Assembly: GCA_949287085.1 (NCBI GenBank)
Contig: CASEER010000006.1
Coordinates: 124,001-188,000, forward strand
Source: an uncultured Coriobacteriaceae bacterium
Lineage (GTDB): Bacteria > Actinomycetota > Coriobacteriia > Coriobacteriales > Coriobacteriaceae
Direction of reading: 5' to 3'
DNA: 64,000 nt
Part shown: positions 1 to 64,000 of the stretch, piece after piece
How positions within the stretch are numbered: position 1 is the stretch's first letter
Layout: every line of letters begins with the position of its first letter
Position numbers and translations under genes: made by a program
The notes under the pieces: model-generated
What the model saw: the letters and a program-made list of their open reading frames with translations, nothing else
Databases searched by the model: none
Told to the model about the DNA's origin: nothing

Positions 1-1
1 A

Positions 2-52
2 GCGGGTGTTACTCCTGAGACGATTGCTCGTCCAGATTATCGCGCGAGGTAG
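2..52 (+). CDS. C-terminal end of a truncated CDS (possible)
   Basis: One frame is open from the window edge and stops with TAG at 50-52, giving about 16 residues ending PDYRAR. It may be the tail of a gene lying to the left. Nothing about its function can be said from so short a piece, and chance openness of a GC-rich frame cannot be excluded. Confidence 0.3.
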   Translation, partial: AGVTPETIARPDYRAR

Positions 53-456
53 AGCGGAGCGCACCACCTGATTCATGGTGCTCGCTCGCCGCGCGCTGTT
101 TGCTGCTGTCTTCCGTCGTGCGGTTTCCCATTCCGTTTCCATGTCAAACTACGCATAAGGACGTTTGAAAGTGGTTCTTCTCGTTTGCTTTGACATGCTC
201 GAGGAATATGGCCGCCCCTCCGTTGTGCTTCTACCCCCTCCTCTGCTGTTCCTCCATGCCAAAGTGCACATGAAGAAGCGCTTGCTCGTGTTTTTGTGTG
301 CGATTTGGCATAGAAACTGCGCGCGAGAATGAGGCGTGGCTGTGTTGTTTTGCGCTTTCCAGCGGCAAGCTCCGGACAGTTACTGCATTTCCATCGCAGT
401 GCTCCTCGTAGCTGTTCGTCGCAAATTGAGCAAAACCATAGTTCCGGCTCGCATTT
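53..456. other. Non-coding upstream region
   Basis: I see no convincing gene here; a minus-strand open frame over 231-578 has no family resemblance and runs over the promoter of the next gene. A GCACCA/TGGTGC hairpin at about 66-86 could end the preceding gene but lacks a T-run. The 14-base word GATTTGGCATAGAA at 302-315 recurs at 2793-2806, on the far side of the next gene. Confidence 0.5.
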
Positions 457-485
457 TTGACATATATAACCCCGGGTAGTATTAA
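457..485 (+). promoter_or_regulatory. Sigma-70-type promoter for the surface protein gene
   Basis: A perfect -35 box TTGACA (457-462) is followed after 17 bases by TATTAA (480-485). It lies about 80 bases before the ATG at 567, in a locally AT-rich patch. This is one of the best consensus promoters in the window. Confidence 0.7.
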
Positions 486-566
486 AAAGCGTAAAATGCG
501 TGGTGAATGTGTATTGCGCGAGCCATTGGACGTTGCTCGAGCAGCGTAATGACCGGGGGAGGGCTT

Positions 567-2597
567 ATGAAAAAGCAAAGAGGAGGGCGTGTGCTTGTTG
601 CCGCTTGCGCGCTGGCGTTAACGCTCGGGGGAGGGTTGTTCTGGGGTTTCAAGCCCGCGGTAGCCGGCGCAGAAGAGCCCGCGCGGGTTACGGTCTCAGG
701 CGCCTCGTCCGCCCCTGCGGCCGGCTCGACTGCCGGTGACGCGTCGAGTGCGTTGGCCAACAACGCGGCAGGCGTATCGGCAAGCGCGTCGACCAGTGCG
801 GCAGTCAGTGCCAGCGCAGACGACACCGCGACAGAAAATGTCTACCTGCTCGATTTCAGTGCGCCAGAACTGGGAAGTTGGGATGCTCCCGGCGGCCAGT
901 ACCAAGTTGAGTTGGGCAGCACGATTCGGGATGCGCTCGATGCGCTCAACATGAGCGATGCGTACCAGTATGGCGTCGTGCTCGATGCCGCTGATTTTGG
1001 CGGCAATCCTAACGCGCACTATCAGTTCCAGGGCTGGGGCGCCATTTCGGCCGCTACTGGTCAGTACATGTCGCTCGACACGCCGCTCCAGGCATCGGAC
1101 TTCACCAAGTCCGGCTCCGCATACGTGCTGAACGTGGAGATGATGCTCAGTAGCTATCGCCCCTACACGTTCCAGAACGGCGTGCTCACCTTTGATGATG
1201 ATCCCGATACCGAGTACTACCAGCTGACGGTTGACATGGGCAACGGCATTACCTGGGGCGACGTCATGCGTCCCGGTGCAGCCGACAAGCAGCAGGACTA
1301 CCTCTTTGCCTGGGATTTTGATATTGCGTGGAGCGGAGACATCACTCAGAGCCTGTTCGTGCGCAAGGGCGCGACGGACGTGGAGCTTGGCGTGGTGCTG
1401 AACAGCGAGGCGGGCAATCAGTTTTACATCTATCCCTCGGACAGCGTGAAGCTGCACGAGACCACTGGTGACGTTGCGTACGTCTTTGCGGTTGATAGCA
1501 TGACCGGCCCGGGCAGCGTGCGCGTTACAGCGACGGACGAAAGTGCCGAGTCCGAGGTGGCTGAGCCCTTTGACGAGGATGGCAACCTGCTCCCCTATAC
1601 CGTCGCGGACGGCGTGATGACCTTTGACGATCATCCTGAACTGGGCGAATGGTATCAGCTCGAGGTCAAGCTGCCCAAGGGCACAAGCGTGGAGACGGTG
1701 GCAAGCGGCACGCCATGGACCATGACCATCCCGGCCTATCTGCTTGACAAGGACGACCCGCTGTACAGCAGCTCTCAGAACGCCACCGTGTTCTTTGTTC
1801 GCGGCGACAACCGCGGCGCTGCATCGAGCCTGCTGGTTTCGTATCCTTCGAACAAGGCGTTGAGCTGGACTTTTTCCAAGAATTCGGGCACGGTGAAGCG
1901 TGTGCCGGGCGGTAGCGTGTTCGACGTTACGCTCAATGAGCCCGCGACGCTGAGCTTTGCGCTCAAGGGCTCGACCGTGGTTGCCAACAGCGACGGCAAC
2001 TCGATTTCACATGTGGCTGGTCCGGTGACCTCGGGCGACGACACGTATTCGGATGATGACGTGTGGAGTTCGTTGTCGCTCGTGACCAAGTGGCTGGGCG
2101 GCTCCAAGGCCACCGAGGCGGGCAACGCGATGAACGCGGCGATCAAGGGCATCAAGCAGATGTTTGTATACGACATTCATCTTGAGGGTCCTGATGGCAA
2201 GGAGTTCAAGCTCTCGGGCGACAAGGTTACGGTGACGCTGCAGATTCCTGACGAACTGCGGGGCAAGAGCGGCTTGCATGTCTATCACGTTGCCGACGAT
2301 GGCACGGTGACCGACATGCATGCGACGGTCGACCAGAAGGCCGGTACGCTCACCTTCACGACTGCGCATTTCTCAACGTTCGTGATTGCGCAGGTAGATG
2401 AAGGGAAGACTTCGACTGAGCCTACGACTACGACGCCTCAGCAGCAAGTGACGGACGCCACGAAGGACTCGGAGACCGATGGCGGCGACTTGGTCCAGAC
2501 GGGCGACGCGTCGCTGACGATGATTGGCGTGGCGCTGGCCGGAGCCGCAGTTGCCTTTGGTGCGGCGGCTGTGGTGCGCCGCAAGCACAGCGCGTAG
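567..2597 (+). CDS. Secreted, wall-anchored surface protein (LPXTG-like)
   Basis: A 676-residue exported protein. The ATG at 567 was chosen because it follows a GGGGGAGGG ribosome site and begins a classic signal peptide (MKKQ, then a hydrophobic run to about residue 35); an in-frame ATG at 507 would bury it. An Ala/Ser-rich spacer follows. The middle holds at least two related beta-rich segments, recognisable by GVLTFDDDP...YYQL and GVMTFDDHP...WYQL, which suggests internal duplication. A segment ending HFSTFVIA resembles domains placed before sorting signals in other Gram-positive surface proteins. The C-terminus has LVQTGD, a hydrophobic helix and RRKHSA, a sortase substrate layout with V instead of the usual P. 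The gene is monocistronic, with its own promoter and terminator. The ligand or role is unknown. Confidence 0.8.
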   Translation: MKKQRGGRVLVAACALALTLGGGLFWGFKPAVAGAEEPARVTVSGASSAPAAGSTAGDASSALANNAAGVSASASTSAAVSASADDTATENVYLLDFSAPELGSWDAPGGQYQVELGSTIRDALDALNMSDAYQYGVVLDAADFGGNPNAHYQFQGWGAISAATGQYMSLDTPLQASDFTKSGSAYVLNVEMMLSSYRPYTFQNGVLTFDDDPDTEYYQLTVDMGNGITWGDVMRPGAADKQQDYLFAWDFDIAWSGDITQSLFVRKGATDVELGVVLNSEAGNQFYIYPSDSVKLHETTGDVAYVFAVDSMTGPGSVRVTATDESAESEVAEPFDEDGNLLPYTVADGVMTFDDHPELGEWYQLEVKLPKGTSVETVASGTPWTMTIPAYLLDKDDPLYSSSQNATVFFVRGDNRGAASSLLVSYPSNKALSWTFSKNSGTVKRVPGGSVFDVTLNEPATLSFALKGSTVVANSDGNSISHVAGPVTSGDDTYSDDDVWSSLSLVTKWLGGSKATEAGNAMNAAIKGIKQMFVYDIHLEGPDGKEFKLSGDKVTVTLQIPDELRGKSGLHVYHVADDGTVTDMHATVDQKAGTLTFTTAHFSTFVIAQVDEGKTSTEPTTTTPQQQVTDATKDSETDGGDLVQTGDASLTMIGVALAGAAVAFGAAAVVRRKHSA

Positions 2598-2692
2598 CGC
2601 GCGAAGAATGCGGAAGCGACATGGGGCGCGATGGCCCGTGCCGCTTCTGTGACTGCGCCAGAGCGCATGATGACCATACGACGGCTGCAACA

Positions 2693-2744
2693 AGCGGCGC
2701 GGTTCCCTTGGGGCCGCGCCGCTCGTTACTTTATGTTTTGTTTT
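2693..2744 (+). terminator. Rho-independent terminator
   Basis: The arms AGCGGCGCGG (2693-2702) and CCGCGCCGCT (2714-2723) pair over 10 bp around a short loop, followed by a T-rich stretch. It ends transcription of the surface protein gene. Confidence 0.8.
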
Positions 2745-2809
2745 CTATGCCGAGATACACGCGAAGCACGTCGCATGCGCGTTATCGCGTTTGATTTGGC
2801 ATAGAAGTT

Positions 2810-2874
2810 GCAGACGAGGGCGTGCATGCAGACGAGGGCGTGCATGCGGGCGAGGTCATGCCGGCGAGGCTCAT
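2810..2874. repeat. Degenerate tandem repeat at the 3' end of coaX
   Basis: The 18-base unit GCAGACGAGGGCGTGCAT occurs twice in exact tandem (2810-2827 and 2828-2845). Two decayed units, GCGGGCGAGG... and GCCGGCGAGG..., follow up to the coaX stop codon. Confidence 0.7.
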
Positions 2875-3824
2875 GCAGGCGCGGCTTTGCCCGCGTTGCT
2901 GCGCTGGTTGCTCTGCCAGATGAGGGCGAGGCCGCGGAGCGTGAGCGTATCGTCCACTGTTGCCTGGTGGCGAAGGAGCGCCGCCATGGCGGATGCGTTT
3001 TCTCCCGTCATGACAATGGGAATGGCGGACGAGGAGCCCGCGGCAGCCGGGGAGCCCGCGGCAGCCGGGGAGCTTGCAGCAGTTGAAGGGCCCGCAGCGG
3101 GTGAGGGCCTCGCATCGGACGGGGAGCCCTCACCAGGTGCCCCGCTTGTGCTCGTCGGGTCGTCCACGCTTGCAAGCTCTCGGACGATCGCATCGAGCAG
3201 GCCGTCGATGCGGGCCGCCTCGCCCAGCACAACACCCGACTGCATAGCTTCGCGCGTGGAGCGCCCCAGCACGTGCGCGGGCGTGTGCAGCTCAATCATG
3301 GGAAGTCGCGCTGCCGCCCGTGCGAGCGAGCGCGCGCCCAGGTCGACCCCGGGCGCGATGATACCGCCGCAGAAGGCCCCAGCCGCATCGATAGCCTCGA
3401 AGTTGGTTGTGGTGCCCAAGTCCACAACAATGGCGGGCGCGCCGTAACGGGCGCGTGCGGCAACGGCGTCGGCTATGCGGTCGGGCCCCACCTCGGCCGG
3501 GTCCTTGAATTTCAGCTTGATGCCCGATCGCAGGCCGGGGCCCACTACGAGCGGTCGAGCGGTCGAGGCGGTTGCGAGGGCGTGTTGCCAGACGCTGGTG
3601 AGCGAGGGCACCACGCAGGAGAGGATCGTGCCCTCGACGGGAAAGCTCGGGAGCATGTTTTGCACCTGTTCCAGCTGGATGCACGCTTCGTCCACCGTGA
3701 TGGGCTGACGAGTGGTGATCTCGCACGAGCCAATGAGCTGCGGCTCCAGCTCTCCAGCGCGCACATCAAGCAGGCCAAACCGCGCCGTGGTGTTCCCAAT
3801 ATCAACGGCGAGCACAATGCTCAT
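2871..3824 (-). CDS. coaX: Type III pantothenate kinase with low-complexity insert
   Basis: Phosphorylates pantothenate, the first step of coenzyme A synthesis, in the cytoplasm. The start at 3824 follows a GGAGGAG ribosome site; a longer frame to 3935 exists but lacks one. The ASKHA-fold signatures are present: DIGNTT near the N-terminus, a central DLGTTTNFEAID phosphate motif and GGIIAPG. At 317 residues it exceeds the roughly 255 usual for CoaX. The excess is mainly an Ala/Ser/Pro/Gly-rich stretch of about 45 residues (runs such as AAGSPAAAG) in the C-terminal lobe, between the segments ending ELASVDD and starting IPIVMTGENA. The insert probably loops out without disturbing the fold. It is divergent from the OPT transporter, with a 98-base shared spacer. 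Confidence 0.9.
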   Translation of the reverse strand: MSIVLAVDIGNTTARFGLLDVRAGELEPQLIGSCEITTRQPITVDEACIQLEQVQNMLPSFPVEGTILSCVVPSLTSVWQHALATASTARPLVVGPGLRSGIKLKFKDPAEVGPDRIADAVAARARYGAPAIVVDLGTTTNFEAIDAAGAFCGGIIAPGVDLGARSLARAAARLPMIELHTPAHVLGRSTREAMQSGVVLGEAARIDGLLDAIVRELASVDDPTSTSGAPGEGSPSDARPSPAAGPSTAASSPAAAGSPAAAGSSSAIPIVMTGENASAMAALLRHQATVDDTLTLRGLALIWQSNQRSNAGKAAPA

Positions 3825-3851
3825 ATTTCTCCTCCCTCTGACTTTGGCTGG

Positions 3852-3857
3852 ATTATA
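3852..3857 (-). promoter_or_regulatory. -10 element of the coaX promoter
   Basis: On the minus strand the hexamer is a perfect TATAAT, 28 bases before the coaX start. No good -35 box was seen at 16-18 bases, so it is a partial call. Confidence 0.45.
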
Positions 3858-3922
3858 CTGTACGGACCAAGCCGTAACCCGACTTCCCGCTGAGGGGAAG
3901 CGGATATACGAAGGAGCGGAAC

Positions 3923-5755
3923 ATGAACCAAGCACGCACGCGCGGTCTGCGCGGGCAGCTGAGCCTTGCCGGTATTCTGATCGGCTGCATCGGCTGCGTT
4001 ATCATCACGGCATCGTCGGTCTACACGGCCCTTAAGATGGGCGCGCTGCCGTGGCCAACCATCTTTACATCTATTACGGCCCTTGTGCTGTTGCGCGCGC
4101 TCGGCCACACCAGTTTGAACGAAGCGAATATCACGCAGGTAATTATGTCTGCCGGTTCCATGGTGGCGGGCGGTTTGGCGTTCACGATTCCCGGCATCTG
4201 GATTCTGGGTTTGGCAGACGAAGTAACCTGGCAGGAAATGCTTGCCGTGGCGCTGGCGGGCACGCTGTTGGGCCTCGTGTGCACGGCACTCATTCGCAAG
4301 CGGTTTGTTGAGGATTCCAATCTTGAGTACCCCATCGGCACCGCTGCTGCCGAGACGCTGCTGGCAAGCACCGCGGGCGGCTCGACGGGCGCGAAGCTCT
4401 TTGGTTCCATGGCGTTTGCGGGTCTGTGGGCGGTGCTGCGCGATGTGCTCGGCATCATTCCCTCACTGGTGGCCACGCTACCCATTCCGGGCGTCACCTT
4501 TGGCATCCAGGCATCGCCCATGCGGCTCTCCGTGGGCTTTTTGGTGGGCGGACGCTCCATCGCATGGTGGATGGTCGGTGCCGTGCTCGGCAGCTTTGGC
4601 ATCATCGTAGGCGGTACGGCCGTGGGCTTGTGGGACCTGAGCACGGCGCAGGGCATCGTGAGCAGCTTGGGCATGGGGCTCATGATGGGCTCCGGCTTTG
4701 GCGTTGTGCTGCGCGACATCGTGCTCCCGTTGCTTCGTCGAGCGCGGGCGCGCCGCACTGTCCTTTCTGTTGCTATGAGCGACGAAGGCAAAGCGGCTGG
4801 GGGAAGCGCCGATGCGCCCTCCCCGCTCGGGCAGTCCTGCTCGCACGGAGGCACCACTGGCGCCTCCGGCTCGTGCGGAACTCGCGGGGAGGGCACGTCG
4901 ACGCTTCCCCAGGGAGCGGCCGATTCTTCCGCGCCCCGTTCGTCGCTCGAAGGCCTGACCGACTACTTCTCGCGCTTCGATGCCGGCATGCTCGCTCTGT
5001 TTGTGGCTGTGGCGGCGCTCGTGTGCTGCATCGTGCTGGGATTGGGCCCGGTGGTCTCGGTAGTCATGGTGCTGCTCTCGTTTGTGACGGCCATCATGAG
5101 CGCACAGTCGGTTGGCCAGTCGGGCATTGATCCCATGGAAATCTTTGGTCTTATCGTATTGCTTTTTGTGGCGGCGTTCTCGCAGGTAACGCAGGTGCAG
5201 CTCTTTTTTGTTGCAGGCGTGATCGCGGTGGCATGCGGCCTTGCGGGCGACGTGATGAGCGACTTTAAGACGGGCCAGATTATTGGCACCAACCCGCGCG
5301 ACCTCTGGATCGGCCAGGTTATTGGCGCGCTGCTGGGCACCGTGGTCGCGGTGGCCGTGTTGGTGGCGCTCGTGGCGGCGTACGGCACCGGCGCCTTTGG
5401 CGGTGACAACGTGTTTGTGGCCGCGCAGGCGCAGGTCGTGGCAACTATGGTTTCGGGCATTCCGAGCGTGCCGGCATTTATGGTGGGCGTTGTGGCCGGT
5501 ACGGTGCTCTACTGCGTGGGCATTCCCGCCATGATGCTCGGCCTGGGCGTGTACCTGCCGTTTTATATGTCGCTGACCACAGCGGTGGGTGCGGTGATTC
5601 GCATCGTATTCGATCGCGTGGTTGCGGCGCGCAGCATTGACAAGGGTGCAGCCGAAGAAATGGGGGCCGTGGTGGCCTCGGGCGTGCTCGGCGGCGAGTC
5701 GATCGTGGGCGTCATCGTCGCGTTTGCAAGCGTTGCCGCGGGCCTTGCGGGGTAG
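3923..5755 (+). CDS. OPT family oligopeptide/metal-chelate transporter
   Basis: A 610-residue polytopic membrane protein of the OPT/YSL superfamily, which moves small peptides or metal-siderophore-like chelates by secondary transport. The N-terminal helix with TALKMGALPWPT and the later conserved hydrophobic segments (GLAGDVMSDFKTGQIIGTNPRD, IPAMMLGLGVYLPFYMS) match bacterial OPT members. About 80 hydrophilic, Ser/Gly-rich residues sit in a predicted cytoplasmic loop around 270-350, between the two transmembrane halves. The start follows GAAGGAG by a normal distance. The substrate cannot be told from sequence. It is convergent with the two-component genes. Confidence 0.85.
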   Translation: MNQARTRGLRGQLSLAGILIGCIGCVIITASSVYTALKMGALPWPTIFTSITALVLLRALGHTSLNEANITQVIMSAGSMVAGGLAFTIPGIWILGLADEVTWQEMLAVALAGTLLGLVCTALIRKRFVEDSNLEYPIGTAAAETLLASTAGGSTGAKLFGSMAFAGLWAVLRDVLGIIPSLVATLPIPGVTFGIQASPMRLSVGFLVGGRSIAWWMVGAVLGSFGIIVGGTAVGLWDLSTAQGIVSSLGMGLMMGSGFGVVLRDIVLPLLRRARARRTVLSVAMSDEGKAAGGSADAPSPLGQSCSHGGTTGASGSCGTRGEGTSTLPQGAADSSAPRSSLEGLTDYFSRFDAGMLALFVAVAALVCCIVLGLGPVVSVVMVLLSFVTAIMSAQSVGQSGIDPMEIFGLIVLLFVAAFSQVTQVQLFFVAGVIAVACGLAGDVMSDFKTGQIIGTNPRDLWIGQVIGALLGTVVAVAVLVALVAAYGTGAFGGDNVFVAAQAQVVATMVSGIPSVPAFMVGVVAGTVLYCVGIPAMMLGLGVYLPFYMSLTTAVGAVIRIVFDRVVAARSIDKGAAEEMGAVVASGVLGGESIVGVIVAFASVAAGLAG

Positions 5756-5825
5756 CATGCGGTGCGTCTCGGCCGCTTTGGGCTTGTAGAGTCCCGATTG
5801 CGGCCCGGGCGGCGGGCTTTTGCGC

Positions 5826-7115
5826 TTACCGCCGCGGCAGCACCACGCGCATCTCGAGGTCTACGCCAAGCTTGCGCGCGTGGATGCTGCCCTTGTGGCG
5901 CGTCACAATGCCCTGGGCAATCGAAAGGCCAATGCCGTTGCCGCCGGTAGAGCGCGAGCGCGACGCATCGGCGCGGTAAAACCGGTCAAAAAGCCGCCGC
6001 GTATCTGCCACGGTGAGCGCGGCACATGGATTGGTTACCACGAGCTCCACCTCGCGTCGCCGCACCTCAAGGCGCACGTCAATGGTGCCGTTGTCGTCGC
6101 AGTATCGCACGGCGTTATCAAGGAGCACGTTGACCAGCCGGGTGAGCTCCTCGGGGCTGCCGCTCACAAGGGGCCTCCACTCGCCTGCGCCTTCGTCGCG
6201 CAAACCTGCTCCCTCGGCCGTTTGTACGTGATAGACGAGCGTTTTATCCCCAGCCTCTGCAAGCGGCGCAAACTCGTTGACGGCACCTTCAACCAGGGCT
6301 GCCATATCCACGTCACGGCAGAGCTCCCGCGCGATGGGCTGGTCGGAGCGCGCCAGCTCAATGAGCTCGCTTGTTAACTTGGTGAGCCGCTCCGTTTGCG
6401 CACGCGTGCTCTTGGTCCAGGCGCTCTGGCCTTCGGTGGCCTCAATCAGATCGGTATTGGCCGCAATAATAGCGATGGGCGTTTTGAGCTCGTGCGAGGC
6501 GTCGGTCACAAAGCGTCTCTGCCGCTCAAGGTTGCGCACGTACGGGTCAACCACCCGGCGTGAAAGCGGCGTAATAAACAGCAGCGTGCCCAGCATCGTA
6601 GCGCCAATCAGCGCGACAGAAATAATGAGGAGCGTTCGCGAGCTCTGCAGCTGCTGAAAGCAATCAACCACAATAATCATGCCGCTGCCATCGTCCTCGG
6701 TATACACGTGGTAGCGATATCGCTGGTAGTAGCTCGATTCCAGGTCCTGTGCAAGCACGCCCGTAACAGCAGAGCGCGCCTCGGTTTGGCCAAGCGGTGC
6801 TATGTGCGAGGTATCGAGCTCCGTAATGCTGCGGTCTCGGTCAAACTCCGCCACCAGGTAGCGCGTTTCGTACGGCATCTCAGACCTGGTTTGGAGCGCG
6901 CCCTTTTTATAGCGCGGGCCGTGCTCCTTCCAGTCTTTGGGAAAGGTGCCGTTGTGATCGTACAGCACGGTGATGACCGAGTCTATGCGCTGGGTTGCAA
7001 GCGCGTTGTTCAAAATGTTGAGCGCCGCAAAAATGATGAGCAACGCCGAGGCAAGCGCGACTAAAGCCACGGCCATAAACTTGTGGCGTAGGGCGGTGAC
7101 GGTATCGGTTGCCAT
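5826..7115 (-). CDS. Two-component sensor histidine kinase
   Basis: A 429-residue membrane sensor kinase. One transmembrane helix lies near residues 14-35, an extracytoplasmic sensing segment of about 120 residues follows, and a second helix lies near 161-183. The dimerisation/phosphoacceptor helix carries FVTDASHELKTP with His208. The ATP-binding domain shows LLDNAVRYC (N-box) and GGNGIGLSIAQG (G-box). Its gene starts three bases after the response regulator stop, so the two are cotranscribed and are partners. The stimulus is unknown; the external segment has no domain I recognise. Confidence 0.9.
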   Translation of the reverse strand: MATDTVTALRHKFMAVALVALASALLIIFAALNILNNALATQRIDSVITVLYDHNGTFPKDWKEHGPRYKKGALQTRSEMPYETRYLVAEFDRDRSITELDTSHIAPLGQTEARSAVTGVLAQDLESSYYQRYRYHVYTEDDGSGMIIVVDCFQQLQSSRTLLIISVALIGATMLGTLLFITPLSRRVVDPYVRNLERQRRFVTDASHELKTPIAIIAANTDLIEATEGQSAWTKSTRAQTERLTKLTSELIELARSDQPIARELCRDVDMAALVEGAVNEFAPLAEAGDKTLVYHVQTAEGAGLRDEGAGEWRPLVSGSPEELTRLVNVLLDNAVRYCDDNGTIDVRLEVRRREVELVVTNPCAALTVADTRRLFDRFYRADASRSRSTGGNGIGLSIAQGIVTRHKGSIHARKLGVDLEMRVVLPRR

Positions 7116-7118
7116 GGG

Positions 7119-7952
7119 TTAGGCGCCCATCGTGTGGTTGCGCGCAGCGGCGTCTGCCGTGGTGTGCGCGGTGGCGTTTGCCGTTGTGTGCACAGCGACA
7201 TTCGCCGCCGTGTGCGCGGGGGCATCCGCCGTTGCGTGCGCAGCGGCATTCGCCGCCGCGTGCTCGCTGGCAGCCGTCGGCTCGTCCACCTCAAGCGCGT
7301 ACCCGCGCCCGCGGCTCGCCACGATCTTGCAGCGCGACCCCACGCTTTCAAGCTTGCGCCGCAGGTACGAGACGTACGTCCACAGCACATTGTTTTCGAT
7401 GGTGCCGTCAAAGCCCCACACGTGCTCACGCAGTCGGTCGGCGGCCACATAGCGCCCCGGTTGCCGCATGAGCAGCTCGAGCATCTGAAATTCTTTGTTG
7501 GTGAGTCGCGTTGAGGTTCCACGGCACGAGACCGTAAAGGCCGAGCGATCGAGCTCCAAGTCTCCCACGGTCAGCGTATCCGGCACATAGGTGTTGCTCC
7601 GGCGGCACAGCGCCCGCACGCGCGCCAGAAGCTCGGCCATGGCAAATGGCTTGGTCAGGTAGTCGTCAGCACCGCTATTAAGGCCGCTGACCAGGTCTTC
7701 TTGTTCGCTCTTTGCGGTAAGGATCAGGATGGGCATGCGCATGCCGCGCCGGCGCAGGGTGCGCACCACGTCAAGGCCGTCGCGCTTGGGCATCATGAGA
7801 TCAAGCACGAGGCAGTCGTAGGTGCCGGTGCCGCCAAAATCGAGTGCCGCTTGGCCGTCGTAGACCATGTCGACCTCGTATCCGTCGCGCTTGAGCATGG
7901 CTTCGAGCGCGCTGGCCATGTCGTGTTCGTCATCGGCTACCAAAACGCGCAT
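7119..7952 (-). CDS. OmpR-family response regulator with Ala/His/Thr tail
   Basis: A DNA-binding response regulator and the partner of the adjoining kinase. The receiver domain has the acidic pair at D7-D8, phosphoacceptor Asp51 in VLDLMMPKRDG and the conserved Lys in ILTAKSEQ. The winged-helix output domain spans roughly 125-225 (LTNKEFQMLELL, then the recognition region to GRGYALEV). The start at 7952 follows GAAGGGA. Family members normally end just after the winged helix, but this one continues for about 50 residues of near-repeating Ala/His/Thr units (NAAAHATADAPAHTAAN-like). The tail overlaps no other gene and has no known function. Confidence 0.9.
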   Translation of the reverse strand: MRVLVADDEHDMASALEAMLKRDGYEVDMVYDGQAALDFGGTGTYDCLVLDLMMPKRDGLDVVRTLRRRGMRMPILILTAKSEQEDLVSGLNSGADDYLTKPFAMAELLARVRALCRRSNTYVPDTLTVGDLELDRSAFTVSCRGTSTRLTNKEFQMLELLMRQPGRYVAADRLREHVWGFDGTIENNVLWTYVSYLRRKLESVGSRCKIVASRGRGYALEVDEPTAASEHAAANAAAHATADAPAHTAANVAVHTTANATAHTTADAAARNHTMGA

Positions 7953-8029
7953 CGTCGTCCCTTCTCGTGTCTGCAACGTGTTTGCCCGCCGGCGCATGAG
8001 GCCCAGCCCTGGCGGTGCAATACAAAAAT

Positions 8030-8063
8030 CCCGTGCGCAGTAAATCGGGGGCCTGCGCACGGG
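8030..8063 (-). terminator. Terminator-like hairpin in the response-regulator leader
   Basis: CCCGTGCGCAG (8030-8040) pairs perfectly with CTGCGCACGGG (8053-8063). Read on the minus strand it is followed by ATTTTTGTATT, so it is a factor-independent terminator in minus orientation. It lies about 80 bases upstream of the regulator start, so it would act either as an attenuator of the two-component operon or as the end of an unrecognised minus-strand RNA. Confidence 0.6.
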
Positions 8064-8115
8064 TTGCTGGACCCGGCCGCTGCTGCATAAGGGAGGTTGA
8101 CGACGGCACGGGATA

Positions 8116-8160
8116 TACGTTCTGCGTAGAGAACTAGGTGGGGCCATACGACGCAGAACG
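8116..8160. repeat. Perfect inverted repeat, operator-like
   Basis: ACGTTCTGCGT (8116-8126) and ACGCAGAACGT (8150-8160) are exact reverse complements with 23 bases between them. Each arm could be one half of a looped operator, for example an autoregulatory site for the adjacent response regulator, or the two arms could form an RNA stem. Confidence 0.55.
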
Positions 8161-8483
8161 TAACCTCAGCATAGTTGCAAAACCTTAAACGAGACTCAAC
8201 GTTTTTAAACTGTGGTGGAATCGTGAAGCGCTACGTTGAGCCCTCCGCGCAAGGTGGGGCGTAAGCGGCGGGCGAGGGTCCTGGCCTGCGCGTTTGATGG
8301 TTTGAGGCAGAGGCTTTAACGAGGCGGGTTCCGCCGCGCTCGTGATAGGCGTGCCGGGTGGATGATGGGGCCCGCCGCCCCTGCGCGTCCTCCTCGCGCA
8401 CCTCCGCCCGTCGGGATATGCCGTTGTAGTACTATGTTCGCATCTGCGAGCGCAGCGCTCGCGTTTGGTGGAAAGGAGCCCCC

Positions 8484-8768
8484 GTGGCAGTGAACGAAGA
8501 GCTTCTCAAGCAGGTGCTTGAGCAGATTCGCCCGAACCTCCAGGGCGATGGCGGCGATATGCAGTATGTAGGCGTTGACGAGGACGGCGTGGTTTCGCTG
8601 GAGCTGCAGGGCGCCTGCGCCGGTTGCCCCATGAGCCAGCTGACGCTTTCGATGGGCATCGAGCGCGTGCTCAAGGAACACGTGCCGGGTGTGACGCGCG
8701 TGGTTGCCGTCAACGACAACGGCGAGGGCGGCCTTTCGAGCCTCTACGACGAGTACGCACCGTTCTAA
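8484..8768 (+). CDS. NifU-like Fe-S scaffold/carrier protein (Nfu)
   Basis: A 94-residue stand-alone NifU C-terminal domain, which carries assembled Fe-S clusters to client enzymes. The cluster-binding CAGC motif is at residues 45-48, preceded by IRPNLQGDGGD, the usual family opening. The GTG start at 8484 has GAAAGGAG seven bases upstream. The length is typical of the short Nfu family. No other isc/suf gene lies in the window. Confidence 0.9.
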   Translation: MAVNEELLKQVLEQIRPNLQGDGGDMQYVGVDEDGVVSLELQGACAGCPMSQLTLSMGIERVLKEHVPGVTRVVAVNDNGEGGLSSLYDEYAPF

Positions 8769-8895
8769 TGTCTTAGTACCGGGCATATGCCAATTGCATA
8801 GGGTCGGAGTGCTGGTCGGGCGTAGGCCTGGCCGCGCGCTCCGACCCTACGGCTACCAAGCCCACGGTGTTACGCAAACAAGCTGGCAGGGAATT

Positions 8896-9714
8896 ATGCT
8901 CACAGAACTGTATCAAAGCCTTGACCCGGTGGCTCTTTCGGTGGGGCCCATCACCATTTATTGGTACGGCATTGCCTACGTGGTGGGTGCGCTCATCACG
9001 GGCATCGTGATGTACCGCACGCAGCGCCGTTGGGGGCTCCATCTGACCGTGGACGACCTCATGATGGTCGTGTTTGGTGTGGTCATTGGCCTTATTATTG
9101 GCGCGCGCCTGTTTTACGTGGTGTTTTACGGCGATGGCTTTTACTGGACGCACCCGCTCGAGATCCTTATGACCAGCCATGGCGGCATGAGTTTCCATGG
9201 CGGTTTGGTTGGCGGCATCGTGGGCGGCTTTATTGTGTGCCGTCGGTATCGCATCTCGGCATGGACCATTGCCGATCTTGCTGTTATTGGCGTACCGCTG
9301 GCGCTCTGCTTGGGTCGCTGCGCCAATTTTGTAAATGGCGAGCTGTGGGGCAAGCCGACGGATTTGCCCTGGGGCGTGGTCTTTGGCGGCGCGGCGGGCA
9401 ACATGCCGCGACACCCCTCGCAGCTCTACGAGGCCTTTCTTGAGGGCGTCGTGCTGTTTGTGGTGCTCTACGTCATGAGTCGCCGCAAGCCGCCGCTGCC
9501 GCAGGGCACGTTTATGGGCACGTTTATCTTGGGCTACGGCATCGTGCGCTTTCTGATTGAGTTTGTGCGCGTGCCCGACGCGCAGCTTGGCTATATCTTG
9601 GGCGGCGTGATTACCATGGGCCAGCTGCTGAGTCTGCCGCTCATCATCATTGGCATCGTGCTTATTGCCTACGCGCTCCACGCCAAGCGTCCCCAGCGCG
9701 ATTACCTTGAGTAA
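8896..9714 (+). CDS. lgt: Prolipoprotein diacylglyceryl transferase
   Basis: An integral membrane enzyme that transfers diacylglycerol from phosphatidylglycerol to the lipobox cysteine of prolipoproteins, such as the MetQ homologue in this window. It is 272 residues with about seven hydrophobic helices. Diagnostic motifs are HGGMSFHGGLVGG, GRCANFVNGELWG (the Lgt signature Arg/Asn segment) and RHPSQLYEAFLEG. ATG 8896 was chosen because the Lgt fold begins right there (MLTELYQSLDP) after a GGCAGGGA site. The longer frame from 8704 overlaps nfu and lacks homology. Confidence 0.93.
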   Translation: MLTELYQSLDPVALSVGPITIYWYGIAYVVGALITGIVMYRTQRRWGLHLTVDDLMMVVFGVVIGLIIGARLFYVVFYGDGFYWTHPLEILMTSHGGMSFHGGLVGGIVGGFIVCRRYRISAWTIADLAVIGVPLALCLGRCANFVNGELWGKPTDLPWGVVFGGAAGNMPRHPSQLYEAFLEGVVLFVVLYVMSRRKPPLPQGTFMGTFILGYGIVRFLIEFVRVPDAQLGYILGGVITMGQLLSLPLIIIGIVLIAYALHAKRPQRDYLE

Positions 9715-9734
9715 TGCTGCAGAACGGCTAGAAT
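9707..9734 (+). promoter_or_regulatory. Promoter for the cobalamin-riboswitch transcript
   Basis: TTGAGT (9707-9712, overlapping the lgt stop codon) and TAGAAT (9729-9734) are separated by 16 bases, which places the start of transcription just before the riboswitch. Confidence 0.6.
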
Positions 9735-9744
9735 AGCAGCATGC

Positions 9745-9905
9745 ATTGACCTGACGGATGGCGCGCAAGCGCGGGCGTTCACGCCCAGGGGAATCGGGGT
9801 GCAAGTCCCCGGCTATACCAGTAACCGTAACTCGTGCTGCGGCAACGCCGCTGGCAGACAAGTCGGATCGCCTCTCCGTCGCAAGGCCGCATCGGGCGGC
9901 CGAGG
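9745..9905 (+). ncRNA. Cobalamin riboswitch
   Basis: The RNA shows the conserved core of the B12 aptamer: GGGAATCGGGGTGCAAGTCC (9789-9808) corresponds to the family's GGGAA-N-GGTG-N-AA-TCC strand. It is followed by CCAGTAACCGTAA in the position of the CACTGTAA strand, and by a B12-box-like segment AAGTCGGATCGCC (9860-9872). A GGCCG/CGGCC hairpin then precedes the ribosome site at about 9916, so control of translation is plausible. In known cases cobalamin binding represses the downstream gene. Boundaries are approximate. Confidence 0.85.
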
Positions 9906-9927
9906 TCCTGGATAGGAAGGTTCGACC

Positions 9928-12900
9928 ATGAACAATCAAATTCCGGAGCGCGCGCGGCGTTCTTGGTGCCGCATAGTGCGCGGTGCCGGTGCGTGTGCGC
10001 TTGCGGTGCTGCTGGCATGGGGCCAGGTGCCCGCGGCAGCATGGGCCGAGGTTGCCGGGACAGCCACGGCATCGGAGCAAAGTGTGGCAGCGCCTGCAGA
10101 CACGGCGGCTGCCGTTGCCGGTGAGAGTGCGGGTGGTGAGTCGGCGGAGGCTGATGCTCCCGCTGCCGGTGACAGCGCTGACGGTACTGACAGCTCGTCA
10201 CCGGGCACTGCTGCCACAGATGCGGCAGATGAGGGATCCGGCAGCTCGGGTACCGGCGCAGCGAGCGATGCCAGCGCGGCCACGGGTGCCACGCCGGATG
10301 CGAACGACGTGCAGGAGAGCACCTCGGCCGCTGCTGATGACGCGGGAGCAGATGCAAGCTCCCAACAGGATGCTGCGGAGGATGCCGCGACCGAGAACGC
10401 GCAGGACCACGCCAGCGCGGCAACCACCGGTGAAGCTGCCGATCATGCGGTGACCACCGAGGACAAAGAAGCAGGCGCCACGACGCGGGCCGACGAAGAG
10501 ATAAGCGTATCGGCGCAGGTCATAGGACGCAACGCGTCTGGTGACGTGGAGTCTTGGACGGGCAGCGACACCATGGAGCTCCCCGCGGACGCCACGGCGG
10601 CCGATGCCTCTGAGCAGCTCTTTAAAGCCAACAACCTTACCGCTGATTACGGTACGGGCTCCTACGGCTGGTACCTCAACAGCATCACCGATCCGGCAGA
10701 CGCCACGCGCGTGCTGGGTTGGGACGAGGCGACGGGCCGCTATTGGCAGCTCTTTGTTAACGGCGCGCCGTCTGATTACGGCGCGGGCTCGGTCAACCTC
10801 AAACCGGGCGATCAGGTGGTGTGGTTCTATTCCGCGTATGGCGAGAGCCTGCCCGGCAGCGGAGGCGCCGACGACGATACCGACGACGTGGCTACCGTTA
10901 CCGCAACGCTCGAGGTGGTGGGCCAGAACGCAGCGGGAGCGCAGCAAACGTGGCTGCCCCGCGCGCAGCTGAGCTTGCCCGAGGGCTCCACGGCGGCCGA
11001 TTTGACCGAGCAGCTGTTTGCCCAGTATGGGCTCACGGCGGACATCTACACGCCCGAGACGCACGGCTATTGGATGCTCAACACGCTTACCTCGCCAACC
11101 GATTCGTCGCTTACCTTGGGCTATGACCCAACATCGGGCTCGTATTGGACGTTGTTTATTAATGGCACCTATGCCATGGTGGGCGCAGACGGGTACACGC
11201 TTCAGACGGGCGACTCCATTACGTGGTGCTACACCGCCGGGTCGGAGCTCCCCAAAGGCGACGTTGCCACCAACCCCGATGCAGATCATCCCAACTTGAA
11301 TGCCGCGTGGTCCGGCTATGCCAACGGTGGTGCCGGTGCGGTGGTTGAGGGTGTGAACACACCAACGGGCGCGGGCACCACGGCGTGGAAGCATTCGCTT
11401 TTGTCGGATGAAGAGCGTGCTGCCGCTGCCTCGGCGGCGGCCTCGGATCCGCTCATCATTAACGGCAAGCTATATGTGGTGAGTGGCTCGTCTACCTACG
11501 ATGCCAGCAACAATTGGACCGAGACCAAGGCGCTCGGCCGCCTGACCGTCGTTAACCTGGCTACGGGCGCTGCCGAGCGCACCGTGCCGTTGGCGCGCGG
11601 CCTCGATTCGGTGTGCCGCATGGCGTACGCCGACGGTATCATCGTGATCCCGCTTGCGGGTGGGTACCTGCAGGCAGTCTCGGCATCCACGCTCGAAACG
11701 CTGTGGGTGGTCGACGCCATCGACGGCGCGCAGTCGATCTCGACGCTTTCCATTTCTGACGGCTATGTGTATGTGGCGACCGCCGATTCGCTGGGTTCGA
11801 GCGGCGGCATGTACGGTGCAGAGTCGGGCACGCTGCGCCGCGTGAGCCTGTACACGGGTGCGCTGACGGGCGTTACCACGAGCGATACGGCCGGGTATTA
11901 CTGGGCGGGCGGTATTGCCGCGGGCGACTACTTTGTGATCGGTAACGACGCGGGCGAGGTCGTGGTCTATACGGCCGACCTGTCGCAGCAGCTCTCGTCC
12001 ACCAAGCTTTCGGCCTATGTGCACGCGTCGCTGGTGCAGGCAGACGGCAAGATCTATGCGGTGACTGCCGACGGCACGCTTTACCAGCTGGAGCTGAGCG
12101 ACGATGGTGAGATTCGCGAGGTGGCCTCGTGCCGCTTTGCCGCTACGAGCACGTCGACGCCTACGATCGTGGGTGGCCGCGCCTACGTGGGTGGTGCCAC
12201 GGCAGATCACACTGGCGTGCTGGCCATCATTGATCTGGCAACCATGATGGTCAGCCAATCGGTAACCACGTATACGGGAACGACGGGCGCGGCGGCTGCG
12301 GAAAGCTTGCCGGCAGACGTTAAGTCGACACCGCTGGTGTCGGTGCAAAGCGGCGGAACCTACGTGTACTTTACCTGCAACAGCGAGCCGGGCGGCATCT
12401 TTGCGTACCGTCTGGGCGACCGCGCGGCGTACCAGCTGTACGAGCCTGCGGACGGCGACCAGAACTATTCGATGTCGTCGGTTTTGTGCGGGCCCGATGG
12501 CACGCTGTACTACACCAACGACTCCGGCAACCTGTTTGCCGTGAAGGCGGGGAAGACCGCGGGTGATGGTTTGGGAGGCAACGGCGGAGCCGGCTCCCAT
12601 GGCGGCGGCAACGGCGGGGCCGGTACCAGCACGGGCGCGGGCGGCGGCTCGGGTGCTGGCTCGGGGCAGCACGGTGCCGGCGGTAGCCAGCTGAACAACG
12701 ACGGTGCGGGCCAGCTGACAGCCGGCGGCTCAGGCGGGCACGGCACGACGCTCGGTGCGGCGCTCCACCCGCTGGGTACGGTGAGCCCGGCGTTCTTGCC
12801 GCTTGCTGCAAATGCGCAGGATAACGCCACCGCAGATGGTGACGCGCAAGACGAGACCGCAACCGATGAAACCCTGTCTGATGCGGCCGCCGCAACGGGC

Positions 12901-13083
12901 GCGTCTGTGGGTGCGGCCGGTGCGGCAGATGCCGAGGCCGCGGCGCGTGCGGTGACGGGCGCTGTTACCGAGGCCGCTCAGGCAGGCGTGCCGCGCTGGC
13001 TGCCCGTTGCGGGCATTGCCGTGGGCGTGTGCGGGCTCGCGGCCATTGGCGTGTACCTCGTCAGCACACGGCGACGCGCCTAA
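9928..13083 (+). CDS. B12-regulated surface protein: two DUF4430 domains plus beta-propeller
   Basis: A 1051-residue exported protein directly under the cobalamin riboswitch. Residues 1-42 form a signal peptide. An Ala/Asp-rich low-complexity segment runs to about 185. Two tandem DUF4430 (transcobalamin C-terminal-like) domains follow at about 190-315 and 325-445, each with the GYGWYL.../GRYWQLFVNG type of strand and a closing DQVVWFY or DSITWCY. Residues about 480-870 look like a PQQ/WD-type beta-propeller (repeated YVATADS, VVYTADL and GGRAYVGG blades). A Gly-rich linker leads to a C-terminal membrane helix and RRRA, with no LPXTG. The next gene repeats the DUF4430 domain. Family knowledge plus B12 control suggest a corrinoid-capturing surface protein; binding itself is not shown. 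Confidence 0.85.
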   Translation: MNNQIPERARRSWCRIVRGAGACALAVLLAWGQVPAAAWAEVAGTATASEQSVAAPADTAAAVAGESAGGESAEADAPAAGDSADGTDSSSPGTAATDAADEGSGSSGTGAASDASAATGATPDANDVQESTSAAADDAGADASSQQDAAEDAATENAQDHASAATTGEAADHAVTTEDKEAGATTRADEEISVSAQVIGRNASGDVESWTGSDTMELPADATAADASEQLFKANNLTADYGTGSYGWYLNSITDPADATRVLGWDEATGRYWQLFVNGAPSDYGAGSVNLKPGDQVVWFYSAYGESLPGSGGADDDTDDVATVTATLEVVGQNAAGAQQTWLPRAQLSLPEGSTAADLTEQLFAQYGLTADIYTPETHGYWMLNTLTSPTDSSLTLGYDPTSGSYWTLFINGTYAMVGADGYTLQTGDSITWCYTAGSELPKGDVATNPDADHPNLNAAWSGYANGGAGAVVEGVNTPTGAGTTAWKHSLLSDEERAAAASAAASDPLIINGKLYVVSGSSTYDASNNWTETKALGRLTVVNLATGAAERTVPLARGLDSVCRMAYADGIIVIPLAGGYLQAVSASTLETLWVVDAIDGAQSISTLSISDGYVYVATADSLGSSGGMYGAESGTLRRVSLYTGALTGVTTSDTAGYYWAGGIAAGDYFVIGNDAGEVVVYTADLSQQLSSTKLSAYVHASLVQADGKIYAVTADGTLYQLELSDDGEIREVASCRFAATSTSTPTIVGGRAYVGGATADHTGVLAIIDLATMMVSQSVTTYTGTTGAAAAESLPADVKSTPLVSVQSGGTYVYFTCNSEPGGIFAYRLGDRAAYQLYEPADGDQNYSMSSVLCGPDGTLYYTNDSGNLFAVKAGKTAGDGLGGNGGAGSHGGGNGGAGTSTGAGGGSGAGSGQHGAGGSQLNNDGAGQLTAGGSGGHGTTLGAALHPLGTVSPAFLPLAANAQDNATADGDAQDETATDETLSDAAAATGASVGAAGAADAEAAARAVTGAVTEAAQAGVPRWLPVAGIAVGVCGLAAIGVYLVSTRRRA

Positions 13084-13124
13084 GACGCACATAATGTGGC
13101 GTCACTTAAAGGAGATTCATTGCT

Positions 13125-14054
13125 ATGACCGATAATCAGGAAAACTGTACGCCTGAAGGGGACGAGCGCGCTCCTCGTGAGGATTCCTCGGCAGCATCAC
13201 GGGCGAGCGCTCGTCAGCGCGTGGTCCTTGGCATTCTTGCAATATGTTGCGTGGTGCTCATCGCCGTTTGCGGCGTGGCGCTTGCTACGAGCGGTACCGC
13301 GGCGAGCGCGCCGGCTGGTATAGTGGCTGCGCAGGGAAGTGCTCCGGCCGCGGGTGCGGCTGACGACGATGCCGCTGTTGCCGCGGATGCAGGCGATGAC
13401 GCGGCGGCTACGGGCAAAGCTGCAGCCTCAGACAACAAGGGCGCGCGTGCGTCGTCGGCGGATTCTTCAGCCGCCGCATCTAACGGCCGTGCTGATGGCG
13501 ACGGTGCACAAACAAAGGCGACATCCCAGCAGGGGACCAGCGCCTCGTCCAAGAGCTCAAACAGCAAGAGTTCAGGCTCGGGCCGAAAGAGCTCAGGTTC
13601 GAGCTCGCATACCAGCTCCTCTTCAAGCTCTTCCTCGCACGGTTCGTCCTCAAACCACAGCTCAGGCGGCAATTCCAGCTCAAGCAGCAGCTCGGGTGGC
13701 GCCTCGTCCGCAGGTCAGGCGGGCAGCACGCAGCAGAAGACGGTAACCATTTCCGTCTCGATCGACTCGAGCGCGGCCGACGGTTCGGTGAGCGGCTCGG
13801 GTACCTTTACGTTTTCGGCGGGTGCTACGCCCTACGACGCGCTCTGCGCCGTGCGCTCTGACGTGGCGGCGAGCAACACGGGCTTTGGCGTGTACGTTGA
13901 AGGCATTGGCGGGCTGTACGAACAGGACGAGCGCTATCCAGGCGTTTCGGGCTGGAAGTACATGGTCAACGGCTCGGTGATCATGAAGGCTGCCAACAAA
14001 TACACCTTGCACGACGGCGACCATGTGACCTGGTATTACACCGTTACCGGCTAA
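13125..14054 (+). CDS. Membrane-tethered DUF4430 protein
   Basis: 309 residues, 41 bases downstream of the large surface protein and probably in the same transcript, with AAAGGAG before ATG 13125. An N-terminal membrane anchor lies at about 28-52, a long Ser/Gly-rich spacer at about 55-205, and one DUF4430 transcobalamin-like domain at the C-terminus (about 206-309), ending GWKYMVNGSV...DGDHVTWYYTVTG. The long flexible stalk would hold the domain beyond the wall. The shared domain and the riboswitch upstream suggest it works with the larger protein in handling corrinoids. Confidence 0.8.
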   Translation: MTDNQENCTPEGDERAPREDSSAASRASARQRVVLGILAICCVVLIAVCGVALATSGTAASAPAGIVAAQGSAPAAGAADDDAAVAADAGDDAAATGKAAASDNKGARASSADSSAAASNGRADGDGAQTKATSQQGTSASSKSSNSKSSGSGRKSSGSSSHTSSSSSSSSHGSSSNHSSGGNSSSSSSSGGASSAGQAGSTQQKTVTISVSIDSSAADGSVSGSGTFTFSAGATPYDALCAVRSDVAASNTGFGVYVEGIGGLYEQDERYPGVSGWKYMVNGSVIMKAANKYTLHDGDHVTWYYTVTG

Positions 14055-14076
14055 GGCCACGCGGTATCCATACATG

Positions 14077-14148
14077 CCCCCGCGAATATGCGTGATTGGT
14101 GGATGTTTGCGCGCAAGCGGTAATCTGCCGGTACCATATGCGCGGGGG
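14077..14148. repeat. Inverted repeat before glmM
   Basis: CCCCCGCG (14077-14084) and CGCGGGGG (14141-14148) are perfect complements 56 bases apart, flanked by ATAC/GTAT-like extensions. It lies in the 5' leader of glmM and could fold into a long stem in the RNA. Confidence 0.4.
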
Positions 14149-14200
14149 TATCTCTCGTAGCGCCTTTCCCACGTCAGAAAACCATCTAGAGGGAGCAACT

Positions 14201-15532
14201 ATGAAGTACTTCGGTACCGATGGCTTCCGTGGGCGCGCCAACGAGGAGCTCACGGTTGACCATGCGTTTAAAATCGGCAAATTCGTGGGCTGGTACTATG
14301 GCCTTCGCCAGGGCCGCAAGACCAAGGCCGTGATTGGCAAGGATACCCGCCGTTCGAGCTACATGTACGAAAACGCGCTGGTTGCAGGCTTGGTTTCGAG
14401 CGGTGCCGACGCGTACGTGCTGCGCGTGACCACCACGCCGTCGGTCAGCTACGTGGTGCGCCACGGCGATTTTGACTGCGGCATCATGATCACGGCGAGC
14501 CACAATCCTTATCACGACAACGGCATCAAGCTCATTGATTCGGGCGGCTACAAGATGAGCCCGGACGTGCTGGAGCAGGTCGAAGCCTATATTGACGGCG
14601 AATTTGAGGTTCCGCTGGCCACGGGCGAGCAGATCGGCCGCGCCGTTGATTACGTTGAGGGCCGTTCGCGCTACATCAAGTCGCTTATCGAGTCGATGCC
14701 CTGCTCGCTTGAGGGTTTCCACGTGGCCATCGACTGCGCCAACGGTGCCTCGACGCCCATTGCGCCGCGCGTGTTCAGCGCGCTGGGTGCCGACGTGCAC
14801 GTGATTTCCAACGAGCCCGACGGCTTTAACATCAACATGGGCTGCGGCTCCACGCACATCGAGCGCCTACAGGCGTACGTGCGCGAGGAAGGGCTGGACA
14901 TTGGCTTTGCCTACGACGGCGACGCCGACCGCTGCATTGCGGTAGACGAGTACGGCAACGTGTGCGACGGCGACACCATCATGTACGTGTGCGGTGCGCA
15001 TATGGCCGAGAAGGGCGAGCTCACGGGCAACACGGTGGTTGCCACGGTCATGAGCAACATCGGCCTCTTTAAGGCGTTCGACAAGCTGGGCATTGGCTAC
15101 GAAAAGACCGACGTGGGCGACAAGTACGTGAGCGCCTGCATGCAGGAGCACGGCTATGCGCTCGGCGGCGAGCAGAGCGGCCACGTGATTTTCTCGCAGT
15201 ACAGCGCCACGGGCGACGGCATCAACACGAGCCTGCGCATCATGCAGACCATGATCGAAACGGGCAAGAGCCTGGGCCAGCTGCATAAGCCGCTCAAGAT
15301 CTACCCGCAGCTGCTCAAGAACGTGCAAGTTGAGGATAAGCACGCCGTTATGGAGCACGAGGCCGTCAAGGAGGCCGCGGCTGACGTTGAGGCGGCGCTC
15401 GAGGGCGAGGGCCGCGCGCTCATTCGCGCCAGCGGTACCGAGCCGCTCGTCCGCGTGATGGTCGAGGCACCCACGGTTGAGCTGTGCGAGCAATATGTCA
15501 ACAAGGTTGTCGACGTTATCGAGCACCTGTAA
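14201..15532 (+). CDS. glmM: Phosphoglucosamine mutase
   Basis: Interconverts glucosamine-6-phosphate and glucosamine-1-phosphate on the way to UDP-GlcNAc and peptidoglycan. The 443-residue length is typical. The N-terminal YFGTDGFRG, the phosphoserine loop ITASHNP (Ser100), the metal loop DGDADR and the sugar-binding GGEQSGH are all present, and RASGTEPLVRVM forms the phosphate-binding site near the end. ATG 14201 follows AGAGGGAG; the frame extends upstream but has no better site. The neighbouring amino-sugar/SIS genes form a separate unit behind a terminator-like hairpin. Confidence 0.95.
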   Translation: MKYFGTDGFRGRANEELTVDHAFKIGKFVGWYYGLRQGRKTKAVIGKDTRRSSYMYENALVAGLVSSGADAYVLRVTTTPSVSYVVRHGDFDCGIMITASHNPYHDNGIKLIDSGGYKMSPDVLEQVEAYIDGEFEVPLATGEQIGRAVDYVEGRSRYIKSLIESMPCSLEGFHVAIDCANGASTPIAPRVFSALGADVHVISNEPDGFNINMGCGSTHIERLQAYVREEGLDIGFAYDGDADRCIAVDEYGNVCDGDTIMYVCGAHMAEKGELTGNTVVATVMSNIGLFKAFDKLGIGYEKTDVGDKYVSACMQEHGYALGGEQSGHVIFSQYSATGDGINTSLRIMQTMIETGKSLGQLHKPLKIYPQLLKNVQVEDKHAVMEHEAVKEAAADVEAALEGEGRALIRASGTEPLVRVMVEAPTVELCEQYVNKVVDVIEHL

Positions 15533-15538
15533 TGCATT

Positions 15539-15578
15539 GAATGTCCAGTTTGGGGAACCGTCTCCAAATTGGACATTC
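15539..15578 (+). terminator. Long hairpin after glmM
   Basis: GAATGTCCAGTTTGG (15539-15553) pairs with CCAAATTGGACATTC (15564-15578), 15 bp with a single G:T wobble and a 10-base loop. There is no T-run, so it may be a processing or stabilising hairpin, or a dispersed palindromic element, rather than a simple terminator. Confidence 0.55.
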
Positions 15579-15613
15579 ACCAAGTGCTGGCATATTGTTG
15601 GACGGGGGTCACC

Positions 15614-15619
15614 TATAAT
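15614..15619 (+). promoter_or_regulatory. -10 element for the GntR regulator
   Basis: A perfect TATAAT lies 56 bases before ATG 15675. The -35 region has no clear consensus. Confidence 0.4.
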
Positions 15620-15674
15620 AGATGCTTGATGCGGCGCTTACACGCCGCACATAGGTGAGGGGAGACTCCGCGTT

Positions 15675-16415
15675 ATGTCTGGTGCTCTTGACGATACGTC
15701 GTCCGCGCCGTATTACATCCAGATCGTAGGCAACATTCGCTACGACATCGATTCGGGCAAGCTCCACGAGGGCGACAAACTGCCGAGCGAGAAGCAGCTG
15801 TGCGACTTGTACCACGTGAGCCGCGTGACCGTGCGTCATGCGCTTGATGAGCTGGCCGAGGCGGGTTATCTGGAAAAGCGCCAAGGCAAGGGCACCTTTG
15901 TAAAGTCCACGCGGTGCCTTTCCATCACGCAGAACTACCATCAGGGCGACACGGCAAGCTTTACCGACATGTGCGAGGCAGCCGGCTATACGCCGGGCTC
16001 GCGCGAGGTGGGGCTGGAGCACCGCGCTCCCACCGGCGAAGAGGTCCGTGCGCTTGAGATTTCGCCCGACGACACCGTGATGGTATTGCGCCGTCTGCGC
16101 ACGGCCAACGACGTGAGCATCATGTACGAGGAGAACGTGTTTCCGCTCGAGCCGTACCAGTTTATTGAGCAGGCCGATCTGTCCAACCAGTCCCTGTACC
16201 AGCTTATTGCCCAGAAAACCGGGCAGATTCCGAGCCTGGAAGGCGCATGCAACTTGCGCTCGATGCAAGCGACCGGCTGGTTGAGCGAGCTTTTGCAGGT
16301 TCCCACCGGCGAGCCGCTGTTTGTGCTGAAGGTGGGCTATTGCGATCAGGACGGCAGGCCCATGTACATTGGTACGCAATACATCATCGGGGCACGCTAT
16401 TCGTTTGCTCTCTAG
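15675..16415 (+). CDS. GntR/UTRA transcriptional regulator
   Basis: A 246-residue regulator. The N-terminal winged helix (about 12-80) carries the GntR signature (KLPSEKQLCDLYHVSRVTVRHAL). The C-terminal UTRA ligand domain (about 95-240) contains RLRTANDVSIMYEENVFP and ends GTQYIIGARYSF, as in NagR, FrlR and PhnF relatives that sense phosphorylated sugars or amines. It is followed by a terminator and then the PTS/SIS locus, so it very likely controls that locus. FrlR of the fructoselysine pathway belongs to the same subfamily. Confidence 0.88.
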   Translation: MSGALDDTSSAPYYIQIVGNIRYDIDSGKLHEGDKLPSEKQLCDLYHVSRVTVRHALDELAEAGYLEKRQGKGTFVKSTRCLSITQNYHQGDTASFTDMCEAAGYTPGSREVGLEHRAPTGEEVRALEISPDDTVMVLRRLRTANDVSIMYEENVFPLEPYQFIEQADLSNQSLYQLIAQKTGQIPSLEGACNLRSMQATGWLSELLQVPTGEPLFVLKVGYCDQDGRPMYIGTQYIIGARYSFAL

Positions 16416-16458
16416 CTCAGCCATCGGTTGTACCGTTCGCGTTTTACATAGAGCTGTT

Positions 16459-16494
16459 ACGAGCCGGTAATCCATTGCCGGCTCGTTTTTTATT
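16459..16494 (+). terminator. Rho-independent terminator after the GntR gene
   Basis: ACGAGCCGG (16459-16467) pairs with CCGGCTCGT (16478-16486), followed by TTTTTTATT. Confidence 0.85.
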
Positions 16495-16550
16495 CTGTAT
16501 GCCTTGCGCTCACCCCGCATAATATACCGCTCGTCGGCAATGTGGTTGCG

Positions 16551-16697
16551 CTTTCTCCACGAAGGGTCCATATTATGGGTTGCAAGCAACATGTCATATA
16601 ACGTCTTATTCAAATGGAAACCAATGAGCTACTGGTTTGCAACAGGCGTTCTGTAGACTGAGCTTGCACTAGTGGTACCTCGTAAAGGAGGAAGCAT
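16551..16697 (+). promoter_or_regulatory. Probable promoter/operator region of the PTS locus
   Basis: TATTAT at 16571-16576 is a candidate -10. Just after it lies GTTGCAAGCAAC, a 12-base palindrome that could be a GntR-type operator, and TTTGCAACAGG nearby repeats half of it. AAAGGAGG precedes the EIIB start. The site assignments are tentative. Confidence 0.35.
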
Positions 16698-17174
16698 ATG
16701 GCGGAACCTAATATTGTCCTTGCGCGCATTGATAATCGCCTGGTCCATGGCCAGGTGGGCAACTCGTGGGTTGCTGCTTCGCAGGCGAACATCATCATCG
16801 TGGCCGATGACGATGTTGAGCATGACGACGTGCAAAAGCAGCTCATGAAGATGACCATTTCGGTTAACCCCAACCTGCGCATCTTGTTCTGGTCGCTCGA
16901 CCGCACCATCGAAAAGATCTCTACCGCTAAGCCCGACCAGCGCATCTTTATCGTGGCGCGCAATCCGCAGAACATGCGCAAGCTGGTGGATGGCGGCGTG
17001 CCCATCAAGGCGGTCAACATTGGCAACATGCATGTGGCCGAAGGCAAGCGCGTGTTCCACGAGCAGCATGTGTACGTGGACGACGCCGACGTGGCCGATT
17101 TTGAGGCCATGAAGGCAAAGGGCCTCGAGGTCTACGTGCAGATTGCTCCTGGCGATAAGAAGTACGAGGCCTAA
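16698..17174 (+). CDS. PTS mannose-family EIIB component
   Basis: A 158-residue cytoplasmic phosphotransfer subunit of a mannose/fructose/sorbose-type PTS. RIDNRLVHGQV at the N-terminus carries the phospho-accepting His17, the family hallmark. Start ATG 16698 follows AAAGGAGG. It would receive phosphate from an EIIA that is not encoded nearby and pass it to the substrate moving through EIIC/EIID. The first structural gene of the locus. Confidence 0.92.
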   Translation: MAEPNIVLARIDNRLVHGQVGNSWVAASQANIIIVADDDVEHDDVQKQLMKMTISVNPNLRILFWSLDRTIEKISTAKPDQRIFIVARNPQNMRKLVDGGVPIKAVNIGNMHVAEGKRVFHEQHVYVDDADVADFEAMKAKGLEVYVQIAPGDKKYEA

Positions 17175-17411
17175 CAGCCTTACGGCGGGGCCTGCTGCTG
17201 GACATCGCGTCCCACAAGAGCAAGCTCTGCGTTAGCTAGGGCGCGCGCTGCGCTCGGTCGACTCCCACTCGTCAACTGGGCGCGGCACCGCTCCTACCTG
17301 CAGCTTTACGCGCATCTCAACATCAAACATCTCAATATCTAACGGAAAAGGGCTGATGGAAAGGGGGACGCCGCGAATAAGAGGGTTTTGTAGGAACGTA
17401 TTGGAGGGAAA
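17175..17411. other. 237-base gap between EIIB and EIIC
   Basis: No open frame resembles an EIIA domain or any other gene in this spacer. It ends with GGAGGGAAA, the ribosome site for EIIC. The gap is unusual inside a PTS operon. Confidence 0.6.
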
Positions 17412-18215
17412 ATGGAAATCACACTCATCCAAGGTCTTCTCCTGCTCGTCGTGGGCTTTATCTGCGGCGTAGACCAGTGCTGGGAGGCTTTCTACTGGTT
17501 CCGCCCCATGGTTGTCGCGTTCTTTGCGGGCATTGTGCTCGGCGACATCCAGCTTGGCATTGCTTGCGGTGCGGTTGCCGAACTTTCGTACCTGGGCCTG
17601 CTGACGGTTGGCGGCACGGTGCCGCCTGACCCGCTCATGGCCGGTATGATGACCGTGGTCATTGCCTACACCACCGGCCAGTCCGCCGATGCGGCCATTG
17701 GCCTGTCCCTTCCGTTCGCGCTTCTGGCGCAGTGGATCGGCATTATGTGGAACACCGTGTTTGTGGCGCTGGCTCACCGCGGCGACAAGTGCGCCGCCGA
17801 GGCCGACACCGCTGGCTTCCGCCGCACTGTGTTCTTTGGCCTCTTTGTTAAGGCTGCCACCACGGGTGTTGTGGTGTTCCTGTGCTCCTATGCGCTCCAG
17901 GGACCGATCCAGATGTTCGTGAACGCGTTCCCCACCTGGCTCATCCACGGCTTTGAGGTCGCGGGCGGCATCCTGCCCGCCGTGGGCCTGGGCCTGCTGC
18001 TCATGGTGATGCTCAAGACCCAGAACGTTGCGTACCTGTTCCTCGGCTTTGTGATGGCTACGTTCCTCCAGATGAGCAACGTGCTGCCCATCGCTATCGT
18101 CGGTGCCGCGCTTGCGTACATCAACTTTGCGCATGAGAAGAAGGCCGACGACGTTGCCGCGCTCGTTAAGTCGGGTGCCGCTGGTGTGATGGGAGATGAC
18201 GACAATGAGCTCTAA
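17412..18215 (+). CDS. PTS mannose-family EIIC component
   Basis: A 267-residue integral membrane subunit forming the sugar channel with EIID. The family motif region FFAGIVLGDIQLGIACGAVAEL and the conserved PPDPLMAGMM segment are present, with about seven or eight hydrophobic helices. ATG 17412 follows GGAGGG. Its end overlaps the start of EIID, which implies translational coupling. Confidence 0.92.
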   Translation: MEITLIQGLLLLVVGFICGVDQCWEAFYWFRPMVVAFFAGIVLGDIQLGIACGAVAELSYLGLLTVGGTVPPDPLMAGMMTVVIAYTTGQSADAAIGLSLPFALLAQWIGIMWNTVFVALAHRGDKCAAEADTAGFRRTVFFGLFVKAATTGVVVFLCSYALQGPIQMFVNAFPTWLIHGFEVAGGILPAVGLGLLLMVMLKTQNVAYLFLGFVMATFLQMSNVLPIAIVGAALAYINFAHEKKADDVAALVKSGAAGVMGDDDNEL

Positions 18216-19032
18216 CGAGGAGAAGGTCGTGCTGGCCAAGAACGGCAAGCCCGTTCAGAAACTCACCAAGGGCGATATCGACAAGATGTCTCTCTACTCG
18301 GTCATCGAGCAGTCCGCGTTCAGCTTTGAGCGCATGCAGGCACTCGGCTTCACCGAGTCCATGCTCCCCGCGTTCAAAAAGATGTACGGCGACTCCAAGG
18401 AAGATATCTCGGAGTTCATGACGTACAACATGGAGTTCATGAACACCGAGCCCCATGCCGCGACGTTCATGATGGGCCTCATTCTTTCGATGGAAGAGAA
18501 AGGCGAGGACCGCAAGGTTATCGAAGGCGTGCGCAACGGCCTCTTTGGCCCGCTCGCCGGCGTGGGCGACACCATCTTCTGGTTCACCCTCCTGCCCATC
18601 TCGGCTGCCATCTGCTGCTCGCTGGCGCAGGAAGGCTCCATCTTGGGCCCGCTGCTCTACATCCTGATTTGGTTCCTCGCGGCGATCTCGCGCATCCTGT
18701 TTGGCCGTTTGGGCTTTACGCTCGGCACCAAGCTGGTGACCACCATGGCCGAGTACACCAAGTACCTCACCGAGGCTGCGGGCATCCTTGGCGTGATGGT
18801 CGTGGGCGGCCTGATTCCGTCCTACGTGAGCATCGCCTTTAGCGAGAACCTCACCTTTGGCATGGAGGGAACGACGGTTCAGAGCATTTTTGACAACGTC
18901 ATTCCCAACTTGCTGCCGCTGTGCGTCGTCTTCTTGATCTACTGGCTCTTCAAGAAGAAGGCAAACGTTCTCGCCATCATCGTGGGCATCATCGCGGTGA
19001 GCATTGTGCTTTCGTTCCTTGGCTGGATGTAA
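18205..19032 (+). CDS. PTS mannose-family EIID component
   Basis: A 275-residue membrane subunit that completes the permease. FSFERMQALGFTESMLPAFKK, MEEKGEDRKVIEGVRNGLFGPLAGVGDT and the C-terminal hydrophobic helices match EIID. ATG 18205 was preferred over 18196 because it sits at a proper distance from the GGGAG at 18189-18193. The gene overlaps EIIC by 11 bases. Confidence 0.92.
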   Translation: MSSNEEKVVLAKNGKPVQKLTKGDIDKMSLYSVIEQSAFSFERMQALGFTESMLPAFKKMYGDSKEDISEFMTYNMEFMNTEPHAATFMMGLILSMEEKGEDRKVIEGVRNGLFGPLAGVGDTIFWFTLLPISAAICCSLAQEGSILGPLLYILIWFLAAISRILFGRLGFTLGTKLVTTMAEYTKYLTEAAGILGVMVVGGLIPSYVSIAFSENLTFGMEGTTVQSIFDNVIPNLLPLCVVFLIYWLFKKKANVLAIIVGIIAVSIVLSFLGWM

Positions 19033-19072
19033 GCGCTTGCGGCGCCCCCGGTGCCCTGCATAGCTTGAAAAA

Positions 19073-19103
19073 GGAGCCCTGGCTTGGTCCGGGGCTCTTT
19101 TTG
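19073..19103 (+). terminator. Terminator/attenuator after EIID
   Basis: GAGCCCTGG (19074-19082) pairs with CCGGGGCTC, followed by TTTTTTG. It separates the permease genes from the downstream SIS gene and probably lowers expression of the enzymes relative to the permease. Confidence 0.75.
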
Positions 19104-19129
19104 TATCACACGAAGGGAGCTACCCACGT

Positions 19130-20134
19130 ATGGACATGGTTACGTTTGACGAGGCCGCGCTGCTGGCGCAGGGCGAGCGCATCTACCGCCATCGGGCCGA
19201 GCTCGAGGCCATCGCCGATGCCGTATGCGAGCGCGGATTCTCTAACATCTTGCTTTCGTCGTCCGGCGGCTCGCAGGCCATGCTCGACCCGTTTGCCACG
19301 TTCATCGACCAGATGAGCCCGATCCCCGTGTTTTCGGTGCTTTCGGGCGTGCTGGTGCTCACGGGGCACAACCAGGTGGGCGCCCACACGCTGGTGTTTA
19401 TGACCAGCAAGTCGGGCGATACCAAAGAGACCGTGGCTGCCGCGCAGTGGCTGCGCGACCGCGGGGCCCTTATTGTGTCGGTGGTGGGTAAGGAGCATTC
19501 GCCGCTCGAGGAGCTGAGTGATTACTGCTTTGTGTATGGCGAGGGCCGACCGCAGGAGCTGGTCATGTACCTCATCGTTGGCAAGATCCTTGCGAACCGC
19601 GGATGCTTTGACGCATACGAGCAGTTTGCAGACGAGCTGGCCGGGTTGGCGCCGGCGCTGGTTGCGGTGCGCAAGCAGTTTGATGAGCGCGCCATTGCCT
19701 ACTGCGAGCGCACGCACGACGACCCGTACAACATTTGGATTGCGTCGGGCGAGCTGTGGCCGGTGTGCTACGCCTACGCCATGTGCGTGCTCGAAGAGAG
19801 CCAGTGGATCCGCACGAAGTCGGTCTCGAGTCCGGAATTTTTCCATGGCACGCTTGAGCTGGTGGAAGAGGACACGAGCGTCACGCTGCTCGTGAGCGAA
19901 GGCGCCACCAGGCCGCTTGACCTGCGGGTCAAGGCGTTCATTGAGCAGTACACGCGCAAGAGCACCGTTATTGACCTGGCGGATTTTGAGCTGCCGGGTA
20001 TCTCGCCCGCATTCCGCGCGTTGCTGGGTCCTGTTGTGGCCAACGCGGCGCTGCAGCGCATTTCCAAGAACATGGAGCACCTAACCGGTCATTCGCTCGA
20101 CATTCGGCGCTATTACCGCACGGTGGCGTATTAG
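19130..20134 (+). CDS. SIS-domain deglycase, FrlB-like
   Basis: A 334-residue sugar-phosphate isomerase-fold enzyme. The tandem SIS fold shows LLSSSGGSQAM and MTSKSGDTKETVAAA phosphate-binding loops. The C-terminal half (SSPEFFHGTLELVEEDTSV... ending RRYYRTVAY) closely parallels FrlB, the fructoselysine-6-phosphate deglycase (SGEFRHGPLEIVE... ending RRYYGGLVEY). FrlB splits fructoselysine 6-phosphate into glucose-6-phosphate and lysine. A PfkB kinase of FrlD type follows directly. Start ATG 19130 follows GAAGGGAG. Other substrates such as glucosaminate or other Amadori products remain possible. Confidence 0.75.
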   Translation: MDMVTFDEAALLAQGERIYRHRAELEAIADAVCERGFSNILLSSSGGSQAMLDPFATFIDQMSPIPVFSVLSGVLVLTGHNQVGAHTLVFMTSKSGDTKETVAAAQWLRDRGALIVSVVGKEHSPLEELSDYCFVYGEGRPQELVMYLIVGKILANRGCFDAYEQFADELAGLAPALVAVRKQFDERAIAYCERTHDDPYNIWIASGELWPVCYAYAMCVLEESQWIRTKSVSSPEFFHGTLELVEEDTSVTLLVSEGATRPLDLRVKAFIEQYTRKSTVIDLADFELPGISPAFRALLGPVVANAALQRISKNMEHLTGHSLDIRRYYRTVAY

Positions 20135-20197
20135 CGACGTGGCAGCGAGCAGCAGTTTGAGCGCGGCTAAGAGGCAAAAAGGCAGATGAGGTGGCGC

Positions 20198-21133
20198 ATG
20201 AAGATCGTAGGGCTGGGCGATAACGTTTTTGACGTGTACGAGAACCAAGGCGTGGCATACCCCGGTGGCAATGCCGTGAACGTGGCGGTTAACGCTGCGC
20301 GGCTGGGCGCACAGGCGGCGTATCTGGGTGGCATTGCAACCGATGCCGCGGGCGACCAGCTGGCAGCGGTGCTTGCCGCCGAGGGCGTAAGCACGGCGCT
20401 TTGTCCGCGTCCGGCGGGGACCACCACCAAATACTGCATCGAAGATGTCATAGACGGCGAGCGCCACTGGAAGCGGAACGACCTGGGTGCGTCGTGGGTC
20501 GGTCCGCTGGTGCTCACGGACAAGCAGGTGCTGTACCTAGCCACCGCCGATGCTGTGTTTACCAGCTGCAATGCCAAGATGCCGGGCGAGATGACCAAGC
20601 TTACGGGCATACCGGCGGCTGTGGTGTTTGACTTTGGCGAGAAGGAAAAATACCGCACGCCGACATATCTGGCACAGGTGCTGCCGGCTATTGATTTGGC
20701 GCAGTTCTCGATGAGCGGGGTGTCGCAGGAAGAGGCCGCGGCGGCGGTCGCGCAGATGGGGCTCGCGTGTCCCATCCTGGTAACGCGGGGGTCGGCGGCA
20801 CCGCTCATGTGGTTGGAGGGTGCGGACGGACCCGTTGTTGCGGGCGCGCCATCGGTGGGCGGTCCTGCGGTGGACACGATGGGCGCGGGCGATGCGTTTG
20901 TGACGGCGCTCGTGCTCGACCTACTGGAACACGGTTGGCGAGCAGGCGCTCCGGTGGCCGAGGCAACTGCTCACCATGCTCTTGCCGTTGCCGCGCGCCA
21001 TGCGCAGCAAGCGTGTCGCGAGCACGGTGGTTTTGGCCACCCCTTCGAGGTCAATGTGGGGGAGGGCCACCAACTGACCGTTGCGCACGAACGCCACGCC
21101 GCACAAGGGGATGCCTCCCCTGTGAGCTTGTGA
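20198..21133 (+). CDS. PfkB-family sugar kinase, FrlD-like
   Basis: A 311-residue ribokinase-fold kinase. The N-terminal MKIVGLGDNVFDVY, the substrate loop PGGNAVNVAVNAARLG and the catalytic anion-hole motif DTMGAGDAF (general base Asp) are intact. Placement next to a FrlB-like deglycase points to fructoselysine 6-kinase or a related Amadori kinase. Having both a PTS, which phosphorylates during import, and a kinase suggests two entry routes or two substrates. An alternative ATG lies four codons upstream at 20186. Confidence 0.75.
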   Translation: MKIVGLGDNVFDVYENQGVAYPGGNAVNVAVNAARLGAQAAYLGGIATDAAGDQLAAVLAAEGVSTALCPRPAGTTTKYCIEDVIDGERHWKRNDLGASWVGPLVLTDKQVLYLATADAVFTSCNAKMPGEMTKLTGIPAAVVFDFGEKEKYRTPTYLAQVLPAIDLAQFSMSGVSQEEAAAAVAQMGLACPILVTRGSAAPLMWLEGADGPVVAGAPSVGGPAVDTMGAGDAFVTALVLDLLEHGWRAGAPVAEATAHHALAVAARHAQQACREHGGFGHPFEVNVGEGHQLTVAHERHAAQGDASPVSL

Positions 21134-21171
21134 GATTCCAGCGAGTGGTGCGCAAATAGTTCAACTTGTAT

Positions 21172-21177
21172 TATAAT
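21172..21177 (+). promoter_or_regulatory. -10 element of an internal promoter
   Basis: A perfect TATAAT in an AT-rich patch (CTTGTATTATAATGTATTAA) 49 bases before the next gene. The AT-rich sequence stands out from its GC-rich surroundings and may also serve as an operator for the GntR/UTRA regulator. Confidence 0.4.
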
Positions 21178-21225
21178 GTATTAACATTGACACCGTTCCG
21201 AAGGCGCGGATTGACAGGAGGAATC

Positions 21226-22338
21226 ATGGCAGATCAAACGCCCACGATGCTCACCTATATCGAACAAACCCCCGCGCAGCTCAGGCGCAACGTCGAGCGT
21301 GCTGAGGAGCTCACGGCAGAGCTCGTTGACCTCTACACGCAGGTGCCGCGCCACGCCATCTGGATCGTGGCGTGCGGTTCAAGCTCCAACGGCTCGCAGT
21401 GCGCGCGGTATTTTATGATGAAGTACCTGCAGTGCGAGGTAAAAATCGTGACGCCCGCCACCTTTATCTACGGCGAGCACAACGTGCGCGAGGACGACTT
21501 TGTGTTCGTGGTGTCGCAGAGCGGCTGCTCGACTAACTCCATCGAGGCGCTCGACGAACTCAAGAAGCTCGGCATCACGGCCATCGGCCTGACGGGCAAC
21601 CCCGATTCCGATTTTAAAGACCACGCTGACCTGGTGGTCGACTACGGCGTGGGCGAAGAAACCGTGGGCTACGTTACCAAGGGCGTGGCAACGCTCGCGC
21701 AGTTCCTCATGCTCTTTGCCATTGAGGCGGGCGTGCGCACGGGTACGGTGACGCCGGAGCAGCGGAGCGCGCTCATGGCCGAAATGGCCGACGCGCCGCG
21801 TCGTCACGAGGTTATTCAGCAGGAGACATGGGATTTGTACCAGCGCCACAAGGCCGACTTTACGTCGATGACCGTGGTTAACCACTGCGGCTTTATGCAG
21901 GGCTATGGCATTGTGTGCGAGGGCGCGCTCAAGTTTGGCGAGACCATTCAGATTCCCAGCTTCGCTTACGAGGGCGAGGAATGGATCCATGGACCCAACC
22001 TGCAGCTCACACCCAACTACACCACGGTGTTCGTTGACCATCTAACCGAGGGCTCCGACCGCTTGGTTGATATTTACCTGGCGGCGCGCACGGTGACCGA
22101 CCACGCGTTTATCGTGACCAATTCGGAGCGCGTGGACGATGACCACGCCATTCGCCTGCCGTTCGATATCACCGAGCCGCTCATGATGCCCCTCTATGTG
22201 CTGCCGTTCTACCAGATCATTGCGCATCAGGCAACGACCGACCTGCATCGCTGGGAAAAGCACCCGCTGTTTGAGGAGCGCTTCCGCAAGGCAATCAGCA
22301 CCAAGACGGAGCGGATTGACCAGATCATGCCCAATTAG
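21226..22338 (+). CDS. SIS-domain sugar isomerase/deglycase
   Basis: A 370-residue protein with two SIS domains, as in the isomerase half of GlmS and in AgaS. The loops IVACGSSSNGSQCARY and VVSQSGCSTNSIEAL bind sugar phosphate, and GALKFGETIQIPSFAYEGEEWIHGP is the conserved C-terminal SIS motif. ATG 21226 follows an AGGAGG site. It is not a close copy of the FrlB-like protein at the start of the locus. A second deglycase, such as a glucoselysine-6-phosphate deglycase (GfrE-like), is the most likely role by context. Confidence 0.7.
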   Translation: MADQTPTMLTYIEQTPAQLRRNVERAEELTAELVDLYTQVPRHAIWIVACGSSSNGSQCARYFMMKYLQCEVKIVTPATFIYGEHNVREDDFVFVVSQSGCSTNSIEALDELKKLGITAIGLTGNPDSDFKDHADLVVDYGVGEETVGYVTKGVATLAQFLMLFAIEAGVRTGTVTPEQRSALMAEMADAPRRHEVIQQETWDLYQRHKADFTSMTVVNHCGFMQGYGIVCEGALKFGETIQIPSFAYEGEEWIHGPNLQLTPNYTTVFVDHLTEGSDRLVDIYLAARTVTDHAFIVTNSERVDDDHAIRLPFDITEPLMMPLYVLPFYQIIAHQATTDLHRWEKHPLFEERFRKAISTKTERIDQIMPN

Positions 22339-22357
22339 GGCACCCCGGGGATTCCGG

Positions 22358-22432
22358 TGCGGCGGAGCTTTGTTCCGCCGCTTCGCCGCGCCTGTTCCGC
22401 CGTCGGCCCGCGTGTGGTCATGCGGGCCGACG
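22358..22432 (+). repeat. Two consecutive hairpins between SIS genes
   Basis: TGCGGCGGA/TTCCGCCGC (about 22358-22381) and CGTCGGCCCGC/GCGGGCCGACG (22401-22411 and 22422-22432, 11 bp perfect) lie in the 154-base spacer. Neither is followed by a T-run, so mRNA processing or stabilisation is more likely than termination. Confidence 0.6.
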
Positions 22433-22492
22433 TTGCTCGAGCCCCTTGTGGCGGAGCCGTAGCCGTAGACGTTGTTCCCTAAGGAGGAAACG

Positions 22493-23617
22493 ATGGCTCA
22501 GGTAACCATGCGCGATTGTATTGAAATGACGCCGGCGCTGTTGCGCGATCAAGCTCAGCGTGCGGACGAGCTTACGGCGCCGCTCGTAGCGGACCTTGGC
22601 GCGCACCCGTGGCGACGCGTGCTGCTGGTGGCCTCGGGCTCAAGCTTTACGGCGTGCACGTGCATGCAACCCTATCTTGAGGGCGTGCTTGGCGTGCCGG
22701 TTGCCGTGGTGCACCCCTTTACCTTTGCCCACTATACTGCCGCACGTCTTACCGCGGACGACCTAGCCGTGGTGGTGTCGCAAACGGGTGCGAGCACCAA
22801 TTGCCTCGACGCGCTGGCGGCGGTGCGGGCGCAGGGCCTGCCGGCGCGCGTGCTCACGACCATCCCCTCGAGCGATTGCGCTCAAGCGGCTGACCGCGTG
22901 TACGACTGGGGCTGTGGTCCGGAGGCCGTGGATTATGTAACGTTTGGCCCCATGACGCTCATTGCGTACCTGCTGCGCGTGGGTGCCCAGCTGGCCGAGG
23001 CGCGGGGTCTTTCGGGCGCTACGGCCGCGTGCAACGAGCAGCTTGAACAGGCGGTCGCTGCGCATGCCGAGGTTCTGCGTTGCACCGATGCCTTTGTTGA
23101 GCGCGTCTATCAGCAGCTCATGCAGATGGGCCGCGTGTATGTGCTGGGATGCGGCTGCAATTACGGCACGGCGCTCGAGGGCGCGCTCAAGGTGGGCGAG
23201 ACGGTTAAGGTGCTCGCCGTGGGCTACGAGCAGGATGAGTTTTTGCACGGCCCGGCGCTGCAGCTGGCGCCCACGTATTCGGCGTTTGTTGTTGACGGCG
23301 GTGACGCTACAACGGAGCATGCGCGCCACGCGCACGAGGGCTTAGCGCGCGTTACGCCTAACGCATACCTGATCAAGCCGGCAGCGCTTATGAACGATGC
23401 CGAGCGCGCCGATCCGCGGGTGCTCGGCCTGCCCATAGCTTGCCCCGAGCCGTATACATGTTTGTACACGCTGCCCGTGTTTCAGGTTATTGCGGCCACG
23501 CTGTCGGCGGACCTTAACTGCCTGCCTGCTCATCCACTGTACTATGAGATGAACAAGGTGATCGATTTTCGCACGGCGGCATACCGGACGGACCACCCCG
23601 CGCGCGACCAGGCATAG
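22493..23617 (+). CDS. SIS-domain sugar isomerase/deglycase, paralogue
   Basis: A 374-residue double-SIS protein and a clear paralogue of the preceding gene. Both begin with a short lead into ..TPA.LR, and both share VVSQTGASTNCLDAL / VVSQSGCSTNSIEAL and GALKVGETVKVLAVGYEQDEFLHGP. AAGGAGGAAA precedes ATG 22493. The two probably act on related phosphorylated amino-sugar conjugates, or form a hetero-oligomer. Confidence 0.7.
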   Translation: MAQVTMRDCIEMTPALLRDQAQRADELTAPLVADLGAHPWRRVLLVASGSSFTACTCMQPYLEGVLGVPVAVVHPFTFAHYTAARLTADDLAVVVSQTGASTNCLDALAAVRAQGLPARVLTTIPSSDCAQAADRVYDWGCGPEAVDYVTFGPMTLIAYLLRVGAQLAEARGLSGATAACNEQLEQAVAAHAEVLRCTDAFVERVYQQLMQMGRVYVLGCGCNYGTALEGALKVGETVKVLAVGYEQDEFLHGPALQLAPTYSAFVVDGGDATTEHARHAHEGLARVTPNAYLIKPAALMNDAERADPRVLGLPIACPEPYTCLYTLPVFQVIAATLSADLNCLPAHPLYYEMNKVIDFRTAAYRTDHPARDQA

Positions 23618-23761
23618 CGCGGCGGGGTAGGAACGCGGCGCTGCAGTGCACGGTGGAGTGGGTGCGGCGCTGCGGTGCACAGTGGTGCGGGCTGGTGCGG
23701 GCAGCGCTGCGGTGCGTGGCATGCCAAGGCAAGCGTGCAGCTGACGGTTTGAGGAGAGCGC

Positions 23762-24355
23762 ATGTACGACGCAGCGCAGAAGCGTCAAAACATCATAGTG
23801 CTGGCGATCGTGGTGGTGCTGGCGGTGCTGCTCGTGGTGAGTTATCTGCTGCTCACGCGGTATACCACCTGGGATTTGATGGGCATCGTGGGCGTGTTTA
23901 TGGCGCTTACGGGCATCGCCTACGTCATCATTCGCGCCGTTGCACGCCATACCGAGGCCGTCATGATCCATAGCATGGTCGCCGCGGGCAATATTGCTCT
24001 CGCGCGCATTGACCGGGTGGTGTCCCTGCGCGAGGTGCGCGATTTTTGTCTGCTTAAGCACCGTCTGTATACCTTTGACCTTACCGTCTATCCGCCGCAC
24101 GCCCCAGCGTGCACGTGCACTATTGTTGAAGATGTGGTTGAGGGGTCTGAGCTGCCCACGCCCGGTATGTTCGTCTACGTAACGTATGATGGCCGGCCGG
24201 AGCGCATAGGCATTGTGCCAACGCTCAACATCTATGTATCGCCGCAACTCAAAGACGTGGTGCGTGCGCTTGAGGCGGAGCATCATCCGCGGTACCTTGA
24301 GGTGGTTCGTTCGCGCGGGCTTATTTTTCGTCCGTTTGGCAAGCAAGAAGGGTAA
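23762..24355 (+). CDS. Membrane protein of unknown function
   Basis: 197 residues. Two hydrophobic helices at about 12-33 and 38-60 are followed by a cytoplasmic or external beta-rich domain of about 130 residues with no motif I recognise. It starts after a GGAGAG site and sits 19 bases before the HAD gene, so it may belong to the same transcript. Upstream, 23640-23735 carries imperfect direct repeats of a GCGGCGCTGCRGTGCAC word. Confidence 0.6.
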   Translation: MYDAAQKRQNIIVLAIVVVLAVLLVVSYLLLTRYTTWDLMGIVGVFMALTGIAYVIIRAVARHTEAVMIHSMVAAGNIALARIDRVVSLREVRDFCLLKHRLYTFDLTVYPPHAPACTCTIVEDVVEGSELPTPGMFVYVTYDGRPERIGIVPTLNIYVSPQLKDVVRALEAEHHPRYLEVVRSRGLIFRPFGKQEG

Positions 24356-24374
24356 AGGCCCAGATAGGAGGATC

Positions 24375-25037
24375 ATGACCGAGCTGAGCCAGGCTTCGGC
24401 CATTATCTTTGACATGGACGGCGTGCTGATCGACAGCGAGCGCGTGTACAAAGATTACATTCGCAGCTATTTTTGTGCGCACAACATTCCCGTTTCGGAC
24501 GAGGAGTACAACATCATCGCAGGCGCGTCGGGCAAGGAGACACGGCGGCTGTTTGCTGAGTGGTGGCTGCGAGCAACCGGCGAGGAGCGCTCCGGTGACG
24601 ATATTGATGCCGAGGTGTTTCGCCCGGTCACGGATGGCGAGCTTAACTACGCAACGATTATGAATCCCGGCGTGCCCCAGACCTTGGCGGCACTCAAGCA
24701 GCGCGGTTACCGCCTGGCGCTCGCCTCCTCGTCGCCTAAGCACAACATCCTTCAGGTGCTGGAGCAATGCGGCATTAGCGAGCCGTTCGAGCTGATTGTG
24801 AGCGGCGAAGATTTTCACGAGAGCAAACCCAATCCGGCAATCTATCTGCATACCATAGAGGCATTGGGCTTGGCAGCCGCAGATTGCGTTGCGGTGGAGG
24901 ACTCCGATTACGGCATTACGGCCGCCAAGCGCGCAGGCCTTACGGTGGTTGCCAAGCGCGAGACCCGCTTTTCGTTCACGCAGGCGGGAGCCGATTGCTT
25001 TATTGAGGAGATTCCCGATTTATTGGAGCTCTTTTAG
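24375..25037 (+). CDS. HAD-family phosphatase/phosphomutase (beta-PGM-like)
   Basis: A 220-residue haloacid-dehalogenase-fold enzyme. Motif I is DMDGVLIDSE with the two catalytic Asp residues. Motif II is ASSSPK, motif III the Lys in ESKPNP, and motif IV EDSDYG. The helical cap after motif I places it with beta-phosphoglucomutase and small sugar-phosphate phosphatases. ATG 24375 follows ATAGGAGG. By context it may handle a sugar phosphate released by the SIS enzymes. Confidence 0.85.
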   Translation: MTELSQASAIIFDMDGVLIDSERVYKDYIRSYFCAHNIPVSDEEYNIIAGASGKETRRLFAEWWLRATGEERSGDDIDAEVFRPVTDGELNYATIMNPGVPQTLAALKQRGYRLALASSSPKHNILQVLEQCGISEPFELIVSGEDFHESKPNPAIYLHTIEALGLAAADCVAVEDSDYGITAAKRAGLTVVAKRETRFSFTQAGADCFIEEIPDLLELF

Positions 25038-25337
25038 CGCGGTGTTTGCAGGGCGGTGCGGTTGGTTGATGTATCGCCTGAGCGAGACGCGTTAAGCGGC
25101 GGTGCGGTTGGATTGATTGACACCCTGGGCAAAGCGCGCTGAGCCTATGCAGGACACGCTGAGCCTATGTAGGGCGCGCCGAGCGGTGATGCGGGCACTT
25201 TTTGTTAGCGCATGGGGACTCTGTACCGGCGGGGGCGAACGGTATATCATATTGCCGTTTATGGTTAGACGGGCTGCGTTGCGTCTGCGGCACCATGCCG
25301 GCGACGCGCGGCCAGAAGCGTATAGAAGGAGTTTCGC
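25038..25337. other. 300-base spacer with short direct repeats
   Basis: No gene is supported. CGGTGCGGTTGG appears twice (about 25055 and 25101), each followed by a TTGAT-like word, and GCTGAGCCTATG appears twice (about 25138 and 25158). A TATATCAT -10-like sequence at about 25242 may belong to the yebC promoter. Confidence 0.5.
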
Positions 25338-26144
25338 ATGTCCGGACACTCAAAATGGGCTACTACCAAGCATCGCAAGGGCGCGCAGGACGCTAAGCGT
25401 TCGGCCCTCTTCTCCAAGCTGAGCCGTAACATTACCGTTGCTGCTCGCCTGGGCAACGATCCCAACCCGGACAACAACGCCTCGCTTGCGGCCGCTGTGG
25501 CCAAGGCCCGCGCGCAGTCCATGCCCAAGGACAAGATCAAGAGCGCCATCGACAAGGCCTTTGGCACCGGCGCCGACGCCGCCGTGTACGAGAACATCGT
25601 CTACGAGGGCTATGGTCCGGCGGGCGTGGCAGTGTACGTTGAGTGCCTTACCGACAACCGCAACCGTACCGCAGCCGACGTGCGCTCTGCGTTTAGCCAC
25701 GCGGGCGGCAACCTGGGCACGGCGGGCTCCGTTTCGTTCCAGTTTGAGCGCAAGGGCCAGGTTGTGGTGGCCAAGGAGATCGTTGACCCTAACGACAAGA
25801 AGGAAAACCTCATGGCCAACGGCGCTGCCGGCGATGAGGACGAGTTCATGATGGCCGTGGCCGAGGCTGGCGGCGAGGACTACGAGGACGCCGGCGACGA
25901 GTGGATCGTCTGGACTAACCCGGGCGATGTCATGGCGGTGTCCAAGGGTCTTGAGGAGCAGGGCGTCGAGGTCAAGGGCTCCGAGGTCACCATGGTTCCC
26001 ACCACGCCGACCGCGGTTACCCCGGCCGATGCCAAGAAGGTTCAGCGTCTGATCGACCGCCTGGAGGAGCTCGACGACGTTCAGGACGTCTATAGCACCA
26101 TGGACATGACCGACGAGGTCATTGCTGCCCTCGAGGAGGAGTAG
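25338..26144 (+). CDS. YebC/PmpR-family protein (TACO1-like)
   Basis: A 268-residue member of the YebC/TACO1 family. The N-terminus MSGHSKWATTKHRKGAQDAKR, then IKSAIDKA and EGYGPAGVAVYVECLTDNRNRTA, are the family signatures. Some members help ribosomes through proline-rich stretches; others were described as transcriptional regulators. AGAAGGAG precedes ATG 25338. Confidence 0.93.
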   Translation: MSGHSKWATTKHRKGAQDAKRSALFSKLSRNITVAARLGNDPNPDNNASLAAAVAKARAQSMPKDKIKSAIDKAFGTGADAAVYENIVYEGYGPAGVAVYVECLTDNRNRTAADVRSAFSHAGGNLGTAGSVSFQFERKGQVVVAKEIVDPNDKKENLMANGAAGDEDEFMMAVAEAGGEDYEDAGDEWIVWTNPGDVMAVSKGLEEQGVEVKGSEVTMVPTTPTAVTPADAKKVQRLIDRLEELDDVQDVYSTMDMTDEVIAALEEE

Positions 26145-26236
26145 CATCGCACGACACGTTGAGGCTGCGGGCCCGGGCGAGTGCCACGGCCCTGACGAGC
26201 CACGGGTCCGCCGCCACCTCATGTGATGAAGTGCTT

Positions 26237-26275
26237 AAGCCGGGTCTGCGCAGCGTGCGCGGGCCCGGCTTTCTC
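26237..26275 (+). terminator. Terminator between yebC and amaP
   Basis: AAGCCGGG (26237-26244) and CCCGGCTT (26264-26271) enclose an inner GCGCA/TGCGC stem, followed by TCTCT. Confidence 0.7.
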
Positions 26276-26281
26276 TATAAT
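26276..26281 (+). promoter_or_regulatory. -10 element of the amaP-asp23 operon
   Basis: A perfect TATAAT immediately after the terminator, 73 bases before the GTG start of amaP. No clear -35 box, because that position falls inside the hairpin. Confidence 0.4.
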
Positions 26282-26353
26282 CAGACACAAGTCAAACGAG
26301 CGGGGCCACCGCGGCGGAACGTGCGCCGCAAACCCCTACGAGAGGAGACGCGC

Positions 26354-26902
26354 GTGCGGCTGCTCAAGAAATTCGGTGCGGTGCTGTATCTTGCGGCGGC
26401 CGTCGTGGTAGTGGGCGGGTTTGCCTGCACGCAGTTTGCTCCGCCGCTGCTCAGCCGGCGTGTTGAGCTGCTGCTGAGTTATCCGACCGCGCGCATTGCG
26501 CTCATGGTGAGCTTGGTGATCGTGGGCCTTGGCGTACTGATCACCGCGCTGGTGGTCCTGTTTGAGCAGCGTTCTCCATCGAGCGTGCACCCGGCGGGCA
26601 ACCCCAACATCGAGGTGCGCTTGACGGCGCTCACCTCGGCGGCGCGTGTGGCGGCCCAGGCTGAGGATATTTTGGTTGAGGATGTGCAGGCGCGCGTGGT
26701 GGGGCATAACGAAGACCAAGTGCGCATTGCGCTCGAGGTTATTGCCTTGACCAACAGCGTGCTTGAGCCGCTGGGTCGGCGCATCGAGGAGCGCGTGCAG
26801 CGGGCTTGCGAGCAGCTGCTGGGTACCACGGGCGTAACCGCGCACGTGCGGTTTTTGCCGAGTAAGACCACAACGGTGACCAGGGAGGTTTCCGGTGAGT
26901 AA
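26354..26902 (+). CDS. amaP: Alkaline shock response membrane anchor protein AmaP
   Basis: 182 residues: two transmembrane helices near 8-30 and 45-67, then a cytoplasmic part beginning NPNIEVRLTALTSAARVAAQAEDI, the AmaP pattern. AmaP holds Asp23 at the membrane. The GTG start at 26354 (MRLLKKFGAV after AGAGGAGA) is preferred over the longer frame from 26159, which reads through the terminator. It overlaps the next gene by eight bases. Confidence 0.8.
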   Translation: MRLLKKFGAVLYLAAAVVVVGGFACTQFAPPLLSRRVELLLSYPTARIALMVSLVIVGLGVLITALVVLFEQRSPSSVHPAGNPNIEVRLTALTSAARVAAQAEDILVEDVQARVVGHNEDQVRIALEVIALTNSVLEPLGRRIEERVQRACEQLLGTTGVTAHVRFLPSKTTTVTREVSGE

Positions 26903-27326
26903 CAAGGATGCGGGCAACGAAAAGGCGAGCACGCCCAAGTTGCTGGTTGAGCAGGGCGCGGCAACAGATACCGCAGATGCCGAGGCTTCGGGCAGCGCGG
27001 GTGACGCCAAAGGGCCTCGTCGCCAGCGTCGCCATGCGCACAAGAAGGCGCATAAGGAGCGCATCACGCGGGACGATCTTGCGGACGCCGTAGGGTTTGT
27101 TCAGGGGCTGGGCGCTTCGGCCTGGGCGTATGCCGAGGACCATCCCTTTACGGTGGGCTATGGCTTTGTGGGCCTCGTGCTCGCGGTGCTCATCTTGACC
27201 ATCGGCCTGTGGAGCACCATTGTCATTGCGGTCTTTGTGCTGGTCGGCGCGTTGCTGGGTCAGATTCGCGACGGCGACAACGGCATCGTGAACTTCTTTA
27301 GCCGCCTGTTTGACCGACGCTCGTAG
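26895..27326 (+). CDS. DUF2273 small membrane protein
   Basis: 143 residues starting at GTG 26895 after GGGAGG. About 75 charged, low-complexity residues precede the DUF2273 region with two hydrophobic helices (VGYGFVGLVLAVLILTIG and STIVIAVFVLVGALLGQI) and end near FFSRLFDRRS. DUF2273 proteins routinely accompany AmaP and Asp23 in Gram-positive envelope operons. Confidence 0.8.
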   Translation: MSNKDAGNEKASTPKLLVEQGAATDTADAEASGSAGDAKGPRRQRRHAHKKAHKERITRDDLADAVGFVQGLGASAWAYAEDHPFTVGYGFVGLVLAVLILTIGLWSTIVIAVFVLVGALLGQIRDGDNGIVNFFSRLFDRRS

Positions 27327-27373
27327 CGCGGCGGGCGGAAAAAGCAAACGTCAGGGAACCGAAAGGGGACACC

Positions 27374-28012
27374 ATGGCAGCAAACGATACAACAACGGCG
27401 AAGCAGCAGGCCACGGGCACGGCGGCGGACGAGGCAGCCAGCACGGTAGCGAACGAAGCGAACGAAGCCGTCAGCACGGTGGCACCGGAGGCCGCCACGG
27501 CAGATGCCACTGGCACCCCTGATGCCTCGGCAGAACCTGTTGATGCGGCAGCTGAGGATGCGGAGGCTGCGGACGCGTCCGAGGATGACGAGGTCTACGA
27601 CGAGGACCTTGAGACGGACGACTCTCTCACCTATTCCAACGGCGTGATAGAGAAGATCGTGGCCATGGCCACGCGCGAGGTGCCGCACGTGCTGGGCATG
27701 AAGGGCAACCTCATGCACTTTTTCCAGGAGCAGCTGGGTGCCGAGAACCTGACCAAGGGCGTGACGGTCGAGGTTACCGACGACAACCGCATGATCATCA
27801 ACATCTCGGTCATTATTGAGTATGGCTGCTACGCGCCCGACATCTTTGAGGACGTGAAGAACCGCGTTACCCAGCGCCTGGCCGAGATGACCGGCCTTGA
27901 GGTGGCGGGCATCAACCTGCGCATCGAGGACGTGGTGACGCGTGAGGAGTACGAGGCGAGTCGCAAGAAATTTATCGACAGCCTCAAGCACGAGGACGAC
28001 GACGCCGAGTAG
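27374..28012 (+). CDS. Asp23/Gls24 family envelope stress protein
   Basis: 212 residues. An Ala/Glu/Asp-rich acidic N-terminal stretch of about 75 residues is followed by the Asp23 domain (GVIEKIVAMATREVPHVLGM, VTVEVTDDNRMIINISVIIEYG, VAGINLRIEDV). It is a cytoplasmic protein tethered by AmaP under the membrane, linked to cell-envelope stress. GAAAGGGGA precedes the ATG. It completes the amaP-DUF2273-asp23 operon. Confidence 0.88.
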   Translation: MAANDTTTAKQQATGTAADEAASTVANEANEAVSTVAPEAATADATGTPDASAEPVDAAAEDAEAADASEDDEVYDEDLETDDSLTYSNGVIEKIVAMATREVPHVLGMKGNLMHFFQEQLGAENLTKGVTVEVTDDNRMIINISVIIEYGCYAPDIFEDVKNRVTQRLAEMTGLEVAGINLRIEDVVTREEYEASRKKFIDSLKHEDDDAE

Positions 28013-28040
28013 CAGCGGCGGGTGCTGAGAAACAGCGCGG

Positions 28041-28090
28041 CCGGGATGGTTTGCAGAAGCCGGTTTTTGCGACCATCCCGGTCCGTTTTG
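28041..28090 (+). terminator. Rho-independent terminator after asp23
   Basis: CCGGGATGGT (28041-28050) pairs exactly with ACCATCCCGG (28072-28081), followed by TCCGTTTTG. Confidence 0.75.
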
Positions 28091-28115
28091 CCTTCGTTTC
28101 CGTATGATTTCGCGC

Positions 28116-28144
28116 TTGCCACTGCTGCTTGGGGCTGATAGGCT
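28116..28144 (+). promoter_or_regulatory. Promoter of the met leader transcript
   Basis: TTGCCA (28116-28121) and TAGGCT (28139-28144) are exactly 17 bases apart. The start of transcription would fall at about 28151-28152, which is the ATG of the leader peptide, so the leader mRNA may be leaderless. Confidence 0.5.
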
Positions 28145-28151
28145 AAACAGC

Positions 28152-28268
28152 ATGATTACGACTGCCGCACATATCACGATGATGATGGTCATGGAGATGC
28201 CCTCGCCCGGGCACTTTGTCATGTCGCGCGGTCAGCGCGGGCATGCGGAGACCGGGCGCCTTCGTTAG
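28152..28268 (+). CDS. Methionine-rich leader peptide of metNIQ
   Basis: A 38-codon open frame that begins at the predicted transcription start. Seven of its 38 residues are Met, with five of them in codons 10-16 (MMMVMEM). The stop TAG (28266-28268) falls between the two arms of an antiterminator stem (GGAGAC 28247-28252, GTCTCC 28272-28277). A ribosome stalled at the Met codons leaves that stem free, while one that reaches the stop covers its 5' arm and lets the terminator form. This is the arrangement of ribosome-mediated attenuators of amino-acid operons. The downstream genes encode a methionine importer, so the codon choice fits. No clear ribosome site is visible. Confidence 0.75.
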   Translation: MITTAAHITMMMVMEMPSPGHFVMSRGQRGHAETGRLR

Positions 28269-28303
28269 GCTGTCTCCGGCGGGAGATAGCCCGCCTTCTT
28301 TTT
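28268..28303 (+). terminator. Attenuator terminator before metN
   Basis: GGCTGTCTCC (28268-28277) pairs with GGAGATAGCC (28282-28291), or alternatively GGCGGG (28278-28283) with CCCGCC (28290-28295), followed directly by TTCTTTTT. The 5' arm shares GTCTCC with the antiterminator, so the two structures exclude each other. Confidence 0.8.
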
Positions 28304-28328
28304 GGTCCATACATCGAGCGGAGTTCCC

Positions 28329-29078
28329 GTGATCGAAATTCAACACCTTACTAAGGCCTATGACGGTGCCGCCGCGGCACCGCATGCGCTGGACGATGTG
28401 AACATCACCATCGCAGATGGCGACATCGTGGGCATCATTGGCATGAGCGGCGCCGGCAAGTCGACGCTCGTGCGCTGCATCAACCTGCTGGAGCGCCCGT
28501 CGGCGGGCAAGATCGTGGTCGACGGCCAGGATGTGACCGGGCTTGCGGGCAAGGAGCTGCGCAGCTATCGGCGGCGCGTGGCCATGATTTTCCAGAGCTT
28601 TGGCTTGCTTGCGCAAAAGACGGTGCTCGACAACGTGTGCTTTCCGTTTCGTGCTGCAACGGGCCACGTAACGGCCGAGAACCGCGCCCGCGCACTTGAG
28701 CTGCTCGACATGGTGGGACTCAAAGAGAAGGCATCATCGTATCCCGCTCAGCTTTCCGGTGGGCAGCAGCAGCGCGTGGCCATTGCCCGTGCGCTTGCGT
28801 GCGACCCGGAGTACATCCTGTGCGACGAGGCCACGAGCGCGCTCGATCCGGCGAGCACCAACACCATTCTCAAGCTGCTGCGCGACATAAACCGCACCAC
28901 GGGTGTGACCATCATCGTGATTACGCACTCCATGGGCGTGGTCCAAAAGATCTGCCGCAACGTGGTGGTGCTCGACCATGGCTGCGTGGTGGAGCAGGGG
29001 AGCGTGGACGAGGTCTTTGCCAACCCCGTGTCCGACGCCGCAAAGGTGCTGCTCGAAAGGGTTGATTGGGATGCCTAG
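28329..29078 (+). CDS. metN: Methionine ABC transporter ATP-binding protein
   Basis: The 249-residue ATPase of the MetNIQ methionine importer. Walker A (GMSGAGKSTL), the Q-loop, the signature LSGGQQQRVAIA and Walker B (YILCDEATSAL) are intact. GTG 28329 follows GCGGAG; an upstream in-frame TTG at 28302 lies in the attenuator T-run and is rejected. Unlike E. coli MetN (343 residues) it ends soon after the ATPase core, so the C-terminal methionine-sensing NIL domain is absent. Feedback inhibition by bound methionine is therefore not expected. Its stop overlaps the metI start. Confidence 0.9.
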   Translation: MIEIQHLTKAYDGAAAAPHALDDVNITIADGDIVGIIGMSGAGKSTLVRCINLLERPSAGKIVVDGQDVTGLAGKELRSYRRRVAMIFQSFGLLAQKTVLDNVCFPFRAATGHVTAENRARALELLDMVGLKEKASSYPAQLSGGQQQRVAIARALACDPEYILCDEATSALDPASTNTILKLLRDINRTTGVTIIVITHSMGVVQKICRNVVVLDHGCVVEQGSVDEVFANPVSDAAKVLLERVDWDA

Positions 29079-29754
29079 TATCGTGACCGATTTTATTGAG
29101 CAGTACGGCGAACTTTTGGGCCGGGGCGTGCTCGATACGCTCGCCATGCTCTTCATCTCGACGGCTATAGCCTATGTGATTGGCATCGTGCTGGGCGTGG
29201 TGCTGTACCTAACCGCGCCGGGGTCGCTGCGGCCCATGCGCGTGCTCAACGCGGTACTTGGCTGGGTGGTAAACATTGGCCGCTCGCTGCCGTTTATCAT
29301 CCTGCTCGTTTCGCTCATGCCCGTGACCTCGGCGCTCGTGGGCACCTCGTCGGGCGTGCGCGGCGTCATTCCGCCGCTTGTGGTCTCGACGGCACCCTTT
29401 GTAGCGCGCATGATCGAGCAGTCGCTCGCCGAGGTGCCGCGCTCGAGCGTCGAGGCGGCCGAGGCCTGCGGGGCGAGCGTTCCGTGCATCGTGATGTCGG
29501 CGTTGCTGCCCGAGGCGCTGCCGTCCATCGTGCGCGGCGTGTCCATCACGCTCATCGCGGTGCTCGGCTACACGGCCATCGCGGGCGCCGTGGGCGCGGG
29601 CGGCATTGGCGACATTGCCATCCGCTACGGCTACTACCGCTACAACGACGAGATGATGATCGTGACCGTCGTCCTGCTCATCATCATCGTGCAAATAATC
29701 CAAAGCGCGTGCGACATTGTGGCGCGCAAAATTGACCATCGCAACGTTACATAG
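29071..29754 (+). CDS. metI: Methionine ABC transporter permease
   Basis: A 227-residue permease with about five to six helices and the EAA loop (EAAEACGASVPCIVMSALLPEALP) that docks on MetN. RSLPFIILLV and TAIAGAVGAGGIGDIAIRYGY are typical of MetI. ATG 29071 overlaps the metN stop by eight bases. Confidence 0.92.
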   Translation: MPSIVTDFIEQYGELLGRGVLDTLAMLFISTAIAYVIGIVLGVVLYLTAPGSLRPMRVLNAVLGWVVNIGRSLPFIILLVSLMPVTSALVGTSSGVRGVIPPLVVSTAPFVARMIEQSLAEVPRSSVEAAEACGASVPCIVMSALLPEALPSIVRGVSITLIAVLGYTAIAGAVGAGGIGDIAIRYGYYRYNDEMMIVTVVLLIIIVQIIQSACDIVARKIDHRNVT

Positions 29755-29837
29755 TTGGCCATGCGGGGTGGGGCCACAATGGTCCACCTGCGTTTATGTG
29801 AACATGTCCCACCATGGCCTAAGAAAAGGAGAAGACT

Positions 29838-30704
29838 ATGAACTTCCAGAACGCATCTGTTTCCCGTCGTTCGTTTATCGCTGGTGCCGCCGGACTGCTG
29901 GCTGCGGGCTCGCTTGCGGCATGCAGCAGCGGCCAGTCCAGCTCCGGTACCGGTTCGGCCGCTGCGGAGAGCAAGACCCTGACGGTGGGCGCCTCGCCGA
30001 GCCCGCACGCGGTGATTCTCAACGACTATGCGGCTCCGATCCTTGCCGATAAGGGCATTGAGCTTAAGGTCAAGGAATACACCGATTACATCCAGCCCAA
30101 CAAGGACACCTCGTCGGGCGCGATCGATGCCAACTACTTCCAGCACATCAACTATCTCAACAACTACAACGACGAGAACGGTACCGACCTGGTGAACGTG
30201 GGCAAGATCCACTTTGAGCCGATGGGCGTGTTTGCCGGCAAGTCGAGCGATATCGACAACGTGGCCGACGGTGCCACCTTTGGCGTGCCCAACGACCCCA
30301 CCAACGAGGGCCGTGCGCTGCTGCTTTTGCAGGATCTGGGCCTCATTACCCTTTCCGATGACGCGGGCATTACCGCCACGCCCAACGACATCGTGAAAAA
30401 CCCCAAGAACCTCCAGTTTTCCGAGCAGGAGGCGGCGGCGCTGCCGCGTACGGTGAACGACGTGGACTTTGCCGTGATCAACGGAAACTACGCTATTGAT
30501 GCGGGCTTGAAGCTCGAGGACGCGGTGGCGCAGGAGGACGCGACCTCCGACGTCATCCAGAAGGAGTACGCCAACATTATCGTGACCACGCCCGCACTTA
30601 AGGACGATGAACGCATCACGGCGCTCGTGGCCGCGCTCCAGACGGACGACTTCAAGAAGTATCTGGCTGACACCTTTGGCGACGCGGTGCAGGCGGCCTT
30701 CTAA
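29838..30704 (+). CDS. metQ: Methionine-binding lipoprotein (NlpA/MetQ family)
   Basis: The 288-residue substrate-binding lipoprotein of the importer. SRRSFIAG near the N-terminus is a twin-arginine-like motif, and LAAC gives the lipidated Cys29, to be modified by the Lgt in this window. The NlpA fold follows (VGASPSPHAVIL, DYIQPNKDTSSGAIDANYFQH, NNVGK..EPMGVF). It lies 83 bases after metI, in the same unit. Confidence 0.9.
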   Translation: MNFQNASVSRRSFIAGAAGLLAAGSLAACSSGQSSSGTGSAAAESKTLTVGASPSPHAVILNDYAAPILADKGIELKVKEYTDYIQPNKDTSSGAIDANYFQHINYLNNYNDENGTDLVNVGKIHFEPMGVFAGKSSDIDNVADGATFGVPNDPTNEGRALLLLQDLGLITLSDDAGITATPNDIVKNPKNLQFSEQEAAALPRTVNDVDFAVINGNYAIDAGLKLEDAVAQEDATSDVIQKEYANIIVTTPALKDDERITALVAALQTDDFKKYLADTFGDAVQAAF

Positions 30705-30727
30705 AGGCGGTGGAAAGTGGGGTAGCC

Positions 30728-31564
30728 ATGGCTCAGCCACTACCAGCGCGTTCGATTGTCGACACGCATGCGCATACGAAGTTTTCGGACGGCGTGGGCA
30801 CGTTCATGGAAAACGCCGCTGCGGCGGTTGCGGCGGGGTGTCGCGTGATGGTCTCGACGGACCATCTCACCTTGCCGCGCATTATGGACCCGGCGGAGGA
30901 GGTGCAGGTTCCCGAGGCTCGTCTGTCTGAGCATCGGGCAGCGTTTGATGCGGCGGCCGCTGCGCATCCGGAGCTCGAGTACATCTATGGCTTTGAGTGC
31001 GACTGGTACGAGGGCTGCGAGGAGAACATTGTGCGCTGGAGCGCGGGCGCGCAGGTGCGGCTGGGGTCGGTGCACTGGCTGGGGCCGCGTGACGGCGGCG
31101 CGTGGATTGACGACCCAACGGACCAGCACATTTGGGAGGAGCTTGGCCCGGATGAGGTGTGGCGTCGGTATGCCGAGACCTGGTGCCGCGCGTGCGAGTG
31201 CTCGCTCTTTGACACCATGGCGCATCCGGATTTGGCGATGCGGTTTGTAAACGAGGGGTTTGCGCCCTCGATTGATTTGACGCCGCTGTGGGACGAGATG
31301 GCGGCGTGCGCGCAGGACACGGGCAAGCGCGTGGAGCTCTCGACCGCGGGCTGGCGCAAGGGCGTGGGCGATTTTTACCCGGCGCAGGGGCTGCTCGAGC
31401 GGTTTTTCCATGCCGAGGTGCCCCTTACCGTGGGGTCCGACGGGCACACGCCGGGTGATATCTGCTGGGGGATCGAGCGCGCCTACGACCACGCCGCGTC
31501 GGTGGGCTACCGCAGCATCGAAGTCCCCCGCGCCGACGGCTCCTGGGAGTCCATGCCCCTCTGA
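30728..31564 (+). CDS. PHP-domain phosphatase (histidinol-phosphatase-like)
   Basis: A 278-residue PHP-fold metal-dependent phosphatase. The metal-binding motifs DTHAHTKFSDG, STDH, the Glu in YGFECDW, HWL, AHPDL and GSDGHTP occur in the expected order. This matches the HisK type of histidinol phosphatase, although the substrate cannot be fixed without the rest of the his pathway. The frame could also start at GTG 30710. It follows metQ by 23 bases and may be read through from it. Confidence 0.8.
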   Translation: MAQPLPARSIVDTHAHTKFSDGVGTFMENAAAAVAAGCRVMVSTDHLTLPRIMDPAEEVQVPEARLSEHRAAFDAAAAAHPELEYIYGFECDWYEGCEENIVRWSAGAQVRLGSVHWLGPRDGGAWIDDPTDQHIWEELGPDEVWRRYAETWCRACECSLFDTMAHPDLAMRFVNEGFAPSIDLTPLWDEMAACAQDTGKRVELSTAGWRKGVGDFYPAQGLLERFFHAEVPLTVGSDGHTPGDICWGIERAYDHAASVGYRSIEVPRADGSWESMPL

Positions 31565-31570
31565 CGTGTG

Positions 31571-31603
31571 AGGTGAAATATCCTCTGTCCTCGTTTCACG
31601 TCA
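31571..31603. repeat. Short palindromic repeat, copy 1
   Basis: AGGTGAAAT...CCTCTGTCCTC...TTTCACGT, a few bases after the PHP stop codon. The arms AGGTGAAA and TTTCACGT are nearly complementary. The other copies are at 36201, 36247 and 39960. Confidence 0.7.
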
Positions 31604-31668
31604 ATGGGAACTTACGAAAGGCTTGCAAACGCGTTACCGGAGGACGCCTCTCCACTCTATATAAAAAG

Positions 31669-31706
31669 ACATGCCGACTGCCCCTGTGGGAGCCGGCATG
31701 TTTTGG
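31669..31706 (+). terminator. Hairpin with T-run
   Basis: ACATGCCG (31669-31676) pairs with CGGCATGT (31694-31701), followed by TTTTGG. It lies 20 bases before the next gene, so it either ends upstream transcription or works as a leader hairpin. Confidence 0.65.
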
Positions 31707-31725
31707 TTAGATAGAGAGGGGATTT

Positions 31726-34700
31726 ATGAGCAGATGGAAACGCTGGCTTGGCGTGGTATGCATGCTCGCACTGATGCTGTGCAGCACGCTTGCCGTGACC
31801 GGGCCGGCTGCGTGGGCCTCTGATGCCACCGACGCGGTGGCAACGCAGGACGCAACGCAGCCCATATTGACGGACCAGGCAGCAGGCGAGCAGGCTGCCC
31901 AGGACCAGCAAGCGACTTCGGAGGCCGCTGCGGCGACCGAGGGACAGGCAGCAGACGAGCAGTCGACCAGCGCTCAGGCCAACGGCGCCGCGGACGCGGA
32001 GCAGGCTGCCGCCGCAGCCAGCACCGATGGCAAGACCGCGGATGCCACCAAGAACCAGCAGGCCGCACCGGCAGCCGACGACCAGAAGGCCGCCTCGACC
32101 GCGGACGAAAACGACCAGAAGGCCGTTCAGTTTGACCGCGTGTCGCTCGAAATCGGCGCGACCGAGGCTCAGCGCAACTTCAACTGGCAGGCCACGAGTA
32201 ACGAGGCCGGCAAGGTTCAGGTTGCGGTGAAGCCGAGCGGCTGGAAGCAGGGCGACGCGTTCCCAACCAAGGACGCGCAGACCGTCGACGCTGCTGACCC
32301 GGTGACCAACACGGCCAACGACCAGCGCGAGGGCTGGTACACCTATCGCGCCACGGTCAAGGGCCTCAAGGCGCAGACCGCCTACGTGTACCGCGTGAGC
32401 GCGGGCGACGCATGGTCGGATGCCTACACGTTCACCACGGGCAAGATGGGCGCGGGCGAGAGCTTCAGCTTCATGTTTGCCGGCGATCCGCAGATCGGCG
32501 CCTCGGGCAACAACGAGAGCGATACCAAGGGTTGGACCAACACGCTCGACACCATGGAGGCGGCGTTCCCCGGAACCGATTTTCTCATTAGCGCCGGCGA
32601 CCAGATCAACGCTTCTGCGGCAAATACGGTGGAGAGCGAGTACGAGGGCTACTTCGCGCCCCAGGCTCTCCACAGCACGACGCTTGCCACCAACGTGGGC
32701 AATCATGAGACCTATGCGGGCAACCAGCACTACAGCTACAACTTCAACATGCCCAACCGCACGCAGAACGGCGCGGTCGACAGCACAGGCGAGCAATCCG
32801 GCGATTACTGGTACACCTACAACGGCGTGCTCTTTATGTCGCTCAACTCCAACGACATGAATACCGCAGACCACAAGGCGTTCATGCAAGACGCGATCGC
32901 CCAGAACCCGGACGCAAACTGGAAGATCGTGACCTTCCACCACTCCGTGTACTCCGTGGCGAGCCACACCCAGGACACCGACATCCTGCAGCGCCGCAGT
33001 GAGCTGCCGCAGGTGTTTAGCGACCTTGATATCGACGCGGTGCTCATGGGCCACGACCACGTGTACACGCGCACCTACATGATGGAGGGCGGCACGCCGG
33101 TTATTCCCGCCGACGGAAAGGTTCCCACCGAGGTGACCGATCCAGCGGACGGCCAGGTGCTCTACATCACGGCCAACTCGGCCTCGGGCTCCAAGTACTA
33201 CGCCATCAAGAACGGGGTCCAGAACGCGTGGGCCGCGGTGCAGGACCAGAGCCAGCGCGAGAACATGACGCGCGTTGAGGTGAGCAAGGACGCCCTGACC
33301 TTTACCACGTACTTTACGGACGATGGCCAGGTAACCGATGCCGATGTGCTCGACACCTTTACCATCAAGCGCACGCCGGAGCAGAAGGCTCCAAAGATTG
33401 ACCGCGTGTCGCTCGAAATCGGCGCGACCGAGGCGCAGCGCAACTTTAACTGGCAGGCCACGTCTGACGCGGCCGAGCAGGTGCAGATTGTGGCCGAGCC
33501 GTCCGGCTGGAAGCAGGGCGACGCGTTCCCGACCAAGGGCGCGCAGACCGTTGACGCTGCCAAACCGGTGACCAACGCGGCCAACGACCAGCGCGAGGGC
33601 TGGTACACGTTCCGCGCCACGGTCAAGGGCCTCAAGCCGCAGACCACCTATCTCTACCGTGTGGGCGACGGTACGACCTGGTCGGACACCTATGCATTCA
33701 CTACGGGCAAGATGGGCAAGGACGAGAGCTTCAGCTTCATGTTTGCCGGCGACCCGCAGATCGGCGCGTCCGGTAACGCCGCGTCGGACACCAAGGGCTG
33801 GGAGCACACGCTCGACCTCATGAACGCCGCCTTCCCCGGCACGGACTTCCTTATCTCTGCGGGCGATCAGATCAATGCGAGCGACCCGTCGGTGTTGGAG
33901 AACGAGTACGAGGGCTACTTCGCGCCCGACGCACTCCACGGCATGACGCTCGCTACCAACGTGGGCAACCACGAGACGGGCGCCAACAACCAGCACTACA
34001 GCTACAACTTCAACATGCCCAACGAGTCGAGCCTGGGTGTGGTCGACAGCACGGGCAAGCAGTCCGGCGATTACTGGTTTACCTACAACAACGTGCTCTT
34101 TATGTCGCTCAACTCCAACAACATGAGCACGAGCGAGCACAAGGCGTTCATGGAGGACGCGATCGCCAAGAACCCGGATGCGAACTGGAAGATCGTGACC
34201 TTCCACCACTCCGTGTACTCCGTTGCCAACCACACGCAGGATACCGACATCCTGCAGCGCCGCAGCGACCTGCCGCCTGTGTTTAGCAAGCTGGGCATTG
34301 ATGCGGTGCTCATGGGCCACGACCACGTGTACACGCGCACGTATCTGATGGACGGTACCACGCCTCAGATTCCCGCCGACGGCACCGTGCCCAGCACGCT
34401 GACCGACCCCAAGAGCGGCGAGGTGCTCTACATCACCGCGAACTCGGCTTCGGGTTCAAAGTACTACGAGATCCAGAACCTGCCGCAGAACACGTGGGCA
34501 GCGGTGACCGATCAGAGCCATCGCCAAAACATGACGCGTGTTGAGGTGAGCGATGATGAGCTGGTGTTTACTACCTATTACACGGATGGTTCCAAGCCCG
34601 AGGTGCTTGACCAGGTGAGCATCAAGCGCACCAAGAAGCAGGACGAGCAGGGCGGTCAGAGCGGCCAGGGTGGCCAGCAGGGTGGCCAGCAGCCGGGTGG

Positions 34701-34980
34701 CCAGGGAACCCAGGGTGGCTCCGGCAACAACGGCTCCGGCAACACCGGAACCCAGACTGGCTCCGGCAACACCGGCACCCAGACCGGTGCGAACACCTCG
34801 ACGGGCACCGATTCCTCGGCCACTAACGGCCAGAACACCACCGCCGCTACCAAGCCTCAGAGCGGCATGCCCCAAACGGGCGACACGTTCAACCCCGCGC
34901 TGGTGGCAGGCATTGCCGTGGCAGGCGTTGCCGCGCTGGCTGGCGGATCGGCCCTCTATCTGAAACGGAAGCACAGCTAA
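31726..34980 (+). CDS. Wall-anchored purple acid phosphatase-like protein, duplicated
   Basis: A 1084-residue exported protein. A signal peptide covers residues 1-~32, followed by an Ala/Gln-rich spacer to about 135. Two near-identical units of about 415 residues then follow (about 136-550 and 555-970). Each has an N-terminal fibronectin-like PAP domain (RVSLEIGATEAQRNFNWQ) and a calcineurin-type metallophosphatase with FAGDPQIG, AGDQIN, GNHE, FHHS and GHDHVYTRTY, so both sets of metal ligands look intact. A Gly/Gln/Thr-rich linker leads to MPQTGDT, a hydrophobic helix and KRKHS, a sortase signal. Probable role: release of phosphate from extracellular phosphoesters. Confidence 0.88.
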   Translation: MSRWKRWLGVVCMLALMLCSTLAVTGPAAWASDATDAVATQDATQPILTDQAAGEQAAQDQQATSEAAAATEGQAADEQSTSAQANGAADAEQAAAAASTDGKTADATKNQQAAPAADDQKAASTADENDQKAVQFDRVSLEIGATEAQRNFNWQATSNEAGKVQVAVKPSGWKQGDAFPTKDAQTVDAADPVTNTANDQREGWYTYRATVKGLKAQTAYVYRVSAGDAWSDAYTFTTGKMGAGESFSFMFAGDPQIGASGNNESDTKGWTNTLDTMEAAFPGTDFLISAGDQINASAANTVESEYEGYFAPQALHSTTLATNVGNHETYAGNQHYSYNFNMPNRTQNGAVDSTGEQSGDYWYTYNGVLFMSLNSNDMNTADHKAFMQDAIAQNPDANWKIVTFHHSVYSVASHTQDTDILQRRSELPQVFSDLDIDAVLMGHDHVYTRTYMMEGGTPVIPADGKVPTEVTDPADGQVLYITANSASGSKYYAIKNGVQNAWAAVQDQSQRENMTRVEVSKDALTFTTYFTDDGQVTDADVLDTFTIKRTPEQKAPKIDRVSLEIGATEAQRNFNWQATSDAAEQVQIVAEPSGWKQGDAFPTKGAQTVDAAKPVTNAANDQREGWYTFRATVKGLKPQTTYLYRVGDGTTWSDTYAFTTGKMGKDESFSFMFAGDPQIGASGNAASDTKGWEHTLDLMNAAFPGTDFLISAGDQINASDPSVLENEYEGYFAPDALHGMTLATNVGNHETGANNQHYSYNFNMPNESSLGVVDSTGKQSGDYWFTYNNVLFMSLNSNNMSTSEHKAFMEDAIAKNPDANWKIVTFHHSVYSVANHTQDTDILQRRSDLPPVFSKLGIDAVLMGHDHVYTRTYLMDGTTPQIPADGTVPSTLTDPKSGEVLYITANSASGSKYYEIQNLPQNTWAAVTDQSHRQNMTRVEVSDDELVFTTYYTDGSKPEVLDQVSIKRTKKQDEQGGQSGQGGQQGGQQPGGQGTQGGSGNNGSGNTGTQTGSGNTGTQTGANTSTGTDSSATNGQNTTAATKPQSGMPQTGDTFNPALVAGIAVAGVAALAGGSALYLKRKHS

Positions 34981-34983
34981 GTT

Positions 34984-36132
34984 ATGAAGAAGCACCTGCC
35001 CGCGTTGACGGATGTGATTGTATGCGCGGCCATTGCGCTGGTCGTAGGCGTGGTCCTGATTTGGGGCCAAGCAAACCCGATTGATTATGCGTCGCTTGAC
35101 GTGACGGGGATTACGTACCCCCGTGGCACCGTGGTGAGCGTGGCGTCTGAGGACCTTGACCCCACGCCGTACGACGCGAGCAGGTATTGGGGCACGCAAG
35201 TGCTCAATGTGCGCCTTGACGAAGGCGACCAGGCCGGCCACGTGGTCAAAATCCAAAACGACCTGAGTGACACGCACAATATTCGCTGTGAAGCGGGTAC
35301 ACGCGTGATCGTACGCATGGAAGCGCAGGCCGGCCTGGCCCCGTTTTACAGCATTTACAATTACGATCGCACGCTGGGAATCATGCTGCTCGCCGCCGTG
35401 TTTGGCGTGCTCATGGTGGTCATTGGGCGCTCAAAGGGAGCGCGCAGCCTGATTGGCCTGGCGTTTGCAATCTTTCTGATTGCCTGCTTTATGCTGCCCG
35501 CGTTTTACCACGGGTACCCGGTGCTGCCGGTGACGCTGGCGGTGGTGCTTGCCATTACGGTGAGCTCGATGACGCTGCTCAACGGCGTGAGCCGCAAGAC
35601 GGCGGTGGCGATTGTGGCCACCATGTGCGGCGTGGTGGTAGCGGCCGTGTTTTACATGGTGTTTGCGGCGGTGCTGCATGTGAGCGGCTACAACATGGAG
35701 GCAGCCGAGGACCTGATCTTTATTCGCCAGCGTGCGGGGTTCCAGCTGGGAGATGTTTTGTTTACCTGCGTGTTGGTGGCATCGCTGGGCGCGGTGCTCG
35801 ACATGACGATGTCGGTTACCACGGCGCTGTTTGAGATGAAGCAGGTGCAGCCCGAGGTAGGGCGGCGCGCGCTGTTCCATTCGGGCATGGCCATGGGCCG
35901 CGATATGATTGGAACCATGAGCCAGACGCTCATTTTGGCGTTTGCCGGCGGTGCAATTACCACGCTGCTTTCGCTCTTTACCTACGGTACGCAGGGCATG
36001 CAGCTGCTTAACTCTGACTACCTGACGCTCGAGATCTTCCAGAGCCTGATCGGTAGTCTGGCCGTGATTCTTTCCGTGCCGCTGGCCTCCCTTTTCTCAG
36101 CCCTCGCCCTCGAATCTCGTGTTTCCCATTAG
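34984..36132 (+). CDS. YibE/F-family membrane protein
   Basis: 382 residues. One N-terminal helix, an external domain of about 100 residues (VVSVASEDLDP...), then about seven helices with the YibE/F signatures TLGIMLLAAVFGVLMVVIGRSKG and SLGAVLDMTMSVTTAL. The family function is unknown. It starts three bases after the phosphatase stop with no independent ribosome site, so translation is probably coupled. Confidence 0.85.
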   Translation: MKKHLPALTDVIVCAAIALVVGVVLIWGQANPIDYASLDVTGITYPRGTVVSVASEDLDPTPYDASRYWGTQVLNVRLDEGDQAGHVVKIQNDLSDTHNIRCEAGTRVIVRMEAQAGLAPFYSIYNYDRTLGIMLLAAVFGVLMVVIGRSKGARSLIGLAFAIFLIACFMLPAFYHGYPVLPVTLAVVLAITVSSMTLLNGVSRKTAVAIVATMCGVVVAAVFYMVFAAVLHVSGYNMEAAEDLIFIRQRAGFQLGDVLFTCVLVASLGAVLDMTMSVTTALFEMKQVQPEVGRRALFHSGMAMGRDMIGTMSQTLILAFAGGAITTLLSLFTYGTQGMQLLNSDYLTLEIFQSLIGSLAVILSVPLASLFSALALESRVSH

Positions 36133-36200
36133 GGAACGGGCTCGGCGGAGTCGACGGGCCCGGCTGGCCGCTGCGTCGCCGCGGCGCCGTGCCTGAGGTG

Positions 36201-36231
36201 AGGTGAAATTCCCTCTGTCCTCTTTTCACCT
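36201..36231. repeat. Short palindromic repeat, copy 2
   Basis: AGGTGAAATTCCCTCTG... to TTTTCACCT. AGGTGAAA and TTTCACCT are a perfect 8-bp inverted repeat, the best copy of the family. Confidence 0.75.
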
Positions 36232-36246
36232 AGGGCAGGGGTGCAT

Positions 36247-36278
36247 GGTAAAAATCACTCTGTCCTCATTTCACCTGA
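36247..36278. repeat. Short palindromic repeat, copy 3
   Basis: GGTAAAAATCACTCTGTCCTC then ATTTCACCTGA, 16 bases after copy 2. It contains the stop codon and last codons of the ybaK gene, which is read on the other strand. Confidence 0.7.
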
Positions 36279-36745
36279 CTGGGGTTGGAGCAGACGTCGA
36301 CCCAGGTGCAGGGCTGGCAAAGGGTCTCAAGCTCGCTGGGGGTGAGCTCGATGGCGCTGTTGGAGCTGCCGCAGGCAGGGAAGACCGTGGCAAACCGGCG
36401 AAGCGACACGTCGAGGTATACGTCGCAGCCGTCGTTCACGGCAAAGGGGCACACGCCGCCGACGGCGTGGCCAATGAGCGGCTCGGCCTCCTCGGCTTTA
36501 AGCATCTTGGCCTTGGTGTGAAATTGCGCCTTGAACTTGGGATTGTTGATGCGTTCGTCGCCCGCGGCCACCACGAGCGCCACGCGGTCGCCCACATGAA
36601 ACGAGAGCGTCTTGGCAATGCGCGCCGGCTCCACGCCCACCGCCTGCGCTGCGAGCTCAACTGTGGCGCTCGACACATCGAACTCCATGATGCGGTCCGC
36701 CATGCCGCGTTCCGCAAGAAATGCCTTAACTTTTTCGATAGCCAT
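36266..36745 (-). CDS. YbaK/EbsC-type aminoacyl-tRNA deacylase
   Basis: A 159-residue editing-domain protein that removes wrongly attached amino acids (typically Cys from tRNA-Pro). Signatures are AKTLSFHVGDRVALVVAAGDERIN, IGHAVGGVCPFAV and SLRRFATVFPACGSSNSAIEL. The start at 36745 is favoured because the family begins there (MAIEKVKAFL); the longer frame upstream has no support. Its final codons and stop lie inside palindromic repeat copy 3. Confidence 0.88.
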   Translation of the reverse strand: MAIEKVKAFLAERGMADRIMEFDVSSATVELAAQAVGVEPARIAKTLSFHVGDRVALVVAAGDERINNPKFKAQFHTKAKMLKAEEAEPLIGHAVGGVCPFAVNDGCDVYLDVSLRRFATVFPACGSSNSAIELTPSELETLCQPCTWVDVCSNPSQVK

Positions 36746-37096
36746 GGTGTCAGCCCCTTTGATAGCAGTGTTTTCTGTTGAGGTGTGGTGTTTGCACAGT
36801 ATAGCGCGCTGCGGGCGCCGGCCGAGCGCGGGCAGCGTGCCGTGATGGGATGCAGGCAGCGTGCTGTTGGGAGGAGTGGGAGTTGCCCTTGCCGCCAGCC
36901 GCACTCCGCTGCACCTTTCGTGAGCCCTGCGCGTCCGTGTAACTCCCGTGGGCCCCGTGCACCTCCTGCGCTCCGCCGCACCTTACCAAACCGTAAGCCA
37001 GTCGTAAGCAAAAACGATGGCGCGCTGCGGGCCGGCCTGCCAGAATGGCAGCTATTATGAGGAGCATGCTGGCCGGCAACCATACGGAGGAGCACG
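36746..37096. other. Intergenic region between ybaK and the VanZ gene
   Basis: No gene is supported in this 351-base stretch between divergent genes. CCGTAAGCCAGTCGTAAGC at about 36990 has two CGTAAGC words that could be a regulator site. GGAGGAG precedes the VanZ-family GTG. Confidence 0.5.
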
Positions 37097-38095
37097 GTGG
37101 GACTTATCAGGCAGTTTTTAAGCGGATATAGTGAGAACTTTCTGCTTGCGTTGGCCTTATGGCCCGTGGCCTCGATGGCGCTGACGCTGCCCATACTCGC
37201 CTACCTCTACCACCGCGACGGCCGACTCAAGGGCGTCTCGGTGGTCTCGACATACCTCGCGGTGCTCTATCTGCTTGGTTTGGGCTGCTTTACGCTGTAC
37301 CCGCTGCCGTCGGGTACCGAAGGGCCCGGCATCAGCTATGGCATTCCGTGGCAGCTCAATCCGCTGGCGTTTGTGAGCGATTTTGCACGCGATGGCCTCT
37401 CCACCATCCCGCAAATCGTGTTCAACGTGATCTTTTTTGCCCCGCTGGGATTTATTGCGGGGCGCCTGCTGCGCTGGGGCTTTTGGCCGTCGGTGCTCGC
37501 GGGCCTTGCCGCGTCGCTGTGCATCGAGGTCGCGCAGGGCACGGGGCTCTTTGGCGTGTACCCGTACGCGTACCGCACGGCCGACGTAGATGACCTGATT
37601 TACAACACATCGGGTGCAGCGCTCGGCTGGTGGTGCTCCGCACTGCTTGGCCGCGTGCTGCCGCCGGGTGCGCTCGCCGACGCGCGCGATACCACGCATA
37701 GCCCCGGGTTTCTTCGCCGCTGCGTGGCATTTTGGCTTGATAGCCTGCTCATGTGGCTCATCACGCTGGTGATAGCCGCGGCTGCGGCGTTGGTGGTGCG
37801 CGCTCTACCGGGGAGCGACCAACTGGTTGATGGGCGGTGGGCGATCGCGCTTCCATTGGTGGTGTTTGTGCTGGTCGAAGGCGTGTTTCCCTGGACGCAC
37901 GGCGGGTCAACACCGGGCGGTAGCTTTGTGCGCATGAGCTGCGAGACCAAGGAGCGCACAGGGTTGCGCCGCGCGCTGTTTTACGTTGCGCGCCTGGTGG
38001 TGCTGGGTCTGGGGTATCTGCGGTTCCTCATGGTCTGGCCGCTGCTTGCCCTCTACTATCTGGTGCGCCGTCGCATGCCGTACGACGAGCTCTAG
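37097..38095 (+). CDS. VanZ-RDD fusion membrane protein
   Basis: A 332-residue membrane protein starting at GTG 37097. The first half (to about 185) is VanZ-like: NPLAFVSDF, NVIFFAPLGFIAG, EVAQGTGLFGVYPYAYRTADVDDLIYNTSGAALGW. The second half resembles the RDD family, with RRCVAFWLDSLLMWLI and a closing conserved region GGSFVRMSC. VanZ-type proteins affect glycopeptide resistance or envelope lipids in some species; here the role is unknown and no van genes are nearby. Confidence 0.8.
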   Translation: MGLIRQFLSGYSENFLLALALWPVASMALTLPILAYLYHRDGRLKGVSVVSTYLAVLYLLGLGCFTLYPLPSGTEGPGISYGIPWQLNPLAFVSDFARDGLSTIPQIVFNVIFFAPLGFIAGRLLRWGFWPSVLAGLAASLCIEVAQGTGLFGVYPYAYRTADVDDLIYNTSGAALGWWCSALLGRVLPPGALADARDTTHSPGFLRRCVAFWLDSLLMWLITLVIAAAAALVVRALPGSDQLVDGRWAIALPLVVFVLVEGVFPWTHGGSTPGGSFVRMSCETKERTGLRRALFYVARLVVLGLGYLRFLMVWPLLALYYLVRRRMPYDEL

Positions 38096-38143
38096 GCGCG
38101 CCTGCTACAATCGGGGTCCAGTAAGGGCAAGCGGGGGAGCAGC

Positions 38144-39961
38144 ATGAAAACGGATCAGGACCTGGAGCGACAGCTGACATCGATTGACCGGCGTGGATAC
38201 CCCGCGTACAAGGGGCTGCGTGGCGCGTACGATTTTGGCGATTTTGAGCTTGATATTGAGCACGTGCAGGGAGATCCGTTTGCAGCGCCGTCGCAGCTTG
38301 CGGTGTATGTTCCGGGCGAGATAACCAGGTTGCCGGCATGTTGCTGTGATGCGGCGCACCGACGCGTGGCGGCCGAGGACCTGTTGGTGCGTCGGTTTGC
38401 GATGGAGGCGGCGCGTGCGAGCCGTCGCGTGGGCGGCTCGGGCAAGAGCGGCGTGCTTGCGACGAGCGCTCCGGGCCCTGAGGTGTTCCCGCGCTCGGCG
38501 TGCGAGGTTGACGCGGAGGGCGGTGTGATTCTGCGCTTTGAGGCAGGTCTGCCAGCGCATGGCCGCACGATCGATGGTCGCGCGGCGGCGCGCCTTTTGC
38601 TCGATTTGGTGCCAGAATGCGTGGAGCGTGCGTTGATGCTGGACGACGCGGGTCGTCAAGCGGCGCGCGATGCGGCAGATCTTGCTGACGATCAGCAGGC
38701 GGTGCGCGCAGCGTTGCAAGAGCAGGAGCTTGTTGCCTTTGTGGCCGATGGCGCCGTGCTGCCGCGCGCCAGTGGCGTGTCGGCAAAGCCGTTGGCGGGC
38801 GCGCGGCCGTTTATCTCGCCTGCCAGCATGCGCGTGACGCTCGATCTGCCGCATCGAGGCCGCGTGAGCGGTATGGGCATTCGCCGGGGCATCACGCTCA
38901 TCGTGGGCGGCGGCTATCACGGCAAATCAACGCTGCTCAAGGCACTGCAGGAAGGGGTATACAACCACGTGGCGGGCGATGGCCGCGAGCTCGTTATCAC
39001 CGATGCGACAGCGGTGAAGCTGCGCGCGGAGGATGGCCGCGCCGTGCACGCGGTTGACATTGCCCCCTTTATCTCGAACCTGCCCGACGGGCGTGATACC
39101 AGTGCGTTTAGCACACAGGATGCAAGCGGCAGCACCTCGCAGGCGGCGAGCACGGTCGAGGCGCTCGAAGCGGGCGCGCAGGTGCTGCTGATTGACGAGG
39201 ACACTTCGGCCACGAATTTCATGGTGCGTGACCGCCTGATGGAGGCGGTGGTCGCGGCGGACCACGAGCCCATCACGCCGTTTGTCGAGCGTGTGCGCGG
39301 GCTGTGGGAGCAGCGCGGCGTGAGTTGCGTGCTCGTGGTAGGGAGCTCGGGCGCGTTCTTCCCCGTGGCCGACGCTGTGGTGCAGATGGATGCCTACGAA
39401 GCACACGACATCACCTCCCGCGTGCGCACCGTCCTCTCTGACCAGCACATTTCCCATGTGGAGACGGGTCCAGAATGGGAGATGTGCGAGAGCGTGGAGC
39501 GGCGCCCGCGGTTGGTGGAGAAACCGGGGCGAGGAGCAGCTGACCGCGAGCATGGTGGGTCGACGGCAGGCGGTGGCCGTGACCAAGGGAGGGGCGGCCG
39601 TGCTCACAGTGCCCGCGACGGTCGTGGCAATCGCGGCGCGCGCGGAGAACGGGATGAGCGCTTCAAAGTGCGCACCCGCGGCCGTGAGGGCTTTACGGTC
39701 GGTCGCGCTGATGATGACCTGCGGTTTGTTGAACAGTTGGTGGATGCGGATCAGGTTGCTGCGCTCGCCCAGATGGTTCGTCTGGTACTTGAGCGCGGTC
39801 TGCTTGACGGGTCGAGAACGCTTTCCGAGGTGGTTGACCTGGTGTACCGCGAGCTCGAGGAGCACGGGTGGCCGGCGCTTGCCCCCTATGGCGATGCCTC
39901 CTGCGGGATGGCCCTGCCGCGCAAGCAGGAGCTGTTCGCCTCCCTCAACCGTCTCCGCTAG
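38144..39961 (+). CDS. Predicted ATPase of the ABC class
   Basis: A 605-residue soluble P-loop protein. The opening (SIDRRGYPAYKGLRGAYDF) and the order of motifs match the ABC-class ATPase family PF09818. Walker A is GGGYHGKSTLL, Walker B with catalytic Glu is VLLIDEDTSATNFM, and SDQHISHVE-like and LVVGSSGAFFPVAD segments follow. About 100 residues of basic, Gly/Arg-rich sequence (about 460-525) interrupt the C-terminal part. The molecular function of the family is unknown. Its stop codon is within repeat copy 4. Confidence 0.85.
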   Translation: MKTDQDLERQLTSIDRRGYPAYKGLRGAYDFGDFELDIEHVQGDPFAAPSQLAVYVPGEITRLPACCCDAAHRRVAAEDLLVRRFAMEAARASRRVGGSGKSGVLATSAPGPEVFPRSACEVDAEGGVILRFEAGLPAHGRTIDGRAAARLLLDLVPECVERALMLDDAGRQAARDAADLADDQQAVRAALQEQELVAFVADGAVLPRASGVSAKPLAGARPFISPASMRVTLDLPHRGRVSGMGIRRGITLIVGGGYHGKSTLLKALQEGVYNHVAGDGRELVITDATAVKLRAEDGRAVHAVDIAPFISNLPDGRDTSAFSTQDASGSTSQAASTVEALEAGAQVLLIDEDTSATNFMVRDRLMEAVVAADHEPITPFVERVRGLWEQRGVSCVLVVGSSGAFFPVADAVVQMDAYEAHDITSRVRTVLSDQHISHVETGPEWEMCESVERRPRLVEKPGRGAADREHGGSTAGGGRDQGRGGRAHSARDGRGNRGARGERDERFKVRTRGREGFTVGRADDDLRFVEQLVDADQVAALAQMVRLVLERGLLDGSRTLSEVVDLVYRELEEHGWPALAPYGDASCGMALPRKQELFASLNRLR

Positions 39962-39990
39962 GTGAAATGAGGACAGGGATAATTTCTCGT
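39960..39990. repeat. Short palindromic repeat, copy 4 (inverted)
   Basis: AGGTGAAATGAGGACAGGG then ATAATTTCTCG, the reverse complement of the family consensus. The TAG stop of the ATPase gene shares its first bases. Confidence 0.7.
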
Positions 39991-40151
39991 CCGCGAAGGT
40001 GGATGGAACGCTGCGCCACACCATTGACGTTGAGGCGTTAAGGGCGCATGTGGGCGATGCCGCTGAAGGGCAGCGCGAGCGCTACCAGCTCACCTGGCCG
40101 GGCAAGCAAGGGTTGGTTGGGGACGTGTTCATTCCAACCCATCGCGAAGGG

Positions 40152-40727
40152 TTAGAGAAGCGCCCAGCCGAGTACCAGCACCCCGATGCCCACGACAAGC
40201 CCCGCGAGTACCTGGAGCACCAGCTTCATGACGTTGGCAGAGGCGCTCTGCCGCGCCGCTTCCGCAGGGTCGCCCGACGCCGCGCCCAAGAGCTCCGCCG
40301 CGCTCTTGGCATCGCGTCCGCCCTCTTGGCGCCGCGCGATAAGGGCGACCGCGGCGGACGCCACCACCAGCACCGCGAGCAACAGGCGCAGCACTAGCTC
40401 AAGGTAATCATGCCCCACCACTGCCGTTATAGCGAGCACGGCAATGACGGCGATCTCCACCGCCCCCAGTGCCAACGCGAACGCCTTCGTCCGCCGCTCG
40501 TTCTTCTTGACCATCTCGCGCATCTCGTCCACGTCTCCTCTCACCAGCTCGTCGATCGTGGTGCCGAAGAGGTTCGCGAGCAGGAGCATGCTCTGGACGT
40601 CGGGTAGGGTCTTGTTCGTCTCCCAGTGACTCACCGTGACGCGGCCCACGTAGAGCTTTTGCGCCAGCTCCTCCTGAGAGAGCCCGAGCTTTTGCCTGCG
40701 TTCCCTAATCTGGTTGCCGATGTCCAT
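40152..40727 (-). CDS. XRE-type regulator with membrane helices
   Basis: 191 residues. A Cro/C1-type helix-turn-helix (LGLSQEELAQKLYVGRVTVSHWETNKTLPDVQ) occupies residues 6-60. The rest carries three hydrophobic helices, so it is a membrane-bound HTH protein of a type common in Gram-positives. The start at 40727 corresponds to MDIGNQIRERR. Its targets are unknown. The 190 bases after the ATPase gene hold nothing else clear. Confidence 0.85.
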   Translation of the reverse strand: MDIGNQIRERRQKLGLSQEELAQKLYVGRVTVSHWETNKTLPDVQSMLLLANLFGTTIDELVRGDVDEMREMVKKNERRTKAFALALGAVEIAVIAVLAITAVVGHDYLELVLRLLLAVLVVASAAVALIARRQEGGRDAKSAAELLGAASGDPAEAARQSASANVMKLVLQVLAGLVVGIGVLVLGWALL

Positions 40728-40878
40728 GCGCTTCCGTTCCTTGCGGCCTTTCCGACACCCCAAACGTAGCCGAGAGGCGTCTACTGCGCAGTATAAAGTG
40801 CTTTACAGGGTCACTGACCTGCTTCTTTTTGAGAACGCGCCCACATGGGTTCCAAGACGATGCGCCGCCCACGCTCCC

Positions 40879-41427
40879 TTACGCCCGCTTGTACACGATG
40901 GGGTCGTCGTAGCCGAACGTCCGCTTGCCGTTCACTTCCATGGTCTCGGAGACCTCCAAGCAGGCGTCCGAGAACCGCTCCCACAGCTTGAACGTTACGA
41001 CCGGGGAGAACTGGCTGGTGCTTCCGCCCTCCCAGACGCCGTCCTTCTCGCGGTAGAGCGCGGGCGTGAACTTCTCGGACTGCTTGAGGTCGCCGTAGTC
41101 CACGGGCTGCATCGACTCGTACGAAAAGGTCTTCTTGTCCTCCCCGGCGGGAATGTCGTAGGAGGAGAGCAGGATGCCGTCCGGCTGCTCTGTGATGAGG
41201 AACAGGTGCGGTGACGAGCTGCGCTTGCCGTCGGTCTCGTAGTAGCTCTCCTCTACAACGAAGACGCCGTCGAAGCCCTCGGGGAGGTTGCGGATCTTGT
41301 CGTTGCAGGGCGTGTTTACGTGCTCGGCGTACGGATACGCCTTGCCCGCCGCCCGCATCGCGTCGAACTGCTCCTTGTTGTTGAAATGCCCCGTCATGAG
41401 GCTTACGAACGTCTCGAGATTGGTCAT
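40879..41427 (-). CDS. Hypothetical protein, CpcT/CpeT-like
   Basis: 182 residues, no signal peptide. The opening LMTGHFNNKEQFDAM, a central VVEESYY and a following PHLFLITEQPDGILLSSYDIP have the spacing of the CpcT/CpeT (DUF1001) family, known as bilin lyases in cyanobacteria but also found in other bacteria without a known role. The resemblance is by eye only. It lies 151 bases upstream (in its own direction) of the XRE gene, separated by a non-coding spacer. Confidence 0.5.
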   Translation of the reverse strand: MTNLETFVSLMTGHFNNKEQFDAMRAAGKAYPYAEHVNTPCNDKIRNLPEGFDGVFVVEESYYETDGKRSSSPHLFLITEQPDGILLSSYDIPAGEDKKTFSYESMQPVDYGDLKQSEKFTPALYREKDGVWEGGSTSQFSPVVTFKLWERFSDACLEVSETMEVNGKRTFGYDDPIVYKRA

Positions 41428-41648
41428 GGTTGATCAGCTCTTCCCCTGTGCTGTAAATTGCTAGTTGCAAGTATCGATTTTAGCACGCCTGGTCGCGCGC
41501 CGCGCATATTGGGCGACGAAGCGGCTTTTCGGGGTTCCGCACGAAACGCTCGCGGTTCTCATCGGTGAAGGGAGCCGGTTGGTGCGGGACAATGGGTGAA
41601 AGACAAGGGGTATGCAGCTCATTGTTCGTACACCAAGGATTATTCTGA

Positions 41649-41678
41649 ACAGAATTATTCTGATTAGAATAATTCTGT
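41649..41678. repeat. Perfect 13-bp inverted repeat, AT-rich
   Basis: ACAGAATTATTCT (41649-41661) and AGAATAATTCTGT (41666-41678) are exact complements around GATT, with a third half-site GATTATTCTGA just upstream. In an otherwise GC-rich region this looks like a regulator-binding site between the divergent genes at 41427 and 41718. Confidence 0.7.
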
Positions 41679-41717
41679 GGCACAAGGTCGCATTGCAGAG
41701 AGATGTGGGGGGTGCCC

Positions 41718-42326
41718 ATGGAAGAAGATGGAGATCGAAATGAACTTGACAAAATTGGTCTTCCCCTGCCAAAGCGCTACGACGGGCCCCACTTCGATGT
41801 AAGAGACTGTGCCTCGGACAGATTTGCAGGAGCGAAGACGCTGGGCGAGACCATCGAGATGCGCGGTCAAGATGCGTTCGCCGAAGAGGTAGAGCCGGAC
41901 GACTTCTCGGATGACACTTCATCATACGAGACCAAACTCGGCATCGCAGAGCTTTGGGCGGAATCGACCTGGCGCGATGGGGAGAGCGCGCGGAACATCG
42001 AACTCGAGCGCACCTTAGCGGCAATCAAAAGGGGCGATGTCCTCGAAATTCGCCAGTGTCCGCTGGAGCAAAGCGAATATGGATACTCCTTCATGCTGCA
42101 AGACGGATCCCCGCTGCCCTTCACGCCCTATCACGATTATGACGACCAGTTCCTCACCCGGGTGCTCGCGGAATGCCGCGTCTGGGACAGGTTGTTCTGC
42201 CGCGTACGCAGCGCCACGTGCTTCGGTGGAGACAACGACGTACCCGTTGACCCAACGTTTTGCTGGCGCGTGTATTCTTGCAAGGTGACCGTGATCAAGT
42301 GCAGCTGGAATCCCACGTTTAATTGA
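41718..42326 (+). CDS. Hypothetical acidic protein
   Basis: 202 residues, soluble and acidic (for example EEVEPDDFSDD). I recognise no domain. ATG 41718 follows GTGGGGGG; an in-frame ATG at 41703 is less well placed. Codon use is less GC-biased than in the housekeeping genes, which suits an acquired gene. It lies just downstream of the strong AT-rich inverted repeat, which may control it. Confidence 0.55.
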   Translation: MEEDGDRNELDKIGLPLPKRYDGPHFDVRDCASDRFAGAKTLGETIEMRGQDAFAEEVEPDDFSDDTSSYETKLGIAELWAESTWRDGESARNIELERTLAAIKRGDVLEIRQCPLEQSEYGYSFMLQDGSPLPFTPYHDYDDQFLTRVLAECRVWDRLFCRVRSATCFGGDNDVPVDPTFCWRVYSCKVTVIKCSWNPTFN

Positions 42327-42705
42327 TGGAGCCACGCCCCAGCCGTAATCATTCGGAAGTATTCGACTCGCCGACGGCTACGATGGCGTTAAAGAGTTTA
42401 CAGATAAATGAGAAGAGCGGTTGAGTTAACTTGTTTCCAGCGTGAGCAGGACATGATGCGGTAACGCAACTTGCGCCGCATGTGCCGGAGGGGTGGACGC
42501 GCCGCCGGATACCACTGGGGATGAACCCGCCGTGCGGGCGGCGCGAGGGGCGGGACCTAGCCTTCTTCGGTCAAGTTTGACTGATAGCGACACTGACCTC
42601 CAAAGGCTATTTCTCATGCTGTGGTCAAAGGAACGTAGGGATTATCCAATCTATGTAAGTCCGCGCTGGTTCTACTTTTTCGCCTTTGTTCTATTTTGCA
42701 GAAAG

Positions 42706-42894
42706 CTATTCGGACCCCGCATCTCCCAAGATGACGACTTCGGTTTCCTCTGGAAGGGCTATCCCTGCAATATCGGCTTCCAACGCCTGCATCACGTACT
42801 CATACCTCTTATGAGGCTTATCGACGAGCATCCACTTCGCCTGTTGGAAGGACCTATAGGTGAACATCAACCATTGGAGGTAGTTTATCGCCAT
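42706..42894 (-). CDS. Short hypothetical ORF
   Basis: 62 residues (MAINYLQWLMF... ending LGDAGSE) preceded by AGGA at a suitable distance. The sequence has a natural look but no recognised family, and it may be part of the phage debris on this side of the accessory region. Confidence 0.3.
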   Translation of the reverse strand: MAINYLQWLMFTYRSFQQAKWMLVDKPHKRYEYVMQALEADIAGIALPEETEVVILGDAGSE

Positions 42895-42964
42895 CGGATT
42901 CCTGGAGCGCGACATGGCGGTTGCGCAGCGCGACATCGAGAGCCTGAAGGAGGAGGGCAAGTGA
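42884..42964 (+). pseudogene. Prophage remnant: C-terminal fragment
   Basis: An open fragment ending LERDMAVAQRDIESLKEEGK, whose stop overlaps the start of a holin-like frame (GTGA). This coupling is usual for small genes of phage lysis modules. The rest of the gene is missing. Confidence 0.45.
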
Positions 42965-43074
42965 ACGCGTTTCTGACGAGCAACGAGTGGCATTGGAGCC
43001 TGGCGAGGACCGTCGCGCAGGGCGTGATCGGCGTGGTCGCGGCCAACGTTGACATGCTGGTTAACGTGCTTTAA
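42961..43074 (+). pseudogene. Prophage remnant: truncated holin-like gene
   Basis: 37 residues (starting FLTSNEWHWSLARTVAQ and containing a hydrophobic GVIGVVAANVDML stretch) resemble the N-terminus of small phage holins, then the frame ends in TAA. The second transmembrane part expected of a holin is absent, so this is a decayed gene. Confidence 0.45.
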
Positions 43075-43246
43075 AGGCTATCTGACCAGCAAAGGCTTCA
43101 GCCTCAGCATCTTGGGGACGATTGATATGGGACAAGCGGTCCAAGTGCGGGACAATAGGCCGCATCCCCAATGTCCGATATGAAGCGCGTGGAATGCATA
43201 CGGGGTAATAGACTTTGCCCCTGTTGTCCCGCGCCCATCGCGACCC

Positions 43247-43573
43247 TTATCCGAGGTTCGGGCCGCCGACACCGCGGAGGTCGTTCCTCGCCTCTCCGTA
43301 GACGAAGTCCTCGAGCGCATTCCAAGCCGCGCGCGCCGGCTCCGAGAGCTCGAGGGTATGGTAGCCGATGAGCCTCGAAATCTTTGCGTGAGCGCGGGCG
43401 AGTGCATAGTCGGATGCCTTGTAGCTCGCTGAGTCATCGCCGAGCACCGCCGTTGCGGCGGCGATTGCCTCCTGGGCCTGAGAGGTGCCCCGTGAGCCCG
43501 CCCCGCTCGAAAGCGCATCGTCAAGATTCCCCATAAGCTCGATGGCCTTGCTCCTCATCGCCGCGTTCATCAT
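43247..43573 (-). CDS. Hypothetical protein
   Basis: 108 residues, soluble and helix-rich (AALSSGAG-like turn, then SYKASDYALARAHAKISRLIGYHTLELSEPARAAWNALE in two runs). No recognised family. Codon use and composition favour a real gene over chance. It lies between the phage debris and the cyclotransferase gene. Confidence 0.45.
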   Translation of the reverse strand: MMNAAMRSKAIELMGNLDDALSSGAGSRGTSQAQEAIAAATAVLGDDSASYKASDYALARAHAKISRLIGYHTLELSEPARAAWNALEDFVYGEARNDLRGVGGPNLG

Positions 43574-43813
43574 CAGCCTCCCGACCTGGGCTCGTCATGC
43601 GGGCTCCCTCTGTTCACGGACCGTCTACCCATTCGGACGCCAGCCTTGCGAACGGCGACGCCTGAAGAACAATTGGCACAAACCCGCCAAGCAACAGGCG
43701 CGGGCGGCTCTCCCTCGGGCCGGTGCTCCTGGCAAGCGGCCGACTGCCGCGGCACCCGCCGCGCGCGGGACTGCTAGAGTATCCACAGAAGAAAGCGCGC
43801 GACAGGAGACGTC

Positions 43814-44266
43814 ATGAGCGAGACCCCATCCACCCAGAAGCGGCCGTACTTCGGCTACGGCTCCAACCTCGACCGGACGGCGATGCTCGAGCGCTGTCCC
43901 GATGCGGAGTACCTGGGCGTGGCCCTCCTCCCCGGTTGGAGGCTTTACATGGACTCCAACGGCTACGCCACGATTGCCCGGACGGGCGGCGTCGTGGAGG
44001 GCGCGCTCTGGCTCGTGAGCGACTCCGACGTGGTCTCCCTCGACGACTACGAGGGCGTCGACCGCGGGCTCTACGAGAAGGTCGAGCTCGAGGTCGAGCA
44101 GGGCGAGGAGCGCGTCCGTGCGCTCGTGTACGTGTCGCTCAAGCTGCCGCTCACGATGGAGACGTTTCGCCCGGCCTATCTCGAGGACATCCGCCGCGCC
44201 GCCAGGGAGCTGGGGCTCTCCGCCGTCACGCAAGAGCTCCTCGCACGGGTGCGCATTATCGGGTGA
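43814..44266 (+). CDS. Gamma-glutamylcyclotransferase-like protein
   Basis: 150 residues of the AIG2/GGCT fold. FGYGSNLD at the N-terminus forms the substrate loop, and the acidic SLDDYEGVD carries the candidate catalytic Glu. YLEDIRRAARELGL closes the domain. Family members release 5-oxoproline from gamma-glutamyl compounds, though many bacterial members are uncharacterised. CAGGAGAC precedes ATG 43814. Confidence 0.8.
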   Translation: MSETPSTQKRPYFGYGSNLDRTAMLERCPDAEYLGVALLPGWRLYMDSNGYATIARTGGVVEGALWLVSDSDVVSLDDYEGVDRGLYEKVELEVEQGEERVRALVYVSLKLPLTMETFRPAYLEDIRRAARELGLSAVTQELLARVRIIG

Positions 44267-44429
44267 CAGCGGGGCGGAGGCTGCTGGCTCAAGCGCCGGC
44301 CTTTGGGCTGCGGAGCGATCCTCGACGGGCAGCGAACGGTAGCGGGGTGTGGGGACTCGCGTCAATGAAAACGAGGCGGAATCACATGCGCGGCCCCGCC
44401 TTGCAAAGTCAGAGGGCTTTCCATTGCAA

Positions 44430-44466
44430 AAAACCGGGGCAGAAGCGCTTGCGCACTCCCGCCCCG
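44430..44466 (-). terminator. Terminator in minus orientation
   Basis: CGGGGCG... pairs with ...GCCCCG; read on the minus strand it is followed by GGTTTTTTG. It lies downstream of a short minus-strand frame ending at 44501. Confidence 0.55.
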
Positions 44467-44468
44467 TA

Positions 44469-44488
44469 AAAACCTCATAGGAGGTTTT
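44469..44488. terminator. Bidirectional terminator hairpin
   Basis: AAAACCTC (44469-44476) and GAGGTTTT (44481-44488) form a perfect 8-bp stem with a four-base loop; its A and T ends allow termination on either strand. It separates the cyclotransferase gene from the thi region. Confidence 0.65.
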
Positions 44489-44500
44489 GCTGTATAAAAA

Positions 44501-44674
44501 TCAATCTATCAGGCCGAGACCGCGTGTCAAGCGCTCGGCGAACGCCAGCGATGCGGCAGCAGGGTTCACGCTGGGGAGGCAGGAGCCCACTTTGTGGAGG
44601 TAGCCAAATACTAGCGCGACGTCTTGGGGCGGCTCGCCGCGCTTTTGACGGCGCTTATCATCGCGACAGCACAC
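44501..44674 (-). pseudogene. Remnant or small minus-strand gene with its own terminators
   Basis: A 57-codon frame (possible GTG start at 44674) ends ...LAFAERLTRGLGLID at a TGA, followed by the two terminator hairpins above. Its composition (PPQDVALVFGYLHKVG, LPSVNPAAASLAFAERL) looks like the end of a real protein, but there is no ribosome site and the upstream frame is closed by a stop. I do not recognise the family. Either a decayed gene or a very short one. Confidence 0.4.
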
Positions 44675-44707
44675 AGGTTACGTGTTGCATTTTGTATACG
44701 CTGTGCC

Positions 44708-44736
44708 TTGACCGCGTGCGCGTGCGGGGCTACCCT
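44708..44736 (+). promoter_or_regulatory. Candidate promoter of the thi operon
   Basis: TTGACC (44708-44713) and TACCCT (44731-44736) are 17 bases apart. The -35 is good and the -10 is weak, as in many GC-rich promoters. Confidence 0.4.
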
Positions 44737-44753
44737 AGGCGGCAGAGTACGCA

Positions 44754-44813
44754 GCGCGTACGAAGGGGCGCACCACCTCGGGTGCGATCACTACCCTTCG
44801 TGCGCGCTTTTTT
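44754..44813 (+). terminator. Long leader terminator before thiS
   Basis: GCGCGTACGAAGGG (44754-44767) pairs with CCCTTCGTGCGCGC (44794-44807) over 14 positions with one G:T, enclosing an inner CGCACC/GGTGCG hairpin, followed by TTTTTT. A competing hairpin GTACGC-AGC-GCGTAC (44747-44761) uses the same 5' arm. The transcript from the promoter above must pass this before thiS, so it is probably an attenuator. No TPP-riboswitch core was found. Confidence 0.75.
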
Positions 44814-44832
44814 GTTACCGATGGGAGGGACC

Positions 44833-45030
44833 ATGGCACAGATCAACGGTAAGCCCGCGCCCGATGCGGACGGCCTGAGCGTGGCCGAGCTCCTCGAACG
44901 CCTGGGGTACGACCGTGCCCGCGTGGCGTGCGAGCTCAACGGCGAGATTCTGCCGCGCGCCGAGTTTGACGCCTACCGGCTCGTTGCCAACGATGCGCTC
45001 GAGGTTGTGCGATTCGTAGGGGGCGGCTGA
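44833..45030 (+). CDS. thiS: Sulfur carrier protein ThiS
   Basis: A 65-residue ubiquitin-like sulfur carrier for the thiazole of thiamine. It ends in the essential Gly-Gly (VRFVGGG), which ThiF adenylates. CELNGEILPRAEF and LEVVRFVGGG fit the family. ATG 44833 follows GGGAGGG. Its TGA overlaps the thiF start. Confidence 0.9.
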   Translation: MAQINGKPAPDADGLSVAELLERLGYDRARVACELNGEILPRAEFDAYRLVANDALEVVRFVGGG

Positions 45031-45791
45031 TGGCGGGCGAGAAGAACGCCCCGGCGGGTGCGCAGGCTGCGGATGGGGGCCTGGAGCGCGTTTTTGGTGC
45101 GGATGCGGCGGGCGAGAAACGTTGCGTTGAGACGGCGGCTGCCGCACGGCTTCCGCGCGAGGATTCGGCTGCGTGCCCCGACGCTCTCGAGGCGCGCATT
45201 GGGCATGCGGCGCGGGAGCGTTTGCGCGCGGCGCGCATTGGCGTGGCCGGCGCGGGCGGGCTTGGATCCAACATTGCCGTGATGCTCGCGCGCAGCGGGG
45301 TGGGAGAGCTCGTGGTTGCCGACTTTGACGTGGTGGATCTGAGCAACTTGAACCGCCAGCACTACTTTCGGGGCGACTTGGGACGCCCCAAGGTGGAGGC
45401 GCTTGCCGATCAGATTCACGCCATCGACCCGTCTGTGCGCGTGCAGGCGCACCGCACCCGCGTTACGGCGGAAAACGCGCGCGAGCTCTTTGGTGGCTGC
45501 GACGTGGTGTGCGAGGCCTTCGATGACCCCGAGGGCAAGGCGCTTCTGGCCGAACAGCTGCTGAGCATGCCACACGGCCCGGTGCTCGTCTCCGGCAACG
45601 GTATGGCGGGGTCGGGCCCGGCAAGCGAGGTCGTTACCCGACGGGTGGGCAGGCGTTTCTACCTTTGCGGCGACGGCGTCTCTGACGTGGGGGCGGGGCA
45701 GGTGCTCTTTGCGCCGCGCGTGATGCTTTGCGCCGCACAACAGGCGCTTCTTGCCCTGCGCATCGTGTTGGGGCTTGAGGATACGGCGTAG
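45030..45791 (+). CDS. thiF: ThiS adenylyltransferase ThiF
   Basis: A 253-residue E1-like enzyme that adenylates the ThiS C-terminus. The Rossmann nucleotide motif [20 protein letters not shown] and [16 protein letters not shown] are diagnostic, and the catalytic Asp region [12 protein letters not shown] follows. The CxxC zinc pair of E. coli ThiF is absent, as in the shorter Gram-positive form. An Ala-rich extension of about 60 residues precedes the domain. The start overlaps the thiS stop. Confidence 0.88.
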
Positions 45792-45930
45792 CCGCGCGCT
45801 TGGAAGGGCGCGGCGGCGACGCACACGGGGTGCCTGCGCGCAGGGTGCCCCGATACGGCGTGAGCGTGCGGGTTTGCGCCGCTGTCAGCGCAGCGCGAAG
45901 CTGCGCTGGATTGATGAGAAGGGAACTGTT

Positions 45931-46749
45931 ATGGCATACAGCAAGGTACAGGCAGGTGCCACGGAGGCGCTCGCCGCCGATACGTGGACGCTCGGGGGCA
46001 AGGAGTTCACCTCCCGCTTCATCCTGGGTTCGGGCAAGTTTAGGCTCGACGTGGTCAAGGCCGCGGTGGAGGACGCGGGCGCGCAGATCGTCACGCTCGC
46101 CGTGCGCCGCGCCAACACTAACCAGGAGGACAGCATCCTGGACTCCATCCCTCAGGGCGTGACGCTTCTGCCCAACACGTCGGGCGCGCGCACGGCCGAG
46201 GAGGCGGTGCGCATCGCGCGGCTGGCGCGCGAGCTCGGCTGCGGCAATTTCATCAAGGTGGAGGTTATCCGCGACGCCCGCTACCTCCTACCCGACAACG
46301 CCGAGACCATCCGCGCGACCGACATGCTGGCAAACGAGGGCTTCACGGTGCTGCCTTACATGTATCCCGACCTCAACGTGGCTCGCGACCTGGTGAGCGC
46401 GGGCGCCGCTGCCGTCATGCCGCTTGGCGCGCCCATTGGCTCCAACCGCGGCCTGGTGACGCGCGACTTCATTCGCATTCTTATCGAAGAAATCGACCTG
46501 CCCGTCATTGTGGACGCAGGCATTGGCCGCCCGTCGCAGGCGTGCGAGGCCATGGAGATGGGTGCGGCGGCCGTCATGGCCAACACCGCGGTGGCCACCG
46601 CCGGCAACATCCCGCTCATGGCGCGGGCCTTTGGCGACGCGGTGCGCGCGGGCCGCGCCGCGTTCCTCGCGGGTCCCGGTCGCGTGCTCGACGGCATGGG
46701 CGAGGCCTCGAGCCCGCTCACCGGCTTTTTGGAGGAGGAGGTACGATGA
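45931..46749 (+). CDS. thiG: Thiazole synthase ThiG
   Basis: A 272-residue TIM-barrel enzyme that builds the thiazole phosphate from deoxyxylulose phosphate, dehydroglycine and ThiS-thiocarboxylate. [12 protein letters not shown], the VRRANTNQ strand, [17 protein letters not shown] (with the Schiff-base lysine FIKVEVI), [11 protein letters not shown] and [18 protein letters not shown] are family signatures. ATG 45931 follows GAGAAGGGA. It overlaps thiH by four bases (ATGA). Confidence 0.95.
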
Positions 46750-48029
46750 GCGAGACGGACGAGAAGTGCGCCGCCGCGGGCGTGCAGCCGGTGGAGCCTG
46801 AGACCGTACCCGTGGGCAAGCGCTGCCGGCATATCCTTTCCATGGACAAAGAGGCTATGAACCGGGCCGTCAATACCGACTTTGGCTTGGACCCCATGAC
46901 CTATTTGCCCGACATGGACGTCCTTGATAACGGCATGTTCGACCGCGTGCTGGACGCCGTGGACGCTTACGACCCCGATGCCGTGACCGCCGCTGACGTG
47001 CGCCGCGTGCTGGATGCCGAGGTGGTGGAGCCTGCCGACTTTGGCGTGCTCGTTGCCCCCGCGGCGGCGCCCTTTCTGGAGAAGATGGCCGAGCGCGCCC
47101 GCGCCGAGCGTGTGCGGTGGTTCGGCACCAATATCCAGTTCTTCACGCCGCTCTACCTGGCCAACTACTGCGAGAACCGCTGTGTGTACTGCGGCTTCAA
47201 CTGCGCGAGCGGCATTCACCGCGCCCGCCTGAACGAGGAGCAGACCATAGCCGAGCTCGACGCCATCGCCGCCACGGGTCAGGAGGAGATCCTGCTGCTC
47301 ACCGGCGAGGACCCGGCGACGTCTGACGTGGACTACATCGCGCGCGCCTGCGAGCTTGCGGCCGAGCGCTTCAAAAACGTCGGCATCGAGGTGTACCCGG
47401 CCAACGTGGCCGACTACGCGCGCCTGCGCGAGGCCGGCGCCGACTACGTGACCGTGTTCCAGGAAACGTACGACCCGGTGCGCTATGCCAAGCTGCACGT
47501 GCGCGGGCGCAAGCGCATCATGCCGTACCGCTTTGAGGCGCAGGAGCGCGCGCTCAAGGGCGGCATGCGCGGCGTGGCCTTTGCTCCGCTGCTGGGTCTC
47601 TCGGAGTTCCGTCACGACGCGCTTGCCTGCGCGCTGCACGCGTACTATGTGAGCCGCGCTTATCCGCATGCCGAGATCTCGTTCTCCTGCCCGCGCTTGC
47701 GCCCGGCGGTCGGCGCTGTGACGCCCAACGGTCCGCATGTGACCGAGGCGCAGCTGCTGCAGGTCATTTGCGCGTACCGCATCTTTATGCCGTTCGCCGG
47801 TGTCACGGTGTCCTCGCGTGAGTCCGCCCGCTTCCGCGACCACGTGGCCACGATCACGGCCACCAAGGTCTCGGCTGGCGTGTCCACGGGCATTGGCGAG
47901 CACACGCACCAGGCCGAGGAGGGCGACGACCAGTTTGAGATCGCCGACAATCGCAGCCTCGCCCAGATGTGCAAGGCCATGCGCGCCATGGGCCTCGAGC
48001 CGGTCATGAACGACCACGTGCTGGTGTAA
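46746..48029 (+). CDS. thiH: 2-iminoacetate synthase ThiH
   Basis: A 427-residue radical-SAM enzyme that cleaves tyrosine to dehydroglycine for the thiazole. The Fe-S motif [12 protein letters not shown] (CxxxCxxC) follows [10 protein letters not shown], and GEDP, QETYDP and [10 protein letters not shown] are also characteristic. ATG 46746 overlaps the thiG stop. Confidence 0.95.
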
Positions 48030-48110
48030 TAGGTTTTCAAGTTGGCGCCGCCCGCCTGCAAACGCATGGTGGGGCGGGCGGTGCCGTTGCGGCTTAGAGG
48101 AGGGGCGGCT

Positions 48111-48677
48111 GTGCACCCATTGTTTGAGAAGGGTTTTCTGCGCGTTGCCATGAGCGACCGGCGCAATTGCGCGCGCCCGCTTCCCGAGCAGGTGGCGCGG
48201 CTTGCTGGCAGCGTGGACGCGCTTATCATGCGCGAGAAGGACCTGGACAACGCGCGGTACGCTGCTCTTGCCCGCGACGTTATGGCAGCGTGCGACCGCG
48301 CTGGCATAGTTTTTATCGCCCACGGCCATGTGGAAGCAGCCCGCGCGGTCGATGCGCCGTATTTGCACTTGCCGCTGCCCGAGCTTGTGCGCGCCGGCCG
48401 TCCCGAGGGCTTTGCGCTCGTGGGCACCAATGTGCACGAGGTGGGGGAGGTCGCCCAAGCAGAGGCCTTGGGGGCGGACTACCTTGTTGCCAGCCCCATC
48501 TTTGCCCCGTCGTGCAAGCCGCTCCCCGGGCGCGGAACGGCGTTCCTTGCGCAAGTTGTCCAGGCGGCTCACGTGCCCGTACTCGCCCTGGGCGGCATTA
48601 CCGAGGTCACCGAGTCCGCCGTGCGCGCAACAGGAGCCGCCGGCGCCATCCGCATGTCCGGGTATATGAGGCTGTAG
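48111..48677 (+). CDS. thiE: Thiamine phosphate synthase/TenI family (ThiE-like)
   Basis: 188 residues of the ThiE/TenI TIM-barrel. LIMREKDLD near the start, FIAHGH, HLPLPEL, GTNVHEVGEVAQAEALGADYLVASPIF and LALGGIT are aligned with ThiE motifs. It is slightly shorter than typical ThiE (about 210) and REK replaces the usual RxK form, so a TenI-like regulator or isomerase is an alternative. GTG 48111 follows GAGGAGGGG. Last gene of the thi unit. Confidence 0.75.
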   Translation: MHPLFEKGFLRVAMSDRRNCARPLPEQVARLAGSVDALIMREKDLDNARYAALARDVMAACDRAGIVFIAHGHVEAARAVDAPYLHLPLPELVRAGRPEGFALVGTNVHEVGEVAQAEALGADYLVASPIFAPSCKPLPGRGTAFLAQVVQAAHVPVLALGGITEVTESAVRATGAAGAIRMSGYMRL

Positions 48678-48719
48678 GGTTGCTGCGGGGTTAGGCAGGG
48701 AGATTATTTGCCCGCCTGA

Positions 48720-48851
48720 GACGCCTCAGCAGTTGCTGGAAAGAAAGGGGAGCGGCAAGACGTTTTTGTGCTCTTCAGTGCGAGCGGATTCACCGATGGC
48801 CTGCGTGAGCTGGCAACGCAGCGGGATGATGTGTTGTTGGTAGATGACTGA
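48720..48851 (+). pseudogene. ATPase gene remnant (DUF234-type C-terminus)
   Basis: An open stretch ending FVLFSASGFTDGLRELA...VLLVDD then TGA. This is the pattern of the C-terminus of prokaryotic AAA/DUF234 ATPases (LFSKSGF...). A stop lies directly upstream and no start or ATPase core is present, so only the tail of a lost gene remains. Confidence 0.5.
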
Positions 48852-48919
48852 TAATTCGGCGACTGGCATAAAACCATGATTGCCTTCAGTTCCGTCATCT
48901 AGGCATCAGCCAAGACGGG

Positions 48920-48950
48920 TTGAGCAACCTAAAACAAGGAATGCTATACG
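48920..48950 (+). promoter_or_regulatory. Promoter at the head of the signalling island
   Basis: TTGAGC (48920-48925) and an extended -10, TGCTATACG (48942-48950), with a 19-base spacer. It lies 43 bases before the first island gene. Confidence 0.45.
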
Positions 48951-48992
48951 CTGCTCGTGTAGTGATGGCTCTTGCGAAGGGTGGCAGGGATT

Positions 48993-50240
48993 ATGTGCAC
49001 AAAGACGAGGTGGGAGCTTGTAGACGGTAGGCTGAGCATCTTTGGAGATATCTCGGCAGATACGCTGCTTGATGGCGATGGCATGCGCCCGCCCTGGGAG
49101 GCATATGCTGAGGATATCGTTGCGGTTGTCATCATGCCCGGTGCTCATGTGCTAAGTTTGCAGGGGCTGTTTTCGTACTGTAGGAACATAGAGCGCATTG
49201 ATGGCTTGGGCAATCTGTCATATGGCGGGGCTGGCGCTCCCAATGGACAAAGCGCCGCGTCGCTCTTCTTAGAATGCACATCGCTCCAAAGCGTCGATCT
49301 TCACGGATTCGATCTGTCGCATATCGATGATACGAGCTACATGTTTTGCGGCTGCGAGAGCATACGGCACATCGACCTGCGTGGATGCGATCTCTCAAGC
49401 GTGCGCCGTGCATGGAGCATGTTTCAAAGCTGCGCGGCGCTTGAATGCGTTTACCTGCCTGAGTCTGGTATGCCCCAGCTGCGCGAGGCGGGCAGTCTGT
49501 TTCAGGGTTGCAAATCGTTGAAAGCGTTCGCGCTAGCCGATTTACATGCGCCGAATATAGAAGATATGTCGCGTATGTTTAGGATGTGCAGCCGTTTAGC
49601 TTCGGTATCGTTTTCGGGTGCGCAAACAGCGCGACTGGTGACCATGGAGAATCTCTTTTTTGGATGTCGTAGCTTGCGCCATGTAGATATCGATTCCATT
49701 CAAACCAGCCGTGTTGAAAACGTATCTGGTATGTTTCGCGGCTGCGTCATGCTGGAGCGCTGCGACTGCGGCTCGTGGGATACATCTTGCGTGAAGGATG
49801 CATCGTTCATGTTTTGCGATTGCCGTATCCTGTCGAGCGTGCCGGTTGCCTCGTGGAGCATGGACCGCTTGCGAATCGCGCGCGGCATGTTTGCCCGCAC
49901 GGCAATCAAAACGGTCGATCTTTCTACATGGTGCACGTCAAGCTTGGAAGATATCAGCAACTTGTTTTTAGGGTGCTCCCGTCTTCATTCCGTATGTTTG
50001 GGGAAGCTTGATCTGTCGCATGTGCTGCGCGCCCAAGGCATGTTCTGCGGATGCGAAGCGTTGAGCGGTATTGTGTTTTCTGGTGCATCCATGTCACATG
50101 TGCGAAACGTATCGGAGATGTTCCGCTGGTGCAAATCTTTGCGACGGCTTCCGCGCGAACTTGTTTGTCTGCAAAGCGCCGAAGATGCGTATGCCGCAAC
50201 TGATGGATGTCCGGCAGGCGATTGCCCGTTAGCCCGCTGA
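48993..50240 (+). CDS. Stand-alone BspA-type (DUF285) repeat protein, cytoplasmic
   Basis: 415 residues counted from ATG 48993 (MCTKTRWEL). After a cap of about 70 residues (LVDGRLSIFGDI, PPWEAYAEDIVAVVIMPG) come about twelve units of 23-25 residues, with a repeating ..MF.GC.SL..VDL..FD.S.. pattern (DTSYMFCGCESIRHIDL, ENVSGMFRGCVMLERCD, LEDISNLFLGCSRLHSV). DUF285 repeats are usually found on secreted surface proteins. Here no signal peptide, membrane helix or sorting motif is visible. The repeats are more diverged than those of the kinases downstream. First gene of the island and a possible partner or decoy of the kinase repeats. Confidence 0.75.
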   Translation: MCTKTRWELVDGRLSIFGDISADTLLDGDGMRPPWEAYAEDIVAVVIMPGAHVLSLQGLFSYCRNIERIDGLGNLSYGGAGAPNGQSAASLFLECTSLQSVDLHGFDLSHIDDTSYMFCGCESIRHIDLRGCDLSSVRRAWSMFQSCAALECVYLPESGMPQLREAGSLFQGCKSLKAFALADLHAPNIEDMSRMFRMCSRLASVSFSGAQTARLVTMENLFFGCRSLRHVDIDSIQTSRVENVSGMFRGCVMLERCDCGSWDTSCVKDASFMFCDCRILSSVPVASWSMDRLRIARGMFARTAIKTVDLSTWCTSSLEDISNLFLGCSRLHSVCLGKLDLSHVLRAQGMFCGCEALSGIVFSGASMSHVRNVSEMFRWCKSLRRLPRELVCLQSAEDAYAATDGCPAGDCPLAR

Positions 50241-50312
50241 CGTCGGTTGTGCAACTTCTCTCAGACGACCAATAGCATCATACATGCTGCAAACGCGTTG
50301 AAAGGAGCTGCA

Positions 50313-51551
50313 ATGTTTCGTGTGACTCAGATGGAAACAGGAGCAACGGGCAAACACTCCGAGCACCGTTGGCGTAATTGGCTTACATGCGCCGGTTGTC
50401 AAAGCCATGCGGTGGTCTTTGTCGCAGCGATGGTTGTCCTTGCATTGGAAGGCGTGGGTCTAAGGTATGTAGAGAATGGAGTCACAGGGGCGGCGCTTTG
50501 CCTCATGCGTATGGCGGCGGCTGTGGCGGCGGGTATGGGGGCCTGGTGGCTTATCCGACGCTGTCGAAGCAGCGCACTGTGCACGGCGAGCCTTTGCGGA
50601 TCGATCCTGTCGCTCGTGTTGAGTATTGTCCTTGCTTCTTTCGGAGGCTTTTCGATACGTATTTCTGGGTATGTAGGCATGGCGGTTTCAGCGGCTGCCG
50701 TACTTGCCGTCATGGCTGCGGCTACCTACGGCGCGGCGATGCGTGAAATCGCGTTCACGAAGGAGTCTACTAGCGCGGCGAATAGCGTGGTGGTAAAGAC
50801 GGAGGAGCCGCTTCTGGGCAGAATCTGGGCGCCGTTCATGGCGGGTGCTCTTACGATACTCTGCGCTGTCTCGGCGTGCTACGCTTTCAATGGACGCGCG
50901 GCCATGGTGATCTTGGCCTTTGTGGTGGCGTGCATTATCCTGTGGAAGCGTCTGACTCACGGTGTACACCTGCTGCTTGTTGCGGTAGGCGTGAGTGGAG
51001 TCGCCGTGCTTGCGTGCATCAATATCCGTGGCCTTGAGATGTGGTTCAACGCCTTCAGCGATCCGTATGCGTATGGGTATGTGTGGTTTACCTTTTTGCG
51101 CGTGCTGAGCCAGGGGCTTTTTCCCCGCGGTGTCGTGCCCGGCGCGTATTGGCCGCTGGTGCCCATGGGCACAACTGAGTTTGTGCTGGCCGAAGTGGCC
51201 GATACGCTCGGTGTGCTGGGCCTCGTATCATCTCTGCTGCTTGCTGCCATGGGGCTTTACTCTGGCGTGATGGCTGCCGTGGGAGAGCACGGGCAGCGGC
51301 ACGACATCGCCCTTGGGTTCACTAGCTTGATGGCGGCTTCGGCGCTGCTTAATACGCTGAAGGTCTTTCATATCGTGCCGTTTTTCGCACTGTCGTTTCC
51401 TATGCTTTCAGATTCGGTGTATGCGCAATTCCTTGTGCCATTTATGGCGACCGTTGTAGCAATGATCCTCTTCGCGCGCACGGATTCGAAGTTGAGCGCC
51501 AGCAACGAGTCCAAATGCGACAACAGCGAAGCTGAGCGCCCAGCACCCTAA
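50313..51551 (+). CDS. Divergent SEDS-like (FtsW/RodA type) membrane protein
   Basis: 412 residues with about ten hydrophobic helices, AAAGGAG before ATG 50313. The second half has the layout of SEDS glycosyltransferases: FLRVLSQGLFPRGVVPG, then MGTTEFVLAEVADTLGVLGL (compare HNDFIFAVxGEELGxxG of FtsW/RodA), then a long helix pair and FALSFPMLSDSVYAQ (compare xGxxLPFxSxGGS). The catalytic-type Asp position is not certain, so activity may be lost. In actinobacteria RodA is encoded next to fhaA, fhaB, pstP and pknAB, which matches this neighbourhood. The call is by eye and could be wrong. Confidence 0.5.
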   Translation: MFRVTQMETGATGKHSEHRWRNWLTCAGCQSHAVVFVAAMVVLALEGVGLRYVENGVTGAALCLMRMAAAVAAGMGAWWLIRRCRSSALCTASLCGSILSLVLSIVLASFGGFSIRISGYVGMAVSAAAVLAVMAAATYGAAMREIAFTKESTSAANSVVVKTEEPLLGRIWAPFMAGALTILCAVSACYAFNGRAAMVILAFVVACIILWKRLTHGVHLLLVAVGVSGVAVLACINIRGLEMWFNAFSDPYAYGYVWFTFLRVLSQGLFPRGVVPGAYWPLVPMGTTEFVLAEVADTLGVLGLVSSLLLAAMGLYSGVMAAVGEHGQRHDIALGFTSLMAASALLNTLKVFHIVPFFALSFPMLSDSVYAQFLVPFMATVVAMILFARTDSKLSASNESKCDNSEAERPAP

Positions 51552-51647
51552 ATGTTGCGTTTGGGAAAACGATTAATCTTGGCCGGGCTGGGTCTTTTAC
51601 GATAGCAATCAGAAGCTTTCAGTGCGAGGCGCGGCGATGAAGAATGA
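51552..51647 (+). other. Spacer after the SEDS-like gene
   Basis: No gene or terminator is clear. The hexamer TACGAT at 51598-51603 sits 23 bases after TTGGCC (51579-51584) and is a weak promoter candidate. Confidence 0.25.
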
Positions 51648-51896
51648 ATGGGGGCAACGTCGGACCCTGCGTTCGCCAGAGACGCGCAGAGCAAGGTCGG
51701 AATCGCCGCCTTAAAGAATATGAAAGTTGCCGCATGGGGCGAGGGCGATCTATTGCAACTCGGTTTGCGGGATCAGCGCGTGCGGTATATGCACGGGGTG
51801 CTGCTGGGGGCACTGAACGAGCACTGCTATTCGCAGCGACCAAACGCTCAACGTGCCAACGGACGCGTTCAAGAGAAAGTCCCATCGCGCCCGTGA
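51648..51896 (+). CDS. Possible small ORF
   Basis: An 82-codon frame (MGATSDPAFARDAQSK... ending KVPSRP) in the spacer between the SEDS-like gene and the FHA gene. It has no strong ribosome site and no family. It may be real, part of the leader, or chance. A 128-codon frame overlapping it in another register is less natural. Confidence 0.3.
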   Translation: MGATSDPAFARDAQSKVGIAALKNMKVAAWGEGDLLQLGLRDQRVRYMHGVLLGALNEHCYSQRPNAQRANGRVQEKVPSRP

Positions 51897-51947
51897 TTAG
51901 TCTTTTAGGATGGAATGTAGGGCGTCACTTCTGTAGGGGGCATGGCT

Positions 51948-53648
51948 ATGAAAAATCTAACAGGCAATCTTATCGAGTTTTGCGCGATCACCAAGGCCGC
52001 CAAGAGTGCGATCAGCTCTGCGACTGGTAAAAACGATGCCGAGACGTGCCTACGGCAAGGCTGGCAAAAGGCCTTTGAGGGCAAGAAGTTCCAGCGCTTG
52101 GGCGGCGGGGATATTCGATTCTCGTTTTCTGCGCGGAACATGGCGAGCAAGGAGCTGTGGTTCGAGGTCAAGCTGCGGCAGAACGACCCCAAAAAAGGCA
52201 GCGGGAAAAACGCCCTGCCGTACTTTACCTATGCGGTCGATGCCATGGATACCGAGGCACGCGAGTACGCCAGCTTGCACGATTTCGCCTACATAGCGCC
52301 CGATGTCTACCAGCAGCTCAAGGCTCTCGCACTGCCCGAGCCGTGGTCATTTGTCGACAAGGACAACGGCTACGAGATTTTGAGCTGGTACCTTAATGGC
52401 ACCTTCCTGCATCTACTGGACGAGGGCAAGATTCTGTACGGGGCAGATGGCGAAGGCAAGATTGCAGCCTTTTGCACGGGCTTGGTGAACAGGAGCTTTG
52501 AGGATATCTACTGTGTGTGCGTGCCCAACACGAACGGTAAGGCCGAGTGGCGTGTTGATGCCTTTTGCCCCAAAGGTTCCAGGCATGCGGGCAAGCGCCT
52601 GGTGCGTACGTTTGGTAACGAAATGCCCAAACGTGCTACGTACTATCATAACGTGACGGATGTGGTGTACGACGGCACGCTCGAGCTGGTGCCCGATTAC
52701 GACCATCTTATGCATCGTCTTTATCGTATAGAGCTGTCTTCGCTTCGCCAGCTGTGCTTTGGTTCTTCCGAGGCTACCGAGGTAATACACAGGGCAGAGC
52801 GCGAGAAGGATCCCGCAAAGCGCGAGCAGGTCCTTAAGGATCTGACGGATACCGTTATGAACGACGAGAACCTGCATCGAACAATTTGGCGTGCCTTAAG
52901 CGATGCATGTAGCCTGGCGCAGACGCGCGCCCGGTATATGTTCTCTAGCGCTATTCCCGCTTGGAACCCGCAGCGCGGCGTGGGCGGCAAGGTGTTTTTC
53001 TGCCTGCCGTTGAGCTTGGTTGACGTTAACCGTGTCGATGCGGTGTTGGTTGCGGCTCGCGTTGAGGTTCAACGGGAGGGGCAGGTCTACGCCTACTACG
53101 AGGGCGCGACGCTCAACTCCTTGCAGATGGCCTACAAGAGCGCGCGTACGCTGCAGCGCGTCGATGGAATGATGGGGTGGATTGAGTCCGCCTTCCCAAC
53201 CCTGCATCGTGCGGACGAGGCGGGTCGAGCTCAGGAGCGCTCGGCGTTCTCGAGCTCCATAGCCCAAGAGATGACGCCCGCGCCAGTGCGGCCGGTTGTG
53301 GAGGAAGGTGCTGCCACGCGTATAGCGCAGCTAATCCCCTCCGACCCCGTGATGGGAAAGTACGCCGTGCGGCCGGGCGATACCATTGGCATCCATCGCC
53401 GCAGCGAGTCTCCTCAGCCCAAGATCGAGTTGCCGTCGATCGAGACGTTCCACTACGTGTCGCAAAAGCACGGCACGTTCAACTGGTCCGGCGGCGCCTG
53501 GAGCTTTACGCAGCACGGTACCAACGGCACCGAGATCTTCCGTGCCGATGGCAGCGTGCAAAAGCTGGGCCCAGGGAGCACGGCTACGCTGTTCTCGGGC
53601 GACGAGCTTTCGTTTGCGGGATCGGCGCACATGCAGTTTTTGGCATAA
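51948..53648 (+). CDS. DUF3825-like protein with C-terminal FHA domain
   Basis: 566 residues. ATG 51948 is favoured because it has AGGGGG seven bases upstream; the first ATG at 51942 is too close. Residues about 30-270 resemble DUF3825 (EILSWYLNGTFLHLLDEGKILY, AAFCTGLVNRSFEDIYCVCVPN, then WRVDAF), a domain sometimes joined to nuclease or RNA-binding modules. A middle helical part (about 270-430) follows. The last 95 residues are an FHA phosphothreonine-binding domain: IGIHRR, ...YVSQKHGTFNW (the S.KH motif), then GTNGTEIF. No membrane segment. It probably docks on a phosphorylated partner made by the island kinases. Confidence 0.7.
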   Translation: MKNLTGNLIEFCAITKAAKSAISSATGKNDAETCLRQGWQKAFEGKKFQRLGGGDIRFSFSARNMASKELWFEVKLRQNDPKKGSGKNALPYFTYAVDAMDTEAREYASLHDFAYIAPDVYQQLKALALPEPWSFVDKDNGYEILSWYLNGTFLHLLDEGKILYGADGEGKIAAFCTGLVNRSFEDIYCVCVPNTNGKAEWRVDAFCPKGSRHAGKRLVRTFGNEMPKRATYYHNVTDVVYDGTLELVPDYDHLMHRLYRIELSSLRQLCFGSSEATEVIHRAEREKDPAKREQVLKDLTDTVMNDENLHRTIWRALSDACSLAQTRARYMFSSAIPAWNPQRGVGGKVFFCLPLSLVDVNRVDAVLVAARVEVQREGQVYAYYEGATLNSLQMAYKSARTLQRVDGMMGWIESAFPTLHRADEAGRAQERSAFSSSIAQEMTPAPVRPVVEEGAATRIAQLIPSDPVMGKYAVRPGDTIGIHRRSESPQPKIELPSIETFHYVSQKHGTFNWSGGAWSFTQHGTNGTEIFRADGSVQKLGPGSTATLFSGDELSFAGSAHMQFLA

Positions 53649-53714
53649 GGGTACTGGCGACATGCTGTGTGGCGGCGCAGCTGGATACGTGCAAGGTTTT
53701 GACTGGGGGATCCC

Positions 53715-56078
53715 ATGCGATTTATCAACTTGGGCACCAATGAGGCTCTGCTTGATGGCGGGTTTAAGGAAATCAGCCCCATTTCTGCTACGGATGGGCC
53801 TTCTGGCTCCTATGGCACAATCTACCATATACAACGCAACGGAATCCTCCCGGGCCTCTGCGTGGTCAAAGCACTGAATGATCACGGCGTTACGCTTGCA
53901 ACGCAGGATATTCGGCAATATGCGCTCTCTATTTACGAGCGAGAGAAATCGTGGAAAGAACTTCATAACGAGTTTCGGTGTCTTGTGGGGCTTAACGGCC
54001 TTATGGAGCAGGGTAAGTGGCATGTTCCGCGTGCATATGCTTACGGTGTGGTGGCAGAGGACTACGAGAGTGGGGAGTCGTTCATTCGTCCGGCTTTTGT
54101 GATGGACGAAATCGTGGGGGCATGTTCCCTTGCGACCATTACCGTCTCGCGATCCGAGCCGTTTCCCACGCGTGAGGTTGCACGTTTTGGGAAAATTCTG
54201 CTCAACATTATTGCTAGGCAATATGATGCTACACGCGTGGCGCATGCCGACCTGTCCCTTAACAACGTGTTCGTCCGACTGACGAATGAGGAGGAGTTCG
54301 AATGGGTGTATGTTATCGATTACGGGCAATCGCGCCACGAGTACGATAACGTTACGCCTACATGCGTAGGGCCGAGGTTGGGCACCCCTTCGTATGCCGC
54401 TCCTGAGGTCTTTCCCAGCGGATTTGTTGATGATCCTGGGTTAAGCAAAGAGCATGCATTTTTTTATAAAAGAAGAAACGAAAAAGAGGTAGACATATGG
54501 TCTACGGGTGCGCTTCTGTATACGTTGCGCACGTGGAGCCGTCCGCCCCTTAGGGCGACGCTGACCAACCTGGGGCCAATGTGCGGCAATAGGGTCATTA
54601 GCGATTCGGAATACTATGGATTCCTCATGCTGGACAAGCGGCATGGCCTTGCTTTGCCGGATAGCCTGCGGCAGGCAAGCGAGGGAGACCGTTGCCTGAG
54701 CGAGGCGATTCAAATCTGCACGCGGTGGAATCCCGAAGAGCGCAAGGTTGAGGATATACAGCGTTGGCTCGATAGGGCAATTGAACTGAGTCGTGTGGGC
54801 AGGAGACAGAGATATGAAGCTGCGCCCGAAAAGACACCGCCCAGGCCGAAGAAAACCGGTGTCTTTGCGGCGATGTATAAGGTGTATCGTCAAGATGGAT
54901 CGTCCTATTCCGACAAGAAGATGGATCTGCTCGTTTTCGGGTCAGACGAAAGCGGCTGCACACTGTCTCGCTGCAGCCTGCATGGGGAGAAGTTCCAGCT
55001 CAAGATGGTTGGAAACCCTATTGATATGTCTAACAAAGACTTGTCGGAAGATGGTAGAGTCGCTGGCGGCCCTTGGAAAGAAATCGAGGTCGTTTATTTC
55101 CGGCAGAAGATTGCACCCAAAACCATGGGCGCTTGGTTTTATAAATGCACACGGCTCAAAAAACTGTACGGAATAGAGAATCTCGACACGTCTCAAGTTA
55201 CCGATATGCAGTTTCTTTTCACCCAATGCAGCTCTTTAGAGTACGTGGACGTAACGCACTTTGATACATCGCACGTTCAGCTTATGAATTCGATGTTTCG
55301 CCTCTGTACTTCGCTAAAAAGCATTGATGTATCGGGCTTTGACACCTCGAATGTTTGCTACATGGACTACATGTTCTGTGGCTGCTTCACGCTTGAGACA
55401 TTGAACGTATCTTTCTTTGATACGTCTTGTGTGATGAGTTTCAGAGCGATGTTTCAAATGTGTAACGCCCTTAAAGCAATCGATGTCTCCCGATTTGTTA
55501 CATCATCTGCAACAGACTTCAGCGTAATGTTTGACGGTTGTTGTGAGCTATCTGACCTCGATGTATACAGATTCGATACCTCTAAAGCCGTAGATATGCA
55601 CGCTATGTTTAGAAATTGCCAGAAGATAGACATCATTGATGTTTCTCGATTCGATGTCAGTAAGGTACAAGATTATTCTGAGATGTTTGCTTATTGCATC
55701 GCAATGCAGGGAGTGAATACCTCACATTTCGTTACAACTTCAGGTTTAAATTTTAAAGGCATGTTTTCAGGCTGCGCAAACATTGAATTCATCGATATTA
55801 GCCGAATGGATTTCTCACGTGCCTTAAGCGTTGAAAGTATGTTCGCGGATTGTAGCTCATTAAAAGTTCTGAATGGGGCTCCGCTTTCGGTTGGTCCCAA
55901 TACTGAGACAAAGAATGTTTTTCTTGGTACGCAGGTTTTTGGAATCGACGGGTGGGACCACTTCGGAATCGAATCAAAACGAGGAAACAAGCCAAGTTAT
56001 GCGAACGTTGCTCCAAACGATCCATGCCCATGCGGAAGCGGAAAGAAGTACAAGAACTGTCACGGTCGGCGAAGCTGA
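53715..56078 (+). CDS. Ser/Thr kinase fused to DUF285 repeats and a SEC-C motif
   Basis: 787 residues, soluble. Kinase domain about 20-350: Gly-rich loop GPSGSYGTIY (28-37), Lys52 in VVK, catalytic HADLSLNN (His177, Asp179, Asn184), DYG (202-204, in place of DFG) and APE (229-231), then DIWSTGALLY. All catalytic residues are present, so activity is likely. From about 378 comes a cap (AMYKVYRQDG, DLLVFG) shared with the next gene, then about 11 DUF285 units (IDVSGFDTSNVCYMDYMFCGC). The C-terminus is PCPCGSGKKYKNC, a SEC-C zinc-binding motif. The 55.0-56.0 kb part is richer in A+T than the flanking genes. Kinase-DUF285 fusions of this type are not known to me. Confidence 0.85.
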   Translation: MRFINLGTNEALLDGGFKEISPISATDGPSGSYGTIYHIQRNGILPGLCVVKALNDHGVTLATQDIRQYALSIYEREKSWKELHNEFRCLVGLNGLMEQGKWHVPRAYAYGVVAEDYESGESFIRPAFVMDEIVGACSLATITVSRSEPFPTREVARFGKILLNIIARQYDATRVAHADLSLNNVFVRLTNEEEFEWVYVIDYGQSRHEYDNVTPTCVGPRLGTPSYAAPEVFPSGFVDDPGLSKEHAFFYKRRNEKEVDIWSTGALLYTLRTWSRPPLRATLTNLGPMCGNRVISDSEYYGFLMLDKRHGLALPDSLRQASEGDRCLSEAIQICTRWNPEERKVEDIQRWLDRAIELSRVGRRQRYEAAPEKTPPRPKKTGVFAAMYKVYRQDGSSYSDKKMDLLVFGSDESGCTLSRCSLHGEKFQLKMVGNPIDMSNKDLSEDGRVAGGPWKEIEVVYFRQKIAPKTMGAWFYKCTRLKKLYGIENLDTSQVTDMQFLFTQCSSLEYVDVTHFDTSHVQLMNSMFRLCTSLKSIDVSGFDTSNVCYMDYMFCGCFTLETLNVSFFDTSCVMSFRAMFQMCNALKAIDVSRFVTSSATDFSVMFDGCCELSDLDVYRFDTSKAVDMHAMFRNCQKIDIIDVSRFDVSKVQDYSEMFAYCIAMQGVNTSHFVTTSGLNFKGMFSGCANIEFIDISRMDFSRALSVESMFADCSSLKVLNGAPLSVGPNTETKNVFLGTQVFGIDGWDHFGIESKRGNKPSYANVAPNDPCPCGSGKKYKNCHGRRS

Positions 56079-56122
56079 CGCTGACTCAACGACTTGGATT
56101 TTCGAGATGAAGGGCGTGCATC

Positions 56123-59100
56123 ATGGCTAGGCATTTTCGCTTTGAGATAAATAATCTGAACATTGCCCTTATAGCCAAGGGCGGCGATATTCGCACCCTC
56201 GTTGACCCGTTCTTGGCCGACGAGGTCGGCGAGGGCGGGTACGGAGAGGCCTACCGCGTCTTGCCCCAGCCCGGTTTTCCCGCTGCGGGTATCATGAAGG
56301 TATTCAACCATTGGCCGCTCGAGTGCGAGCCGGGAGACACGCGTCGCTACAACACTGGCTGGGACCTTGTCGATCGCGAGTACGAGATGCTCCGGCAGCT
56401 TGACGGCCTAGGTGGCCATGTGCCCAAGGTCTTTGCGAGTGGCTATTACATCGAGGTGCAAAACAGCGGCAAGCTCCGCGTGCGCCCGGCTTTTGTTATG
56501 GAGGAAATTGGGGATCCTGCCAAGCCTCTATCGAACGTAGTTTCAAGCCACATGTCCGAGAAGCACAGCGGGTTTGATGCGAGCCGGACCGCAACGTTTG
56601 GGCTTAAGCTGCTGGATATCATCGATATGCTCCAAGACAGTTCTTCCCATCGTGCCGTTGCCCATGCCGACTTGAGCCCCAGCAACGTGTTCGTCCGTTT
56701 GTCCGAGGACGGACAGTCGTTTGAGTGGTTGTACCTGATCGACTTTGGGCAGGGCAAGTACTCTGCACAGGGTGTCACCCCGTCCAATTCGAAAGAAGGG
56801 GTCCGCTTTGGACAGCTTCCCTATACGGCTCCAGAGCTTGTGCCAAAGGTATTTCCCAAGGAGGGGGAACCGGAGTATCTGTTTGAACATGAGCGGTACT
56901 ACGATAGCGAGCGAAACCATGCTGGGGCAGACGTATGGTCGCTGGGTGCCTTGATGTACTACGTTGCCACAGGCGATGAACCCCGGCTGTCGGTGCACTA
57001 CAAAAGTGGCGGGTATTGGCGCGGCGACGAGCAGATTGAGGACAGCCAAGAGGCGTATCGGATTCTTTTGAAAGAAAAGCGACCGGGAATCTGCCTGCCC
57101 GATTACATGAGCGAGGAAGGTGAGCTTAAACTCAGCAAGGCAATTCGGTGCTGCACGGAGTGGAACCCCTCCAAGCGTGACCGGGGTTACATCCGCCGTC
57201 TGCTGGAGCAGGCAGTTCAGGGTGGCCGCACCGAATCGCAGTTTGAGAGCATGTCGCAGGTGACACCGGTCACTCCTCCGCAGCGTGAGGAAAAGGGCAA
57301 AGCCGGTACCGTGTTAGCCGGTGCCTACAAGATGTACCGTTCGGATGGCACTCCGTTTTCTGAGAACGATATCGATCTGCTGCTCTTTGGTGATGCCAAA
57401 GACAAGATTGACGTCAAGGAGTATACATACCAAGGCATTCAATATGATGTGGTGCATACAGAGAAGCTCTACGACTTGTCTAAAGCTGGCTGGGGGGTTA
57501 CGCACTGGGCGTGCGATTCACCGTGGCAGACGGTGCAAATTGTAGACTTTGTAACTAAGGTTAAACCGCAGGCCATGACCGCATGGTTTGCGGGCTGCTC
57601 GCAGCTTGTTGACATCTTACATATCGACCGACTCGATACGTCGGCGACAACCGACATGCAGTTTTTGTTCCATGGGTGCTCTTCGCTTGAATACGTCGAC
57701 GTGTTTGGCTTTGACACCTCAAACGTTGAGCGCATGAATGCCATGTTCCACGATTGCTCGGCACTGGAGGGGGTCAACGTAAGCTCGTTTGACACAGCGA
57801 ATGTTGTGTCAATGGCTGCTATGTTCCAAAACTGCTCTGCGCTTTCCGTGCTGGATGTTTCACGTTTTAGCACACGCAAGGTGAAGAACTTTTCCTATAT
57901 GTTCAGTGGTTGCTCTAGGCTGTCACGCCTCGATGTTTCTAGATTCGATACATCATGCGCTACAAACCTCGGGTTCATGTTTAACGACTGCAGCGCGCTG
58001 CGTCGCTTGGATGTTTCCAGATTTGTGACCGGTGCCGCTACGTACATGGCCGCTATGTTCCAAAACTGCCGCATGCTCGACGTGATTGACGTATCGCATT
58101 TCGACACGTCGTCGGCAGAGAGCTTGGCGGGCCTTTTTATGGGCTGCGAGTCAGTTCGACATCTGGATGTATCGCGCTTCCAAACAGGGCGGGCCAAGGA
58201 CATGCGGAGTATGTTTAGCAGGTGCAAGCTGCTACGATCTATCGATACGATTCATTTCGACACCTCGTGCGCAGTCAACTGCAACCACATGTTCAACGGC
58301 TGCTCGGCGCTGGAGCATGTGGATGTCTCGCGTTTCCGCACCGGCAATGCGAAGTACTTGAACTCGATGTTCGCCGGCTGCTCTTCGCTAGAAGCCGTTG
58401 ATGTATCTGGGTTCGATACATTAAAGGCAGTCGATCTGAGTTACATGTTCTATAACTGCTCGTCGCTTAAAAGCATTGGGGATGGGTTTGATCCCAAGCG
58501 TACGGGAGTGAACACAACGGGTATGTTCGATGGGTGCGACAACCTTCCTTGCCCAGAAAACGTTTATGCCGCAATGTACAAAATGTACCATCAGGATGGA
58601 TCGCCCTACTCGGACAAGAAGATGGACCTCTTGGTTTTTGGTCAAGGCGAGGAAGGCTGCCGTCTTGCGCGGTGCAGCTATTCCGGCGAGACATTTGATT
58701 TGAGGCAGATTGACCAAACCCTCTCCATGCGCGACACGGTTTTTCATATGAAGGACGGTGTCTGCGATTCTCCGTGGCAGGACGTAGAAGCGGTGTTCTT
58801 TGCCAGCAAAGTGGCGCCAGAGAGCATGCGCGACTGGTTCGCGGGATGCGAGAGACTCAAATACTTGAGCCATATCGGCAACCTGGACGCCTCCCGTGCG
58901 ACCGACATGCAGTTCCTGTTCTATGAATGCAAATCGCTTACGAGCCTCGATCTGTCCACGTTCGACACGTCGAGCGTTAGGTTCATGAATTCCATGTTCT
59001 CCGGCTGCTCCGCTCTTCGGTCTCTCGATGTGTCTGGCTTTGACACATCCGCTGCCTCAAATATGGGGTGGATGTTCTATGGTTGCTCCAACTTGGAATC

Positions 59101-59998
59101 CCTCGATGTTTCTGGCTTCCGCACCGGTGGGGTGAAGGACCTGCAGTCGATGTTCGACGGCTGCTCCTCCCTACAGTCCCTCGATGTCTCCCGCTTCGAC
59201 ACCTCGGGTGCCAAGAGGCTGAACCACATGTTCTATAACTGCTCTAGCCTCGAGTTCATCGATGTCTCTGGCTTCGAGACCAGTGCTGCTGAAGACCTTT
59301 GTGCGATGTTCTCCGGCTGCAAATCTCTCGAACGGTTGGATGTTTCCAGGTTCGACGCATCATCCGCTTCAAGGCTGTGCAGTATGTTCAACGACTGTTG
59401 GGAACTTCGCGAGCTCGATCTTTCGCACTTCGATACTTCTAAGGCGACTTCTCTCGATTGCATGTTTGCCGACTGCTCGAAATTGAGGAAGCTCGACGTG
59501 TCGGGTTTTAATACTTCTCGCATCACGGACATGAGGCATGTATTTCTCAATTGCTCGTCGCTGACTGAGCTTGACGTAAGCCATTTTGATACAAGAAGCG
59601 CGGAAGATATGACCTGCATGTTTGCTGGTTGTTCCGGTTTGCTCTCACTTGACGTTTCTAGCTTTGATACCTCATCGGCGACAGATATGGGATGCATGTT
59701 CAGTGGTTGCTCCGGTCTTACTCAGTTGGATATTTCCAACTTCAATACGAGCAAGGTTAAGAACTTCAAGTGTATGTTCTACCAGTGTTCGTCGCTCAAG
59801 CGGCTTAACGCAGAGAATCTCAATCTTTTGAATGCGGCGGATGTGAGCTGGATGTTTGCCGATTGCGGTGCACTTGAAAAACTCCTGGGCTATCCATTTG
59901 CCGTCGGCAAGGATGCAAATACCGAGAATATGTACAATGGATGCAGCAAACTGCTCGATAAGCAGCAGATATATGTCATGCCGCTCAACAGTAATTGA
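56123..59998 (+). CDS. Large Ser/Thr kinase with two DUF285 repeat blocks
   Basis: 1291 residues, no signal peptide or membrane helix. Kinase domain about 30-370: GEGGYGEAYR (36-45), Lys59 in IMKV, HADLSPSN (His181, Asp183, Asn188), DFG (207-209), APE (236-238), DVWSLGALMYY. Two copies of a cap module follow, near 401 (GAYKMYRSDG...DLLLFG) and near 816 (AMYKMYHQDG...DLLVFG). Each is followed by an MxxWFAGC segment and a DUF285 block of about 12 and about 14 units (LDVSRFDTS..A..M..MF.GCSSL). The second half therefore duplicates the first. The repeats are strikingly regular and every unit carries FDTS-like residues and a Cys. It overlaps no gene and starts 44 bases after the first kinase. Confidence 0.88.
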   Translation: MARHFRFEINNLNIALIAKGGDIRTLVDPFLADEVGEGGYGEAYRVLPQPGFPAAGIMKVFNHWPLECEPGDTRRYNTGWDLVDREYEMLRQLDGLGGHVPKVFASGYYIEVQNSGKLRVRPAFVMEEIGDPAKPLSNVVSSHMSEKHSGFDASRTATFGLKLLDIIDMLQDSSSHRAVAHADLSPSNVFVRLSEDGQSFEWLYLIDFGQGKYSAQGVTPSNSKEGVRFGQLPYTAPELVPKVFPKEGEPEYLFEHERYYDSERNHAGADVWSLGALMYYVATGDEPRLSVHYKSGGYWRGDEQIEDSQEAYRILLKEKRPGICLPDYMSEEGELKLSKAIRCCTEWNPSKRDRGYIRRLLEQAVQGGRTESQFESMSQVTPVTPPQREEKGKAGTVLAGAYKMYRSDGTPFSENDIDLLLFGDAKDKIDVKEYTYQGIQYDVVHTEKLYDLSKAGWGVTHWACDSPWQTVQIVDFVTKVKPQAMTAWFAGCSQLVDILHIDRLDTSATTDMQFLFHGCSSLEYVDVFGFDTSNVERMNAMFHDCSALEGVNVSSFDTANVVSMAAMFQNCSALSVLDVSRFSTRKVKNFSYMFSGCSRLSRLDVSRFDTSCATNLGFMFNDCSALRRLDVSRFVTGAATYMAAMFQNCRMLDVIDVSHFDTSSAESLAGLFMGCESVRHLDVSRFQTGRAKDMRSMFSRCKLLRSIDTIHFDTSCAVNCNHMFNGCSALEHVDVSRFRTGNAKYLNSMFAGCSSLEAVDVSGFDTLKAVDLSYMFYNCSSLKSIGDGFDPKRTGVNTTGMFDGCDNLPCPENVYAAMYKMYHQDGSPYSDKKMDLLVFGQGEEGCRLARCSYSGETFDLRQIDQTLSMRDTVFHMKDGVCDSPWQDVEAVFFASKVAPESMRDWFAGCERLKYLSHIGNLDASRATDMQFLFYECKSLTSLDLSTFDTSSVRFMNSMFSGCSALRSLDVSGFDTSAASNMGWMFYGCSNLESLDVSGFRTGGVKDLQSMFDGCSSLQSLDVSRFDTSGAKRLNHMFYNCSSLEFIDVSGFETSAAEDLCAMFSGCKSLERLDVSRFDASSASRLCSMFNDCWELRELDLSHFDTSKATSLDCMFADCSKLRKLDVSGFNTSRITDMRHVFLNCSSLTELDVSHFDTRSAEDMTCMFAGCSGLLSLDVSSFDTSSATDMGCMFSGCSGLTQLDISNFNTSKVKNFKCMFYQCSSLKRLNAENLNLLNAADVSWMFADCGALEKLLGYPFAVGKDANTENMYNGCSKLLDKQQIYVMPLNSN

Positions 59999-60081
59999 GG
60001 CACAAAAGCTATCCCCTTGTTCGATCAGCATCTTTTCCATCGTATAGAGAACGATGCGTTCACGTGGAGGGAGTCAACGCC

Positions 60082-61218
60082 ATGGCCGAGGCATTGAAGG
60101 TTTTCATCAAAGCGTTCTGCAAGGAGTTCACAACGGTGCCCGAGTGGCAGGCGCTGAGTTCGTACGATCGCAGTGTGAAATCAAAGTACGAGCCGAGTCG
60201 CATCTACCGGCTCGAGCCGGATGTCGTGCTTGCCCGGGCAATTCGGAGCTTTTCCGCAACATCGGACTACGGGTCGTTTGCCGAGCTGGTCCGCGACCGT
60301 ACATCGAACGGCTCGCCTGTTGCCCGTGCCTTGCGAGGGGACGCTCAGCAGGTGTCTCAAGAGCTTATGAGAAGCGGCCGCGGCTATTTGAACATTAATT
60401 TGCAAGATGAGCTCAAAGCGGGGTTTGTTTGCAAGGCGGAGTTTCGCCATGCGTTCGACGAAGCGCTGCGACACGACGGGCTGGCTTACGACCTCGATGG
60501 ATTTTGGAGGGCGGTGGACAGCGAGCTCGCCGAGCTTTACCGCGTGTCCGCAGACGACTATGAGTCGATAATCGATGCACAGGCCGCTGCGATTTCTGCA
60601 TGCGTATACGCCTGCCTGACCGGCGCGCGTGACAACAGGCAGCCTATGGGGTTCGCGCTTGAGACAACGCCCGTCGCCATCGGTAGGGTGGATTCGGCGT
60701 TCACGCCGGTCCCAAGCGGCGAGGCTCAGCTAGTTCCCGTTGTAATGGCAGGGCCGGACCCGGTGGACTATTGCGTTCAGGTTGCTGGAGACGCTAACGA
60801 CGGCTGCGGTACCGTGTCTGTGTATCGGTTTTCTGCCGAGCAGGGCGCGCGGATTGGACGGCAGGACGAAGCGTGGTGCGCCGCCGACGGGCATTGCCCC
60901 GTGATTACCAAGGCGGCATACGCCTCGCGGCATCACTGTGAGATCGAGTTCAAGGGTGGTCGCTGGATTGTTACCGATGTGGGAACCGATGGCAAGGGCA
61001 GCACAAGCGGCACGTTGATAACGCCCGCCGATCTGGATGCTCTTCCCGTGCTGATGCATAAAGAGTCGGATAACCCTATAAGGTCGTGCGAGCTCCACCA
61101 TGGCGACATGATTTGCGTACACCCTCAGCCCGTTACAGAGGGTGGCTACGATGCTGCCTATTATTCATGGACCTCGCATGTTCCCGACGAAAACTATCGG
61201 TTCGAGGTGCTCGCATAG
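60082..61218 (+). CDS. FHA-domain protein with novel N-terminal region
   Basis: 378 residues. ATG 60082 follows GGAGGGAG. The first ~200 residues are alpha-helical with no recognised family (VFIKAFCKEFTTVPEWQAL, SELAELYRVSADDYES). The C-terminal FHA domain (about 260-375) shows IGRQDEAW, YASRHHCEIEF (the SRHH motif), WIVTDVGTDGKGSTSGTLI and HGDMICV. The FHA Arg and Ser are intact, so phosphothreonine binding is plausible. No membrane segment. Confidence 0.75.
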   Translation: MAEALKVFIKAFCKEFTTVPEWQALSSYDRSVKSKYEPSRIYRLEPDVVLARAIRSFSATSDYGSFAELVRDRTSNGSPVARALRGDAQQVSQELMRSGRGYLNINLQDELKAGFVCKAEFRHAFDEALRHDGLAYDLDGFWRAVDSELAELYRVSADDYESIIDAQAAAISACVYACLTGARDNRQPMGFALETTPVAIGRVDSAFTPVPSGEAQLVPVVMAGPDPVDYCVQVAGDANDGCGTVSVYRFSAEQGARIGRQDEAWCAADGHCPVITKAAYASRHHCEIEFKGGRWIVTDVGTDGKGSTSGTLITPADLDALPVLMHKESDNPIRSCELHHGDMICVHPQPVTEGGYDAAYYSWTSHVPDENYRFEVLA

Positions 61219-61304
61219 GGCCCTGCCGATGCCGGTTGCGCAACTGTTGCAAGACATCAAAGAAAATGGGGTGGAAATACATCCGAATCACGAAGGGACA
61301 CGAT

Positions 61305-62558
61305 ATGTTATTCCCGAAGCGTACTCGATCTCATGAACACATGAAGCATGCAAAAAGCTTGCCTTCATCCAAGCCCATCCGTATTCCTGTGGAAGGCGAA
61401 GCGCCTCACGCCCCGGAGGTACAGCGTAACGGGGCCGTGTTTAACGACGACGCACCCGATTCCAATAAGTCCAGTGCCGTCACGCCCCTAGAGCAATCCC
61501 CGATTATCCTGGCAGGAGGAGCAACGCGGCCTTTGGTAGACAAAGATCCTGCTGTGCAGGGTCCCTCTAGCGGGGCGGGTGCGCTGGATGCCGACGCGCA
61601 ACTGGACGATATGGTGCCTCGGCCATGCCCGACTGGCGAGATGGACGATGGGTCCGCAACGGATGTTGCGCCGCAAGAGACAGAGGAAGATGCGCAGGAT
61701 TCCGATAGCTACGATGCTTGTGATTCTGCTTGCGATACCCCGGTGTCTTCGAAATTTGCAAGCACGATCGTATACCCTGTGGGGCTCATCGCGTCCGGTT
61801 CGAGTGAGCGGGGCTCCCGGGCGCGCAACGAAGATAGTTTTGACATAGGCAAATCGACGGGAGCATGCGAAGACTGTCTGTGCGTAAGCGACGGCATCGG
61901 AGGGGCTCCTTACGGTGATATCATGTCCAAGCTCTGCTGCTCGGAGTTTCTGCAGGTTTGGAAAGATTCTGGCGGGGATCGGGACGTCTATAGGCGCTGG
62001 CGTGTGGGCGAATGGTGCATGTGGCGGGCCTTTTCTGCAACCGATGCGTTTGTGAGCAGGGTGAGCAAGCACTTGGGTAAGGGCTCAGGGGCGACGTTGG
62101 TGGCGGCGGCGCGCTGTGACGACGAGCTCGTGTTTGCCCGCGTTGGCGATTCGACGGCATATGTGCTGATGCCGGAAGGCGGGCTCGTCCATGTGTTTGG
62201 CGACAGCGGGCGTGTGTCTACAGAGAGCAACGCGCTGAAGGCCGCCATGGGATATCACATGCTTGAGCAGGGGAGTGGAGTCGTCCGCGTGCAGACGGCC
62301 ACGGTTCCCCTTCGAGAAGGCATGAGGGTGCTGCTGTGTACTGACGGCGTGTGGACGCAGCTTGGACTCGATCGCATCGCAGAGCTGCTAGCAATGTACG
62401 ACGACCCTTATTCGTCGGCATACCGCATCGTGCGCGAGGCGGTCGAGGCGGCTGAGGCGCAGAGCGATAACGCAACGGCTGTAGTTGCCCGGGTCGCCAG
62501 ATTGCGTGATTCGTCCAAGGAGCCAACCCCGTTTGCATCGATCTCGTACGCGCTGTAG
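61305..62558 (+). CDS. PP2C-family Ser/Thr phosphatase
   Basis: 417 residues. The start at 61305 (MLFPKRTRSH) follows AAGGGA. The first ~165 residues are low-complexity and acidic. The PP2C domain then holds every motif: SRARNEDSF, CVSDGIGGAPYGD, GSGATLVAA, ARVGDSTAYVL, LLCTDGVW and SDNATAVVARV, with the metal Asp residues in place. It should reverse phosphorylation by the island kinases. There is no C-terminal membrane helix, unlike actinobacterial PstP, so it acts in the cytoplasm. Confidence 0.88.
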   Translation: MLFPKRTRSHEHMKHAKSLPSSKPIRIPVEGEAPHAPEVQRNGAVFNDDAPDSNKSSAVTPLEQSPIILAGGATRPLVDKDPAVQGPSSGAGALDADAQLDDMVPRPCPTGEMDDGSATDVAPQETEEDAQDSDSYDACDSACDTPVSSKFASTIVYPVGLIASGSSERGSRARNEDSFDIGKSTGACEDCLCVSDGIGGAPYGDIMSKLCCSEFLQVWKDSGGDRDVYRRWRVGEWCMWRAFSATDAFVSRVSKHLGKGSGATLVAAARCDDELVFARVGDSTAYVLMPEGGLVHVFGDSGRVSTESNALKAAMGYHMLEQGSGVVRVQTATVPLREGMRVLLCTDGVWTQLGLDRIAELLAMYDDPYSSAYRIVREAVEAAEAQSDNATAVVARVARLRDSSKEPTPFASISYAL

Positions 62559-62640
62559 GGAAGTTGCGCAACGTTGGCAGGCGGTGCATGCATACTGCTC
62601 CACGACAGTTAAAGCAGTTTGTACGAGAAGGGATACTGCC

Positions 62641-63750
62641 ATGAACAACAACGCATACCGCAACAATCGTTCCTTTACCCGCATGGCCAAGAGCGGGGCC
62701 GACTCCATCGAGCGCGGGGCAACGCGCGCCTTCGATTCTCTCGTGGGCTCGCACCCCATCATTCGTTTGCGTCTGCTGCTTGCTACCAAGTTGGGCGGGG
62801 CGAGCATGATCTCTCCCACGCCTGCAGAGATTATCCAGTCCATCGTGGCAAAGGCTCGCGAGGGCTTGGTCACCTGGGGCTGCAATGGTGCGGGCACCCA
62901 GTGCCCCGACTGCTACGAGGTGGCGGTTTCCGTGGCCGCGTGGCGGGCGTATTACGGCAGCAACACCGATGGCATCTGCCGCCGCATCGAGCGTGAGGTT
63001 CGCGAGCGCCTGCAGCGCAAATACGGTTGCAGCGTGGAGCCCCGTGTGTCGATTCAGCCCACGAACTCACTGCTTGACGGGGAGTGCACGGTCGAAGCGT
63101 CGTACTACGATGCTCGGTACGACCAAAATGCCGAAGTCGACGAAGCGGCCACTGATTGGCCTGGTTCCCAGGATGGTTCCGAGCGCACTGTGCGCATCGA
63201 TCCGGCTGGACACGCCTGCGCCTATGCCGGTGTAGGCCGTGATGCCAGCGAGGATGCCGAGGCAGCTACTGGAGACGTGGAGCGCAACGAGGGGAGCGAA
63301 GTGTCTGAGGTGCCTGAGGCACCAGAGGCACCAGAGGCGGCCACCGCTGCTGCCCCGGAGTTTACCCCGGCGCCCGTGCTCGATTCTTCGATCGTTGTCG
63401 CCTATGGGCGCAAGCGCTATCCCGTGACGCGTGAGATGACGATCGGCGTCGTGCGCGGCGACACGCCCGATCAGGCGGATATCAGGCTACCGTACTCGCA
63501 GGACTTCTACCTGGTCTCGCGCAAGCACGGACGGTTCACGTACGACGAGCCCGCGCAGGCGTGGCGTTTCGAGCAGCTTGGTTCGAACGGAAGCACGCTC
63601 GTGCGCGACGGGGAGGTTTCTGCCGTTCTTAAGAAAGGCGATTCCGTTCTGCTGAAAGACGGCGACGGTCTTCTGCTCGCCGGTGCTCGCCAGCAGGTTT
63701 CCATCTTGGAGCCTACCGAAGACCGCACCGTGTGCCAGTACCAGAGCTAA
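62641..63750 (+). CDS. FhaA-like FHA-domain protein
   Basis: 369 residues. ATG 62641 starts after a GAGAAGGG site. The N-terminal part (about 1-145: RMAKSGADSIERG, SPTPAEIIQSIVAKAREG, CPDCYEVAVS) has the outline of the DUF3662 domain of FhaA. An acidic Glu/Pro/Ala linker (about 180-245) follows. The FHA domain is at the end: YPVTREMTIGVVRGD, FYLVSRKHGRFTY (S.KH motif), LGSNGSTLV and KGDSVLLKDGDGL. FhaA regulates peptidoglycan precursor export in mycobacteria; here its partner may be the SEDS-like protein or a kinase. Confidence 0.75.
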   Translation: MNNNAYRNNRSFTRMAKSGADSIERGATRAFDSLVGSHPIIRLRLLLATKLGGASMISPTPAEIIQSIVAKAREGLVTWGCNGAGTQCPDCYEVAVSVAAWRAYYGSNTDGICRRIEREVRERLQRKYGCSVEPRVSIQPTNSLLDGECTVEASYYDARYDQNAEVDEAATDWPGSQDGSERTVRIDPAGHACAYAGVGRDASEDAEAATGDVERNEGSEVSEVPEAPEAPEAATAAAPEFTPAPVLDSSIVVAYGRKRYPVTREMTIGVVRGDTPDQADIRLPYSQDFYLVSRKHGRFTYDEPAQAWRFEQLGSNGSTLVRDGEVSAVLKKGDSVLLKDGDGLLLAGARQQVSILEPTEDRTVCQYQS

Positions 63751-63939
63751 CAGGGGCCGATGCGGCATCTTGTTTGCTTTAGATTGGTTGAGCTGGAAGG
63801 GGCCTAAATGGACGGTCAGCAGGAGTAAACGCTCAGTTTCTTTGAGAGGATGCTTCTTGTTGAGCTTGCAGGTAAAGGTACACGGCGGAATGTCTGCAGG
63901 GCGCAGGGCGCGCCCTGCGGCGAGAAGGGGGGGGTCTTT
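63751..63939 (+). other. Spacer before the last gene
   Basis: No gene is supported. A short frame at 63808 encodes only MDGQQE. GCAGGGCGCGCCCTGC (63903-63918) is a perfect 16-base palindrome, followed by a GAGAAGGGGG ribosome site for the next gene. Confidence 0.5.
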
Positions 63940-64000
63940 ATGGGTCGTTATACGAAATCGTCATTCACTCCGGTTTACGTTGCTGTTTACGAGATGTCGG
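63940..64000 (+). CDS. 5' end of a further island gene (partial)
   Basis: ATG 63940 follows GAGAAGGGGGGGG and opens a frame (MGRYTKSSFTPVYVAVYEMS) that runs off the window. It keeps the strand of the island, so the cluster probably continues. The product cannot be named from 20 residues. Confidence 0.7.
   Translation, partial: MGRYTKSSFTPVYVAVYEMS

Follow-up and report, generated by a model that had tools for sequence, protein, structure and literature searches.

Eight genes from an uncultured Enorma species (Coriobacteriales) may be a second and cytosolic form of the cell-wall kinase operon of actinobacteria, with a phospho-Thr-Pro relay running among its partners, a reading to which we give about an even chance. 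The genes (g1 to g8) lie at one end of the 64,000-nucleotide stretch of DNA that we analysed, here called the window. Their parts, together with an enrichment of Thr-Pro dipeptides, led us to infer the relay. The eight-gene parts list of the initial annotation holds, all frames being real and intact, and three items can be added to it: DUF3825 in g3, a SEC-C motif ending g4 and a probable FhaA kinship of g8. A broken ninth gene, g9 (DUF285), follows just beyond the window's end. Consensus sites for internal promoters and terminators are rarer within the island than in shuffled sequence.

Table. Genes of the island, with positions numbered along the window
Gene	Position	Strand	Product
g1	48993..50240	+	DUF285-only protein, 415 aa, 12 recognisable 26-aa repeat units; Pfam DUF285 1.3e-31
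g2	50313..51551	+	SEDS-like membrane protein, 412 aa, about 9 hydrophobic segments, without transpeptidase domain
g3	51942..53648	+	568 aa: N-terminal region, DUF3825, Thr-Pro linker, FHA
g4	53715..56078	+	787 aa: soluble Ser/Thr kinase, DUF285 array (10 units), SEC-C motif
g5	56123..59998	+	1291 aa: soluble Ser/Thr kinase, two DUF285 arrays (13 and 14 units)
g6	60082..61218	+	378 aa: all-helical N-terminal domain (about 185 aa), Thr-Pro linker, FHA
g7	61305..62558	+	Soluble PP2C-type phosphatase, 417 aa; Pfam PP2C_2 6.6e-13
g8	62641..63750	+	Probable divergent FhaA, 369 aa: FhaA_N-like domain, Thr-Pro linker, FHA

The two kinases carry DUF285 repeats where PknB has its membrane anchor and PASTA domains. 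This earlier description is borne out by Pfam, which finds no PASTA in g4 or g5, and by a simple hydropathy scan, in which neither has a hydrophobic stretch above threshold and hence no TM segment. The catalytic residues can be read in both sequences. The repeats of g1, g4 and g5 share a 26-aa period, and g1 shows one hydrophobic stretch at residue 42 and no N-terminal signal peptide in the same kind of scan. Across islands, the C-terminal domains of the kinases are DUF285, BspA-type LRR (LRR_5), Sel1 or DUF6273, so the C-terminal part is exchanged between lineages. A structure-sequence search with a kinase profile returned eukaryotic kinases, TTK first (59 sequences), and nothing beyond the kinase fold.

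The PknB-PstP-FhaA-RodA operon is the wall-growth kinase operon of actinobacteria. On our tree, the kinases of the islands group in a clade of their own (support 88/95), apart from canonical PknB and the other operon kinase. This rejects their orthology to PknA/PknB, and with it the case raised beforehand that they are the genome's only such orthologues. This tree, the second made of the kinases, leaves out G132 (an ORF lacking the HxD....N motif) and G133 (a near copy of G134). In four relatives (G002, G162, G291 and G137) the canonical fhaA-fhaB-pstP-rodA::pbpA-pknB operon, with PASTA kinase and RodA::PBP, lies apart from the island, and PASTA was confirmed in the PknB of G002, G291 and G137. 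Because the canonical operon is separate in relatives and the kinases form their own clade, we regard the island as a second module and not as the genome's PknA/PknB. A canonical cluster elsewhere, which the initial annotation proposed to look for, is thus present in these relatives. In the window's own assembly, which is 76% complete, neither RodA::PBP nor an FhaA_N match beyond the cluster turned up, most likely because sequence is missing.

Like the actinobacterial pstP operon, the island brings together Ser/Thr kinases, a PP2C, a probable FhaA-type protein with other FHA proteins, and a SEDS-type protein. Part of this likeness, also noticed earlier, is true homology, in FhaA_N and, among sister islands, in RodA::PBP, but the window itself lacks PbpA. 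The island differs from the pstP operon in its kinases, which are soluble, belong to another clade and have repeats instead of TM and PASTA segments, and in its additional DUF3825-FHA and helical-FHA proteins; its SEDS protein is degenerate or lost. Passages of PMC6554272 describe pstP, rodA, pbpA and a PASTA kinase as linked throughout Actinobacteria. Of the RodA and PbpA pair, the window holds only the SEDS-like g2, whereas both are present in two sister islands (G291 and G132; loci L055 and L057) as a complete RodA::PBP fusion.

An Asp of an extracellular loop is catalytic in SEDS glycan polymerases (RodA/FtsW). In our alignment, this position is Glu in g2 and Asp in four canonical RodA proteins, both island RodA::PBP fusions and a further fusion in G007. 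Similarity of g2 to the family is low: it scores 5.9e-8 on NCBIfam spoVE, below the cut-off, and when ten loci were searched by tblastn it matched the RodA::PBP of the G291 island at 22% (3.6e-6). The island fusions are sister to the canonical ones (85/90) on the SEDS tree, on which we obtained no placement for g2 or the G007 fusion. An older output of the module was probably a RodA::PBP wall synthase of its own, which survives complete in the two sister islands, and the degenerate g2 would now be a membrane partner or a sensor of lipid precursors, not a polymerase.

For the FHA proteins, domain assignments vary in strength. The FHA domain of g6 is found by Pfam (1.1e-7), and the good PDB fold matches of its AlphaFold model are FHA domains; those of GarA and OdhI are among the best fold matches of both g6 and g3. 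The fold matches listed for g3 are FHA domains, then weaker SMAD MH2, with a second search covering residues 458-568 only. A sub-threshold OST-HTH is the sole extra domain hint for the DUF3825 region. g8 alone matches FHA at 7.2e-5 and FhaA_N at 0.082, the latter below cut-off, and its homologue L058:9231-10286 (Olsenella sp. SW781) exceeds the FhaA_N cut-off. A profile of seven island g8-type rows matched canonical FhaA with a probability of 97.8%, whereas one built from just the two Enorma sequences did so in the FHA part alone. Judging from these sequence matches, g8 is probably a divergent FhaA; the FhaA_N domain also occurs in sister islands.

The phosphatase g7 has the motifs RNED, DGIGG, TDG and SDN, which bind metal in PP2C enzymes. 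It groups with other island PP2Cs: a 100/100 branch splits nine island from five canonical PP2Cs in a tree that has no outgroup and for which the tool warned of long-branch meeting.

Of all dipeptides, Thr-Pro shows the strongest enrichment in the core proteins of the islands. Among 34 of them it was seen 77 times against 34.6 expected, ranking first of 354 dipeptides, whereas 15 canonical proteins gave 21 against 21.8 (rank 138 of 264). Islands outside Enorma also show the excess (52 vs 24.5), as does the window alone (16 vs 6.2; permutation p 0.00035, which is post hoc because the motif was noticed by eye first and counted afterwards). Other genes gave 84 vs 72.2 and 49 vs 51.1, and a wider protein set 95 vs 47.1 for the island and 26 vs 24.6 for the canonical operon. 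For the 34/15 set, kinases were trimmed to their first 395-480 residues, excluding the repeats, ORF starts outside the window were taken uncurated, and the count excluded G133, G126, G007, the RodA::PBP proteins, the Hsp70-like protein, g1, g2 and the P proteins. The dipeptide is missing from two of the 34 island proteins and present at least once in 10 of the 15 canonical ones.

More than half of the Thr-Pro sites in the window fall in linkers adjoining FHA, kinase or phosphatase domains. Sites in the window include T445 in g3, T196 in g6, T242 in g8, T60, T145 and T408 in g7, and T214/T219 in the kinase. One Thr-Pro is invariant in 17/17 g6 rows and in 10/10 FHA-bearing g3 rows, in linkers that are otherwise variable and in stretches with pLDDT below 50; in two FhaA-like proteins the linker Thr-Pro is replaced by TT or TA. 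GarA and OdhI are FHA switches in which the domain lies beside a flexible stretch with a conserved threonine. The island FHA proteins share this arrangement, but differ in that the Thr-Pro motif is common to several partners and in their N-terminal domains.

We therefore propose the following working model. The soluble kinases, with their exchangeable repeats choosing the ligand or client, would phosphorylate Thr-Pro in the linkers of their partners and in their own activation loop. The FHA proteins would bind these marks, the PP2C phosphatase would erase them, and the FhaA-like, DUF3825 and helical-domain proteins could act as adaptors toward an output. Wall growth, RNA and defence are candidate outputs, all unproven. 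A second, soluble version of the operon in Coriobacteriales is a natural experiment on the roles of the kinase sensor domain and the SEDS protein, and it opens up a direct test of whether Thr-Pro serves as a code, written by a bacterial kinase and read by FHA domains. More tentatively, the module could serve intracellular surveillance, having evolved alongside the wall operon, with a proline-directed Thr kinase, interchangeable LRR-like arrays, FHA readers and an eraser. If so, one phospho-Thr-Pro relay would serve lineage-specific recognition modules, akin to the repeat-based immune receptors of eukaryotes.

Conservation of the neighbourhood had been set beforehand as a test, and the gene order is kept in a second Enorma species, with related versions in other families. 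The Enorma massiliensis phI island reads g1-g3-kinase-g6-PP2C-g8-g9, with a single kinase and no SEDS gene. Most of g1-g8 are 45-60% identical between the two (e.g., g1 46% to its positional counterpart over 387 aa, g5 50% over 687 columns to the sole kinase), and g9 is 42% identical over 72 aa. Related islands occur in two further family-level groups of Coriobacteriales. Ten further loci fetched by a g3 search comprised seven with both kinase and PP2C matches, one with a kinase and no PP2C, and two with neither. A first contig scan of genomes with the whole kinase as query found no relative. At E 0.001, only 4/65 Coriobacteriaceae genomes show a kinase match, counting the window's own, and one of these matches (6.0e-5) falls outside the island clade, so the module is accessory in this family. 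A ThiH query, which adjoins the island, was unmatched in four other Enorma genomes; this search had no positive control, so the empty answer shows little and the insertion could therefore not be delimited.

Mobile origins were also considered. A plasmid element was rejected: the listed kinase matches in plasmids (20 of 77 records) all start at residue 344 or later and look, from their positions, confined to the repeat part. Phage or plasmid origin via g3 was rejected too, as only distant DUF3825 turned up, in two plasmid records and one phage record; g6 had no relative in viral contigs.

Alternatively, the module may control the wall machinery directly by phosphorylating RodA, PBPs and FhaA partners, with the SEDS-like protein sensing lipid II, as PASTA domains are thought to do for PknB. 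We consider this somewhat unlikely. The RodA::PBP fusions and FhaA_N kinships described above fit it, as does G007, where one protein joins a SEDS-like membrane part to a kinase that the tree places with those of the islands, and a g6-like FHA gene adjoins. However, the G007 SEDS match is weak (8.2e-4, below the family cut-off) and the kinase there sits on a long branch. In Enorma massiliensis the module lacks a SEDS gene altogether, and the extra DUF3825 hint, OST-HTH, is no wall domain.

Less probable still is an anti-phage or element-conflict system in which a repeat kinase recognises an intruder protein and responds via FHA adaptors. Its patchy distribution suits such a role, as do its GC (55.4%, vs 62.4% upstream within the window), the MmeI-type restriction-methylase, PIN protein and AAA-ATPase-like protein downstream, and the integrase, primase-like and relaxase-like ORFs that we read by eye beside the Enorma massiliensis island. 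That island, however, equals its upstream flank in GC, a second FhaA_N match is found in 15/16 genomes of genus g36, one g36 island adjoins genes read by eye as housekeeping, and Pfam recognises neither nuclease nor toxin domains in the cluster's genes. In PADLOC, whose models carry no cut-off, MAD6, PD-T4-6 and PglW score on the kinases, but these scores look generic (NCBIfam PglW gives 26 bits vs a cut-off of 990). A simple defence system was rejected, since PADLOC matches are limited to the kinases and the SEC-C end of g4, with none at 0.01 for g1-g3 or g6-g8. The type VI secretion TagH model gave 16.5 bits for g3 and 17.3 for g6, vs a cut-off of 120.25. The broken g9, degenerate SEDS protein, lower GC and patchy occurrence might point to an accessory pkn operon copy in decay that lacks any coherent function. 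This is very unlikely, as all eight frames are long and intact, catalytic residues are kept, most of the frames show the identity to Enorma massiliensis given above, and Thr-Pro sites stay invariant within otherwise variable linkers.

The repeats themselves belong to a known family. Passages of the DUF285/PARCEL paper (PMC2996958) describe 25-aa repeats that spread horizontally and are associated with membrane proteins, and "kinase" appears once in that text, in a reference title on another protein. The island repeats are of the same (BspA-like) family, with a period of 26 aa, but are found here as the C-terminal portion of soluble kinases. PMC1262709 lists kinases of bacteria that carry LRR, TPR, WD, NHL and PQQ repeats, including a Pseudomonas aeruginosa LRR kinase; neither DUF285 nor Sel1 is mentioned in it. 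It treats the repeat kinases as single proteins, whereas the island recurs as a module that brings its own phosphatase and set of FHA proteins, and within which the repeat type is exchanged.

Eight consecutive genes (g1 to g8) make up the window's kinase/PP2C/FHA/DUF285 cluster, which we call, together with related clusters in other Coriobacteriales genomes, the island; a ninth, DUF285-type gene (g9) is broken just beyond the window (see table). The kinases retain their catalytic residues and the g7 phosphatase its metal motifs, as read from sequence, and the kinase repeats are 26-aa units (10 in g4, 27 in g5) in which Phe and Cys are invariant. The N-terminal part of g6 is all-helical in its predicted structure, and the good PDB fold matches of g6 are FHA domains only. 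A protein search returned 16 relatives of g6, itself included, and a g6 profile matched 78 of 396 genomes in a phylum-wide sample; among the matches listed, which omit Olsenella sp. SW781 (G162) and genome G007 though both have g6-like proteins, those of two Enorma genomes are full-length and the remainder lie in the FHA part. GC content is 55.4% in the island and 48.8% in g4, versus 62.4% across the window's first 48 kb; in Enorma massiliensis, the island and its upstream flank have the same GC content. DUF285 also occurs on another contig of the window's genome, in a very large protein that by eye resembles a surface protein and whose repeats are up to ~45% identical to those of the kinases, g5 in particular.

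Features of the island and its surroundings (L, fetched locus; C, contig of the window's genome, G000)
Feature	Location	Strand	Content
g1 to g8	window:48993-63750	+	eight genes, filling the interval
g1		+	DUF285
g2		+	SEDS-like
g3		+	DUF3825, FHA
g4		+	kinase, DUF285, SEC-C
g5		+	kinase, two DUF285 arrays
g6		+	helical domain, FHA
g7		+	PP2C
g8		+	FhaA-like, FHA
g9 start	L004:1940-2227		95 aa
g9 DUF285 match	C6:188164-188385		within 103-aa open frame
Intact g9 counterpart (E. massiliensis)	L012:129-1163		344 aa
Third-type kinase (E. massiliensis; also L015)	L013:6805-9674		FHA gene directly after
G007 fusion	L016:3065-6187	-	membrane part, Ser/Thr kinase
Olsenella sp. SW781 island genes	L058:10270-12965		Hsp70-like ATPase; coiled-coil protein
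Large DUF285 protein (C10)	L149:7712-13000	-	DUF285
Genes downstream of island, just past window	L004:2938-9626		PIN; MmeI-type; AAA-ATPase-like
ThiH-type gene	window:46746-48029
AdoCbl-II riboswitch	window:9787-9873	+

The initial annotation had proposed a candidate signalling system and suggested testing whether its gene order is conserved in related genomes. The window's genome belongs to the Enorma group of Coriobacteriaceae, and the order is conserved in Enorma massiliensis phI (G002, same genus), which has g1, g3, a kinase, g6, PP2C, g8 and g9 in the window's order. Identities are 46% for g1, 60% for both g3 and g6, 56% for the PP2C, 45% for g8 and, over 72 aa, 42% for g9; the single kinase is 50% identical to g5, and the island has no SEDS gene. 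At an E-value of 0.001, the kinase matches two of five genomes in the genus and four of 65 in the family (G000 included in both), the remaining two family matches being G007 (6.5e-17) and G050 (6.0e-5), the latter outside the island clade in the kinase tree. A g3 search of the order matched 125 of 395 genomes, many via DUF3825 or FHA alone; DUF3825 matches lacking the FHA part were seen in many genomes. Ten loci were taken from this list; g3 matched the DUF3825 part in one (G136), and the other nine had either a double match or one to the FHA part. Kinase and PP2C were both found in seven (G134, G133, G137, G126, G132, G291 and G162), the G131 locus has a kinase with FHA proteins only, and neither was found in the G324 and G136 loci.

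The island is a second module, distinct from the canonical operon itself, i.e., the actinobacterial fhaA-fhaB-pstP-rodA::pbpA-pknB wall-growth kinase operon. Whether the canonical cluster also exists elsewhere in the genome had been raised at the outset: it does in G002, G162, G291 and G137, each with FhaA, a short FhaB, PP2C, RodA::PBP and PknB, and in G000 (1.54 Mb, 76% complete) neither FhaA_N nor RodA::PBP was found. Only one gene passed a SEDS family search of G000, and its sole other kinase match (C22) is without PASTA. All four canonical RodA::PBP proteins have both Pfam domains, all three PknB scanned have PASTA (for the fourth, that of G162, only the reading frame was inspected), and a multi-TM kinase lies ahead of FhaA in three of the four operons, not being seen in G291. 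FhaA_N is present in 372 of the order's 395 genomes, and 29 genomes, counted from the list, have at least two matches, including 15 of 16 in the genus g36.

Island kinases form one clade (88/95 support; 10 of 19 rows), and a 100/100 branch splits nine island from five canonical PP2Cs in a tree that has no outgroup and carries a long-branch warning. Nearest to the island kinases on the tree stands a third kinase type, which in Enorma massiliensis has an FHA gene next to it, so the island kinase need not derive from the canonical operon. The island RodA::PBP proteins of G291 and G132 are sister to the canonical fusions (85/90). On the SEDS tree no placement is possible for g2 or the G007 fusion, both long branches.

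What lies C-terminal to the island kinase is exchanged between lineages: DUF285 in Enorma and Olsenella (the latter match at G162:C33), BspA-type LRR_5 in G134, G137 and G126, Sel1 in G291 and G131, and DUF6273 in G132. A kinase of G007 falls, on a long branch, with the island clade; it forms the C-terminal part of a fusion whose membrane portion matches SEDS weakly (8.2e-4, short of the cut-off). Next to it lie a gene for a g6-like FHA protein and one for a VirD4-type coupling protein. Variation extends to the output side: the islands of G291 and G132 have a RodA::PBP fusion with both domains present, the window has a lone SEDS-like protein in which Glu replaces Asp, the Enorma massiliensis island has neither, and the Olsenella island has an Hsp70-like ATPase gene. 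A coiled-coil protein encoded in the Olsenella island has a weak, sub-threshold GrpE match.

Thr-Pro in linkers was first seen while reading alignments, and all dipeptides were counted afterwards. In 34 island core proteins, Thr-Pro ranks top of 354 dipeptides (77 vs 34.6 expected, z 7.2), with the reverse Pro-Thr far less enriched (42 vs 34.6), and it still ranks first of 298 when Enorma proteins are removed (52 vs 24.5). It occurs as expected in 15 canonical operon proteins (21 vs 21.8), and counts were 84 vs 72.2 in other G000 ORFs and 49 vs 51.1 in ORFs near canonical operons. Because relatives are not independent, the window-only test matters (six core proteins, 16 vs 6.2, p 0.00035 after the fact), yet g4 and g5 are themselves paralogues. 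Ten of the 17 sites in full-length window proteins are in linkers or tails: at the kinase-repeat junction (g4 T374; g5 T381, T384), ahead of FHA (g3 T445; g6 T196, T208; g8 T242), and on either side of the phosphatase match (g7 T60, T145, T408). A further two belong to the activation segment of the kinase (T214, T219), and five are elsewhere (g4 T224, g5 T410, g6 T314, g8 T60, g8 T275). Thr-Pro is invariant in all 17 g6 rows and all 10 FHA-bearing g3 rows, and the g3 and g6 linker sites lie in stretches predicted with pLDDT < 50.

Most likely, the repeat array would bind a ligand or client, thereby gathering or activating the kinase, which would phosphorylate its own activation loop and its partners' Thr-Pro linkers. 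FHA domains would then bind these marks on one another, the kinase and the phosphatase to form a complex, which g7 would reset, with the FhaA-like, DUF3825 and helical proteins carrying the signal onward. An RNA connection may be suggested by DUF3825, as one protein with this domain has an OST-HTH match below threshold (0.044). A dedicated RodA::PBP was probably an older output, which in the window's lineage would have decayed into a possible membrane sensor.

The module was not found described in the literature searched (most subscription papers being outside scope) on DUF3825, BspA/LRR kinases with FHA, Coriobacteria FHA/threonine kinases or Eggerthella RodA/PknB, on DUF285 kinases as judged from titles or abstract openings, or on Enorma massiliensis kinases as judged from titles. 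Nor was it found in literature on LRR, threonine kinase, PP2C and FHA in prokaryotes, judged from passages of PMC1262709. PMC6554272 reports that pstP, rodA, pbpA and the PASTA kinase are linked across Actinobacteria, and PMC2996958 describes horizontally spread 25-aa repeats of the DUF285/PARCEL type.

Downstream of the island lie genes for a PIN-domain protein, for an MmeI-type restriction-methylase in which all five MmeI domains are present, and for an AAA-ATPase-like protein whose PDDEXK match is sub-threshold. The ThiH-type gene adjoining the island, read from sequence, had no match in four other Enorma genomes searched without a positive control. The window also contains an adenosylcobalamin riboswitch, barely above the gathering score.
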